The notes beneath the pieces were generated by a model. The model did not search any database, was not told the origin of the DNA, and saw only the letters and a program-made list of their open reading frames with translations. 49,976 bases of DNA from Frankiales bacterium. GTDB taxonomy: Bacteria; Actinomycetota; Actinomycetes; Mycobacteriales; Jatrophihabitantaceae. The position numbers and the translations under genes are program-made. Positions 1-49,976 of the stretch are shown here, in pieces. Within the stretch, counting starts at the first letter, position 1; every line of letters begins with the position of its first letter. The stretch is taken from assembly GCA_025966315.1 (NCBI GenBank), contig JAOPUZ010000013.1:1-49976 (forward strand), written 5' to 3'.

Positions 1-68
1 GGCAAGACCAGCTAGCTACCGCTGCCACCAGGTCAGCGTATTGAGCACGCACATCAAGGAGAGCGGTC

Positions 69-413
69 GTGGCAGGTGGTAACGCGATCCGGGGCAGCCG
101 GGTCGGCGCTGGGCCAATGGGTGAGAACGAACGCGGCGAATCCGCGGCCCGACAGTTCATTTCCTTCTTCTGCGCGAACGGCCATGAGACAACGCCCGCT
201 TTCGCCGCCGAGGCCGACATTCCCGATACCTGGGACTGCCCGCGGTGCGGCTACCCCGCCGGCCAGGAGTCAGCGACTCCGCCATCGGCGCCGCGGAATG
301 AGCCCTACAAGACACACTTGGCCTACGTGAAGGAACGCCGGACCGATGCCGACGGCGACGCGATCCTGGAAGAGGCGTTGACCCGGTTGCGGGCCCGTCG
401 CGGCGAGAATTAA
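69..413 (+). CDS. rbpA: RNA polymerase-binding protein RbpA
   Basis: This 114-residue protein matches the RbpA family, which binds the principal sigma factor and RNA polymerase and stabilises the open promoter complex in actinobacteria. The N-terminus carries the conserved IRGSR block (residues 7-11). A zinc-ribbon-like core follows, with Cys35, His39, Cys57 and Cys60 as probable ligands. The C-terminal part has the typical K-x-H-x(5)-ERR segment (about residues 82-91) that contacts sigma region 2 in known family members. The start is a GTG preceded by AAGGAG at a good distance. It converges on pgl, and the 40-nt gap holds no strong hairpin. Bases 1-68 upstream hold no gene I can support. The family call is firm; whether it is the only RbpA of the genome is unknown. 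Confidence 0.93.
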   Translation: MAGGNAIRGSRVGAGPMGENERGESAARQFISFFCANGHETTPAFAAEADIPDTWDCPRCGYPAGQESATPPSAPRNEPYKTHLAYVKERRTDADGDAILEEALTRLRARRGEN

Positions 414-453
414 GGCCTCACGCAGCGACTCAGCGCTCCGCAAGTCGAGCCAC

Positions 454-1218
454 TCAGGCCAGTTCGGCGGCTGCGTCCTGATCGACCAGCCAGAGCGTGC
501 GTACTTGGCCCCGCGGACCGGCCGAAGGAACCTGCACTCGATCCGCACCGCTCCACGCCATGGCCACGGCATCGGCCTTACCCGCGCCGGAGGCCACGAA
601 CCAGATCTCACGCGCCACGGCGATGCCGTCGAAGCTGAGCGACAATCGCGTCGGTGGTGGCTTGGGAGAGTTCCGTATCCCGATCACCGGGCCGGATTCG
701 TCGAACACGCCCGAGTGCTCCGGGAACAGCGACGCGCAGTGGCCGTCCGGGCCGACGCCCAACAGGACTACGTCGAAACTCGGAATCCCTTGTGAATTCG
801 AGTCATCCGGCCGGCGCGCGTGCCGCAACTGCGCCGTGTAGTCGGCCACGGCCGCGTCGAGGTCATCGCCGAAAATGCCGTCACTGGCCGGCATCGGGAA
901 TCGCTGCGCGTGCGAGAACGGCTCGTGGTCGAAAAGGATCTTGTTGGCCGGGCCGTCGTTGCGATCGGCCGAGTCGGCCGGCACGAAGCGTTCATCGCCC
1001 CAGAACACGTCGACCCTGGACCAATCGACGGGGCCGCCGCCCGGTGCCTCAGCCAGCTCGTGCCAGATCGACTCCATGATGCTGCCCGCGGTCAACGTCA
1101 GGGCAGCACGTCCGTGTTGTTCTTGCGCCACCGCCAGCGTGGACAGCACTCGAGCGGCCGTGTCACGGGCCAGCTGACCGGCATCGGGGTGGACGAGAAG
1201 TTCTGGCACAGCGTTCAT
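454..1218 (-). CDS. pgl: 6-phosphogluconolactonase
   Basis: Hydrolyses 6-phosphogluconolactone to 6-phosphogluconate, the second step of the oxidative pentose phosphate pathway, in the cytoplasm. The 254-residue length is normal for the NagB/DevB-type enzyme. The hallmark GDERFVP sits at residues 74-80. The LGVGPDGHCASLFP block at about 153-166 supplies the catalytic His and phosphate-binding residues. The usual N-terminal GGSTP loop appears only as a divergent TAGSIME. The ATG start lies 3 nt after the opcA stop, so the two are surely co-transcribed. It is the last gene of the tkt-tal-pgi-zwf-opcA-pgl run. Confidence 0.95.
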   Translation of the reverse strand: MNAVPELLVHPDAGQLARDTAARVLSTLAVAQEQHGRAALTLTAGSIMESIWHELAEAPGGGPVDWSRVDVFWGDERFVPADSADRNDGPANKILFDHEPFSHAQRFPMPASDGIFGDDLDAAVADYTAQLRHARRPDDSNSQGIPSFDVVLLGVGPDGHCASLFPEHSGVFDESGPVIGIRNSPKPPPTRLSLSFDGIAVAREIWFVASGAGKADAVAMAWSGADRVQVPSAGPRGQVRTLWLVDQDAAAELA

Positions 1219-1221
1219 GAT

Positions 1222-2196
1222 TCAGCGCTCCTGATCGGCCATGGCGGGATCGTGCCAGATGTGCTTGCGCACTGACCCGCGCGAGTTGAGATCCCGCTGC
1301 CCGGACACCGCGCCCAGTGCTTCGCCGTACGGTTCGTCGGCGTCCAGGCGGCGCAGTTCCTCGGCCAACAGGCTGCCGGTACTGCGATGCGGGAACGGCG
1401 CGATCGTGTCCATCTGGCCGGGGCGTCGCATGACCAGCTTGTAACCCTCGTTGCTCATCTGCACGCTGTGCCCGTCCTGGAACGACACCGCGACCGACGA
1501 GATGTACCGGCCCTCGGCCCGTTCCACCGGCACATAGATGCCTAGCCGGGACGACAGCCAGCCGGCCAGTAGTTGGGCGGACGGGTCCACCGGGTTCCCG
1601 TAGACGATCACCGAACTGGCGGGGGATGAGGCGGTGTCGAACGCGGAGGCCAGCGCGGCCCGCCACGGGGTGATCACCGTCCACGTCAGGTCGGTGTCAC
1701 CGGGCGCGAAGTCGGTGGCTCGTAGTTGCAGCGAGGCCGCTGGATCCGAATCGCGAATCACGTTGGTGATGCGGCGATCAGCGAACACGCCCAGCGGATC
1801 ATAGGCAATCGTCTTGGGGGTCTCGGAATACCACCATGCGACCACCGGGGCGTCCGGGGCTAGCAGCGGCAGGGTCACCGATTCCGCGTGCAGGGCCAGA
1901 CGTCCGAACATCCGCAGTACCACGGCCTCGCCCGGCCCAAGCCGTCCACCGATCGACACCTCGGCGTCCAGGCGCGGCACCGGAGCGTCGATGTTGTGCC
2001 GCAGCACCATGATCACCCGCATCGGGTGCTTGGCCGAAGCCGTGACGACAGCAGCTTCGACGTCGGCCGTGTCCTTTTCTTCGAGGACGACGACCAGGGT
2101 CAACGCCAAGCCGCTGGTGACGGCCCCGCCCGATCGGCGCTCCGCGGCCAGCGCCTGCACGACGGCCGTCCCGGTGGTGTCCCACAGTGTTGTCAT
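1222..2196 (-). CDS. opcA: Glucose-6-phosphate dehydrogenase assembly protein OpcA
   Basis: OpcA is needed for full activity or assembly of glucose-6-phosphate dehydrogenase in actinobacteria and cyanobacteria. The 324-residue product begins MTTLWDTTG, typical of the actinobacterial family, and carries the conserved central APVVAWWYSETP segment (about residue 114 on). No enzymatic motif is expected. The ATG start is preceded by GGAGG within 97 nt of zwf, the gene it serves, and pgl follows after 3 nt. The zwf-opcA-pgl order is the standard actinobacterial arrangement. Confidence 0.94.
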   Translation of the reverse strand: MTTLWDTTGTAVVQALAAERRSGGAVTSGLALTLVVVLEEKDTADVEAAVVTASAKHPMRVIMVLRHNIDAPVPRLDAEVSIGGRLGPGEAVVLRMFGRLALHAESVTLPLLAPDAPVVAWWYSETPKTIAYDPLGVFADRRITNVIRDSDPAASLQLRATDFAPGDTDLTWTVITPWRAALASAFDTASSPASSVIVYGNPVDPSAQLLAGWLSSRLGIYVPVERAEGRYISSVAVSFQDGHSVQMSNEGYKLVMRRPGQMDTIAPFPHRSTGSLLAEELRRLDADEPYGEALGAVSGQRDLNSRGSVRKHIWHDPAMADQER

Positions 2197-2293
2197 CTGC
2201 TGCCTCCGTCGCGATCAGTGGCCGTTGGACGGCCCGCCATTCCGCCGCCAGCCAGCCATCCGCTCGCCGCCGGGGCGCTGCTGGTCGAGCTAC

Positions 2294-3895
2294 TCACGGA
2301 CGGCGCCAGCTTCGGCCGTCGCGGGCAAGCATGTTGTCCGAGCCCTTGGGGCCCCACTCACCAGCGCGGTACGGCTCCGGCTCCTGCTCCTGCCAGAACG
2401 CCTCCAGCGGATCGATGACCCGCCAGGACGCTTCGACCTCTTCGTTGCGCGGGAACAGCGTGGCGTCGCCGAGCATCACGTCCAGGATCAGCCGTTCGTA
2501 CGCTTCCGGGCTCGCCTCGGTGAACGCTTCGCCGTACAGGAAGTCCATCGACACGTCGCGAACTTCCATCATCGAGCCCGGCACCTTCGAGCCGAACTTG
2601 AGCGTGACGCCCTCGTCGGGCTGCACCCGGATGACCAGCTGGTTATGGCCTAATTCCTCGGTGTCGGTATGGCTGAACGGAAGGTGCGGGGCTTTCTTGA
2701 ACAGCACCGCGATCTCGGTGACCCGCCGCGGCAACCGCTTACCCGTCCGTACGTAGAACGGGACGCCGGCCCACCGCCGGGTGTCGATGCCCAGCCGGAC
2801 GGCCGCGTAGCTTTCGGTCTTCGAGTCCGCCGGCACGCCTTCCTCGGCGCGGTAGCCGCGGACCCGCTCGCCGGCCAGCCAGCCCTGCTCGTACTGACCG
2901 CGCACCGCATAGGCGCTCAGATCGGCGGGCAGCGTGATTGCCCGCAGCACCTTCAACTTCTCGGTACGGATGGCGTCCGCGGTGAATTCGACCGGTTCTT
3001 CCATGGCGGTCAGCGCAAGCAGCTGCAACAGGTGATTCTGCAGCACGTCGCGGGCCGCACCGGTGGCGTCATAGAAGCCGGCTCGGCCGGCGATGCCGAC
3101 ATCCTCGGCCATCGTGATCTGCACCGAGTCTACGTAGTTGGCGTTCCAGACCGGCTCGAACAGCTGATTCGCAAAGCGCAGGGCCATCAGGTTCTGCACG
3201 GTCTCTTTGCCGAGATAGTGGTCGATCCGGAACACGTCGTCGGCAGTGAACACATCGTCGACCAAGGTGTTCAATGCCTTGGCGCTGGGCAGGTCGTGCC
3301 CGAAGGGCTTCTCGACGACGACCCGGCGCCAGCCGCCCGCGGTGCTGTTGTCGGCCATCCGGGTGCGTTCCATCTGCTTGAGCACCACCGGGAACATCGT
3401 CGGCGGGATGGACAGGTAGAACGCCGCGTTGCCTTTGATGCCATGGCTCGCTCGCAGCTCCTCCAGCGTCGAGGCAAGTTGGTCGAAGGCCATGTCGTCG
3501 TCGAACGAACCGGCCACGAACTTGATGTTGCCCGACAGCCGCTCCCAGACCTCTTCGTCCCATCCGGTGCGGGCGTGCTCCTTCGCGGCCTTGCGGGCCA
3601 GCGACTCGAAATCGCCGTCACCCCAGTCGCGGCGGGCAAAACCGAGCAAGGCGAAGTCGGCCGGCAGCAGACCTCGGTTGGCGAGGTCGTAGATGGCTGG
3701 CAGCAGCTTCTTGCGGGACAGGTCGCCAGTCACGCCGAACACGACCAACGCGCACGGCTCCGGGACGCGCGGCAAGCGCCGGTCGCCCGGATCACGCAGC
3801 GGGTTGGACCGCTGCGTTCGCGGCATCGTAGGACCGTCACCGGCCGAAATCGCCTCGGACTGATTCGCCTCAGCCTGGTTGTCGACGACGCTCAC
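2294..3895 (-). CDS. zwf: Glucose-6-phosphate 1-dehydrogenase
   Basis: Oxidises glucose 6-phosphate to 6-phosphogluconolactone with NADP, feeding the pentose phosphate pathway and NADPH supply. The nucleotide-binding fingerprint GVTGDLSRKKL is at residues 54-64, the EKPFGHD motif at about 195-201, and the catalytic RIDHYLGKE at 223-231. The 533 residues include an N-terminal extension of about 25 residues before a shorter possible start (Met24, position 3826). I chose the GTG at 3895 because a GAGGAG ribosome site lies just upstream; the shorter form would resemble mycobacterial Zwf2. It sits between pgi (30 nt away) and opcA. Confidence 0.95.
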   Translation of the reverse strand: MSVVDNQAEANQSEAISAGDGPTMPRTQRSNPLRDPGDRRLPRVPEPCALVVFGVTGDLSRKKLLPAIYDLANRGLLPADFALLGFARRDWGDGDFESLARKAAKEHARTGWDEEVWERLSGNIKFVAGSFDDDMAFDQLASTLEELRASHGIKGNAAFYLSIPPTMFPVVLKQMERTRMADNSTAGGWRRVVVEKPFGHDLPSAKALNTLVDDVFTADDVFRIDHYLGKETVQNLMALRFANQLFEPVWNANYVDSVQITMAEDVGIAGRAGFYDATGAARDVLQNHLLQLLALTAMEEPVEFTADAIRTEKLKVLRAITLPADLSAYAVRGQYEQGWLAGERVRGYRAEEGVPADSKTESYAAVRLGIDTRRWAGVPFYVRTGKRLPRRVTEIAVLFKKAPHLPFSHTDTEELGHNQLVIRVQPDEGVTLKFGSKVPGSMMEVRDVSMDFLYGEAFTEASPEAYERLILDVMLGDATLFPRNEEVEASWRVIDPLEAFWQEQEPEPYRAGEWGPKGSDNMLARDGRSWRRP

Positions 3896-3925
3896 GTGCG
3901 CTCCTCGCGGTTCACAGGGCCTGGG

Positions 3926-5587
3926 TTAGAGGGCCTGCAGTAGCTGGCTGAGACCGGCAGCGCGCTCGCTGAGGTGCAGGCGCAGGACCGGTCGTCCGTG
4001 ATCAGCTAACACCGCCGCGTCGCCCTTGGCCTGAGCGGCCTGCAGCACGGCGAAGGTGTACGGCCGATCTGGGATGGTCAGGTCCTCGGTGACGTCAGCG
4101 GTGATCTGCAGGAACACCCCATTGGGATGTCCACCCTTGTGGTACTGACCGGTCGAATGCAGGAAGCGCGGACCCCAGCCGAACGTGGTCTGGCAACCGG
4201 TGCGGCGAGCAATCGCGGCCCGCAACGCGGTGGCCTCGGTGTCGACCAGGCGGTTCAGGTAGGCCTGGACCGAGACGTAGCCGAGCTCGGGCAACTGAGC
4301 TAGGAAGGCGGTCAGCAGATCGGCCAGTGACCCCGGCGAGCCCGCATCGAAACCGGCCACCCGCGCAGCGATCAGGCCATCGGTCAGCACCGCCGGGTCG
4401 GCCGGCGCGTCACCACTGGCGTCCAGCAGCGCACGCGCCTGCTTCTTCGCTTCCTCGACATTGGGCTGGTCGAAGGGATTGATACCGATCAACCGCCCGG
4501 CCACCGCGGTCGCGTACTCCCACATCAGGATCTGGGCACCGAGCGGACCGCCAACCGCGACACCCCAGCCGGACGCCGGCGCGTAGCCGGCATCCGCGGC
4601 GCCATCGGCGGTGAGCTGGACCAGGATTGCGTCTTGTTTAGCGTCGGCAAAGCCGGGCGCGTCGGCGGACTCGACGACCACGGGCAGCAATCCGCGCCCG
4701 TCCTTGCCGGTCGATTCGGCAATGAGCTGCTCGGCCCAGTCGCCGAATCCGCGGATCGAGGTGCCCAGGTCGGCGAACACGACCTTGTCCGATCCGGCGT
4801 TGTGAGCTAATCCCAACAGGGCGCCCAATCGCAGTCCGGCGTTCTGTACATCGTCCGAGCCGAGGGCCGCGGTAACCGAGCCGGCGTCATCGAGCAGGGC
4901 GCCGAGGTCGACCCCGGCCAGCCCCGCTGGCACCAGGCCGAAAGCGGTCAGCGCGCTGTACCGGCCGCCGACGTGCGGATCGGCCAGGAACACCTTGCGA
5001 TACCCGGCCTCGGCCGATGCCTTGGCCAGCGGCGAGCCGGGATCGGTGACGATGACGATGCGCTGGGCGGCGTCAATGCCCTGATCGGTAAAGGCCTTTT
5101 CGAATACCCGGCGGTGCGAGTCGGTCTCGACGGTGCCACCGGACTTGCTCGACACGACAACCACCGTCCGGGACAGATCGCCGGCCAACGCCAGCCGGAC
5201 CTGGCCGGCATCGGTGGTGTCCAGCGTGACGAGGTCGACGCCGGCGGTCGCGCAGATCACTTCGGGAGCGAGCGAGCTGCCACCCATCCCGGCCAGGACC
5301 ACCCGGTCGACGCCCTCGCCGAGCAGCTCGGCGCGCAGGCCCTCGATCTCGGGGACCAGGGGTCGGGACGAGTCGGCCAGACTCACCCATGACAGTCGGA
5401 TGGCGGATTCGGGCTCAGCGTCCGGACCCCACAGCGTCGGGTCCTGTCCGGCAATCCGGCTGGCGACCCGATCGGCCACCAACTTTTCGACGGCGCCGGC
5501 ATAGCTCTCAGCTTCGGGATAGGCGAACTGCAGTCGGAGCGGACCGGTCTGGGTCCCGGCCAATCCCGTGCCGCCCGCTGAGGTCAC
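3926..5587 (-). CDS. pgi: Glucose-6-phosphate isomerase
   Basis: Interconverts glucose 6-phosphate and fructose 6-phosphate. The 553-residue product has tandem SIS-type sugar isomerase domains: [13 protein letters not shown] at about residues 97-109, the phosphate-binding [10 protein letters not shown] at about 146-155, and the GGRYSALT block near 207-214. It is the diverged type that some actinobacteria and cyanobacteria carry fused behind transaldolase. Here the GTG start overlaps the tal stop (GTGA, 5584-5587) instead of being fused. The next gene is zwf, so this isomerase can recycle fructose 6-phosphate from tal and tkt back into the oxidative branch. Confidence 0.92.
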
Positions 5588-6696
5588 TTCTTTGCCTCGG
5601 CGTCCAGTTCGCGCTGAACGCCTTCGAGCAGCACCGTCCAGGAGTCCATGAACTTCTGGACGCCCTCAGTTTCGAGTAGTTCGGTGACCTCGTCGATCTC
5701 GATGCCCAGCCCGGCGAGATCGGCGAACAGCTGGCGGGCCTCGTCGTAGCCGGTGTTGGCGGTCGGGCCGGCGATGACGCCGTGACTGGCGGTGGCCTCC
5801 AGCGTCGCCTCTGGCATCGTGTTGACCGTGTTGGGCGCGACCAATTCAGTGACGTACATGGTGTCGTCATAAGCCGGGTCCTTGACGCCGGTCGAAGCCC
5901 ACAACGGGCGCTGCGGGTGCGCGCCGGCCGACTCCAGGGCGGCCCAGCGCGGCCCGGCGAAGGTGGTTTCGAATGCTTCGTAGGCCAGCCGCGCGTTGGC
6001 GATGCCGGCCTTGCCGCGAACGGCTCGAGCCTCGTCGTTGCCGATCTTGTCCAGGCGCTGGTCGACCTCGGTGTCCACTCGGGACACGAAGAACGAGGCC
6101 ACCGAGCGAATCGTCGACAGGTCGACACCCGCGTCGCGCGCCTGTTCGAGGCCGGCCAGGTAGGCCTCCATGACGGCGCGGTGCCGCTCGATCGAGAAGA
6201 TCAGCGTCACGTTCACGCTGATGCCGCCGGCCGTCGCCGCGGTGATGGCGCCGAGGCCAGCCAGCGTGGCCGGAATCTTGATCATGACGTTCGGACGATC
6301 GACCAGCCACCACAACGCCTTGGCCTCCGCGGTGGTGCGGTCGGTTTCGTGGGCGATCCGCGGATCGACCTCGATCGACACGCGGCCGTCTTGGCCGTCG
6401 GTGGCGTCATAGACGGGTCGCATCACGTCACAACCCCAGCGGATGTCGTAGGAGGTGATCAGGCGAACCGCTTCTTCGAGCTTGATGTCGCGGGCGATCA
6501 GGTCGCGCAGCTGTTCCTGGTAGGCATCCCCCTGCTCCAGAGCCTTCTGGAAGATCGACGGGTTGCTGGTCACGCCTACGACGTGCTTCTCGTCGATCAG
6601 CTTCTTGAGGTTGCCGGTGGTGAGTCGCTCGCGGCTGATGTCATCAAGCCAAATGGAGACACCCTGCGCCGACAAATCGGCTAGTGCGTCGCTCAT
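5584..6696 (-). CDS. tal: Transaldolase
   Basis: Transfers a dihydroxyacetone unit between sugar phosphates in the non-oxidative pentose phosphate pathway. The 370-residue length fits the actinobacterial Tal class. The N-terminus has [12 protein letters not shown] and GVTSNPSIF (about 41-49). The Schiff-base lysine is Lys140 in the VMIKIPAT motif. The frame stays open further upstream to 6750, but I chose the ATG at 6696 because GAAGGAG lies just before it and family homology starts at [11 protein letters not shown]. It follows tkt by 79 nt and overlaps pgi by 4 nt. Confidence 0.95.
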
Positions 6697-6775
6697 GTCT
6701 GTCTCCTTCGTCCGTTCGCTGAGCCGGCCCGATCCGGACCGGGAAGTCATTGCTGGTAGCGGAACTGAATCGGTC

Positions 6776-8896
6776 TCAGTTACCGGTCGTGGTGCCGGTT
6801 ATCTCGCCCACTCGCTCCAAGGACGCATGCGCGGCGGCGACGACTCGGTCCGGCGTGAAGCCGAACTGCTCGAAAAGCACGCCGACGGCAGCGCTCGCCC
6901 CGAAGTGGTCGATGGCCACGATCTCACCGGCTTCGCCGACGACCTCGCGCCAGCCCATCGGGACGGCAGCCTCGACGCTGACGCGGGCCTTCACGGCCGG
7001 GGGCAGGACGTGCTGCTGGTAGGCGCGATCTTGGGCGTAGAACCATTCGACGCACGGCATCGACACGACCCGGGTCGGCGTGCCCTCGGCCTCGAGCCGT
7101 TCGCGGGCGGTGAGGGCCAGCGAAACCTCGGAACCAGTGGCGATCAAGATCACCTGCGGCAAGCCGGCCGATGCTTCTTCCAGGATGTAGGCGCCCTTGT
7201 CGGCGTCCACCACCTTGGCCGGATCGAGCACCGGCAGGCCCTGCCGGGACAGGGCCAGGCCGGCCGGCCGGTCGGTGTGTTCGAGCACGGTTCGCCAGAC
7301 CACGGCGGTCTCGTTGGCGTCGGCCGGCCGCACCACATCGAGTCCGGGAATGGCGCGCAGTGCCGCCAGCTGTTCGATCGGCTGGTGCGTCGGGCCGTCT
7401 TCGCCCAACCCGATCGAATCGTGCGTCCACACGTAGGTCACCGGCAGCTTCATGAGCGCGGCCAGCCGAACCGGCGGACGCATGTAGTCGCTGAAGACCA
7501 GGAAGGTGCCGCCGTACACGCGGGTACCGCCGTGCAGGGTGATGCCGTTCATGATCGAACCCATGGCGTGCTCGCGGATCCCGAAGTGCAAGGTGCGTCC
7601 GTACGGACCGCCCGGCCACTCCTTGGTCTGCCGGCTGGCCGGAACGAAGCTCGGCTCGCCTTCCATCGTCGTGTTGTTGCTCTCAGCGAGGTCGGCCGAA
7701 CCACCCCAGAGTTCGGGCAGCACGCCGGCCAGCGCGCTCAGCACCTTGCCCGAGGCGGCCCGGGTCGCCATCGAGTTCGGCTTGCCGTCCTTCTCGGTGT
7801 CGAACGTGGGCAGCGATTCCGCCCACCCGGCGGGCAACTCGCGCTTGATCATGCGGTCCAGCAATGCCTTGCCCGAGGTGTTGGCCGCGGCCCAGGCATC
7901 GAAGCCGGGCTGCCAGGCTTCACGAGCCTCGCGGCCACGCTGGACGACCGCGCGCGTATGGGTCAGCACCTCGTCGTCCACGGCGAAGTGCACGTCCGGG
8001 TTGAAGCCGAGAATCTCTTTGGTGGCCCGGACCTCGTCCTCACCCAGCGCCGAACCATGCGCCTTGCCGGTGTTCTGCTTCGTCGGCGCGGGCCAGCCGA
8101 TGATCGTGCGTACCGCGATGAAGGAGGGCCGATCGGTCTCAGCCTTCGCCGCGGCCAGCGCCTGCCCGATCGCGACGACGTCCTCACCGGAGTCGACGTA
8201 CTGGGTGTGCCAGCCGTACGCCTCGTAACGCTTGAGAACGTCTTCGGAGAAGGCGATGTTGGTGTCGTCCTCGATGGAGATGTGGTTGTCGTCCCAGATC
8301 AAGGTGAGGTTGCCGAGCTGCTGATGGCCGGCCAGGCTCGACGCCTCGCCGGAGACGCCTTCTTCGAGGCAGCCGTCGCCGCAGATCACGTAGATCTGGT
8401 GATCGAACACCGAGTCGCCGGGTGCGGGATCCGGGTCGAGCAGGCCACGCTCGCGGCGCGAGGCCATCGCCATGCCGACGCCGTTGCCCACGCCTTGCCC
8501 GAGCGGCCCGGTGGTGGTCTCGACCCCGATGGTGTGGCCGTGTTCGGGGTGACCCGGCGTCAGCGATCCCCAGGTCCGCAGCGCCTTCAGGTCATCGACT
8601 TCCAGGCCGTACCCGCTGAGGAAGAGCTGGCAGTACAGCGTCAACGACGAGTGGCCGTTGGACAGGATGAACCGGTCCCGGGCAATCCAGTTCGGGTCGG
8701 TGGGGTCGTGTCGCATCACCTTCTGGAAGAGCAGGTACGCCAACGGCGCCAAGCTCATCGCGGTGCCGGGGTGACCGTTGCCGACCTTCTGGACGGCGTC
8801 GGCAGCCAACAACCGCGCGGTGTCGACGGCCTTGCTGTCAAGGTCCGTCCACCACTTCGGGTGCTTCTGAACGACGTCGGTCGAGGTCTGTGCCAT
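6776..8896 (-). CDS. tkt: Transketolase
   Basis: Thiamine-diphosphate enzyme that moves two-carbon ketol units in the pentose phosphate pathway. The 706-residue protein has the expected three domains. The N-terminal pyrophosphate-binding motif begins with GDG at residues 173-175 and ends at Asn204. [13 protein letters not shown] is at about 39-51, and GIREHAMGS in the pyrimidine domain carries the catalytic Glu. The frame is open to 9133, but the ATG at 8896 has AGGAG 8 nt upstream and matches the family start. It is the first gene of the minus-strand operon, so the operon promoter should lie in 8897-9186. Confidence 0.96.
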
Positions 8897-9186
8897 TGGT
8901 GCGCTCCTGCTCTGCCGTTCATTCAACTTGTGATCACTCGTTGGCTCAGTGACGTTGTGAACTTCAACTGGATTCGAATTTTGCGAGCCGCCAGTTCCGC
9001 GGCGCCACCGGTTCGGAGGCACTGTGAAACGGTCAATCTGTACCCGTGTGAGAGTAATCGCTTTCGCTGGACGCGGCGTGCGGTGGGTGGGCTGTTTGAC
9101 CGCATCCGGAACGACTGTTGTCGAGCGCATCACCTCGGCGTACAGGCGGATACGCCGGCTGTTCTCCGGCGGTTACCCTGTGGGGC
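8897..9186. promoter_or_regulatory. Divergent tkt/ctaB intergenic region
   Basis: This 290-bp gap separates the divergent tkt operon and ctaB, so it must hold both promoters. The part near tkt is AT-richer than the genes around it and contains a perfect 8-bp palindrome, GTGATCAC (8930-8937). The ctaB promoter is listed separately. No small gene, riboswitch or terminator is visible. Confidence 0.5.
9174..9179 (+). promoter_or_regulatory. -10 box of ctaB, probably leaderless
   Basis: TACCCT fits the actinobacterial TANNNT -10 consensus. The GTG of ctaB begins 7 nt after it with no Shine-Dalgarno between, so transcription probably starts at or beside the start codon. No clear -35 hexamer is seen. 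Confidence 0.5.
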
Positions 9187-10116
9187 GTGACGCAGACGCC
9201 AGTCGCTGGAGACGCAATCGCCGCCGGTGACGTCCGGCCTCGGACGGCTGGCACGATCGTGGCTGCGTACGTGGCGCTGACCAAGCCCAGGATCATCGAG
9301 TTGCTGCTGGTCACCACGGTTCCGGCGATGATCCTGGCCGCGAGTGGCCTACCCCGCTGGCAGACGGTGGTGGCCACGCTGATCGGCGGCACGCTGGCCG
9401 CAGGCAGCGCGAATGCTCTCAACTGCTTCATAGATCGCGATATCGACGCGGTGATGCGACGTACCGGCCATCGGCCGCTGGCTCGTCAGGACGTCTCGCC
9501 CAACGGTGCGCTGGTATTCGGGTGGGCCTTGGGCATCATCTCGGTGCTCTCGATGGGCCTGGCCACCAACTGGCTCGCCGCCGGGTTGACCGCATTGGCG
9601 ATCGCCTTCTACGTGATCGTCTACACGATGGTGCTCAAGCGCCGTACCTCGCAGAACATCGTCTGGGGTGGCGCGGCCGGCTGCATGCCCGTCCTGATCG
9701 GCTGGGCTGCGGTCACCGATTCGCTGGCCTGGGCGCCGGTGGTGCTGTTCGCAATCGTGTTTTTCTGGACGCCGCCGCACTTCTGGGCCTTGGCCATCCG
9801 CTATCGCGAGGACTACGCGCGGGCCGGGGTGCCGATGCTGCCGGTGGTGGCCACGCCGGTCCAGGTCGTCCGCCAGATCGTCGGCTACTCCTACCTGACC
9901 GTGATCGCGTCGCTGGTGCTCTGGCCGCTGGCCACGGGCTGGCTCTACGGTGTGCTCGCCATCGGTGCCGGGGCCGCGTTGCTGGTCGAGGCCCACCGGC
10001 TGCTCGCCGCGGTGACCGCCGGTGGCGAAGGCAAGCCGATGCGGCTGTTCCACCTGTCCAACAGCTACCTGGCTTTCGTCTTCGTCGCCGTCGCCGTGGA
10101 CACCTTCGTTCGCTGA
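9187..10116 (+). CDS. ctaB: Protoheme IX farnesyltransferase (heme O synthase)
   Basis: Integral membrane prenyltransferase that converts heme B to heme O for cytochrome aa3 oxidase. The 309-residue length matches the family (about 300). The first aspartate-rich motif is N-x3-D-x3-D at Asn79, Asp83, Asp87. A second conserved loop, [13 protein letters not shown], lies in the later cytoplasmic loop. About nine hydrophobic segments are visible. The frame is open to 9118, but GTG 9187 directly follows a -10 box and gives the family N-terminus. ctaA lies 5.5 kb downstream on the other strand, so both heme A enzymes are in this window. Confidence 0.94.
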
Positions 10117-10146
10117 GCTCGCCGGCCTGAGTCGGGCTTAGTCGGC

Positions 10147-10170
10147 CTGAGGGGACTGAGTCAGCCTCAG
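10147..10170. terminator. Possible bidirectional terminator between ctaB and the minus-strand hypothetical gene
   Basis: CTGAGG (10147-10152) pairs with CCTCAG (10165-10170) around a 12-nt loop that itself contains CTGA and TCAG. The surrounding 50 bp is built of short repeats of GGCCTGAG and AGTCGG. There is no U-tract. The genes on either side converge here, as expected for a shared terminator. Confidence 0.4.
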
Positions 10171-10172
10171 CC

Positions 10173-11591
10173 TCAGTCGGCGATGGTGAACGGCACGTGC
10201 ACCGGAGTAGCCACCGTCAGGGTGCCGGCCGGGGTGTACATGCTCCCCGAATAAGCGAGCGTGCCATGCGTCAGATCCGCGGGTACATCGATCACGTCGT
10301 CGACCTCATGAACCTGGTCGGCAGCGGCATTGCGGGCCTGACCTTCACCGCCGCTCCAGCTTGCACTGAGCAGGGCCGACTCTGCCCCGTACGCCTCTTT
10401 GTCGCCGGTCAGGCGCACCGTGGCCATCACATGCAGCAACGCTCGGGACGGCGAACTCGCATGCGTCCCGTCGCCGCCCCAGTAGCTCAGCGACAGCGAG
10501 GTGAAGGTCACCTTCCCGCTCGTCAGTCCGGCGGCACCGGTCGCACCCTTCACTTGGACGGTGACATCGCGAGTCAAATTGAGCGCGCAGTTGCGGTTGC
10601 TGCGCGAGGCCAGCTGCGGGTTGCCTCCGTCGGGCTGCCCGGTCTGCAGTGACAGCGATTGTTCGGTGTCCGAATCCTGCAGAACCAGGTCAGTGGCAAC
10701 GCTCAGCTGGGCACCGCCGGCGTCGTCGGACGTCACCCCCGCCTGCGGCACAGAGGTCACCACGTAGTCGTCGGTGACCACGAGTGGGCCACGTTTGGTG
10801 GTCCCGACCCGAAGGAACAGCTGCGGTGGCGCCGCGCCTTTCTCACCGGCGATCGGCGCCAACCGGAACGCCAGCAAACGGCGGCCGGCGGGAGCGGACC
10901 GGGTCTGATCCCCGGACCCGTAGCGCTCCACGAAACCGAAGGACTCCAGCCGGACGCCGGACGTAGGTCCGATCATCACGGCATCGGCGGGCGCCTTCTT
11001 GATCGGGGAGCCGACGGTGGCGGTGCGGGTCAACACGTCCGCGACCGCGGGCGGCGCGGGCGGCAGCGTCAAGCCACCGGAACCGGCGGGTGGGCGAAGG
11101 CCATCCGGCCGGACGAAGCGCCCGCCGGGCTGGCCGCTGGCGATCTCGCTGGTCGACGAGTTGCCGGCAACGGCAAGCCGGACCATTCCGGAGGCCTGCA
11201 CGACCGAGCTGAGCCGGAACGTCACGTACTGGAACTGGCTGTCACCGTCCAGGAAGAGCGCCGGGCCACAGCCCAGTTGATCGCTCACCACCACCGGTTG
11301 GCTGGGAGCAACGCTCGCGGCCAGGAAATAGCACCTGGCAGCGCTGGCCTCAACTCCGTGCCGCTGAGCCACCAGCGCCGATAATTGTTGTTCGGCTTCG
11401 GCCAGCGGCCGCATCGGCTGGTCCACTCGATGACCCTGGTAGACCACGGTGCGAAGGTGCGGCCGCTGCCACACCGACCAAGCGGCGACGGCCAGCGTTG
11501 CCGTCAGCACGACGGCGAGGATGCGGATGACGATCAGCCGGCGGCCGCTTCGCGGGGCCGCGCGTCGCGCCGATCTGGTCCGCCGTGCCAC
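10173..11591 (-). CDS. Hypothetical membrane-anchored exported protein
   Basis: I do not recognise this 472-residue protein. It begins with a basic stretch rich in Arg (residues 3-18), followed by one hydrophobic segment (about 19-38) that looks like an uncleaved signal anchor. The rest is Ser/Thr/Val-rich with a beta-like texture, as in exported actinobacterial proteins. Three Cys are visible in the exported part (about residues 81, 105 and near 350). The frame is open to 11978, but I chose the GTG at 11591, where GGAGGAG precedes it and the basic, hydrophobic start follows. It converges with ctaB and diverges from the ATP-grasp gene. No function can be given. Confidence 0.75.
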   Translation of the reverse strand: MARRTRSARRAAPRSGRRLIVIRILAVVLTATLAVAAWSVWQRPHLRTVVYQGHRVDQPMRPLAEAEQQLSALVAQRHGVEASAARCYFLAASVAPSQPVVVSDQLGCGPALFLDGDSQFQYVTFRLSSVVQASGMVRLAVAGNSSTSEIASGQPGGRFVRPDGLRPPAGSGGLTLPPAPPAVADVLTRTATVGSPIKKAPADAVMIGPTSGVRLESFGFVERYGSGDQTRSAPAGRRLLAFRLAPIAGEKGAAPPQLFLRVGTTKRGPLVVTDDYVVTSVPQAGVTSDDAGGAQLSVATDLVLQDSDTEQSLSLQTGQPDGGNPQLASRSNRNCALNLTRDVTVQVKGATGAAGLTSGKVTFTSLSLSYWGGDGTHASSPSRALLHVMATVRLTGDKEAYGAESALLSASWSGGEGQARNAAADQVHEVDDVIDVPADLTHGTLAYSGSMYTPAGTLTVATPVHVPFTIAD

Positions 11592-11723
11592 GTGGTCGTC
11601 TCCTCCGTTCGTCTCACGGTTGTCTGGGCAAAGGGTAGGGGAGCACGCTGGGTAGCTCCTCATAATCGCTACGTGTATGGGGCCGGCGAAAGCGAACTGT
11701 CCCGGCTCTGCTGGCAGCGCCCG

Positions 11724-11729
11724 TACGAT
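11724..11729 (+). promoter_or_regulatory. -10 box of the ATP-grasp gene, probably leaderless
   Basis: TACGAT fits TANNNT, with the GTG start codon beginning 6 nt later and no ribosome site between. It decides the start of the following gene, whose frame is open far upstream. Confidence 0.5.
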
Positions 11730-11735
11730 CGGTCG

Positions 11736-12650
11736 GTGACCAGCGCTGCGAACATCGCCTTCGCGACCTGTGACAAATTGGCCGGCCAAGAACTCGACGA
11801 GGATCGTTTGCTCTACGAAGCGGCCCGCCGAGCCGGCCTGTCGCCGCGGACCGTGTCCTGGTCGGACCCGACCGTCGACTGGGACGAATTCGATCTCACG
11901 TTGATCCGTTCCACCTGGGACTACACGCTGCGCCGCTCCGAGTTTCTCGATTGGCTGCACCGGGTGCCGCGGCTGCACAACCCAGCCTCGGTCGTCGCGC
12001 CCAACACCGACAAGGGCTACCTGGCCGAGCTGTCCCAGGCCGGGATTCCGATCGTCCCCACCGTCTTCGCCGCTCCCAACGAGCCGTTAGCCCTGCCCAC
12101 CGCCGGCGAGTACGTCCTCAAGCCAACGGTGGGAGCGGGCTCTCGCGGTGCCGGCCGGTTCGACGCCGACCGGGACGGAGAGCAGGAACGAGCACGTGCG
12201 CATACCGCACAACTGCACCGGCTCGGACGGACCGTGATGCTGCAGCCGTATTTGGACCAGATCGATCAGCTCGGCGAAACCGCGCTGATCTTCATCGACG
12301 GTGAGTTCAGCCACGCTGCCCGCAAGGGCCGGATGCTAGCTGAGGGCACCGGCTACGCCGCCGACGGCGACGCGCTGTTCCTCGAGGAGCAGCTCTCGGC
12401 GGCGACACCGACCGAACCCGAACTCCGGCTGGCCGAACAGGTCCTGGCGGAGCTCTCGAGGTCGGTGGCGGACGCGCTGCTGTACGCCCGCATCGACCTG
12501 CTGCCGAGTGCGCGTGGACCCTTGCTCGGCGAGGCGGAATTGACCGAGCCGTCCCTCTTCCTGCCGTTCGCGCCGGCCGGCGCCGCCGCCGCGGACCGCC
12601 TGGTCGCCGCCGTCGTGCGCCGGGCTCGACCGCAGACCCGGGTCGGCTGA
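11736..12650 (+). CDS. ATP-grasp domain protein
   Basis: A 304-residue member of the ATP-grasp superfamily of carboxylate-amine ligases, related to glutathione synthetase/RimK-like proteins widespread in actinobacteria. The N-terminal pre-ATP-grasp part contains LTLIRSTWDYTLRR. The ATP-binding core has YVLKPTVGAGSRGAGRF with the nucleotide-binding Lys, and metal-binding acidic residues near the end (ARIDLLP followed by LGEAELTEPSLF). The substrate is unknown. The start is the GTG at 11736 because of the adjacent -10 box; a much longer open frame upstream overlaps the divergent gene and is not credible. DUF445 follows after 4 nt. Confidence 0.85.
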   Translation: MTSAANIAFATCDKLAGQELDEDRLLYEAARRAGLSPRTVSWSDPTVDWDEFDLTLIRSTWDYTLRRSEFLDWLHRVPRLHNPASVVAPNTDKGYLAELSQAGIPIVPTVFAAPNEPLALPTAGEYVLKPTVGAGSRGAGRFDADRDGEQERARAHTAQLHRLGRTVMLQPYLDQIDQLGETALIFIDGEFSHAARKGRMLAEGTGYAADGDALFLEEQLSAATPTEPELRLAEQVLAELSRSVADALLYARIDLLPSARGPLLGEAELTEPSLFLPFAPAGAAAADRLVAAVVRRARPQTRVG

Positions 12651-12654
12651 GCGC

Positions 12655-13920
12655 GTGCCGCCAGAACGTCACTCGGTGCTCAGCGAGGCTGATCGAGAAC
12701 GCATCCGTGCGCTGCGCAAGATGAAGGCCATCGCCGGCGGCGGGTTGCTGATCGCCGCGGCGCTCTTCATCGTCAGTGCCACCGCCGGCGGCGGCCACAG
12801 CGGTTGGGCGTACCTGCAAGCCGCCAGCGAGGCGGCCATGGTCGGCGGGCTCGCAGACTGGTTCGCGGTGACGGCGTTGTTCCGCCGTCCACTCGGACTG
12901 CCGATCCCGCACACCGCGATCATCCCGCGCAAGAAGGACCAGATCGGGGCCAGCCTCGGGGACTTCGTCCAGCAGAACTTCCTCACTCGAGAGGTGGTCG
13001 CGCCGCGCGTAGCCGCCGCGCGGATCCCGTATCGAGTCGGCGACTGGCTCGCCGCACCCGGGCGTTCGGAGCAACTCTCGGCCGAGCTGGCGACCGCGCT
13101 GACCGGCGCCCAGACGGTGCTAGGCGATGACGAGATCCGCGCCGCGCTGGAACGTTTCGTCGATGATCAGCTGCACCGGCTGCCCGCCGCCCCGCTGCTG
13201 GCCAAGGTGATCGACCTCGTCGTCGAGGGCGGCCAGCATCAGATCCTGCTCGGGCACGGCCTGCGCGCGGCGATGCGCTTCCTGGAGGACAACCGCGACT
13301 TGTTCCGGCAGCGGGTGTCGCAGGAATCCCCGGACTGGGTGCCGAACTGGGTCGACGAGCGCCTGTTCACGAAGATGTTCGTGGGCGTCCAGAACTTCCT
13401 CGCCGATGTCGTAGCCGATGAGGATCACCCGTTGCGGCGGGAGTTCGACCAGCGGCTGCGCGACTACGCCCTGCGGCTACGGCAGGACCCGACCGCGGCG
13501 GCGGCAGTGGACCGGTTCAAGAACGACCTGCTCGACCACCCGGCCGTGCGCGGCGCGATCGGATCGCTCTGGGCCCCCCTGAAAGAGACCGTGCTGGCCG
13601 CGGCGGCGAACCCCGACTCCGAACTTCGCCGAGTGGTCGCCTCGGTCGTGCGGCAGGTCGGCACGACTTTGCGCGACGACCCCATCCTGCAAGCCAAATG
13701 TGATCGCTGGGTCAGCGGCGTCATGGACCATGTGCTGGCGCACTATTCGGACGAGATCACCGGCGTCATCACCCAGACCGTGGCCCGATGGGACGCCGAA
13801 TCGACCTCGCGCCGACTGGAACTACAGGTGGGTCGGGATCTGCAGTTCATTCGCATCAACGGCACCGTGGTCGGCGCGATCGTCGGCCTGATCATCTTCA
13901 GCGTCGGGCGCGTGCTGTGA
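12655..13920 (+). CDS. DUF445 membrane protein
   Basis: A 421-residue DUF445 family protein (YheB/YjiN-like). It has an N-terminal hydrophobic segment (about residues 25-42), the conserved AMVGGLADWFAVTALFRRPLG block just after, and FIP-like PHTAIIPRKKDQIG. A long helical middle follows, ending in a C-terminal membrane helix (last about 18 residues). The biochemical role of the family is not established. The GTG start is 4 nt after the ATP-grasp stop and the stop overlaps the next start (GTGA), so the three genes form an operon. Confidence 0.88.
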   Translation: MPPERHSVLSEADRERIRALRKMKAIAGGGLLIAAALFIVSATAGGGHSGWAYLQAASEAAMVGGLADWFAVTALFRRPLGLPIPHTAIIPRKKDQIGASLGDFVQQNFLTREVVAPRVAAARIPYRVGDWLAAPGRSEQLSAELATALTGAQTVLGDDEIRAALERFVDDQLHRLPAAPLLAKVIDLVVEGGQHQILLGHGLRAAMRFLEDNRDLFRQRVSQESPDWVPNWVDERLFTKMFVGVQNFLADVVADEDHPLRREFDQRLRDYALRLRQDPTAAAAVDRFKNDLLDHPAVRGAIGSLWAPLKETVLAAAANPDSELRRVVASVVRQVGTTLRDDPILQAKCDRWVSGVMDHVLAHYSDEITGVITQTVARWDAESTSRRLELQVGRDLQFIRINGTVVGAIVGLIIFSVGRVL

Positions 13921-14643
13921 CCGCGACGAGCCGCGAGGCCGATACCCGCCGGCCGCACGGCGGGCGCCGGCTGTTGATCTGGCTGCTGATTGTGCTGCTG
14001 CTCCTGGTCCTGGTGGATCGCGGCAGCGCGATCGCCGCCGGGCAGCTCACCGCACGCCGGCTGGAAAGCGGTCAGCAGCTCGATCGCCGGCCGGCCGTGC
14101 GATTCGGCGGTTTTCCGTTTCTCACCCAGCTCGCCGGACGAAACTTCACGGACGTGACCGTTCGTATCGACGGCTTGGTCGCGCAGGGCAACGACGGCTC
14201 GGTCCGGATCTCCCGGCTGGACGCAGAGCTGCAGGACGTCCGGTTCGGCGCCGGCTTCAAGACGGTGACCGCCGGACGCGGTACCGGCACGGCGCGCCTG
14301 AACTACGCCGATCTGTCCCGCGCGGTGGGCGCCACCGTGACCTATGGCGGGGCGGCCGGCCGGCTGAAGCTGACCGGCTCGGTCACCATCCTCGGTCAGA
14401 AGATCAGCGGAACCGTGAGCGCCGGCATTCGCGCCGACGGTGCCCGCGCGGTGTCGCTGCAGTCATTCCGGGCCGAGAGCACCGCCGGCGGCAACAGCGT
14501 CACCGTCCCGCAAGCCTTGGTCGACGCGGTGGCCGCGCGCTTCAACCGCCCGGTCATCCTCGACGGGCTGCCGAGCGGGCTGGCAATTCAGAGCGTCACG
14601 GCGGACCCGGAGGGGCTGGTCGTGGCCGTGGCCGGCACTGACG

Positions 14644-14657
<14 letters not shown>
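13917..14657 (+). CDS. DUF2993 (LmeA-like) envelope protein
   Basis: A 246-residue DUF2993 protein. It has a basic N-terminus, one membrane anchor (about residues 18-34), then an exported domain with the family pattern VRFGGFPFLTQLAGRNFTDV near residues 61-80. In mycobacteria the DUF2993 protein LmeA binds phosphoinositides and acts in lipomannan elongation; extending that here is inference. The GTG start overlaps the DUF445 stop by 4 nt, and the 3' end overlaps the convergent oxidoreductase gene by 14 bp. Confidence 0.85.
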
Positions 14658-15644
<987 letters not shown>

Positions 15645-15648
<4 letters not shown>

Positions 15649-16616
15649 GTTACGTGCAACCCTTCAACTGGTCTCGATCTTCCGTCCGTGCTCACGCGCA
15701 TCAGGACGACGATCGCCGCGATCCACAGCAGGCAGGCGCCCAGCATGTGCAAACCGACCAGCAGCGGCGGCACCCCGGTGAAGTACTGCGCGTACCCGAT
15801 GCCGGCTTGGCCGACCTCGATCGCCACCAGCAGCCAGACGGAGCGGCGAGCCACCCGGCCGGCGTCGATGACGTACACCAGCGCCAGCAGGCCCAGGGTC
15901 AACCCGATCAGGATCATCACCAGATCAGCGTGCAGCTGCGCCATCGAGGCGACGTTCAGGTCGTTCCGGTGCACTTTGCCGGAGGAATTCTTGTCGCCGG
16001 CGTGCGGACCGGCGCCGGTCACCACCGTGCCGGCGATCAGGACTGCGGCGCTGACCAGCACCAACGCCCGGGCCAACCAACGCAGCGCCAGCGACGCCGG
16101 GCCGGCCAGCACCGCGGTAGCGGCGAGCGGCGGGGACGGGTCGAGCCGGCGATACAGCACGACCGTCACCGCGATGATCCCGATCGACACCAGGAAGTGC
16201 AGCGAGACGACCCACGGATTCAGGTCGGTCTTGACGCTGATGCCACCGACGACGGCCTGAATCGGGATGATGCCGAGCGCCCAGCCGGCCAGCGTTCTTT
16301 CGCGGCGCTGAACCAAGGCGGCAACCAGGGTGACCAGCGCGACCAACCCGAGCAGGAAGGTCAACTGCCGGTTCGTGAACTCGATGATGCCGTGCACCGC
16401 GTAGGCCTTGGTCGGCGTGAGCGAACCGTCGGTGCAGGACGGCCAGGTCGGGCAGCCCAGGCCGGACGCGGTGAGGCGCACCGTGCCGCCGCCCACCACG
16501 ATGACGACATTGGCGATCACCGAGGCGAGAGCCAGGCGGCGCAGCATTACCGGGCGGCCGAGCCAGCTCCGAGCCAGTCGCTGACCGAACGGTACGGACG
16601 TCGTCGTTGCCGTCAT
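15645..16616 (-). CDS. ctaA: Heme A synthase (CtaA/COX15)
   Basis: Membrane enzyme that oxidises heme O to heme A for cytochrome c oxidase. The 323 residues hold about eight membrane helices. Histidines that match the family heme ligands occur in HGIIEFTNR, SLHFLVS, QLHADLV and GLHMLGA. The first outer loop has RLTASGLGCPTWPSC with the conserved Cys pair. The frame is open far upstream through the permease gene, so I chose the ATG at 16616 that overlaps the permease stop (ATGA). A second ATG two codons earlier is possible. Some databases call the mycobacterial counterpart an antibiotic transporter because of the neighbouring ABC genes; the sequence here clearly supports heme A synthase. Confidence 0.92.
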
Positions 16617-17386
16617 TCCCATCGGAACCATCGCGCCGCGGCCGGCAGTGCCACCGCCGCCCAGACCAGCAGGACCAGCCAGGCTCGCAGCGGCACACCG
16701 GCGCCGGCCTGCAGGACCTGGTGCAGGCCGTCCGACAAGGCGGCCGAGGGCAGGTACCGCAGGACGTCCCGAGCACCCTGCGGGTACTTGCTCAGCGGCA
16801 CCGCGATGCCGCCACAGAACAGCAGGACCAGCCAGATCAGGTTTGCCGCGGCCAGCGTGATCTCGGCCCGGACGGTGCCGGCCAGCAGCAGGCCCAGGCC
16901 ACCGAAGGTGAAGGTGCCCAGCACGATCAGCACGATCGCGAAGAGCGGGTCCCCCCGCGGCTGCCACCCGAGCAGGAAGCCGAGCGCGCAGATCAGGGCG
17001 GCCTGCACGATCTGTAACAGCAGTACGGCGCAGGTCTTGCCCAGCAGCAGCACCGATCGGGGCAGCGCGGTGGCACCGAGTCGCTTCAGTACCGCGTACT
17101 TGCGCTCGAAGCCGGTGCCGATCGCCAGCCCGGTGAAAGCAGCGCTCATGACCGCGAGCGCAAGGATCGAGGGCACCACGAAGTCGATCCGCCGGCAGTC
17201 CCCGGCACTGCAGTCCAGGGAGTAGAGCACCGGCAGGTTGAAGAAGAACTCCAGCAGCAACGGAATGACCAGGGTGAGGCCGACCTGTTCGCCGTTGCGC
17301 AGTAACAGCCGCAACTCCATCGCGGTCTGCCGCGCCAGCATCGCCCGCGTCGAGGCGGCGCCGGGCGCCGGCGTGAAGGTTGTCAT
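16613..17386 (-). CDS. ABC-2 type transporter permease
   Basis: A 257-residue membrane subunit of an ABC-2 type exporter with about six hydrophobic segments. Typical features are FERKYAVLKRLGATALPRSVLLLGK in the cytoplasmic coupling region (about residues 93-116) and a C-terminal RYLPSAALSDGLHQVL. The ATG start overlaps the ATPase stop (ATGA), and its own stop overlaps ctaA. The constant pairing of this transporter with ctaA in actinobacteria suggests a role around cytochrome oxidase or heme export, but that is inference. Confidence 0.9.
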   Translation of the reverse strand: MTTFTPAPGAASTRAMLARQTAMELRLLLRNGEQVGLTLVIPLLLEFFFNLPVLYSLDCSAGDCRRIDFVVPSILALAVMSAAFTGLAIGTGFERKYAVLKRLGATALPRSVLLLGKTCAVLLLQIVQAALICALGFLLGWQPRGDPLFAIVLIVLGTFTFGGLGLLLAGTVRAEITLAAANLIWLVLLFCGGIAVPLSKYPQGARDVLRYLPSAALSDGLHQVLQAGAGVPLRAWLVLLVWAAVALPAAARWFRWE

Positions 17387-18366
17387 CGGGCGGCTCGGCG
17401 CCGGCTGGTGGCCGGCGCTGTCTCCAGGTCGGCGGCAACCTCGTCAGTGGTGGTGCTGGTCAGCGACAGGAAGACGTCTTCGAGACTGCGGCGTCCGACG
17501 TTCAATCCCTCAGCCAGCACGTTGCGGCGAGCGCACCAGGTCGTCACCGCGGCCAGCAGGTCGGGCGTCACCGGCGCGGTGATCAGGTATTGCCCGGGGG
17601 CCGTCTCCTGAGCGCGGGCTGTGCCGGGCAGCGCGGCGACCAGGTCGGACAACGGCAAACCCGGCGGCGCGGTGAAGGTGATCCGGCCCTCCGCAGTGCC
17701 GCCGCGAGTCAGCTCGCTGGGACTGCCCTGGGCCACGATCCGGCCGGCGTTCATGACGATCACGTCGTCGGCCAGTTCCTCGGCCTCGTCGAGGTAATGG
17801 GTGGTGAGCACGACCGTGACACCGTCGCTGCGCAATTGCCGGATCAGCTCCCAGGTCGTCCGCCGGGCACGCGGATCCATTCCGGTGGTCGGCTCGTCCA
17901 GGAAGACCAACTCCGGCCGGCCGACCAGCGCCAGGGCCAGCGACAGGCGCTGTTGCTCGCCGCCGGACAGCCGCTTGACCGGCGTCCGGGCCACCTCGGC
18001 CAGCCCGACCCGCTCGAGCAACCAGCGCGCGTCCAGCGGGTGGCGGGCGTAACCGGCGAACAGTTCCAGTAATTCGGCCGCCCGCGCGGCGGTGTACCCG
18101 CCGACCCCGTCCTGCAGCATCACGCCGACGCGCGGCCGCAACGCCCGGGAATCGGCGATCGGGTCCAGCCCGAGGACCCGCACCGATCCGGCGTCCGGAC
18201 GGCGGAATCCCTCGCAGGTTTCGATCGTCGTGGTCTTGCCGGCACCGTTGGTGCCCAGCAGGGCCAGCAGCCGACCGGCCGCCAGCGACCACGACACTTC
18301 GTCGACGGCGCGCCGTGAACCGTAGCTCTTTACGAGCTGGCGCACTTCGACCGCTGGGGCAGACAC
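17383..18366 (-). CDS. ABC transporter ATP-binding protein
   Basis: A 327-residue ATPase partner of the following permease. Walker A is GTNGAGKTT (residues 38-46), the signature LSGGEQQR (133-140) and Walker B ELVFLDEP (152-159). A C-terminal extension of about 90 residues follows the core domain, as in DrrA-like drug or lipid exporters. The GTG start lies 6 nt after a TAGACT -10 box, so this gene is probably leaderless and begins the ABC-ctaA-LLM operon. The substrate is unknown. Confidence 0.92.
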   Translation of the reverse strand: MSAPAVEVRQLVKSYGSRRAVDEVSWSLAAGRLLALLGTNGAGKTTTIETCEGFRRPDAGSVRVLGLDPIADSRALRPRVGVMLQDGVGGYTAARAAELLELFAGYARHPLDARWLLERVGLAEVARTPVKRLSGGEQQRLSLALALVGRPELVFLDEPTTGMDPRARRTTWELIRQLRSDGVTVVLTTHYLDEAEELADDVIVMNAGRIVAQGSPSELTRGGTAEGRITFTAPPGLPLSDLVAALPGTARAQETAPGQYLITAPVTPDLLAAVTTWCARRNVLAEGLNVGRRSLEDVFLSLTSTTTDEVAADLETAPATSRRRAAR

Positions 18367-18372
18367 GCGATG

Positions 18373-18378
18373 AGTCTA
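18373..18378 (-). promoter_or_regulatory. -10 box of the ABC-ctaA operon, probably leaderless
   Basis: Read on the minus strand this is TAGACT, with the GTG of the ATPase gene beginning 6 nt downstream and no ribosome site. A weak CTGCCG lies at about -35 spacing (18396-18401). The rest of 18367-18473 holds nothing recognisable. Confidence 0.5.
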
Positions 18379-18473
18379 GGTAGCCGCGCGATGAACGGCA
18401 GAGTCGCGGCGGTCGGCGCGTGACCAGTTCAACTTCGGGCGCCGGAGCCTCGGCGTTTCCAGACCGTCCGGGG

Positions 18474-19145
18474 CTAGACGGCTGACTTCACCGCGCTGCC
18501 GTAGGTCGGTACGTACTCCTGCTTGGACAGCGCCTGTACCGCGGCGCGGATCTCTTCGGTCACTTCGCGGAGCACCCGGGCCGAGCGCTCCTGCTCGCTA
18601 CGACCCGAGAAGTCCATCGCCGGCCCGAAATGCACCGCCACTCGGGCCCGGTGCCAGCGCCGGGAGCCGGGCGGCAGGGCCTGGTCCGTCCCGATCAGGC
18701 CCACCGGGATCACCGGCACGCCCGAGCGCAACGCCAGCCTCGCCACCCCGGTGCGAAATTTGTGCATGCGGCCGTCGGGGGAGCGGGTGCCCTCGGGATA
18801 GATGCCCAGGGCCTTGCCCGAAGCCAGCAGTTGGACACCGACATCGATGCTGGCGGCAGCAGCCCGGGGGTCGTCGCGCTCCACCGGAACCTGCCCGAGG
18901 CCGCGGAACACGCTGGCTACCAGCTCGCCGCGCAGGCCCGGACCGTTGAAGTATTCGGCCTTGGCGAAGTAGAAGACCTGGCGTTGGGCGGCGATCGGGG
19001 TGAAGATCTCGTCGCTGGCCGAGATGTGGTTGGCCACGATGATCGCGGGGCCGCCGGCGGGCAGGTACTCGCGACCGGTCACCACCGGACGGAACGTCAT
19101 CCGTAGCAGTGGTGACACGGTCAGTTGGGCGGCCCGGTAAAGCAC
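18474..19145 (-). CDS. 1-acyl-sn-glycerol-3-phosphate acyltransferase family protein
   Basis: A 223-residue PlsC-type acyltransferase that probably acylates lysophosphatidic acid or a related lipid at the membrane. The catalytic H-x4-D motif is NHISASDE (His40, Asp45). The acyl-acceptor motif is YPEGTRSPDG near residues 114-123, with GVPVIPVGL further on. The GTG start at 19145 lies 6 nt after a TAGGTT -10 box on the same strand. It stands alone, divergent from sufR. In the mycobacterial counterpart of this locus, from memory, a mannosyltransferase gene is found here instead. Confidence 0.9.
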   Translation of the reverse strand: MLYRAAQLTVSPLLRMTFRPVVTGREYLPAGGPAIIVANHISASDEIFTPIAAQRQVFYFAKAEYFNGPGLRGELVASVFRGLGQVPVERDDPRAAAASIDVGVQLLASGKALGIYPEGTRSPDGRMHKFRTGVARLALRSGVPVIPVGLIGTDQALPPGSRRWHRARVAVHFGPAMDFSGRSEQERSARVLREVTEEIRAAVQALSKQEYVPTYGSAVKSAV

Positions 19146-19151
19146 CGGAGC

Positions 19152-19157
19152 AACCTA
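19152..19157 (-). promoter_or_regulatory. -10 box of the PlsC-type gene, probably leaderless
   Basis: Read on the minus strand this is TAGGTT, with the GTG start codon beginning 6 nt downstream and no Shine-Dalgarno between. Confidence 0.45.
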
Positions 19158-19264
19158 CCGTGCCGCCGACCGGACGGCTGACGCCTGCGGCGCGACGCCG
19201 GACGCCGAACGGCACGACTTCAGCCGTCCCGCCGGTCGGCTGTGATCCGTTGCGGAAATACGTC

Positions 19265-19279
19265 ATACTGGTGTTGTGA
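19265..19279 (+). promoter_or_regulatory. Putative SufR operator overlapping the sufR -10 box and start codon
   Basis: The sequence is ATACT, five bases, then TGTGA. It differs by one base from ACACT-N5-TGTGA, the palindrome I recall as reported for mycobacterial SufR. The left half overlaps a CATACT -10-like element (19264-19269), and the right half contains the GTG start of sufR (19276). A repressor bound here would block promoter and leaderless start together, so autoregulation of the whole suf operon is likely. Confidence 0.6.
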
Positions 19280-20025
19280 AAATGGCTGAGCCGGTCGAGC
19301 ACGTGTCGCTGACTGCTGCCCCGGCCGACGTTTCCCGCAACCTGCCGGCCGATGAGGGACGTACCCGCGGCCTGGTCAGCCGGGCGTTGCTCGAGTCCGG
19401 CCCACTCACCGCGGCCGCTCTTGCCGAACGCCTCAAACTCTCGCCCGCTGCGGTTCGGCGGCACCTGGACGCGCTGGTCACCGACGGGTCGGTGCGCGAG
19501 GTGGAACCTCGGCCGATCCCCGGCGGATCACGTGGTCGCGGCCGGCCGGCCCGGGCCTACGCCTTGACCGATACCGGTCGAAGCCGGTTCGGCCACGCTT
19601 ATGACGACCTCGCCTCGCACGCACTGCACTATCTGCGCGAAACGGGCGGTGAGGCGGCCGTGGCTGCCTTTGCCGATCATCGGGCCCGCAATCTGGTGAG
19701 TCGCATCACGGACAAGCTCGCGGCTGACACCGAAAATCGCGGCGACGAGGTTGTGGCTCTGGCGGCGGCATTGACCGACGAGGGCTACGCCGCCACCACG
19801 GAGCCCAGCGCACAGGCTGGACTCGGCGTCCAGCTCTGCCAGCATCATTGCCCGGTGGCGCACGTGGCCGCCGAGTTTCCCGAACTGTGCGAGGCCGAGA
19901 CCCGAGCCTTGGCCGAAGTGCTGGGCACGTATGTTCAGCGGTTGGCGACGATCGCGCACGGCGACGGAGTTTGCACGACGTACATCCCGATAACGCAGTT
20001 GTCCCACTCTGGGAGGAAACAGTGA
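19276..20025 (+). CDS. sufR: Fe-S cluster-sensing repressor SufR
   Basis: A 249-residue transcription regulator of the SufR family. A winged helix-turn-helix covers about residues 30-78 ([24 protein letters not shown]). The C-terminal part has four Cys suited to hold an Fe-S cluster: Cys188, Cys192, Cys205 and Cys233. In the family the cluster-bound form represses the suf operon and cluster loss relieves it. The GTG start is placed by the adjacent -10 box. The stop overlaps the sufB start (GTGA), so the repressor gene is the first of the operon it controls. Confidence 0.92.
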
Positions 20026-21452
20026 CAACCATTCCCGAACGCGTACTTACTCAGGACGAGCAGATCGATGCCCTGTCGAAGTACAACTACGGGTGGGCCG
20101 ACTCTGACGTCGCCGGCACCGCCGCCAAGCGAGGCCTCAGCGAGGACGTCGTGCGCGACATCTCCTCGAAGAAGAGCGAGCCGGACTGGATCCTCGAGCG
20201 ACGGCTGAAGGCCCTCGAGATCTTCCGCAAGAAGCCCATGCCCAACTGGGGTTCGGACCTGTCAGGCATCGACTTCGAGAACATCAAATACTTCGTACGG
20301 TCGACCGAGAAGCAGGCGGCCACCTGGGACGACCTGCCGGCCGACATCAAGAACACCTACGACAAGCTGGGCATCCCGGAGGCCGAGAAGGCCCGGCTGG
20401 TGTCCGGTGTGGCGGCTCAGTACGAGTCCGAGGTCGTCTATCACAAGATCAACGAGGAGCTCGAGCGTCAGGGTGTCATCTTCCTGGACACTGACACCGC
20501 GCTGAAGGAACACCCGGAACTCTTCGCCGAGTACTTCGGTTCGGTGATCCCGTCCGGTGACAACAAGTTCGCCGCGCTCAACACCGCGGTCTGGTCGGGC
20601 GGTTCGTTCATCTACGTGCCCAAGGGCGTCCACGTCGAGATCCCGCTGCAGGCCTACTTCCGGATCAACACCGAGAACATGGGCCAGTTCGAGCGCACCT
20701 TGATCATCGTCGACGAGGGCGCGTACGTGCACTACGTCGAGGGCTGCACCGCGCCGATCTACTCCTCCGACTCGCTGCACTCGGCCGTCGTGGAGATCAT
20801 CGTCAAGAAGGGCGCACGCTGCCGCTACACGACGATCCAGAACTGGTCGAACAACGTCTACAACCTGGTCACCAAGCGGGCCGTGGCCCACGAAGGCGCG
20901 ACCATGGAGTGGATCGACGGCAACATCGGATCCAAGGTCACCAGGAAGTACCCGGCGGTCTGGATGGTCGGCGAGCACGCCAAGGGCGAGGTTCTCTCGA
21001 TCGCCTTTGCCGGTGAAGGTCAGCACCAGGACGCGGGCGCCAAGATGGTGCACGCCGCCCCGTACACCTCCTCGACGATCGTGTCCAAGTCGGTGGCTCG
21101 TGGCGGTGGCCGGACGTCTTACCGCGGCCTGGTCCAGGTCGAACCGGGCGCGCATCACAGTGCCTCGACGGTCAAGTGCGACGCGCTGCTGGTCGACACC
21201 ATCTCCCGGTCGGACACCTACCCCTACGTCGATGTCCGCGAGGACGACGTGTCGATGGGTCACGAGGCCACCGTCTCGAAGGTCAGCGAGGATCAGCTGT
21301 TCTACCTGATGAGCCGCGGTCTGACCGAGGATGAGGCCATGGCCACCGTGGTGCGTGGCTTCGTCGAGCCGATTGCCCGTGAGCTGCCGATGGAATACGC
21401 GCTCGAGCTGAACCGGCTGATCGAGCTTCAGATGGAAGGCGCGGTCGGTTAA
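20022..21452 (+). CDS. sufB: Fe-S cluster assembly protein SufB
   Basis: Scaffold subunit of the SufBC2D complex on which Fe-S clusters are built. The 476-residue product is full length and uninterrupted, with the family's beta-helix core and conserved segments such as [32 protein letters not shown] and VKCDALLVD. The start is a GTG preceded by GGGAGGAAAC, overlapping the sufR stop. From memory the mycobacterial homologue carries an intein; here the reading frame has none. sufD follows after 3 nt. Confidence 0.96.
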
Positions 21453-21455
21453 TCA

Positions 21456-22628
21456 GTGACTGCTATCGATACAAACAACCAGCAAGCGCCGCACAGTCAC
21501 GGTCTGCCCGTTGCCGGTTCGACCGGCAGCGGGTCCCCGCCGGAACGCTTCACCTCGCGTAACCCGGACGACTTCGCGGTCCCGACCGGCCGGGAAGAAG
21601 AGTGGCGCTTCACGCCGCTGCGCAAACTCCGGCCGATGTTCAACAGCTTCCAGGTGGACAGCACGATTCGTCCGACCTGGGTCGCTCCGGCCGAGGTGAC
21701 AATCGAGGTGGTTGCGGCCGACGACGCCCTCATCGGCTCGGTGCTGCGACCGGCCGATCGGGTCAGTGCCCTGGCCCTGGCCAACGTCCGGCACGCCTTG
21801 GTCGTCCGGATTCCGGCCGGCATCGAACTCAGCGAACCCGTCTGGGTGACGATCACCGGCAAGCCTGGCCTGAACTACGGGCACGTCGTCATCGACGCGG
21901 CGCCGAACTCGAAGGCGACCGTCATCCTCGATCACGTCGGCAGCGCGAGCCTGGCCGCCAACGTCGAAACCATCGTCGGCGACGGAGCAAACCTGACCGT
22001 CGTCTCGGTCCAGGACTGGGACGCGGACACCATTCACTTGGCCGCGCTGGCCACCCGGGTCAATCGGGACGCCAAGCTGACCCATGTCGTGATCAACCTC
22101 GGTGGCTCGATCGTCCGGCTCACCCCGACCGTCGAGTTCGGCGGTCCGGGCGCACAGGCCGAGCTGTACGGCTTGTCCTTCGCCGGCGACGGGCAACACC
22201 AGGAGTCGCGGTTGCACGTCGACCATGCCGTGCCCAACTGCTCGTCCAACGTCGTCTACAAGTCGGCGCTGGACGGCGAGACGGCCCGCACGGTGTGGAT
22301 CGGGGACGTACGTATCCGGCCGGCCGCGACCGGTACCAGCACCTACGAGCTGAACCGCAACCTGTTGCTGTCCGACGGGGCCCGCGCGGACTCGGTGCCC
22401 AACCTCGAGATCGAGACCGGTGAAATCGCCGGGGCCGGGCACGCCAGCGCTACCGGCCGCTTCGATGATCTGCAGCTGTTTTACCTACAGTCGCGGGGCA
22501 TTCCCGAGGAAGACGCCCGGCGCCTGGTGGTGCGCGGATTCTTCAACGACATCCTCAAGTACATCAAGGTCGAGGCACTGCACGATCGGCTGATGGACAC
22601 CATCCTGACCCGGCTGGGCGCCAAGTAG
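21456..22628 (+). CDS. sufD: Fe-S cluster assembly protein SufD
   Basis: Partner of SufB in the SufBC2D scaffold, involved in iron entry. The 390-residue protein shows the N-terminal REEEWRFTPLRKL motif typical of actinobacterial SufD, the right-handed beta-helix middle, and the C-terminal GRFDDLQLFYLQSRGIPEEDARRLVVRGFF block shared with SufB. The GTG start is 3 nt after the sufB stop, and the next gene starts 2 nt after its stop, so translation is probably coupled. Confidence 0.95.
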   Translation: MTAIDTNNQQAPHSHGLPVAGSTGSGSPPERFTSRNPDDFAVPTGREEEWRFTPLRKLRPMFNSFQVDSTIRPTWVAPAEVTIEVVAADDALIGSVLRPADRVSALALANVRHALVVRIPAGIELSEPVWVTITGKPGLNYGHVVIDAAPNSKATVILDHVGSASLAANVETIVGDGANLTVVSVQDWDADTIHLAALATRVNRDAKLTHVVINLGGSIVRLTPTVEFGGPGAQAELYGLSFAGDGQHQESRLHVDHAVPNCSSNVVYKSALDGETARTVWIGDVRIRPAATGTSTYELNRNLLLSDGARADSVPNLEIETGEIAGAGHASATGRFDDLQLFYLQSRGIPEEDARRLVVRGFFNDILKYIKVEALHDRLMDTILTRLGAK

Positions 22629-22630
22629 TC

Positions 22631-22936
22631 ATGAGTACCAAGCTCTGCGCACTGGACCAGCTGGTCGACGGCGAACCGCTTCGCGTCGAGCTGGACGAGA
22701 TCGACATCGCCGTGATCAAGGTGGCCGACGCCATCTTCGCCATCGAGGATGTCTGCTCGCACGCCGAGGTTCCGCTGTCCGACGGCGCGGTGTCGGATTG
22801 CACGATCGAGTGCGAGCTGCACGGTTCGCGTTTCGATCTGCGGACCGGCAAGCCGACCGGGCCACCGGCAACCCGGCCCGTTCCGGTGTTCCCGACGTCG
22901 GTCGTCGACGGCCACGTGTTCGCCGACATCAGTTAG
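22631..22936 (+). CDS. Rieske-type [2Fe-2S] ferredoxin (non-heme iron dioxygenase ferredoxin-like)
   Basis: A 101-residue single-domain Rieske protein of the BphF/NirD-like class. The cluster ligands are Cys42 and His44 (VCSHAEVPLSDG) and Cys61 and His64 (CELHGSRFD). It has no membrane anchor, so it is a soluble electron carrier. Its place between sufD and sufC is common in actinobacteria and suggests it supplies electrons during cluster assembly or uses the clusters; neither is shown by the sequence. It begins 2 nt after sufD. Confidence 0.93.
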   Translation: MSTKLCALDQLVDGEPLRVELDEIDIAVIKVADAIFAIEDVCSHAEVPLSDGAVSDCTIECELHGSRFDLRTGKPTGPPATRPVPVFPTSVVDGHVFADIS

Positions 22937-22990
22937 CCGCCCGACTTTCAATTTCACGCAGTCAGCCATCCAGCAGGGAGACACCACGAC

Positions 22991-23773
22991 ATGTCCACAC
23001 TCGAGATCCGCGACCTGCACGTCTCGGTTAATGCCGTTGGCGCCGACGCCTCCGACACCCCCACGGAGATCTTGAAGGGGGTCGACCTCACCGTCAATTC
23101 CCAAGAGACCCACGCCATCATGGGACCGAACGGCTCCGGCAAGTCGACGTTGGCGTACTCGATCGCCGGCCACCCGAAGTACACCGTGACCAGCGGGCAG
23201 GTGCTGCTCGACGGGCAGGACGTGTTGGCCATGACGGTGGACGAGCGGGCCCGGGCCGGGCTCTTCCTGGCCATGCAGTATCCGGTCGAGGTTCCGGGCG
23301 TGTCGGTGTCGAACTTCCTGCGGACGGCCGCGACCGCGGTCCGCGGCGAAGCACCCAAGCTGCGCACCTGGATCAAAGAAGTCGGTGACGCGATGAAGGA
23401 CCTCGAGATGGACAAGGCGTTCGCCGAGCGCAACGTCAACGAGGGCTTCTCCGGTGGCGAGAAGAAGCGCCACGAGATCCTGCAGATGGCGCTGCTCAAG
23501 CCGAAGATCGCGATCCTGGACGAGACCGACTCGGGCCTGGACGTCGACGCGCTCCGGGTGGTGTCCCAGGGCGTGAACAAGGTCCGCGAGACCGGGGTCG
23601 GCACCCTGCTGATCACCCACTACACGCGCATCCTGCGTTACGTCCACCCCGACTTCGTCCACGTCTTCTTCGACGGGCGCATCGTTCAGTCCGGCGGCGC
23701 GGAACTGGCCGACGAACTGGAGACGAGCGGTTACGCCCGCTTCGGTGTCAACGAGACCGCTGCCGCCGGCTGA
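22991..23773 (+). CDS. sufC: Fe-S cluster assembly ATPase SufC
   Basis: ABC-type ATPase of the SufBC2D complex. The 260-residue protein has Walker A GPNGSGKST (about residues 44-52), the SufC-type signature FSGGEKKRHEILQMALLKP and Walker B IAILDETDSGLD. The ATG is preceded by AGGGAG. A 54-nt gap separates it from the Rieske gene, the largest in the operon, but no promoter or terminator is evident there. Confidence 0.96.
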   Translation: MSTLEIRDLHVSVNAVGADASDTPTEILKGVDLTVNSQETHAIMGPNGSGKSTLAYSIAGHPKYTVTSGQVLLDGQDVLAMTVDERARAGLFLAMQYPVEVPGVSVSNFLRTAATAVRGEAPKLRTWIKEVGDAMKDLEMDKAFAERNVNEGFSGGEKKRHEILQMALLKPKIAILDETDSGLDVDALRVVSQGVNKVRETGVGTLLITHYTRILRYVHPDFVHVFFDGRIVQSGGAELADELETSGYARFGVNETAAAG

Positions 23774-23820
23774 TCCGTCCGGCCCCGAGAAACCACACTT
23801 CCTGCTGAGAGAAGACGATC

Positions 23821-25071
23821 GTGTTCGACGTTGAGGTGATCCGTAAGGACTTCCCGATCCTGTCCCGAGAGGTGCACGGGGTCCCGCTGGTCTACCTGGA
23901 TTCGGCGAACAGCGCCCAGAAACCGCAGGTGGTCATTGACGCCGAGTCCGATCTGTACGCCCACCATTACTCGAACGTCGCCCGCGCGGTGCATACCCTC
24001 GGCTCCGAGGCCACCACCGCCTACGAGGGCGCCCGCGACACCGTGGCCCGCTTCATCAACGCGCCCCGTCGCGAAGAAGTGATCTTCACCAAGAACATCA
24101 CCGAGGCCCTGAACCTGCTGGCGTACTCGTTCTCCAATGCGACCACCTTCCCAGGCGCGGATCAATTCCGGCTCGGGCCGAACGACAACATCGTGGTCAC
24201 CGAGATGGAACACCACTCGAACATCGTGCCCTGGCAGTTGCTGGCCCAGCGCACGGGCGCGGAGTTCCGGTTCATCCCGATCGACGACGAAGGACGCCTG
24301 GACGAGTCCGCGCTGGACACGCTGATCGACACCAACACCAAGCTCGTGTCCTTCGTGTACCAGTCGAACGCGCTGGGCACGATCAACCCGGTCGCCGAAC
24401 TGGCTGCTCGCGCTCGGGCGGTCGGGGCGTTGTCGATCGTCGACGCCGCGCAGGCGGCGCCGCATCTGCCGCTGGACGTTCAGGCCCTCGGCGTGGATTT
24501 TCTGGCCTTCACCGGGCACAAGGTCTACGGGCCGACGGGCATCGGGGTCCTGTGGGGTCGTTACGACCTGTTGGCCGCCCTGCCTCCTTTCCTCGGCGGT
24601 GGCGAGATGATCGAAACCGTCTCGATGCAGGGCAGCACGTACGCCGAGCCGCCGCACCGGTTCGAGGCTGGCACGCCGATGATCGCGCAAGCGCCGGCCC
24701 TGGCCGCGGCAATCGACTACCTGACCGCGCTCGGGATGGACAATGTCCGCGCTCACGAAGGGGCGATCACGGGCTACGCGCTGGAACGGCTGGCCACCGT
24801 GCCCGGGCTGCGGATCATCGGCCCGAGCACCAATCATGATCGAGGGGCGGCCATCTCGTTCACCCTCGAAGGCATCCACCCGCACGACGTCGCGCAGTTG
24901 CTCGACGAGCGCGGAATCGCGGTACGCGCCGGGCATCACTGCGCGCGCCCCGTCTGCCTCCGATACGGCATCCCGGCCACCACCCGCGCCTCGTTCGGGA
25001 TCTACACCACGAACGCCGAGATCGACGCCCTGGTCGAGGGACTTTCGGCAGTGCAGGCGATGTTTGGATGA
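23821..25071 (+). CDS. sufS: Cysteine desulfurase SufS
   Basis: PLP enzyme that takes sulfur from cysteine for cluster assembly. The 416-residue protein has the PLP lysine Lys234 in FTGHKVYGPTG, HHSN at about 131-134, and the catalytic Cys374 in RAGHHCARP, typical of group II (SufS) enzymes. The GTG start at 23821 follows a short purine-rich stretch. SufU, its sulfur acceptor, is encoded 34 nt downstream. Confidence 0.95.
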   Translation: MFDVEVIRKDFPILSREVHGVPLVYLDSANSAQKPQVVIDAESDLYAHHYSNVARAVHTLGSEATTAYEGARDTVARFINAPRREEVIFTKNITEALNLLAYSFSNATTFPGADQFRLGPNDNIVVTEMEHHSNIVPWQLLAQRTGAEFRFIPIDDEGRLDESALDTLIDTNTKLVSFVYQSNALGTINPVAELAARARAVGALSIVDAAQAAPHLPLDVQALGVDFLAFTGHKVYGPTGIGVLWGRYDLLAALPPFLGGGEMIETVSMQGSTYAEPPHRFEAGTPMIAQAPALAAAIDYLTALGMDNVRAHEGAITGYALERLATVPGLRIIGPSTNHDRGAAISFTLEGIHPHDVAQLLDERGIAVRAGHHCARPVCLRYGIPATTRASFGIYTTNAEIDALVEGLSAVQAMFG

Positions 25072-25105
25072 ACGTGAAGACGAGTTGCTGTTTAGGGGCG
25101 CAGTC

Positions 25106-25567
25106 ATGACGACATCGCAGGATTCGATGTACCAGGCGATCATCCTGGACCATTACAAGCACCCGCAGCATCGGGGTGAGTTGGCGGACTTCGACGCCGA
25201 GGTCCACCACGTGAACCCGACCTGTGGGGACGAGGTGACGCTGCGGGTGAGGGTGACCGACGGCGAGATCGCCGAGCTGGGCTGGGTCGGCGAAGGATGT
25301 TCGATCAGCCAGGCATCCACCTCCGTGATGAGCGATCTGGTCACCGGTTCGACCGTGTCCAATGCGCTGGGCCTGCAAGAGAAGTTCCTGGAACTCATGC
25401 AGTCCCAGGGCAACGTCGCGCTGTCCGAACAGGACCTGGAGTCCCTGGACGACGCGATCGCCTTCGAAGGCGTGTCGAAATACCCGGCGCGGGTCAAGTG
25501 CGCGCTGCTCGGTTGGATGGCCATGAAATCCGCGGTCGCCTCGGCGACCTCCAAAAGCGAAGCCTGA
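25106..25567 (+). CDS. sufU: Sulfur acceptor SufU
   Basis: SufU accepts persulfide sulfur from SufS and passes it to the SufBCD scaffold. The 153-residue protein has the zinc and sulfur-transfer ligands Cys40 and Asp42 (PTCGDEV), Cys65 (GEGCSIS) and Cys132 (VKCALLGW), and the SufU-specific insertion relative to IscU. The reading frame is open upstream through sufS, but homology begins at the ATG at 25106 (MTTSQDSMYQAIILDHYKHP). Confidence 0.95.
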   Translation: MTTSQDSMYQAIILDHYKHPQHRGELADFDAEVHHVNPTCGDEVTLRVRVTDGEIAELGWVGEGCSISQASTSVMSDLVTGSTVSNALGLQEKFLELMQSQGNVALSEQDLESLDDAIAFEGVSKYPARVKCALLGWMAMKSAVASATSKSEA

Positions 25568-25576
25568 GGAGTTTCA

Positions 25577-25921
25577 ATGACCGAGACCGTCGCTATGCCC
25601 GTACCTTCCCTGGACGATGTCGAAGAGGCGTTGCGTGATGTCGTGGACCCCGAACTAGGCATCAACGTGGTGGACCTCGGCCTGATCTACGGCTTGGACA
25701 TCGCCGACGACGCGACGGTCACCGTCGATATGACGCTGACGTCGGCGGCCTGCCCATTGACTGACGTGATCGAGGAACAGGCCAACACCGCGCTGACCGG
25801 TGGGCCGAAGCCACTCGCGAGCGCAATCAAGATCAACTGGGTCTGGATGCCGCCGTGGGGTCCGGACAAGATCACGGACGAGGGCCGCGAACAACTGCGG
25901 GCGCTCGGCTTCAACGTCTGA
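25577..25921 (+). CDS. sufT: DUF59/MIP18 family Fe-S assembly protein (SufT-like)
   Basis: A 114-residue DUF59 protein, the last gene of the suf operon. It has the family DPELG motif (residues 24-28), VVDLGLIYGL and a conserved Cys59 in LTSAACPLTD. Family members help mature Fe-S proteins in bacteria and eukaryotes (MIP18). It begins 9 nt after sufU with GAGGAG at the junction. A very strong hairpin follows its stop. Confidence 0.92.
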   Translation: MTETVAMPVPSLDDVEEALRDVVDPELGINVVDLGLIYGLDIADDATVTVDMTLTSAACPLTDVIEEQANTALTGGPKPLASAIKINWVWMPPWGPDKITDEGREQLRALGFNV

Positions 25922-25934
25922 GCTCCGAGCCGCG

Positions 25935-25983
25935 AACTTTTGAAGGGTTCTGCACCAGATAGGTGCAGAACCCTTCAAAAGTT
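25935..25983. terminator. 22-bp perfect hairpin closing the suf operon
   Basis: The left arm (25935-25956) and right arm (25962-25983) are exact reverse complements over 22 bp, separated by the 5-nt loop AGATA. The arms begin AACTTTTGAAGGG. It lies 14 nt after the sufT stop. The following bases give only a weak U-tract. It is AT-richer than its surroundings and is symmetric, so it may act on both strands or be a small repeat element. Confidence 0.75.
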
Positions 25984-25994
25984 TGACCGCTCGG

Positions 25995-26000
25995 TAGCCT
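25995..26000 (+). promoter_or_regulatory. -10 box of the acyltransferase gene, probably leaderless
   Basis: TAGCCT with the ATG of the next gene beginning 8 nt later. It lies 12 bp after the hairpin that ends the suf operon, so the acyltransferase is an independent unit. No clear -35 is seen. Confidence 0.45.
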
Positions 26001-26008
26001 GAAGCCCA

Positions 26009-27205
26009 ATGCCGACCACCAGCGCAGCGATGACGGAGCAGCCCCGGTACGCCGATCGGCCGACTGGGCCGGCCAGGCTGCCCTCGATCACCGGGCTGCG
26101 CGCAATCGGGGCTTTCGGCGTCTTCGCATATCACGTCCTCACCATCACGCCCCAAACACGATTGACCCAGCCGCTGTTCATGGCTGGCCAGGCCGGCGTC
26201 TCGTTCTTCTTCGTGCTGTCCGGCTTCGTGTTGACCTGGTCGCACCGGCCCGGCGAAGGTGCTGGCAATGCGCGAAACTTCTGGCGGCGCCGGTTCGCCC
26301 GCATCGTGCCCGCTCACGTGGTGACCTGGTTCATCGGGATCTTCGCCGCGCTCGTCCGGTTCGGTTCGTGGCCGACCTTGGCCTCGCTGGGTTTCGGTCT
26401 CACCCTCACCCAGGCCTGGGTGCCGCGCAGCGCGGTCTTCTTCGGCGTGAACGGCGTGGCCTGGTCGCTGTCCGTCGAGGCCCTGTTCTATCTGACTTTC
26501 CCGCTGTGGATCAAGCTGATTCCGCGCGCGTCCAGGTCCATGCTGTTGCTCGGTGCGGCCGGCTGCGTGGCCGTGCTTGCCGCGCTGCAACTGACGACCT
26601 GGGCGGTCGTGGGCAGCGACCGGGTCGTCGATTCGACCCAGACGCCGTTCTGGCTGATCTCGGTCCTGCCGGTCAGCCGGTTGCCCGAATTCCTGCTGGG
26701 CATCCTGTTCGCCTGCTACCTGCGGGCCGGGTACGACTGGCGGCTGCGCCTCGTCCCGGCGTGCGTCATCGCGCTGGTCGCCGCGTACGCCGCCGGCACG
26801 TTTCCGAACGTGGTCGTCGCCGGCTGGCTGACCGCCGTCCCGTTTGCGTTGCTGATCTGCTCGGCGGCGGCCAGCGACAGCGCCGGCGGCCGAAGTGTCT
26901 TCGCGCGACCCTGGTTCGTACGGCTGGGGGAGTGGTCCTTCGCGTTCTACCTCTGCCATCAGCTGGTCTTGCGCTTCCTCAGCAAGCTGTGGCCGAGCGG
27001 GCACTGGCTGCTGCTGGAGGTGGCCATCGCGCTGACGTTGTCGGTCGCCGCGGCCGCGCTCCTGTACCGCTACGTCGAGGTACCGGCCGAGCGGCGGCTG
27101 CGGCCCGGGCGCAGCCTGAACGGGCCGCCGACCAGCACCGCTGACAGTGCAGCGCTGAGGGCCGGCGCGGCTGGCACTTCGTTGGCTGGCGGCCGGCGCC
27201 GCTAG
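26009..27205 (+). CDS. Acyltransferase 3 family membrane protein
   Basis: A 398-residue OafA-type (acyltransferase 3) integral membrane protein, likely to acylate a cell-surface sugar or lipid. The N-terminus has the family pattern LPSITGLRAIGAFGVFAYHV with the catalytic-type His (about residue 43), then SFFFVLSGFVLTW and RRRFARIVPAHVV. About ten hydrophobic segments follow. There is no C-terminal SGNH domain. The acceptor is unknown. The ATG start is set by the nearby -10 box. Confidence 0.9.
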   Translation: MPTTSAAMTEQPRYADRPTGPARLPSITGLRAIGAFGVFAYHVLTITPQTRLTQPLFMAGQAGVSFFFVLSGFVLTWSHRPGEGAGNARNFWRRRFARIVPAHVVTWFIGIFAALVRFGSWPTLASLGFGLTLTQAWVPRSAVFFGVNGVAWSLSVEALFYLTFPLWIKLIPRASRSMLLLGAAGCVAVLAALQLTTWAVVGSDRVVDSTQTPFWLISVLPVSRLPEFLLGILFACYLRAGYDWRLRLVPACVIALVAAYAAGTFPNVVVAGWLTAVPFALLICSAAASDSAGGRSVFARPWFVRLGEWSFAFYLCHQLVLRFLSKLWPSGHWLLLEVAIALTLSVAAAALLYRYVEVPAERRLRPGRSLNGPPTSTADSAALRAGAAGTSLAGGRRR

Positions 27206-27261
27206 AGCGTGCGGGCCGAGAAGGTGTCGCACGAGTGACGAAAGCGCGCGTTTTCGTGCGG

Positions 27262-27267
27262 TAATCT
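27262..27267 (+). promoter_or_regulatory. -10 box upstream of the ABC-F gene
   Basis: TAATCT, a good TANNNT match, ends 11 nt before the ATG at 27279. The mRNA leader would be only a few nucleotides. Confidence 0.4.
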
Positions 27268-27278
27268 TGGGGTACCCC

Positions 27279-28882
27279 ATGATCACCGCAACCGACCTCG
27301 AACTGCGCGCCGGTGCGCGGATTTTGCTGAATCCAACCACCCTGCGCGTCCAAGCCGGCGACCGAATCGGTCTGGTTGGACGAAACGGGGCGGGCAAGAC
27401 CACCAGCCTGCGTGTCCTCGCCGCCGAAACCCAGCCGCACGGTGGCGGGATCGCCAGCAACGGCCCGGTCGGCTACCTGCCTCAGGACCCGCGCACCGGT
27501 GACCTCGAGCAGACGGCCGGCGACCGGGTGCTGTCCGCACGTGGGCTGGACGAGCTCCGCAACGGTCTGGTCGAGGTTGGCTTGGCGCTGGCCGACGATC
27601 CCACCAGCGACGCGCTGGTTCGCCGGTACGGCAACCTCGAAGAGCGCTTCTCCGGACTTGGCGGCTATGCCGCCGAGGCGGACGCAGCCCGGATCTGTGC
27701 CCATCTGGGTCTACCCGAGCGAGTCTTGAGTCAACCGGTGGGCACCCTGTCGGGTGGCCAGCGCCGCCGGATCGAACTGGCCCGGATCCTGTTCGCCGAC
27801 TCCGCCGGTGAACCGACCACGCTGCTGCTGGACGAGCCCACCAACCACCTGGACGCGGACTCGATCGGCTGGCTCCGCGACTTCCTGAAGGGCCATCGTG
27901 GCGGCCTGATCGTGATCAGCCACGATGTCGAACTGCTGGACGCGGTGGTCAACAAGGTCTGGTACCTGGACGCGAACCGGGCCGAGATCGACGTCTATAA
28001 CGTCGGCTGGAAGACCTACCAGAAACAACGCGAGGCCGACGAGCGTCGCCGCCATCGCGAGCGTGCCAACGCCGAGCGCAAGATCGATTCGCTCACGACC
28101 CAGGCCGACAAGATGCGAGCCAAGGCGACCAAGGCGCGGGCCGCTCAGCAGATGCTGCGCCGGGCCGAGGCATTGAGCGCGGGCCTATCCGACGTCCGGG
28201 CCAATGACAAGGTCGCCAAGCTGCGGTTCCCGGATCCGGCGCCGTGCGGCAAAACCCCGTTGACCGCGGAGGGCCTGTCCAAGTCCTACGGCTCACTCGA
28301 GGTCTTCACCGACGTGGATCTGGCCATCGATCGCGGCACCCGGGTGGTCGTCCTCGGGCTGAACGGGGCGGGCAAGACACCCTGCTCCGGCTGCTGGCCG
28401 GCGCCGAGCCGTGCGATACCGGTTCGGTACGGGCCGGCCACGGCCTGCGGCTCGGGTATTACGCGCAGGAGCACGAGACCCTCGACGCCGAGCGCACCGT
28501 GCTGGAGAACATGCGCAGCTCCGCACCGGATCCGGCTGACCTGCAATTGCGCAGCGTGCTGGGGGCGTTCCTGTTCTCCGGGGACGACGTCGACAAACCA
28601 GCCGGTGTGCTGTCCGGCGGCGAGAAGACCCGGCTGGCGTTGGCCATGCTGGTGACCAGCGCGGCGAACGTCCTGCTGCTCGACGAGCCAACTAACAACC
28701 TGGACCCGGCCAGTCGTGAGCAGGTGCTCGAGGCGTTGCGTCGTTATAGCGGCGCGATCGTGCTGGTGACCCACGACGAGGGCGCCGTGGAGGCGCTCGA
28801 CCCGGACAAGGTGATTTTGCTGCCGGACGGTATCGAGGACAGCTGGAGCGCCGACCTCGCCGATCTGGTCGCTTTAGCCTGA
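27279..28882 (+). pseudogene. ABC-F family ATPase, interrupted by a one-base frameshift
   Basis: This is an ABC-F protein with two ATPase domains and no membrane part, a class that acts on the ribosome (antibiotic resistance or translation control). Domain 1 is intact: Walker A GRNGAGKTT, signature LSGGQRRRIELARIL, Walker B LLLDEPTNHLD. The linker (about residues 245-310) is rich in Lys, Arg and Ala. In domain 2 the frame breaks inside Walker A: GLNGAGKT at 28359-28379 continues as TLLRLLAGAEP only after a shift of one base at about 28377-28380. After the shift the second signature LSGGEKTRLALAML and Walker B LLLDEPTNNLD are intact, ending at 28882. Unshifted, the frame runs to 28655 with an unrelated tail (458 residues). 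The cause could be a real deletion or a sequencing error. The start is the ATG at 27279 (MITATDLELRAGARI), matching homologues. Confidence 0.82.
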
Positions 28883-28904
28883 TCAGCCTGATCAGGCTGA
28901 TCAG
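28879..28904. terminator. 26-bp perfect palindrome after the ABC-F gene
   Basis: The 26 bp from 28879 to 28904 read the same on both strands and are made of repeated CTGATCAG and AGCCTGATC units. It overlaps the ABC-F stop codon (28880-28882). It can form a hairpin but has no U-tract, so it could be a terminator or a protein-binding site. A further GCCTGATC copy follows directly. Confidence 0.5.
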
Positions 28905-29049
28905 CCTGATCGTTCCGCTCGGGCGATGTCCGCTTTGCCCATTGCGGCATTGCTTCGGTCCTGTTAACAAGGTGATGTTGAACACGCCCTGAGAAAATCT
29001 TGCTCGATCAGGGTTCCCACGCGCCGCATCGTCCAGGAAGGGACTCGAG

Positions 29050-29259
29050 GTGGCAGATCTCAAGAAGGGCGCCCGGATAACGGGATCGGATCGCAGCAAG
29101 CTTGCCTCCGAAGTACGTAAGCAGTACGAGAAGGGCCGCAGTATCCGCGAACTGGCGGACAGCCATGGGCGCTCCTACGGCTTCATCCATCGGCTGCTGA
29201 GCGAGAATGAAGTCAGCCTTCGTGGACGCGGGGGTGCGACTCGAGGGAAGAAGAAATAG
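29050..29259 (+). CDS. Small helix-turn-helix protein
   Basis: A 69-residue actinobacterial protein with a compact HTH: SIRELADSHGRSYGFIHRLLSENEV (about residues 31-55), flanked by basic ends (KKGARITGSDRSKLASEVRKQY and RGRGGATRGKKK). It probably binds DNA. A similar small regulator, Rv1473A as I recall, follows the ABC-F gene in M. tuberculosis, so the pairing is conserved. The GTG start has GGAAGGGA upstream. Its target is unknown. The crotonase gene begins 5 nt after its stop. Confidence 0.85.
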   Translation: MADLKKGARITGSDRSKLASEVRKQYEKGRSIRELADSHGRSYGFIHRLLSENEVSLRGRGGATRGKKK

Positions 29260-29264
29260 CTTTC

Positions 29265-30080
29265 ATGACTGCAGAAACGGGCCCTGCCCTCGATTCGGCG
29301 GCAGGGTTTCGTCTGCTGCTCTCCGAGGCTCAAGACGTTGCCACGATCGTCCTCGACGAACCACAGCGACGCAACGCGCAAAGCCCCCATACCTGGCGCG
29401 GCCTGATTGCCGCGGTCAACGGCCTGCCGGGCAGTGTCCGGGTGCTGATGATCCGGGCCGAGGGGCCGTCCTTCTCCGCCGGTCTGGACCGATCCCTGCT
29501 GTCGGCCTCGGACGGGGACATCTCGGAACTGGCCGACATTGCCCGGGGGTCGGCCTCCGAAGCGGACCGCGCCATCGCCGAGTTCCAGCAGGCTTTCGGC
29601 TTGGCCGCCCGGCCGAGTCTGGTCAGCATCGCACTGGTTCAGGGCTACGCCATCGGCGCCGGGTTCCAGCTCGCGTTGAGCTGTGACATCCGGATCGTCA
29701 GCGATGACGTGCAATTCTCGATGGCCGAGGTGACACTCGGGTTGGTACCCGATCTCGGTGGTACCAAACGGCTGGTGGAACTGGTCGGCTACTCGCGGGC
29801 AGCCAGCATTTGCCTGACCGGCCGGCGCATCACGGCAGCAGAAGCGGACGCGATTGGTCTCGCGTCGGCCGTCGTGCCGGTTGATCAGTTGATCACCGCC
29901 GGCGAGCAGTTCGCAGAACAGATCCTGGCGATGCCGCGATCGGCCGTGATCGAGACCAAGGCGCTACTGCTGGCGGCGGCCGGCCGATCCCAGTTGGAAC
30001 AGGAAGCGGCCGAACGGGCGGCCCAGTACCGGCAATTGCGTGAACTCGTGGGCGTCGACACCGAGGACTTCGACGCTTGA
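29265..30080 (+). CDS. Enoyl-CoA hydratase/isomerase family protein
   Basis: A 271-residue crotonase-fold protein. The oxyanion-hole segment is SFSAGLD (about residues 69-75) and the second is GYAIGAGFQLALSCDIRI (about 127-144). By comparison with classical enoyl-CoA hydratase, the position of the first catalytic Glu is Gln135, while the second is kept as Glu155 (FSMAEVTLGL). It may therefore not be a simple hydratase. From memory it corresponds in position to echA12 of M. tuberculosis. Its stop overlaps the following exporter start, so the two are probably co-transcribed. Confidence 0.9.
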   Translation: MTAETGPALDSAAGFRLLLSEAQDVATIVLDEPQRRNAQSPHTWRGLIAAVNGLPGSVRVLMIRAEGPSFSAGLDRSLLSASDGDISELADIARGSASEADRAIAEFQQAFGLAARPSLVSIALVQGYAIGAGFQLALSCDIRIVSDDVQFSMAEVTLGLVPDLGGTKRLVELVGYSRAASICLTGRRITAAEADAIGLASAVVPVDQLITAGEQFAEQILAMPRSAVIETKALLLAAAGRSQLEQEAAERAAQYRQLRELVGVDTEDFDA

Positions 30081-31981
30081 TGATGCCGGGCGGGCCGGCT
30101 CGCTATTCGATGATGAGTTCGATGCGCCGCGATCCCGCGGTCGCCAAACAGCAGTTACGCAGCGACACCGCCCGCCGGGTGCTGGCCAGTGCCCGGCCGT
30201 ACCGGCGTGAGTTGGCCTGGTTCATCGTCATCATCGTGCTGGACGCGCTGATCGGAGTCGCCACGCCGGTGCTGGCCGGCCGGGTGATCAATGAGATAAC
30301 CAGTCACGGGCAGTTGCACGTCGTGGTCTGGATCGCCGTGCTGATCGCCGGGCTGGCGGTCTTCGATGCCGGATTCTCTTTTGCGCAAAGGTGGTATTCG
30401 GCCCGGATCGGCGAGGGATTGATCTTCGACCTGCGCGCCGGCGTGTTCGATCAGGTGCTGCGGATGCCGCTGGCGTTCTTCACGCGGACCCAGACCGGCG
30501 CGTTGGTCAGCCGATTGAACAGCGATGTGCTCGGCGCGCAGCAGGCGTTCACGTCCACCCTGTCCGGGGTCGTGAGCAACCTGGTCAGCCTGGTCTTCAC
30601 GGCCGCGGTGATGTTCACGTTGTCGTGGCAGATCACCGCACTGGCCCTGATCCTGCTGCCGCTGTTCGTACTCCCCGTCAAGCGAGTCGGCCGGCAGTTG
30701 CAGGCGATCACCCGTGAGTCCTATCAACTCAACGCCTCGATGAACGCGACGATGACCGAGCGGTTCAACGTGGCCGGCGCGCTGTTGGTGAAGCTGTTCG
30801 GCCGGCCGGCGGCCGAAAGTGAGTCGTTTCGGGGCCGGGCCGCGCGCGTACGGGACATCGGAATCCGATCGGCCTTGTACGGAAGGGCATTGTTCGTAGC
30901 GATGAGCCTGGTGGCCAACCTGGCGCAGGCCCTGGTCTACGGGCTCGGCGGCTACTACGCCCTGACCGGCCAGCTTTCCACCGGGACCGTAGTCACGCTG
31001 GCGCTGCTGCTGTCCCGGCTGTACGGGCCCTTGATGAGCCTGTCGAACGTCCGGGTGGACGTGATGAGCGCACTGGTCAGCTTCGACCGGGTGTTCGAGG
31101 TAATGGACCTGACGCCGATGATCGCTGACGCTCCCGACGCTGTCCCGTTGCGCGACACCGACTCGAGCGTGACGTTCACCGACGTGTGGTTCAGCTACCC
31201 GACTGCGGCCGAGGTCTCGCTGGCGTCATTGGAAGATCTGGCCGTGCTCGACTCGGCTAAGTCGGCCGACGTACTGCGGGGCGTCGACTTCGTCGCGCGG
31301 GCCGGCAGCATGGTAGCGCTGGTCGGGCCGTCCGGCGCAGGTAAGACGACGATCAGCCAACTGGTGCCGCGGATCTACGACGTCCGGGCCGGATCGGTTC
31401 GGATTGGCGACCAAGACGTCCGCTCGGTAACCCAACAGTCGCTGCACGACGCGATCGGGGTGGTGAGCCAGGACGCCCATCTGTTCCACGACACGATCGC
31501 CAACAATTTGCGCTACGCCCGGCCCGGGGCCACCGACGACGAGCTGTGGGCCGCCGTGCAGGCAGCCCAACTCGGTGACACGGTCGCGGCATTGCCCGAT
31601 CAGCTGCAGACGGTGGTGGGGGACCGCGGCTACCGGCTGTCGGGCGGTGAGAAGCAACGCATCGCCATTGCCCGGGTGCTGTTGAAATCGCCGGCCATCG
31701 TGATCCTCGACGAGGCGACGGCCCACCTGGACAGCGAAAGCGAGAGCGCGGTGCAACGCGCGCTGGCGGTTGCCTTGACCGGCCGGACGTCCCTGGTGAT
31801 CGCGCACCGGTTGTCGACCATTCGCTCGGCCGAGTTGGTGCTGGTCGTGGACGACGGCCAGATCGTGGAAGCGGGGACGCACGCCGAACTGCTCCGGGCC
31901 GGGGGCCTGTACGCCGACCTGTACCGGACTCAGTTCGCGACGGCCGGCACCGGCGAATCAGGCGCGGCCAGCAACGACTGA
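30080..31981 (+). CDS. ABC exporter, fused membrane and ATPase domains
   Basis: A 633-residue type IV ABC half-transporter of the MsbA/LmrA type. Residues of roughly 35-330 hold about six membrane helices, with LDALIGVATPVLAGRVINEI and FDLRAGVFDQVLRMPLAFF typical of the family. The C-terminal ATPase has Walker A GPSGAGKTT, signature LSGGEKQRIAIARVLL, Walker B IVILDEATAHLD and the switch His in IAHRLSTI. I chose the ATG at 30080, which overlaps the crotonase stop (TGATG); TTG 30077 and ATG 30083 are alternatives. It probably works as a homodimer; the substrate is unknown. Its 3' end overlaps the convergent ROK gene by 52 bp. Confidence 0.92.
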   Translation: MMPGGPARYSMMSSMRRDPAVAKQQLRSDTARRVLASARPYRRELAWFIVIIVLDALIGVATPVLAGRVINEITSHGQLHVVVWIAVLIAGLAVFDAGFSFAQRWYSARIGEGLIFDLRAGVFDQVLRMPLAFFTRTQTGALVSRLNSDVLGAQQAFTSTLSGVVSNLVSLVFTAAVMFTLSWQITALALILLPLFVLPVKRVGRQLQAITRESYQLNASMNATMTERFNVAGALLVKLFGRPAAESESFRGRAARVRDIGIRSALYGRALFVAMSLVANLAQALVYGLGGYYALTGQLSTGTVVTLALLLSRLYGPLMSLSNVRVDVMSALVSFDRVFEVMDLTPMIADAPDAVPLRDTDSSVTFTDVWFSYPTAAEVSLASLEDLAVLDSAKSADVLRGVDFVARAGSMVALVGPSGAGKTTISQLVPRIYDVRAGSVRIGDQDVRSVTQQSLHDAIGVVSQDAHLFHDTIANNLRYARPGATDDELWAAVQAAQLGDTVAALPDQLQTVVGDRGYRLSGGEKQRIAIARVLLKSPAIVILDEATAHLDSESESAVQRALAVALTGRTSLVIAHRLSTIRSAELVLVVDDGQIVEAGTHAELLRAGGLYADLYRTQFATAGTGESGAASND

Positions 31982-33147
31982 AAAGCCAGTTCGGCGGCGC
32001 CGATCAACCCGGAATCATCGGCCAGTCCCGGAGGCAGGATGCGCACTCCGGAGCGCGCGGCCGACATCGCCCGCCGGTCCAGCTCGGCCTCGATGCTGGA
32101 TTGGCCCAGGCGCAGCACGCCGGCCAGCGAACCACCGATGATGACGACCTGCGGGTTGAACACGTTGACCAGGTTGGCCAAACCCCGTCCGAGCCAGACC
32201 GCGACCTCGTGCACAGCCGCCAGCGCCTGCTCGTCACCCGCATCCGCCTCGGCGAACACCCGCGCAACCACGGCCGGTCCGTGCTCGTCCTCGACCCCGG
32301 CCGCCCGCAGCAGGGCATGCTCGCCAATGTAGGTCTCGATGCAGCCGGTCGATCCGCAATGGCATTTCGGCCCGGCCGGGTCCAGCGTCATGTGCCCGAT
32401 CTCGCCGGCGTAACCACCGAAGCCGTGCAGCTGCGCACCGTCGGCGATGATGCCACCACCCACGCCCACGCTGCCGTTGATGTAGATGACGTTGTCCAGG
32501 CCGAAGGCGGCGCCACGCTGGTGCTCGGCCACCGCGCCGAGATCGGCGTCGTTGCCCGCCCAGACGTCCAGATCACTGCCCAGCACCTCAGCGATCCGAT
32601 GTCGCAGCAGATCGGCGAACGGCACGGCCCGCCAGTTCAGGTTCGGGGCGTGCTCAACGAATCCGTCGCGTCGCCGCACGATGCCGGGAATGCTGATTCC
32701 GATGCCGACCGGCCGTGCCCGCGGCGGCAGTTGGCTGGCCAGCCAGATGGCGTCGGCGACGATCTGCTCGGTGACCCCGGCGGGCGAACGCGCGGCTCCC
32801 TCGATCACGGTGGCCCGGCGCGAGTACACCCGCCCGCCGAGCCCGACCGCCGCCGTGACGACCCGTTCGACGGCAATGTCGACCGCGATCACGTAAGGGC
32901 CATCGGGGCGCGGCGCAACCACGTGCGACGGGCGCCCGGCTCGGTCCCGGCCGGGCGGCACGTACTCCTCGACCATGCCCAGCCCGACCAGATCGGCGAC
33001 CAGGGCCCCGATGGTGCTCCGGTTCAGTCCGGTGGCGGCGGTCAATTCCGCCCTCGTCACTTCACCGTGCTGGTGGATGTGACGTAGGACCAGGCTGACG
33101 TTGTGCCGGCGGATCTCCTCCGGCCGGACTGCGGTTCGCTGGGCCAT
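31930..33147 (-). CDS. ROK family transcriptional regulator
   Basis: A 405-residue ROK protein with an N-terminal winged HTH (about residues 8-60: GEVTRAELTAATGLNRSTIGALVADL), then the sugar-kinase-like fold. The ROK zinc motif is KCHCGSTGCIE. The HTH marks it as a XylR/NagC-type repressor, not a kinase. The frame is open to 33264, but the ATG at 33147 gives the family start. It lies downstream of a xylFGH-like transporter on the same strand; in Streptomyces the ROK protein Rok7B7 sits beside xylFGH, so control by a sugar ligand is likely. The 181-nt gap before it shows nothing clear. Confidence 0.9.
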   Translation of the reverse strand: MAQRTAVRPEEIRRHNVSLVLRHIHQHGEVTRAELTAATGLNRSTIGALVADLVGLGMVEEYVPPGRDRAGRPSHVVAPRPDGPYVIAVDIAVERVVTAAVGLGGRVYSRRATVIEGAARSPAGVTEQIVADAIWLASQLPPRARPVGIGISIPGIVRRRDGFVEHAPNLNWRAVPFADLLRHRIAEVLGSDLDVWAGNDADLGAVAEHQRGAAFGLDNVIYINGSVGVGGGIIADGAQLHGFGGYAGEIGHMTLDPAGPKCHCGSTGCIETYIGEHALLRAAGVEDEHGPAVVARVFAEADAGDEQALAAVHEVAVWLGRGLANLVNVFNPQVVIIGGSLAGVLRLGQSSIEAELDRRAMSAARSGVRILPPGLADDSGLIGAAELAFQSLLAAPDSPVPAVAN

Positions 33148-33328
33148 TGCGTCATCTCGCTTTCCGATCAGCACGAGCTGACCCGCTCTCGACGCGGCCG
33201 AAAATGGCCGACAGCGCCGATGCTGGCGACTCTGTCGACTCCACCGCCGACGGGGTTTACCCAACCGATCTCACCGGGGCCGGAGCGGGCACGGACGCCG
33301 CGCCGGCTCGCGTCACCCGGTTCTGCCC

Positions 33329-34711
33329 CTACACGAGTCCTGATGCACCCGCCCGGCGTCGCGAGAGTGCATCGACTGCCGCGGCCAGCAGCAACACCGC
33401 GCCGGTCACGATGTACTGGATGGAATCGCGGTTGTTGCCCTGGACCAAGTCGGCCATACCGTTCGCGATGACCGCGACGACGAGGCCGCCGATGATCGCG
33501 TCGAGCGGCCGGCCGCGCCCGCCGAATAGGCTGGTACCGCCGATGACGGCCGCGCCGACGGCCAGCAACAGCACGTTGCCACCGCCGATGTTGGCGTCGA
33601 CGGAGTGTGTGTTGGACGCGAGCAGAATGCCACCCACCGCGGCCATGAACGAACTGATGACGAACACCGAGATCCGGATCCGGTCCACCCGGATGCCGGC
33701 CCGGCGCGCGGCCTCGGCGTTGCCGCCGACGGCGTAAACGTGCCGGCCGTAGCGGGTCTTGGTCAGCACGAAGGTCCACAACACCAGGAAGAACAGGGTG
33801 ATCAGCACGACCCACGGCACGCCCTGCAGCGCCGGCGGCGTGACGAAGGTCAGCTTGCCGTTGATGTTGACCAACTGGCCGCCGCCTTTGCCGCCACGGT
33901 TCTTGTTCAGCAGCCAGACACTGATACCGGCGATGATGATGAGGCCTACGACCTTTACCCCGACCAGGGCCATCGGCTCGGCGGTCAGGCCGGCTCGAGT
34001 GCGCGAGATGACCTGCTCGGCCTTGATGGCGGCGTAACCGATGACCAGCACCACGACCATCAACCAGCCGAGCCAGGGCGCCATCTGGCCGTTGTACAGG
34101 TTCGTGATGAAGCTGTCGTTGATCGAGATGTTGCCGTGCGAACCCTTGCCGTTGAGCACGATGAACAGCGTCACGCCCTGAAAGGCCAGGAATAACGCCA
34201 AGGTCACCACGAACGACGGGATACGCACCTTGGCGCACAGCGTGCCGGTGCCGAACCCGATCACCAGACCGGCGATCAGCGCGATGCCGATCGCGAAAGG
34301 CCAGGACCAGCCGTAGCCGACCGACACCCGGGCCATCAGCGTCGCGCACACGCCACCGGCCGTACCCGCGGCCAGGTCGATTTCACCCAGCAACAGCACG
34401 AAGACGAGGCCCATCGCAATAAACACCGTCGGGGAAGCCTGCTTCAGCAGGTCCGAGAAGTTGGCCAGCGAGCCGAACGTCGAGTGCGCCAACCAGAAGA
34501 CGATCACTAGCACGATCAGACCGGCGATGGCAGGCAAGGAGCCCATCTCACCGGATCGGACCCGTTGCCGGTAGTTGTTGAAGTAGTCCATCAGGCCGCC
34601 CTCGATGGGGGCCGTCGCCGCGACGCCGCTGTGGACGGGTGAATCAGCCCCGTCGTCGTCCGGCGGTAACGGTGTCGATACGCCTGATGTTCCCTCGCGT
34701 GAGGTGGTCAT
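33329..34711 (-). CDS. Sugar ABC transporter permease (XylH-like)
   Basis: A 460-residue membrane permease of the ribose/xylose/galactose (CUT2) class with about ten hydrophobic segments. Family marks are LGEIDLAAGTAGGVCATL, FVVTLALFLAFQGVTLF, GRHVYAVGGNAEAARRAGIRVDRIR and GGTSLFGGRGRPLDAIIGGLV. It has a long hydrophilic N-terminus (about 55 residues), and the middle is longer than in RbsC, as in XylH. The ATG start is 1 nt after the ATPase stop. Xylose is the best guess for substrate from the XylH resemblance and the ROK neighbour. Confidence 0.9.
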   Translation of the reverse strand: MTTSREGTSGVSTPLPPDDDGADSPVHSGVAATAPIEGGLMDYFNNYRQRVRSGEMGSLPAIAGLIVLVIVFWLAHSTFGSLANFSDLLKQASPTVFIAMGLVFVLLLGEIDLAAGTAGGVCATLMARVSVGYGWSWPFAIGIALIAGLVIGFGTGTLCAKVRIPSFVVTLALFLAFQGVTLFIVLNGKGSHGNISINDSFITNLYNGQMAPWLGWLMVVVLVIGYAAIKAEQVISRTRAGLTAEPMALVGVKVVGLIIIAGISVWLLNKNRGGKGGGQLVNINGKLTFVTPPALQGVPWVVLITLFFLVLWTFVLTKTRYGRHVYAVGGNAEAARRAGIRVDRIRISVFVISSFMAAVGGILLASNTHSVDANIGGGNVLLLAVGAAVIGGTSLFGGRGRPLDAIIGGLVVAVIANGMADLVQGNNRDSIQYIVTGAVLLLAAAVDALSRRRAGASGLV

Positions 34712-34712
34712 G

Positions 34713-35501
34713 TCACACCGTCCCTGCGGTAGCGGCGGAGCTGGACGACTGGGTCAGGTCCACCGACGTGGACGTGCCCGTCGTGATCAGCTCGACCAGT
34801 TGCTGCTGATTGACGTCCTTGCGGTCGACGATGGCCGCCATCCGTCCCAGGTACAGGATCGCGATCTTGTCGGCCACCTGCAGCACGTCGGTCATGTTGT
34901 GGCTGATCAGCACGACCGCGATGCCCTGATCGGCCAACCGCCGGACCAGGTCAAGGACCTGTGCCGTCTGGGCCACCCCAAGGGCGGCAGTGGGCTCGTC
35001 CAGCAGCACGACTCTCGACTGCCAGAGCACGGACTTCGCGATCGCAACGGTCTGGCGCTGGCCACCCGACAGGCTGGACACCCGCTGGCGTACGGACTTG
35101 ACGGTCCGCACCGACAGCGATTCCAGCGCGCCCGCGGCGGCCTTCTCCATGCTGATCTCGTCGAGCAGTACGCCCTTGTGGTTCTCTCGTCCCAGGAACA
35201 TGTTCTGGACGATGTCGAGGTTGTCGCACAACGCCAGGTCCTGGTAGACGATCTCGATACCGAGTTCGGACGCCTCGCGCGGGCTGTGTACCGCTACCGG
35301 CTTGCCATCGAAGAGGTATTGGCCGGAATCGATGGTGTACGTACCACCGATGCACTTGACCAGCGTGGACTTACCCGCGCCGTTGTCACCGACCAGCGCG
35401 GTCACCTCGCCAACGCGAGCCTCGAAGTCGACGTCGTACAACACATGCACGGCACCGAAGCTCTTGCTGATCGCCCTTAGTTGCAGGATTGGGTCACTCA
35501 T
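34713..35501 (-). CDS. Sugar ABC transporter ATP-binding protein, single domain
   Basis: A 262-residue ATPase for the sugar transporter. Walker A is GDNGAGKST (about residues 38-46), the signature LSGGQRQTVAIAKSVL and Walker B VVLLDEPTAALG. Classical XylG, RbsA and MglA proteins are about 500 residues with two ATPase halves; this one has a single half, as in FrcA-type transporters, so it would work as a dimer. It is followed by the permease after 1 nt and preceded by the binding-protein gene with a 113-nt gap that holds a strong hairpin. Confidence 0.92.
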   Translation of the reverse strand: MSDPILQLRAISKSFGAVHVLYDVDFEARVGEVTALVGDNGAGKSTLVKCIGGTYTIDSGQYLFDGKPVAVHSPREASELGIEIVYQDLALCDNLDIVQNMFLGRENHKGVLLDEISMEKAAAGALESLSVRTVKSVRQRVSSLSGGQRQTVAIAKSVLWQSRVVLLDEPTAALGVAQTAQVLDLVRRLADQGIAVVLISHNMTDVLQVADKIAILYLGRMAAIVDRKDVNQQQLVELITTGTSTSVDLTQSSSSAATAGTV

Positions 35502-35576
35502 CGACGTCCCTCGTTCTCCTCGGAGTACGGCCTGCCCTTATTCAAGTCCTTAGTCAAGCGCGCAGGGCAAGCGAAC

Positions 35577-35607
35577 GGGGCGGCGGCGCAGTGCGCGCCG
35601 CCGCCCC
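35577..35607 (-). terminator. GC-rich hairpin between the binding-protein and ATPase genes
   Basis: A 13-bp perfect stem (35577-35589 with 35595-35607) around a 5-nt loop lies 7 nt after the binding-protein stop on the minus strand. It has no U-tract. Such hairpins often protect the binding-protein mRNA and reduce readthrough, giving more binding protein than membrane subunits. Confidence 0.6.
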
Positions 35608-35614
35608 GCTGCGA

Positions 35615-36766
35615 TTACTTGACGCCGGCCGCGGTGCAGAGGGCGGCGTATGCCCCGGTGCAGACCTGGGCCTTGGGGGTGTAGCCATCGTTGATCGGCT
35701 GCGCGACGTTGTCCTTGGTGATCGGGATCGGAGTCGCCAGCACGGCCGGCACGTCCTTGCCGGTCTGGGTGTCCTTGACCGTGTCCTTCGTGGTCGGGGT
35801 CTGCCCGTTGACGATTTGCGCAATCGCGTCGATAGCCGGGACGGCTTCCTGGCTGGACGGCTTGTAGATGCTGAAGCACTGGTCACCGGTCAGGATGTTC
35901 TGCAGACCCTGGGCGGTGGCGTCCTGACCAGAAACGGCAACCTTGCCGTTCAGCTTCTGGTTCTTCAACGCCGAGATGACCGAGTTGGCCATACCGTCGT
36001 TGGCGACCATGACCGCGTTGATGTTCGGGTGGTTACGCAGGATCGCGGTGAAGGTGGTACCCGCAACGCCGTTGTCCCACTTGGCGATCGACTGGTCGTC
36101 GAGCTTCTTCCAACCGGCGGTCTTGCTCAGCACGCCGTCATAGCCCTGCTTGAACAGCGTGGCGTTGTTGTCGGTCGGGGCTCCGTTGACGTCCACGTAG
36201 TTCACCGCAGCCTTGCCGGCGACCTGTGGGCACTTGGTGAGCGCCGTACCCTGCGCGGTGCCTACCGCGACGTTGTCGTACGAGACGTACAGCGCGGCGC
36301 CGCCACCGAGGGTGAGCCGGTCGTAGTCAATGGTGGTGATGCCCTTGCTCTGGGCCTCTTTCTCGATCGCGGCACCGGACGCGGAGTCCAGGTTGACGAT
36401 CATGAGCACCTTGATGCCGTTGCTTTCCATGCTCTCGGCAATGGTCTTCATCTTCGCCGGGTCGTTCTGCGCGTTCTGGATGTCGCACGACAGATTGACC
36501 TTGGTGCACTCGGCCTTCATGGCGTCAGGGTCAGAGGTGACCCACCGCTGTGAGGACTGGGTGTCCGGCAGGATGATGCCGACCTTGGCGCCCTTGCCGT
36601 CCAGCGCCCCGGCGGCGCCGCCGCTGGTGCTAGTGCTGGTGCTGGGCGTGGAGGACGAGCCGGCGGCCGGCGTGTTGTTGTCGGAACTGGAACTACATGC
36701 GCTGACCAGCAGCGCGACCGCGGTACCCGCGATCATTAAGCCGAGTGCGCTTTTGCGCATGGACAT
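35615..36766 (-). CDS. Sugar ABC transporter substrate-binding lipoprotein (XylF-like)
   Basis: A 383-residue periplasmic-binding-protein-like lipoprotein. The signal peptide ends in a lipobox, LVSAC, with Cys24 as the lipid-anchored residue, followed by a Ser/Thr/Gly-rich linker (about 25-52). The mature part is a type 1 sugar-binding fold with KVGIILPDTQSSQRWV, NAVMVANDGMANSVISAL and VAVSGQDATAQGLQNIL, closest in feel to XylF/ChvE. Two Cys near the C-terminus may form a disulfide. The ATG start follows AAAGGCGG. It is the first gene of the transporter operon. Confidence 0.93.
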   Translation of the reverse strand: MSMRKSALGLMIAGTAVALLVSACSSSSDNNTPAAGSSSTPSTSTSTSGGAAGALDGKGAKVGIILPDTQSSQRWVTSDPDAMKAECTKVNLSCDIQNAQNDPAKMKTIAESMESNGIKVLMIVNLDSASGAAIEKEAQSKGITTIDYDRLTLGGGAALYVSYDNVAVGTAQGTALTKCPQVAGKAAVNYVDVNGAPTDNNATLFKQGYDGVLSKTAGWKKLDDQSIAKWDNGVAGTTFTAILRNHPNINAVMVANDGMANSVISALKNQKLNGKVAVSGQDATAQGLQNILTGDQCFSIYKPSSQEAVPAIDAIAQIVNGQTPTTKDTVKDTQTGKDVPAVLATPIPITKDNVAQPINDGYTPKAQVCTGAYAALCTAAGVK

Positions 36767-36891
36767 TTACCGCCTTTCGAAAGACCTCGCTGGCTATCTG
36801 ACGGTTCCCGACTCCGCGCAGCGAAGGGTGAAACGGGAAATGTTGTCGGCGGGAACATATCCCCGAAGCTAGGTATCGGAAAAGAGTCCGA

Positions 36892-36903
36892 AACAAACTT
36901 GTT
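36892..36903. promoter_or_regulatory. Candidate operator of the sugar transporter operon
   Basis: AACAA, two bases, TTGTT forms a short perfect inverted repeat about 126 bp upstream of the binding-protein start, in AT-rich DNA. It could be the ROK regulator's site. The basis is symmetry and position only. Confidence 0.35.
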
Positions 36904-36942
36904 ACCCGCGAGTTCGGATCGAGATCAACACGAGACCCCGTC

Positions 36943-36979
36943 CACTCGCCATTGGTGCCCGAACACTCGCCATTGGTGC
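36943..36979. repeat. Two direct copies of a 16-bp sequence, 21 bp apart
   Basis: CACTCGCCATTGGTGC occurs at 36943-36958 and 36964-36979. The 21-bp period is two helical turns. Each copy contains CGCCATTGGTG, a near palindrome. The 393-bp gap 36767-37159 otherwise holds the AACAA/TTGTT repeat and the aconitase hairpins, and no gene. A regulator site for the sugar operon is possible. Confidence 0.55.
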
Positions 36980-37047
36980 ACGAAGGGTGAGTACCCGGAC
37001 ACGATCCGGTGGGATCTTCGGGACAACAGCGCGGGCCAAAACCCCAA

Positions 37048-37093
37048 AAAGTCCTACTCTGCCGTCGCTATGACGACGCCAGAGTAGGACTTT
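37048..37093 (-). terminator. Distal hairpin downstream of aconitase, with U-tract
   Basis: A 14-bp stem (37048-37061 with 37080-37093) with a further inner CGTC/GACG pairing. Read on the minus strand it is followed by TTTTT (37046-37050 region) and then GGGGTTTTGG, so it is a good intrinsic terminator for aconitase. It shares the CCTACTCTG arms with the proximal hairpin. Confidence 0.65.
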
Positions 37094-37112
37094 CGGGGCG
37101 TGGGGCGGGTAT

Positions 37113-37152
37113 GTCCTACTCTGCCGTGGGTATGACAACGGCAGAGTAGGAC
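37113..37152 (-). terminator. Proximal hairpin downstream of aconitase
   Basis: A 15-bp perfect stem (37113-37127 with 37138-37152) around a 10-nt loop, only 8 bp from the aconitase stop codon. It is a near copy of the hairpin at 37048-37093, including the loop core TATGAC and the flank ACTTTCGGG, so the element was duplicated. Confidence 0.65.
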
Positions 37153-37159
37153 TTTCGGG

Positions 37160-39976
37160 TCAGATGAGTGAGCGCAGGACGTACTGCATGATGCCGCCGT
37201 GCCGGTAGTAATCCGCCTCACCAGGTGTGTCGATGCGCAGCTTCGCGGTGAAGGTCTTGTCGCCCGCCTGCACGGTCACCTCGGCCGGGATGCTGCCATC
37301 GTTGAGACCGGTCACACCGGTGAACGAGAAGGTCTCCTCGCCGGTGAGACCGAGCGACTCGGCCGACTCGCCCTCGTTGTACTGCAGCGGCAGCACGCCC
37401 ATTCCGATCAGGTTGGACCGGTGGATGCGCTCGTAGGATTCGGCGATCACGGCTCGGACGCCCAGCAGCGCGGTGCCCTTGGCCGCCCAGTCCCGAGACG
37501 AGCCGGTGCCGTACTCCTTGCCGGCCAGTACGACCAGCGGTGTGGACTGCGCGATGTAGTTGACCGAGGCGTCGAAGATGGTGCTGACCGGAGCGTCGGC
37601 CGCCTTGTCCGCGGCCGTGAAGTCCCGGGTGAAGCCGCCTTCGGTGCCCGGGGCGAGCTGGTTACGCAGCCGGATGTTGGCGAACGTGCCGCGGATCATC
37701 ACCTCGTGGTTGCCGCGACGGGATCCGTAGGAGTTGAAGTCCTTGCGGTCAACCCCGTGCTCGGCCAGGTACTTGCCCGCGGGCGAGTCCCCCTTGATCG
37801 AGCCGGCCGGGCTGATGTGATCGGTGGTCACCGAGTCGCCGACCATGACCAGCACCCGGGCGCCCTCGATGTCGGTCACCGGCGATGGTTCGCGCGCGAG
37901 GTCGTCGAAATACGGCGCCTTGCGGACGTAGGTCGAGTCCGGGTCCCAGGTGAAGGTCTGGCCTTGCGGGGTCGGCAGCGATTGCCAGCGCTCGTCGCCG
38001 GCAAAGACGTCGGCGTAGTCGTCCACGAACATCTCGCGCGCGATGGCTGAGCTGACGACGTCGGAGATCTCCTGCGGGCTGGGCCAGATGTCACGCATGT
38101 AGACCGGGTTGCCCTCGGTGTCGTTTCCCAGTGAGTCGTTGTAGAGGTCGACGTCCATCGACCCGGCCAACGCGTACGCCACCACCAAGGGCGGGGACGC
38201 CAAGTAGTTCATCTTGATGTCCGGATTGATGCGGCCTTCGAAGTTCCGGTTGCCCGACAGCACGGCGGCGACCGCGAGGTCGGCAGCATTGATCGCCGCG
38301 CTGACTTCTGGAATCAAGGGGCCTGAGTTGCCGATGCAGGTGGTGCAGCCGTAACCCACGAGATTGAACCCGAGTTTGTCCAGATACGGCGTGAGACCGG
38401 CGCGGTCGTAGTAGTCGCTGACCACCTTCGACCCCGGGGCCAAGGTCGTCTTCACCCACGGCTTGCGGGTCAGGCCCTTCTCGACCGCCTTCTTGGCCAG
38501 CAGCGCGGCAGCGATCATGACCGAGGGGTTGGAGGTGTTCGTACACGAAGTGATAGCCGCGATGGTCACCGCGCCGTGGTCTAGTTCGAAGCTGGTGCCG
38601 TCGGCCAGCGTGACCCGGGTGGGCTTGCTCGGCCGGCCGCCGTCGGTGGGCGCACAGGAGATGAGCTCACCCGGCGCGGCCTCGTCGTGCTCGCTGCTGC
38701 TGGGGGAGTCACTGGCCGGGAACGACTCGGCGACAGCTTCGTCGTAGCCGTGCTCGTCGGCGTCGGAAACGTAGGCGCCGAGTGCGTTGCGGAAGTTGGC
38801 CTTGGCGTCGGTGAGCGAGACCCGGTCCTGCGGACGCTTCGGACCGGCGATGGACGGGACCACGGTGGAGATGTCGAGCTCGAGGTACTCGGAGTACTTG
38901 GCCTCGACCGACAAATCGTGCCAGAGACCCTGGGCTTTGGCGTACTGCTCCACCAAGGCGATCTGCTGCTCATCTCGGCCGGTCAGGCGCAGGTACGTGA
39001 TCGTCTCGTCGTCGATGGGGAAAACCGCGATCGTGGAGCCGTACTCAGGGCTCATGTTGCCGATCGTGGCCCGGTTGGCCAGTGGCACCGCGGTGACGCC
39101 CGGCCCGTAAAACTCGACGAACTTTCCGACCACTCCGTGCTTGCGCAGCATCTCGGTGATGGTGAGCACCAGATCGGTCGCGGTGACACCCTCGGGCATC
39201 TCGCCGGTGAGCTTGAAACCGACCACCCGCGGGATCAGCATCGACACCGGCTGCCCGAGCATGGCCGCTTCGGCCTCGATACCACCGACGCCCCAGCCGA
39301 CGATGCCCAGACCGTTGATCATCGTGGTGTGCGAATCCGTGCCGACGACGGTGTCCGGGTAGGCCTGCAGCTCGTCGCCGTCCGGCGTCGAGACCGTGCG
39401 GCCAAAGATCACCCGCGCCAGGTGTTCGATGTTGACCTGATGGATGATGCCGGTGCCCGGCGGAACCACCTTGAACTCATCGAAGGCGGTCTGGCCCCAG
39501 CGCAAGAACTGGTAGCGCTCGCGGTTGCGCTCGTATTCGAGGTCGACGTTGCCGACGAAGCTGTCCGGGCCGCCGAACAGATCAGCGATCACGGAGTGGT
39601 CGATCACCAGTTCGGCCGGCGCCAGCGGGTTGATCTTGGCCGGGTCGCCGCCGAGGGCGGTCACCGCCTCACGCATCGTGGCCAGGTCGACGACAGCAGG
39701 CACCCCGGTGAAGTCCTGTAGCACGACCCGGGCCGGGGTGAATTGGATTTCGGTGTCGGGTTCGGAGTTCGGGTTCCAGTTGCCCAGCGCGGAAACGTGT
39801 TCGGCGGTGACGTTGGCGCCGTCCTCGGTCCGCAGCAAGTTCTCGAGCAGGATCTTGAGGCTGAACGGCAACAGGTCCGAACCGGGCACCTTGTCCAGTC
39901 GGAAGTACGTATAGGTCGTGTCACCGACCTGCAGCTGGTCTTTGGCTTGGAAACTGTTCGGGTTGCCTGCTGGCAC
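37160..39976 (-). CDS. acnA: Aconitate hydratase AcnA
   Basis: Converts citrate to isocitrate in the TCA cycle with a [4Fe-4S] cluster. The 938-residue protein is the AcnA/IRP-like type. The cluster Cys are Cys478 (SCTNTSNP), Cys544 and Cys547 ([14 protein letters not shown]). Other marks are [28 protein letters not shown], and near the end [15 protein letters not shown]. The acidic insert [12 protein letters not shown] is typical of actinobacterial members. The frame is open to 40117, but the GTG at 39976 has GAGGAG just upstream and gives the normal N-terminus. It is transcribed alone, divergent from the NlpC/P60 gene, and depends on the Fe-S machinery encoded 15 kb away. Confidence 0.96.
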
Positions 39977-40185
39977 GGTGCTCTCCTCGTCACGGGCGAA
40001 TGCGGCGAGGCCAGCGACCCGTGATGGCGCCGGCGCCTCAGCGCCGCCCGTCGCCACCGTCCTCTGCCTACCGGGTCTGCGGACCCAACCGCTCCTGCTC
40101 ATCCCATCTTTCCCCATTGTGGGATCCCAGTTGGCGCATGGGTTCAGTTTTCGCGATGCGGAGTCGATGTATTGGTCGATGTGAC
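39977..40185. other. Divergent acnA / NlpC/P60 intergenic region, left part
   Basis: The first 209 bp of a 354-bp gap between divergent genes. It must hold the aconitase promoter. It includes GTGAC at 40181-40185, which abuts the 9-bp array but is out of its register. I see no convincing riboswitch, tRNA or small gene. From memory, M. tuberculosis has a small membrane protein gene, Rv1476, at this point; no counterpart is visible here. Confidence 0.4.
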
Positions 40186-40275
40186 GTTACGCAAGTGATA
40201 GACGTGACTCAGGGGACCTATGAGACTGTAGTAACCAGAGAAACTCATGTTACCGGCGTTACCAGTGGCGCTCAT
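40186..40275 (+). repeat. Array of ten 9-bp units with a G-N-N-A/C-C/T core upstream of the NlpC/P60 gene
   Basis: Reading from 40186 in steps of nine, the units begin GTTAC, GTGAT, GTGAC, GGGAC, GAGAC, GTAAC, GAAAC, GTTAC, GTTAC and GGCGC. Position 1 is G in all ten, position 4 is A in nine and position 5 is C in nine. Five units are exact GTNAC. It ends 55 bp before the GTG start. This looks like a cooperative binding array for a response regulator; MtrA, whose sites contain GTNAC-like direct repeats and which controls ripA in mycobacteria as I recall, is the obvious candidate. Confidence 0.6.
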
Positions 40276-40330
40276 GATGCGGAACTGGCATCCTGTTGCG
40301 TGGCGAACTACGACGTTGAGGGGTTGTCCG

Positions 40331-41710
40331 GTGTTCCGACAGGCGACGAAAACAGCTCGAACGCCACGGGGAATGAAGCTCGCAGTGTGCTCGGCCGCCG
40401 TAACGGCGCTGGTACTGACCTGCGGTGCGCCCGTTTCGGCTGCCCCGAAACCGCCGCCGAACCCGTCGAACCAGCAACTCTCGGCCGCCCAGGCAGCGAA
40501 GAACAACATGGCCGCCCAGGTCGGGCGGCTGTCGGCGCTGCTGGCCCAGGCTCAGAACCAGCTCGCCCAGCTCACGTACAAGAAGGAATTGGCCGAGCAG
40601 AAATGGGCCCAGGCCGTTTTCGCCCTCGACCAGGCCAAGGCCCAGGCGATCGCGGCGCAGCAGGCGGTGGTCGCGGCCCAGACTCAGATCACGGCCGCCC
40701 AGGCCTCGCTGAAGAACTTCGTCCGCAACAGTTATATCCAGCCCAATGCCACCTCGGGCGCGACCAGCCTGCTCACCGCCACCGACCCGAATGCGCTGCT
40801 GCAGACGGGCGACTACGTCAATTTCATCGCTACCCGGCATCTGGACGCGATGAGCTCGTTGGACCGAGCCACGGTGGCCAAGTCCAACGCCGACGCCAAA
40901 GCGAGGCAGGCGGTGCTGCTCCAGCAGCGGCTGACCACTGCCGCTGCCAACGCGAAGGACGCCGCCCTGGCCGCGGTGCAGGCCGAGCAGCAACAACAGG
41001 CGATGCTGCAACAGCAGTCGGCGAGCTACCAGAGTCAGCTGGCGGCGGCCCAACTCAAGCTCGCCAACCTCAACGGCCAACGCGCCAAATACCTCGCGTA
41101 TCAGAAGGAACAAGCTCGACTGGCCGCCATCCGGGCCCGTCAGGCCGCGTTGCGTAGGGCCGCGGCCGCCCGGGCCGCCGCGGCTGCGGCCGCCGCGGCC
41201 AACAACAACAACACCCAGTCCGGCGATAACACCTATCTGCCTCCTGCCAACTCGATGGGCGGCTGGACGGCAGCCAAGGGCAACGCCGCGGTGGCGCGGG
41301 CCCTGCACACGCTCGGCACGCCGTACGCCTGGGCCGGTGGCGGCTACAACGGCCCGACCTACGGCGTGAACTCGCCCGGCACGGACGGCTGGAACGACAG
41401 CGCAGTGTACGGCTACGACTGCTCCGGTCTGTCCATGTACGCGTGGGCGCCGCAGGGCCTGTACATGGCCCACTACGCCGCTACCCAATACACCCAGGCC
41501 GGCTCGTATCACCCGAGCGCGGGCAATTTCCAGCCCGGCGATCTGCTGTTTTGGTCGGGTGACGGCAGCATCGGTGGCATACATCACGTTGCCATCTACA
41601 TCGGCAACGGCAACGTGATCCAGGCACCCAACTCCGGTTCATACGTCCAGATCACCCCGTGGGACCAGGTCTCGCCGGACTACTTCGGAGCGACTCGCCC
41701 GCTGACCTGA
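40331..41710 (+). CDS. Secreted NlpC/P60 peptidoglycan endopeptidase (RipA-like)
   Basis: A 459-residue exported cell-wall hydrolase that should cut peptide stems of peptidoglycan, as RipA does at septation. The order is signal peptide (about residues 15-38, ending VSAA), a long Ala/Gln-rich coiled-coil region (about 45-310), an Ala- and Asn-rich linker, and a C-terminal NlpC/P60 domain. The catalytic Cys is about Cys364 in YDCSGLSMYAW and the His about His419 in IHHVAIYIG. The domain has an insertion before the Cys (YNGPTYGVNSPGTDGWNDS). I chose GTG 40331 because GAGGGG precedes it; an internal ATG 14 codons later would also work. From memory its place after aconitase matches ripA/ripB, with only one copy here. 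Confidence 0.9.
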   Translation: MFRQATKTARTPRGMKLAVCSAAVTALVLTCGAPVSAAPKPPPNPSNQQLSAAQAAKNNMAAQVGRLSALLAQAQNQLAQLTYKKELAEQKWAQAVFALDQAKAQAIAAQQAVVAAQTQITAAQASLKNFVRNSYIQPNATSGATSLLTATDPNALLQTGDYVNFIATRHLDAMSSLDRATVAKSNADAKARQAVLLQQRLTTAAANAKDAALAAVQAEQQQQAMLQQQSASYQSQLAAAQLKLANLNGQRAKYLAYQKEQARLAAIRARQAALRRAAAARAAAAAAAAANNNNTQSGDNTYLPPANSMGGWTAAKGNAAVARALHTLGTPYAWAGGGYNGPTYGVNSPGTDGWNDSAVYGYDCSGLSMYAWAPQGLYMAHYAATQYTQAGSYHPSAGNFQPGDLLFWSGDGSIGGIHHVAIYIGNGNVIQAPNSGSYVQITPWDQVSPDYFGATRPLT

Positions 41711-41756
41711 CAGGTTTATGGATACTGATCACGAACCGCCCCGAGCCGCCAGACAC

Positions 41757-41762
41757 TAGAGT
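41757..41762 (+). promoter_or_regulatory. -10 box of moaA, probably leaderless
   Basis: TAGAGT with the ATG of moaA beginning 6 nt later and no ribosome site. There is therefore no room for a molybdenum cofactor riboswitch in the mRNA. Confidence 0.5.
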
Positions 41763-41768
41763 GGGCCG

Positions 41769-42827
41769 ATGACCGCAGTAGCCCTGACGACCCGCGCATC
41801 CGCCGCGGCACCGGTGACAGAGCTAGTCGACGCCTTCGGACGTCGCGCCGAGGACTTGCGTATCTCGCTCACCGACAAATGCTCGCTGCGCTGCACCTAC
41901 TGCATGCCGGCAGAGGGCTTGGAGTGGTTGTCGAAGGACCGGGTGCTCAGCGACGACGAGATAGTCCGGTTGAGCGCAATCTTCCTGCGTCTGGGCGTCA
42001 AATCGATTCGATTGACCGGCGGCGAGCCGCTAGTCCGACCGGGCGTGGCCGGACTGGTCTCACGGCTGGCCGCGCTGGAACCGCGCCCCGAACTCAGCCT
42101 GACCACCAACGCGCTGGCCCTGGCCGACAAGGCCGTCGATCTGGCCCGTTCCGGACTTGATCGGGTCAACGTCTCCCTCGACACGCTCGATCGCGAGAAA
42201 TTCCGCACGCTCACCCGTCGCGATCGGCTGGCTGACGTGCTGGCCGGGCTGCAGGCCGCGGCCGACGCCGGCCTGGCCCCGATCAAGGTCAATGCCGTGC
42301 TGATGCGTGACCAGAATCTTTCCGAAGCCGGCGAGCTGCTCGGCTGGGCATTGCGGGCCGGCTACCGGATGCGGTTCATCGAGCACATGCCGCTGGACGC
42401 CCAGCACGCCTGGACCCGAGCCGACATGGTCACCGCGGAGGATGTGCTGGCGGTGCTCGAAGACGAGTTCGTATTGCGCCCAGTGGGTAATCGAGGCAAC
42501 GCCCCCGCTGAGGAGTTCGAGATCGTCGACGGTCCGGGACGCGACACCTGGGCGGTCGGGCCCTGGCGCGTCGGCATCATCGCCTCGGTCACCCGGCCGT
42601 TCTGCCGTGACTGCGACCGGCTGCGGCTGACGGCGGACGGCCAGTTGCGAACCTGCTTGTTCAGCCACGACGAGACCGACCTGCGGGCCGCGTTGCGAAC
42701 CGGTGCCGACGATGACGAACTGGCTCAGTTGATCGCGACGGCAGTGGCCGGCAAGGCCGCCGGTCACGGGATCGCGCTGCCCGACTTCAAGCAACCCGAT
42801 CGCCCGATGTCGGCCATCGGCGGCTGA
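41769..42827 (+). CDS. moaA: GTP 3',8-cyclase MoaA
   Basis: Radical SAM enzyme for the first step of molybdenum cofactor synthesis. The 352-residue protein has the SAM cluster motif C-x3-C-x2-C (Cys38, Cys42, Cys45), RLTGGEPLVRPG, a second C-terminal cluster site (FCRDCDRLRLTADGQLRTC) and the typical C-terminal Gly-Gly needed for activity. No other moa gene is in the window. A tandem repeat follows its stop. Confidence 0.96.
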   Translation: MTAVALTTRASAAAPVTELVDAFGRRAEDLRISLTDKCSLRCTYCMPAEGLEWLSKDRVLSDDEIVRLSAIFLRLGVKSIRLTGGEPLVRPGVAGLVSRLAALEPRPELSLTTNALALADKAVDLARSGLDRVNVSLDTLDREKFRTLTRRDRLADVLAGLQAAADAGLAPIKVNAVLMRDQNLSEAGELLGWALRAGYRMRFIEHMPLDAQHAWTRADMVTAEDVLAVLEDEFVLRPVGNRGNAPAEEFEIVDGPGRDTWAVGPWRVGIIASVTRPFCRDCDRLRLTADGQLRTCLFSHDETDLRAALRTGADDDELAQLIATAVAGKAAGHGIALPDFKQPDRPMSAIGG

Positions 42828-42834
42828 CCCGCGG

Positions 42835-42888
42835 CACGGCTGCTGTTCACGCCACGGCTGCTGTTCACGTCACGGCTGCTGCTGGCGG
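42835..42888. repeat. 18-bp tandem repeat after moaA
   Basis: Three units start at 42835, 42853 and 42871, each beginning CACGGCTGCTG. The first two differ only in their last base; the third differs in its final seven bases. A further CACGG follows at 42889. No hairpin is evident. It may be neutral repeat expansion or part of the moxR upstream region. Confidence 0.7.
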
Positions 42889-42997
42889 CACGGTCCAGAC
42901 CACGAGGCACAGGCAAGACTTAGTCGCCCCAGTCCGGCACGTTTCATGGGGAGTCGTTACCGTGAACACACGGATCCGACCAGCAGCAAGGAGCTCC

Positions 42998-44179
42998 ATG
43001 ACCGAGCCGGCCACGTCCCACTCGGCCCACCCCACCCCGGCCGCCGACGCAGGTGCGCTGGAGCGCGCGCTGTTCGAGGTGAAGCGGGTCATCGTCGGCC
43101 AGGAGCGCATGGTCGAGCGAATGATGGTGAGCCTGCTGGCCCGCGGTCACTGCCTGTTGGAAGGCGTGCCCGGCGTGGCCAAGACGCTTGCGGTCGAGAC
43201 CCTCGCCCACACCGTCGGGGGCACGTTCGCCCGCCTGCAGTTCACGCCCGACCTGGTTCCTTCCGACATCGTTGGCACCCGGATCTACCGCCCGGGCGCG
43301 GAGAAGTTCGACACCGAGCTCGGCCCGGTCTTCGCCAACTTCGTGCTGGCCGATGAGATCAACCGCGCACCGGCCAAAGTACAGTCGGCGCTGCTCGAGG
43401 TGATGGCCGAGCGCCAGGTGTCGCTCGGCGGCATCCGCTACCCGCTACCGCAACCGTTCCTGGTGCTGGCAACCCAGAACCCGATCGAGTCCGAGGGCGT
43501 CTACCCGCTGCCGGAAGCGCAGCGGGATCGATTCCTGATGAAGATCAATGTCGACTACCCGTCCGCCGCCGAAGAGCGCGAGATCATCTACCGGATGGGC
43601 GTCGATCCGCCCGTCGCCCAGCCGGTCATCTCGACCGACGAGCTGATGTCCCTGCAGCGCCGGGCCAGCCGGGTGTTCGTCCACCACGCCGTCGTCGACT
43701 ACGTGGTGCGCCTGGTCGTCGCCACCCGGCAGCCACGGGAATTCGGCCTGGCCGATGTCGCCAGCTGGGTCTCCTACGGAGCCAGTCCGCGCGCCAGCCT
43801 CGGCCTGATCGCCGCCGGCCGAGCGCTCGCCCTGCTTCGCGGCCGCGATTACGTTCTGCCCCAGGATGTGTTGGACGTCGCGATGGACGTGCTGCCCCAC
43901 CGCTTGGTGCTGTCCTACGACGCGATCGCCGACGGGATTCCCGCGTCTCATGCGGTCGGACGAGTGCTGCAAACGGTCCCGCTGCCGCAGGTTGCCCCGC
44001 GCCAGCGAGCGACCGGTGCGTTCGTGCCGGCCACCGTTCCGCCGGCGAACGGACTCACCCAACCGTCGCAGGCCCAGCAATACCCGCCACAGCCGCCGCA
44101 ACCCCAAGGCCAGCAATCGCAACCGAATGGCCAGCAGCCGCAGGCTCAACCGCCCGGCGGGTGGGGACCGCCAGCGTGA
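42998..44179 (+). CDS. MoxR family AAA ATPase
   Basis: A 393-residue MoxR-type AAA+ chaperone. Walker A is GVPGVAKT (residues 56-63), Walker B with FVLADEINRAP, sensor ATQNPIESEGVYPLPEAQRDRF. After the ATPase core a tail of about 50 residues rich in Pro and Gln follows, unusual but seen in actinobacterial members. The frame is open to 42962, but I chose the ATG at 42998 because AAGGAG lies 5 nt before it. It is followed directly by DUF58 and VWA genes, the usual MoxR partners thought to insert or activate metal-dependent or membrane complexes. Confidence 0.93.
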   Translation: MTEPATSHSAHPTPAADAGALERALFEVKRVIVGQERMVERMMVSLLARGHCLLEGVPGVAKTLAVETLAHTVGGTFARLQFTPDLVPSDIVGTRIYRPGAEKFDTELGPVFANFVLADEINRAPAKVQSALLEVMAERQVSLGGIRYPLPQPFLVLATQNPIESEGVYPLPEAQRDRFLMKINVDYPSAAEEREIIYRMGVDPPVAQPVISTDELMSLQRRASRVFVHHAVVDYVVRLVVATRQPREFGLADVASWVSYGASPRASLGLIAAGRALALLRGRDYVLPQDVLDVAMDVLPHRLVLSYDAIADGIPASHAVGRVLQTVPLPQVAPRQRATGAFVPATVPPANGLTQPSQAQQYPPQPPQPQGQQSQPNGQQPQAQPPGGWGPPA

Positions 44180-45120
44180 CCGAGGCTCGCTACGAACTGC
44201 CGCCCCAGACGGAGGCGATGCTCCGCCGGCTGGAATACACGGTGCGGAACAAGCTCGACGGCTTGCTCCAAGGCAACTACCTGGGACTCGTTCCCGGCCC
44301 GGGCACCGAACCGGGGGAGTCGCGGCAGTACTACCCAGGCGACGACGTACGCCGGATGGACTGGCCGGTCACCGCCAGGACCATGACCCCCCACGTCCGT
44401 CAGACCGTGGCCGACCGGGAACTGGAAACCTGGCTCGCGGTCGATCTGTCACCCAGCCTGGACTTCGGCACGGTCAACGTCGAGAAGCGTGATCTGGTGT
44501 TCGCGGCAGCCGCGGCGATCATCCATCTGACCAGCAAGTCCGGTAACCGCATCGGTGCCGTTGTCAGCACCGGCCACAGCTCGTTCCGGGTGCCCGCCGT
44601 GGCCGGCACTAATCACGCCCGGTACCTGCTGCGCCGGATCGCGGCGACCCCGCGGGCCGAGCGCGCCGAGCCGAACGCACTCGGCGAGATCCTCGAGCAA
44701 CTGCGTCGCCCACCTCGGCGGCGGGGCATGATCGTGCTGCTGTCGGACTTTCTGGGCAACCCCGACTGGGAACGTCCGCTGCGCGGTCTCGGCGACCGGC
44801 ACGAGGTGCTCGGTATCGAGATCGTCGATCCACGCGAACTCGCACTACCCGCGGCCGGCCTGGTGACCTTCGTCGATCCCGAGTCCGGTGAGCAGCTCGA
44901 AGTACAGACCTCAGACGCGGCGTTGCGCCTGCGCTACGCCCAAGCCGCCCAGCAACAACGAGACCAGATCGCCTCGACGCTGCGCCGGGCCGGCGCCGAC
45001 CACCTGCGCCTCAGTACCGACTCGGACTGGATATCGGACATCGTGCGGTTCGTGGTCACCCGCCGCCGGGGCATATCGGCCCGACCACCGTCGCGAGCCG
45101 GCGTCGAGGGCGTGCACTGA
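44176..45120 (+). CDS. DUF58 domain protein
   Basis: A 314-residue DUF58 protein, the standard partner of MoxR. The family motif YYPGDDVRRMDWPVTART is at about residues 55-72, followed by the VWA-like start LETWLAVDLSPSLDFG. It is soluble by appearance. The GTG start overlaps the moxR stop (GTGA), and the stop overlaps the VWA start (TGATG). Its exact function is not known. Confidence 0.92.
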   Translation: MTEARYELPPQTEAMLRRLEYTVRNKLDGLLQGNYLGLVPGPGTEPGESRQYYPGDDVRRMDWPVTARTMTPHVRQTVADRELETWLAVDLSPSLDFGTVNVEKRDLVFAAAAAIIHLTSKSGNRIGAVVSTGHSSFRVPAVAGTNHARYLLRRIAATPRAERAEPNALGEILEQLRRPPRRRGMIVLLSDFLGNPDWERPLRGLGDRHEVLGIEIVDPRELALPAAGLVTFVDPESGEQLEVQTSDAALRLRYAQAAQQQRDQIASTLRRAGADHLRLSTDSDWISDIVRFVVTRRRGISARPPSRAGVEGVH

Positions 45121-46076
45121 TGCATTTCGCCTCGCCGCTCTGGTTGTTCCTGCTCGTCGCGGTGGCCGCGGTGGCCTTGGGCTACCTGCTGCTGCAACTG
45201 AGACGCCGCAAGTTCGTGGCCCGGTTCAGCAACGCGTCGCTGCTGGCCAGCGTGGTCCCACGGCGCCCAGGCTGGCGCCGGCATCTCACCTTTGCCTTGC
45301 TGCTGATCGCGTTGCTGGTGCTGTCCCTCGGGGTAGCCCGACCGACCGCGGCCGTGCGGGTCCCGCAAGAGAAAGCCACGGTCATGTTGGCCATCGACGT
45401 CTCGCTGTCGATGGAAGCGACCGACGTGCTTCCGTCCCGGATCGAGGCGGCCAAGAGCGCGGCCCAGTCCTTCGCCGATCTGCTGCCGAAGCGGATCAAC
45501 CTGGGGCTGGTCAAATTCGGCGGTCAGGCCAGCGTGGTTGTCCCGCCGACGCTGGACCGGGACGCGTTCAAACGGGCCGTGGCCAGCCTGCAGCTGGAGG
45601 AGTCGACGGCCATCGGCGAGGGAGTCTTCGCCTGTCTGGACGCGCTTTCCACCTTCAGCCAATCGACGACGGCGCCGCAGGACAAGCCCGCGCCGGCCCG
45701 GGTGGTCCTGCTGTCAGACGGCTACAACACGGTCGGCCGGTCGGTTGCCGACGCGGTGGCCGCGGCCAAGAAAGCCAACACGCCGATCTCGACGATCGCC
45801 TTCGGCACACCCGGCGGGACGGTTACCGTGCAGGGCCAGACCGTGCCCGTTCAGGTGGACAAGCAGACCCTGCAGGGACTGGCCCAGGCAACCGGCGGTT
45901 CTTTCCACACCGCCGCGTCGGTCGAGGAATTACAGTCCGTGTACAAGGACATCGGCTCTCAGATCGGCTACACGACCGCGCAACGGGACATCAGCTGGCG
46001 CTTCATGCTCGCCGGCCTGCTCGCCGCGATTGCCGCGGGCGCGGTGTCCCTGCTCTGGTCGGGGCGGCTCACCTGA
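45120..46076 (+). CDS. Membrane-anchored von Willebrand factor type A protein
   Basis: A 318-residue VWA protein with two N-terminal membrane helices (about 7-25 and 57-74), a VWA domain with the MIDAS motif D-x-S-x-S (Asp93, Ser95, Ser97), and a C-terminal membrane helix (about 294-312). This matches the BatA-like third gene of MoxR operons and, from memory, Rv1481 of M. tuberculosis. It starts on the last base of the DUF58 stop. Confidence 0.92.
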   Translation: MHFASPLWLFLLVAVAAVALGYLLLQLRRRKFVARFSNASLLASVVPRRPGWRRHLTFALLLIALLVLSLGVARPTAAVRVPQEKATVMLAIDVSLSMEATDVLPSRIEAAKSAAQSFADLLPKRINLGLVKFGGQASVVVPPTLDRDAFKRAVASLQLEESTAIGEGVFACLDALSTFSQSTTAPQDKPAPARVVLLSDGYNTVGRSVADAVAAAKKANTPISTIAFGTPGGTVTVQGQTVPVQVDKQTLQGLAQATGGSFHTAASVEELQSVYKDIGSQIGYTTAQRDISWRFMLAGLLAAIAAGAVSLLWSGRLT

Positions 46077-46093
46077 TCGGCCGTCGGATCGGC

Positions 46094-46099
46094 TAGCGT
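46094..46099 (+). promoter_or_regulatory. -10 box of fabG-inhA-hemH, probably leaderless
   Basis: TAGCGT with a GTG start beginning 7 nt later (46107). It overlaps an alternative GTG at 46098, which would be translated only from a longer mRNA. Confidence 0.45.
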
Positions 46100-46106
46100 G
46101 TTGCGC

Positions 46107-46811
46107 GTGAGTCGATCAGTGCTGGTTACCGGAGGCAATCGCGGCATCGGGCTCGCGATTGCGAGGCATTTCGCCGACGCGGGGGATCGGGTGACGATCA
46201 CCCATCGCGGCAACGCCGTGCCGGACGGGTTGTTCGGCGTGAAGTGCGACGTGACCGACGCCGAGGCGGTGGACGCGGCGTTCACTGCCGCCGAGGCCGA
46301 GCACGGCCCGGTCGAGGTGGTGGTGTCCAACGCCGGCATGACCGACGACACCCTGCTGATGCGGATGAGCGAAGAATCCTTCACCCAGGTGGTGGACGCG
46401 AACCTCACCGGCGCCTACCGGGTGGCCAAGCGGGCCACCCCGGCGATGCTGAAAGCCAAGCGCGGACGGATGATCTTCATTTCCTCGGTGGTGGCGTTCA
46501 TCGGTTCGCCCGGCCAGGTGAACTACGCCGCCAGCAAGGCCGGGTTGCTCGGTCTGGCCCGGTCGATCGCCCGCGAGCTCGGCAGCCGGAACATCACCGC
46601 CAACGTCATTGCCCCGGGTTTCATCGACACCGACATGACCGCCGAGCTCAGTGACGCGCGCAAATCCGAGATCCTGGCCAACGTGCCGCTGCGCCGCTAC
46701 GGAGCGGTCGACGACGTCGCGGCCGCGGTCGCCTTTCTGGCCTCCGATGCGGCCGGCTACATCACCGGTGCGGTGTTGCCCGTCGACGGCGGCGTCGGCA
46801 TGGGCATGTGA
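46107..46811 (+). CDS. fabG: 3-oxoacyl-ACP reductase FabG (MabA-type)
   Basis: NADPH-dependent ketoreductase of type II fatty acid synthesis. The 234-residue SDR protein has TGGNRGIG at residues 8-15, NAG at 75-77, Ser127 or nearby, and the catalytic Tyr140-x3-Lys144 in VNYAASKAG. The opening VSRSVLVTGGNRGIGLAIA is almost that of mycobacterial MabA. I chose GTG 46107 over GTG 46098 because of the -10 box. It is followed by inhA and hemH as in M. tuberculosis. Confidence 0.94.
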   Translation: MSRSVLVTGGNRGIGLAIARHFADAGDRVTITHRGNAVPDGLFGVKCDVTDAEAVDAAFTAAEAEHGPVEVVVSNAGMTDDTLLMRMSEESFTQVVDANLTGAYRVAKRATPAMLKAKRGRMIFISSVVAFIGSPGQVNYAASKAGLLGLARSIARELGSRNITANVIAPGFIDTDMTAELSDARKSEILANVPLRRYGAVDDVAAAVAFLASDAAGYITGAVLPVDGGVGMGM

Positions 46812-46843
46812 GTCGACGGCTGCGTTCCTTGAACTCGTCTCTC

Positions 46844-46918
46844 TCGAACAACACCCGTTCGAACAGCACCCGTTCGAACAACACTCTCTCGAACGGCACC
46901 CTCTCGAACAGCACCGGA
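46844..46918. repeat. 15-bp tandem repeat between fabG and inhA
   Basis: Five units start at 46844, 46859, 46874, 46889 and 46904, each beginning TCGAAC and most continuing RRCACYC. The period keeps the inhA frame and would encode a five-residue repeat like EQHPF, but no start codon lies in that frame between the fabG stop and the repeat, so it is probably untranslated. It ends 14 nt before inhA, where the ribosome site GGAAAGG follows. Confidence 0.8.
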
Positions 46919-46932
46919 AAGGCTTGAGCGAT

Positions 46933-47700
46933 ATGGGCATTCTCGAAGGCAAGCGACTGCTCATCACCGGGGTGATCACCGATTCCTCGATCGCATTCGC
47001 GGCAGCCCGGGTCGCGCAGGAACAGGGCGCCGAGGTGCTGCTCACCGGCTTTGGCCGGATGTCACTGGTCGAACGGGTCGCTCGCAAACTGCCCAAGCCG
47101 GCCCCCGTCGTCGAACTCGACGTGACCTCGCCCGAGCACCTGGCCGGGCTGGCCGATCGCGTGCGCGAACACGTCGACGGCATCGACGGCACGCTGCATT
47201 CGATCGGGTTCGCGCCGCCCAGCTGCCTCGGCGAACCGTTCCTGGACGCCCCGTTCGATGACGTCGCCAAAGCGTTCGAGGTCTCGGCGTACTCGTTCAA
47301 GTCACTGGCCACAGCTGTCCTTCCGCTGTACGGCGAGCAGGGCGGCAGCCTGGTCGGGATGGACTTCGACGCCACCGTGGCGTGGCCGGCCTACAACTGG
47401 ATGGGCGTGGCCAAGGCGGCTCTCGAATCGACATCGCGGTACCTGGCCCGCGAGCTCGGTCCCCGCCGGATCCGGGTGAATCTGGTTGCCGCCGGGCCGG
47501 TGCGGACGTTGGCGGCCAAGAGCATTCCCGGCTTCGCGGCGTTCGAAGAAGCATGGGGCCCGCGAGCCCCGCTGGGGTGGGACATCAACGACGCCACTCC
47601 GGTCGGCATGGCGTGCGCGGCCCTGATGTCGGACTGGTTCCCGGCCACCACCGGTGAAATCGTGCACGTCGACGGCGGCTTTCACGCCATGGGTGTGTAA
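46933..47700 (+). CDS. inhA: Enoyl-ACP reductase FabI (InhA-type)
   Basis: NADH-dependent enoyl-ACP reductase of type II fatty acid synthesis, the family that includes the isoniazid target InhA. The 255-residue protein has GVITDSSIAF (residues 13-22), the HSIGF loop with Ser90 in the place of InhA Ser94, and the catalytic Tyr154 with Lys161 (YNWMGVAKAAL). GPVRTLA and the C-terminal VDGGFH are typical. The substrate-binding loop is shorter than in mycobacterial InhA, fitting ordinary chain lengths. The reading frame is open far upstream, but the ATG at 46933 matches the family start. The stop overlaps hemH (TAATG). Confidence 0.94.
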   Translation: MGILEGKRLLITGVITDSSIAFAAARVAQEQGAEVLLTGFGRMSLVERVARKLPKPAPVVELDVTSPEHLAGLADRVREHVDGIDGTLHSIGFAPPSCLGEPFLDAPFDDVAKAFEVSAYSFKSLATAVLPLYGEQGGSLVGMDFDATVAWPAYNWMGVAKAALESTSRYLARELGPRRIRVNLVAAGPVRTLAAKSIPGFAAFEEAWGPRAPLGWDINDATPVGMACAALMSDWFPATTGEIVHVDGGFHAMGV

Positions 47701-48800
47701 TGACGTCATCGGCCAGCGATCCGGCCGCTGCTGTCGACGCATTTCTGTTGCTTTCCTTTGGCGGTCCGCAGGCGCCCGATGAGGTAATGCCCTTTCTGCG
47801 CAACGTCACCGGCGGCCGTGGCATCCCGGATGAGCGGTTGGCGGAGGTGGCCCAGCACTACCTGCACTATGGCGGCGTATCACCGATCACCGCGCAGAAC
47901 GAAGCCCTGCTGGCCGCGATCGCCCTCGAGTTCGAACGCCGCGGCATCACCGTTCCGGTGTACTTCGGCAACCGAAACTGGCGGCCCTACCTCACCGACA
48001 CCGCCCGGCAGATGCACACCGACGGCGTACGGCATGCGCTGGTGCTGGCCACCAGCGCCACCGGATCCTATTCCGGGTGTCGGCAGTACCGCGAGGATCT
48101 CGCCCGAACCACGGACGAACTGGCTGGCGCCGCGCCCCGGTTCACGAAGTTGCGGCACTACTTCGACCATCCCGGTTTCATCGCCGCCAACGCCGCCGCC
48201 GTCCGCAAGGCGCTGACCGAACTGGGCGAGCTGGTGGAGGCGGGCGAGCCAGCGGGTTCACCGGGCCCGAGTGGTGCGACGGCCGGCGAGGCGCGGCTCG
48301 TGTTCACCGCGCATTCGGTGCCTAACCGCATGAACGAGCAATCCGGCCCGCAAGGTGGGCTCTACCTGGCCGAACACCGCGTCACCGCTCGCCTGGTTGC
48401 CGAGACCGTCCGCGGACCTGGGGCCGAGTTCGACCTGGTGTGGCAATCCCGCAGCGGGCCACCGTCCGTCCCCTGGCTCGGGCCGGACGTCAACGAGCAT
48501 CTGCGAACGTTGGCCCAGCAGGGCGTGCAGCGAGTCGTGGTGGCGCCGACTGGATTCATCTCCGATCACATGGAGGTCATCTGGGATCTTGACAACGAGG
48601 CAGCCGAGACGGCGGCCGAACTCGGGCTGCAGTTCGTCCGGGCTGGCACCGCGGGAACCCATCCGAGCTTCGTCGCCGCGATCGCCGATCTGGTGGCGGA
48701 GCAACTGACAGGGGCGAACGCCGAGCATCTCGGCGAACTCGGGCTGTGCGGTGTGGATTGCCCCGCCTTCTGTTGCCCGGCACCACCACGCCGCCCCTGA
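47700..48800 (+). CDS. hemH: Coproporphyrin ferrochelatase (HemH/CpfC)
   Basis: Inserts iron into a porphyrin; in actinobacteria the substrate is coproporphyrin III. The 366-residue protein has LLLSFGGPQAPDEVMPFLRNV at the start, the catalytic His205 in FTAHSVP and Glu292 in SDHMEVIWDLD. Actinobacterial enzymes carry a [2Fe-2S] cluster held by one internal and three C-terminal Cys. Here Cys127 (SGCRQY) and the tail Cys350, Cys354, Cys358 and Cys359 can provide it. It starts on the last base of the inhA stop. With ctaA and ctaB this window holds three heme genes. Confidence 0.95.
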   Translation: MTSSASDPAAAVDAFLLLSFGGPQAPDEVMPFLRNVTGGRGIPDERLAEVAQHYLHYGGVSPITAQNEALLAAIALEFERRGITVPVYFGNRNWRPYLTDTARQMHTDGVRHALVLATSATGSYSGCRQYREDLARTTDELAGAAPRFTKLRHYFDHPGFIAANAAAVRKALTELGELVEAGEPAGSPGPSGATAGEARLVFTAHSVPNRMNEQSGPQGGLYLAEHRVTARLVAETVRGPGAEFDLVWQSRSGPPSVPWLGPDVNEHLRTLAQQGVQRVVVAPTGFISDHMEVIWDLDNEAAETAAELGLQFVRAGTAGTHPSFVAAIADLVAEQLTGANAEHLGELGLCGVDCPAFCCPAPPRRP

Positions 48801-48860
48801 GTCTCCGATGCTTGAGGTCCCGCAGTAGGGGGATCGAGCTACCTCGCGACCCAAGCTCTG

Positions 48861-49127
48861 GTGACACCACCAACGGTCATCGCCATTCTCGCGCTGCGAT
48901 TCGCGGTCGCTTTGCTCGGCGTGGCGGCGATGTCCGGACCGCGGATCCAGCGATTCGCGGCCGGAGAAGTGTGGATCGGCGTGCTCCCCGGCGCGATCCT
49001 GAGTGGCATCTTCATGCTCGAAAACCCGGGGTCACCAGACATCGGCAACGAACGCGGGTCTGATTATCGGCTTGACCAGACAGCCTTCGCCTTTGCGGGA
49101 AGGCTGATTCTCGGTTGGACGGCTTGA
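48861..49127 (+). CDS. Doubtful small membrane protein
   Basis: An 88-codon frame from GTG 48861 would encode two hydrophobic stretches (about residues 5-24 and 37-53) and a polar tail. I do not recognise it, no ribosome site is evident, and the reverse strand is also open for part of it. It lies in the 447-bp gap after hemH. It could be a remnant of a larger gene or no gene at all. Confidence 0.25.
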   Translation: MTPPTVIAILALRFAVALLGVAAMSGPRIQRFAAGEVWIGVLPGAILSGIFMLENPGSPDIGNERGSDYRLDQTAFAFAGRLILGWTA

Positions 49128-49148
49128 ACCGCCAAGACTTCCCTTTAG

Positions 49149-49164
49149 GGCAAAGGGTTTTGCC
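49149..49164. terminator. Small hairpin before the DUF222 gene
   Basis: GGCAAA (49149-49154) pairs with TTTGCC (49159-49164) around a 4-nt loop. The region 49128-49247 is AT-richer than average and otherwise empty. No U-tract follows, so the terminator role is uncertain. Confidence 0.3.
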
Positions 49165-49247
49165 TGTATGGGCAGAGTCTGGTTGAGGTCGTGTTCGGGC
49201 CTGGTTTCGGGGTCGTTAGTGTTAGAGCCTGGACGTAGTTTCCTTTT

Positions 49248-49976
49248 ATGGGAACGGGGCAAACCGGCGAGGCTGGGTCGATGGTGGTGTTGGCGGCGCA
49301 GTTGGCCGACCTGACGTCCCGGCTGTCGGCTGGCTCGTGGGCCGGGTTGGACGTGACTGAGCAGGCCGGGGTGATCCGGTCGGTGGAGGAGTCCGCGCGT
49401 CGGTTGGCCGCGTTCGACGTGGCTGTGGTGGCGCAGGCCGAGCAGTGCAACCTGGCCGCGCGGTTGACCGCGACCGGGACCTCGGCCGTGTTGGCCGGGT
49501 TGTGGAAGGTGCCGTTGCGGGTAGCGCGGCGGCGGGTGGTCCGGGCTGGGCAGTTGGGTCCGCGGGTGACGTTGACTGGTCAGGTGTTGGCGCCGCTGCG
49601 CCCGGTGCTGGCGCAGGCGTTTATCGCTGGTCGGGTGGACGCGGCGCAGGTGGATGTGATCACCGCGATGCTGAGCAAGCTGCCGGCCTCGGTGGCGGTG
49701 GAGCAGGCCGAGTTCGCGGAGGTGAATCTGACCGGGCATGCGGTCGACATCAACTGTGAGCAGTTGGCCGGCTACGCCCGGGTGTTGGGTGAGGTGTTGG
49801 ATCCGGACGGGACGTTGACCGATGAGAGGGATCAGCAGCGTCGCCGGTATCTGTCGATCACCCCGCAGCCGGACGGGATGGTCGCCATCCGGGGCTTGCT
49901 GGACGCCGCGACCGGTGCCGCGGCGATGACCGTGCTCCACGCCCTGGCCGCCCCGAACACGACCAGCACCCACCGC
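49248..49976 (+). CDS. DUF222 domain protein, N-terminal part (13E12-repeat-like, HNH endonuclease family)
   Basis: The frame from ATG 49248 is open for 243 codons to the window edge, so the gene is cut. The visible part is a DUF222 domain: GVIRSVEESARRLAAFDVAVVAQ, the V-x-RRRV-x-RAGQL segment, FIAGRVDAAQVDVI and the later RRYLSITPQPDGMVAIRGLLDAATGAA. Full-length members are about 400-500 residues and usually end in an HNH nuclease domain. These proteins (the 13E12 repeat family in mycobacteria) occur in several copies per genome and are often linked to mobile DNA, but no insertion element is visible here. The start has no strong ribosome site. Confidence 0.88.
   Translation, partial: MGTGQTGEAGSMVVLAAQLADLTSRLSAGSWAGLDVTEQAGVIRSVEESARRLAAFDVAVVAQAEQCNLAARLTATGTSAVLAGLWKVPLRVARRRVVRAGQLGPRVTLTGQVLAPLRPVLAQAFIAGRVDAAQVDVITAMLSKLPASVAVEQAEFAEVNLTGHAVDINCEQLAGYARVLGEVLDPDGTLTDERDQQRRRYLSITPQPDGMVAIRGLLDAATGAAAMTVLHALAAPNTTSTHR

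Follow-up and report, generated by a model that had tools for sequence, protein, structure and literature searches.

A conserved array of 9-bp direct repeats upstream of the ripA-type gene of a Frankiales bacterium, a candidate operator for a BldC-like regulator

Introduction

RipA is described as the major cell-separation hydrolase of M. tuberculosis, and the same source calls its control controversial and poorly understood (PMC12977500). The window analysed here, a stretch of 49,976 nucleotides from a Frankiales bacterium (contig JAOPUZ010000013.1), carries a run of 9-bp repeats in front of a RipA-type hydrolase gene, and the question is what these repeats are and which protein reads them. 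A preliminary description of the window had counted ten units at 40186-40275 and proposed a cooperative operator for an OmpR-family regulator such as MtrA.

Results

The array and its register in the window

The features of the locus are as follows.
40186..40284, + strand: 9-bp array of 11 head-to-tail units without gaps; unit G-T/G-N-A/G-C-N-N-N-Y (consensus taken from relatives)
40266..40271, + strand: TGGCGC where a -35 would stand, with 17 bp to the -10; a poor match to TTGACA
40286..40294, + strand: TGG-CATCCT, an extended -10-like element (TGGCANNNT) with a putative promoter role
40318..40323, + strand: probable ribosome binding site GAGGGG; AAGGGG or GAGGGG is found in same-genus loci too
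40331..41710, + strand: gene of a RipA-type NlpC/P60 peptidoglycan hydrolase, probable start GTG 40331
37160..40117, - strand: divergent aconitase gene acn, 40117 being the furthest possible start

The GTNAC pentamers described earlier do start at 40186, 40204, 40231, 40249 and 40258, and the column counts of the ten units were reproduced (G at position 1 in 10/10, A at position 4 in 9/10, C at position 5 in 9/10). An eleventh unit, GATGCGGAA at 40276-40284, follows in the same register beyond those ten, and G opens 11/11 units. Half-sites of GTNAC type make up 5 of 10 window units, the rest being near to it.

The register was compared with chance in several ways. The unit pattern matched 8 times in the window against 0.55 expected, with all 8 matches inside the array. 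The ten-unit score was 28/30; the best among 40 Markov sequences of 50 kb reached 22, and none of the rival periods from 6 to 15 scored above 23 on either strand of the window. When column agreement was measured with no preset pattern, the observed value at period 9 was matched in 0/200 Markov sequences, and for the remaining periods between 5 and 15 the number of such sequences was never below 51 of 200. The 9-bp array is thus real. A search of 39900-40600 against Rfam returned no hit at E up to 1, and TRF at a score of 30 did not call the array.

Conservation of the register in relatives

A search with the hydrolase gave matches in 41/41 genomes, the named relatives among them being Jatrophihabitans and 'Pseudonocardiales bacterium' MAGs. 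Of 30 loci, 23 were aligned, comprising the window, 21 loci from its family and one from another family (L024); L019 and L026-L031, where the match had no gene start or lay far off, were left out. One of those excluded, L026, scored as an array in a later matrix scan (44.7). The anchor of the alignment, TGGCA, was picked to maximise the register, and the control was a repeat with other 5-mers: the register score with TGGCA averaged 9.1/10, with 8 or more in 22/23 loci, and the best of 37 other 5-mers, each present in at least 18 loci, averaged 4.7.

It is clear from the alignment that the promoter-proximal units are in register in the 22 other ortholog promoters. G stands at unit position 1 in 114/115 units (23/23 at each of U-4 to U-1, 22/23 at U-5), and C at unit position 5 in 20, 23, 20, 18 and 15 of 23 loci from U-5 to U-1. 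Over the 23 loci the z value was 10.9 at lag 9 and -0.1 at lag 11. The units of the relatives drift to GTTTC, GGCGC and GGGGC, and the number of units varies as well, the window having the longest run with 11 units vs a median of 5, and L008 and L009 just 1 and 2 consecutive strict units. A register conserved while the spacer bases vary, which the preliminary description had named as support for its operator, was found both in these relatives and in the mycobacteria described below. A period test over 7-13 with no preset pattern favoured 9 in 31 and 12 in 24 of 76 named loci, which taken alone is weak.

Some further repeats were seen outside the alignment. On the reverse strand of L019, GCAACGCNN occurs five times some 80-120 bp ahead of where the match begins, possibly as coding sequence; this repeat adjoins a RipA ortholog from another family of the order. 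Weak possible 9-bp arrays were also present in loci with NlpC/P60 genes from Actinomadura barringtoniae and Corynebacterium (L087 near 2323, L109 near 522, L123 near 2037).

Coding frames and promoter elements

The hydrolase product matches Pfam PF00877 (E 7e-17), D-C-S-G is invariant across 10 aligned hydrolase proteins, and the start gtgTTCCGA is conserved in L003, L005, L006 and L007. On the other side, the acn start at 40117 is probably too far upstream; GTG 39976 looks conserved in relatives, and a start there would make the intergenic gap wider.

The earlier statement that no gene covers the array holds for the probable genes, but not for the listed ORFs, which overlap it. ORF 40000-41157 keeps the unit frame open in the window, and the units translate as x-T/A-x, as would be expected if the array, with its three-codon period, were a coding relic or encoded a leader peptide of tripeptide repeats; similar-looking coding tandem repeats also occur elsewhere in the genome. 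However, the unit frame is broken in relatives by in-frame stops (L020, L140, L150, L151) and by 1-2-nt slips (L005 and L007), and TGGCA keeps third codon bases while the first base varies. Such a leader peptide or relic is already largely contradicted, and we regard it as highly improbable. Since the unit frame of the relatives contains these stops and slips, and since GTG 40331 is the most likely start of the NlpC/P60 gene, the array is taken to be covered by no gene. Elsewhere in this genome, the tail of an apparent KdpD-like kinase gene carries a coding 9-bp tandem repeat (L061:8919-9027, G000:C53), which shows that coding repeats can mimic the array.

The last unit of the array runs straight into TGG-CATCCT. 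The closing T of this putative -10, which is not part of the TGGCA anchor, is present in 23/23 loci, as is the T-G-G of the element in the -35 place (40266-40268). A scan for consensus sigma-70 promoters found nothing, so the promoter reading rests on conservation.

Mycobacterial ripA promoters and the question of MtrA

A unit matrix made without the window's sequence also gave hits ahead of ripA in loci of Mycobacterium and Mycolicibacterium. Thirty mycobacterial ripA loci were considered, which are the best matches among 60 genomes of the genus and hence a non-random, related set. The anchor unit GTGACGTAC was found in 29/30 of them, usually in the order GTGACTAAA GTTTCTTTA GCGTCAGAT GTGACGTAC GGTGCAATC or near to it, and a one-base slip frequently follows. 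In the 29 loci the z values were 16.8 at lag 9, 13.2 at lag 18 and -2.2 at lag 11; because the loci are best matches and related, these values are not probabilities.

An MtrA-like ortholog is present in the Frankiales genome by its C-terminal sequence (L045), the motif of which we take to identify it as such. In mycobacteria ripA is reported as an MtrA target (PMC6265350, from the part of the article available), and IS1549 in the ripAB promoter displaced reported MtrA sites (PMC12338722). Together with the GTNAC half-site, which is as in MtrA motifs, these points could be explained by a non-canonical MtrA operator in which monomers occupy GTNAC half-sites every 9 bp. However, MtrA repeats have a period of 11 bp in the available text on M. 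tuberculosis, C. glutamicum and S. coelicolor (PMC6265350, PMC3353115, PMC5650626), the array is not a direct repeat of that period and gives no lag-11 signal, and the relatives' units drift from GTNAC as mentioned above. Furthermore, the mycobacterial ripA promoters carry an MtrA-type 11-bp pair (ATCAC-N6-GATAAC and similar) just upstream of the array, in strict form in 22/30. As this pair sits separately, the array is probably not an MtrA operator when judged by sequence, and we consider the non-canonical form quite unlikely. Of the earlier proposal, a cooperative protein operator in front of ripA is retained, and an OmpR-family reader such as MtrA is not.

Between the MtrA-like pair and the 9-bp array, an McdR-like palindrome (AATnACAnnnnTGTnATT) was found upstream of ripA in 27/30 mycobacterial loci (the mycobacterial ones of L140-L156, and L296-L333), the motif being taken from the accessible portion of PMC9040748. 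Direct control of ripA by McdR is possible. A pair with 15-bp spacing in 18/30 loci appears to consist of one MtrA half-site and one palindrome arm. As predicted from these motifs, the mycobacterial ripA promoter is a stack of three elements, of which the 9-bp array is the third.

Arrays beside rpf genes and elsewhere in the genome

The unit matrix was also applied to 27 Rpf-domain loci from seven genomes on two strands, and the arrays tested for significance are the best of these 54 scans. Arrays were present beside rpf genes of four mycobacteria (L379, L381, L378, L380), and the Frankiales genome has a weaker one of five 9-bp units (L370:1079-1123, G000:C38), some 115-160 bp ahead of the point where an Rpf-domain gene probably starts. 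All five scores lay above the best obtained from 2000 Markov sequences. In the lag-9 test, 1, 1, 4 and 1 of 300 sequences reached the values of the four mycobacterial arrays and 36/300 that of L370; for lag 11, L381 and L380 gave low counts as well (17 and 18 of 300). In all four mycobacteria the array has the opposite orientation to rpf, those of L379 and L381 facing a divergent neighbour and those of L378 and L380 sitting between a tandem pair of rpf genes.

Over the 45% of the genome covered by the scan, no other intergenic array stood above the permuted controls, and other equally high scores were coding tandem repeats or noise only; hence there is no sign of a large regulon. In the scanned part, the promoter match ranking second, at L171 19451 between genes read as mreB and ndk, had 17.7 bits and topped three permuted matrices (best 13.1), with only three units fitting.

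Candidate readers of the array

BldC is reported to bind head-to-tail on 9-bp direct repeats with an arginine on each 5'-YpG step; its known sites have 2 and 4 repeats, one crystal holds 11 protomers, and a change of AATT to GGCC abolished binding (PMC5859096). Its targets include cell-wall genes (PMC6428758). The array likewise consists of 9-bp direct repeats in variable number. G itself stands at unit position 1 with a frequency of 0.91-1.00, and a pyrimidine precedes it in 78% of the relatives' units, 62% of the mycobacterial and only 55% of the window's units. BldC expects an AT element at unit positions 6-9. These positions form the AT-richest tetrad in mycobacteria (0.67) and in U-5 to U-1 of the relatives (0.56), but rank fourth in AT in U-5 to U-3 of the relatives, and in the window's 11 units they have an AT content of 0.545 vs 0.568 for two other tetrads. 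Against the published BldC repeats, the AT profile fitted in register no better than in some other rotations.

BldC proper was examined as a common reader and is rejected, as the gene is missing from 4/4 array-bearing mycobacteria (G041 best match E 2e-4; G045, G056 and G054 none; arrays at L296, L297, L307 and L322). It might still be the reader in the window's family, with a different reader in mycobacteria. The Frankiales genome has a BldC ortholog of 70 aa (phmmer to 6ama, E 9e-29) which keeps the contact residues named in the available text of PMC5859096 except for Ala15, a backbone contact changed to Ser, and matches at E <=0.001 were obtained in 37/41 relatives, a few being weak paralogs. 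On the other side stand its lack in the mycobacteria and the weak AT element of the window's units, and such a split appears to us rather unlikely. Upstream of this genome's bldC, inspection by eye revealed no array. An 11-bp pair, GTTACCAAANNGATAC / GTTACCAAATAGTGAC, was seen there about 129-137 bp upstream of bldC in 4/5 same-genus loci compared, the window's own genome included (L269, L270, L271, L272; absent in L267). It fits a site of MtrA or GlnR type, GlnR sites resembling those of MtrA.

A second candidate is a small BldC-like wHTH protein of Rv0500A type, which in this genome has 67 aa and is encoded at G000:C24:25242-25445 on the minus strand. The gene was found in 10/10 genomes tested, four of them with the mycobacterial array; being present in every genome tested, it discriminates only against BldC proper. 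The residue aligned with BldC Arg30, the YpG contact, is kept in 12/12 aligned proteins. In NCBIfam the protein falls below the BldC cut-off (27 bits vs 77) and is recognised only as an excisionase-type wHTH; by PDB sequence similarity it matched only a BldC chain (6amk, E 0.0057). The gene order here, with names read from translations, is senX3-regX3-ppx-proC-HTH, presumably the order of the Rv0500A locus, beside proC. We also take rv2390c to adjoin rpfD. Rv0500A is a reported repressor that binds the rv2390c promoter directly and not the kdpF promoter, as stated in the part of PMC6375644 available. In the literature searched, no reports were found of an Rv0500A-type protein stacking on DNA. 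Taken together, we slightly favour a BldC-like wHTH protein as the reader; for the Rv0500A-type paralog in particular the chances seem to us a little under even.

Discussion

The array represents a known kind of conserved operator at a new location, and its ligand is very probably a protein. We propose, at about an even chance, that a BldC-like filament forms on this ripA operator and that its most likely reader is the Rv0500A-type protein. The array would be built for a protein that places one protomer on every 9 bp and stacks head to tail like BldC, with a recognition arginine docked on each unit's opening Y-G step. Were transcription to start near 40301, the filament would span about -115 to -17 and cover the -35 region up to the extended -10, so that RNA polymerase would be shut out, and its length (eleven units here vs a median of five) might set the sharpness of the switch. 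We lean towards repression rather than activation of ripA, because the array lies over the -35 region and because of how BldC and Rv0500A are reported to behave.

Alternatively, the operator could serve a different regulator with 9-bp steps, for example one that places a dimer on each short near-palindrome in the way of RptR on TAGCTA; RptR binds cooperatively to three 9-bp repeats over a -10 box, according to the accessible text (PMC12255303). The unit consensus matches none of the compared motifs exactly, and GTNAC is palindromic. However, units of the relatives (GTTTC, GGCGC, GGGGC) and of the mycobacteria (GTTTC, GCGTC, GGTGC) are mostly non-palindromic, and a directional reader therefore fits better; we consider the dimer-type regulator unlikely. 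The BldC-like protein stays the preferred reader.

A conserved ripA operator that is neither MtrA-like nor McdR-like would mean that at least one further regulator acts on ripA, and the gene of the candidate reader is small and could easily be tested in laboratory strains. More tentatively, the Rv0500A-type protein, present in every actinobacterial genome tested, may form filaments and regulate by coating long 9-bp arrays at the cell-wall hydrolase genes ripA and rpf, as a third, length-tuned control layer of ripA in mycobacteria next to the adjoining MtrA-like site and McdR-like palindrome. Among the matches listed, titles and abstract openings hold no description of a 9-bp array at ripA.

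The known systems resemble the array to different degrees. MtrA operators (ripA, oriC, fbpB and others) share GTNAC-like half-sites, direct repeats and the same target gene, but they have an 11-bp period and two half-sites, and in mycobacteria a separate MtrA-like pair stands beside the array. The RptR operator, in the available portion of PMC12255303, also has contiguous 9-bp direct repeats over a promoter with cooperative binding and repression, but in three repeats, each a TAGCTA palindrome for a dimer, whereas here 11 mostly non-palindromic units are found. The Streptomyces BldC operators (whiI, smeA-sffA; PMC5859096, seen in part) share directional 9-bp direct repeats, a variable number of them and, to a varying degree, the pyrimidine-G step; they differ in having 2 to 4 repeats with an AT-rich core, against 11 repeats with a weak AT core here, and the four array-bearing mycobacteria lack BldC proper. 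With the Rv0500A site in the rv2390c promoter (PMC6375644, from the part available), the likeness is that the candidate reader comes from the same protein family.
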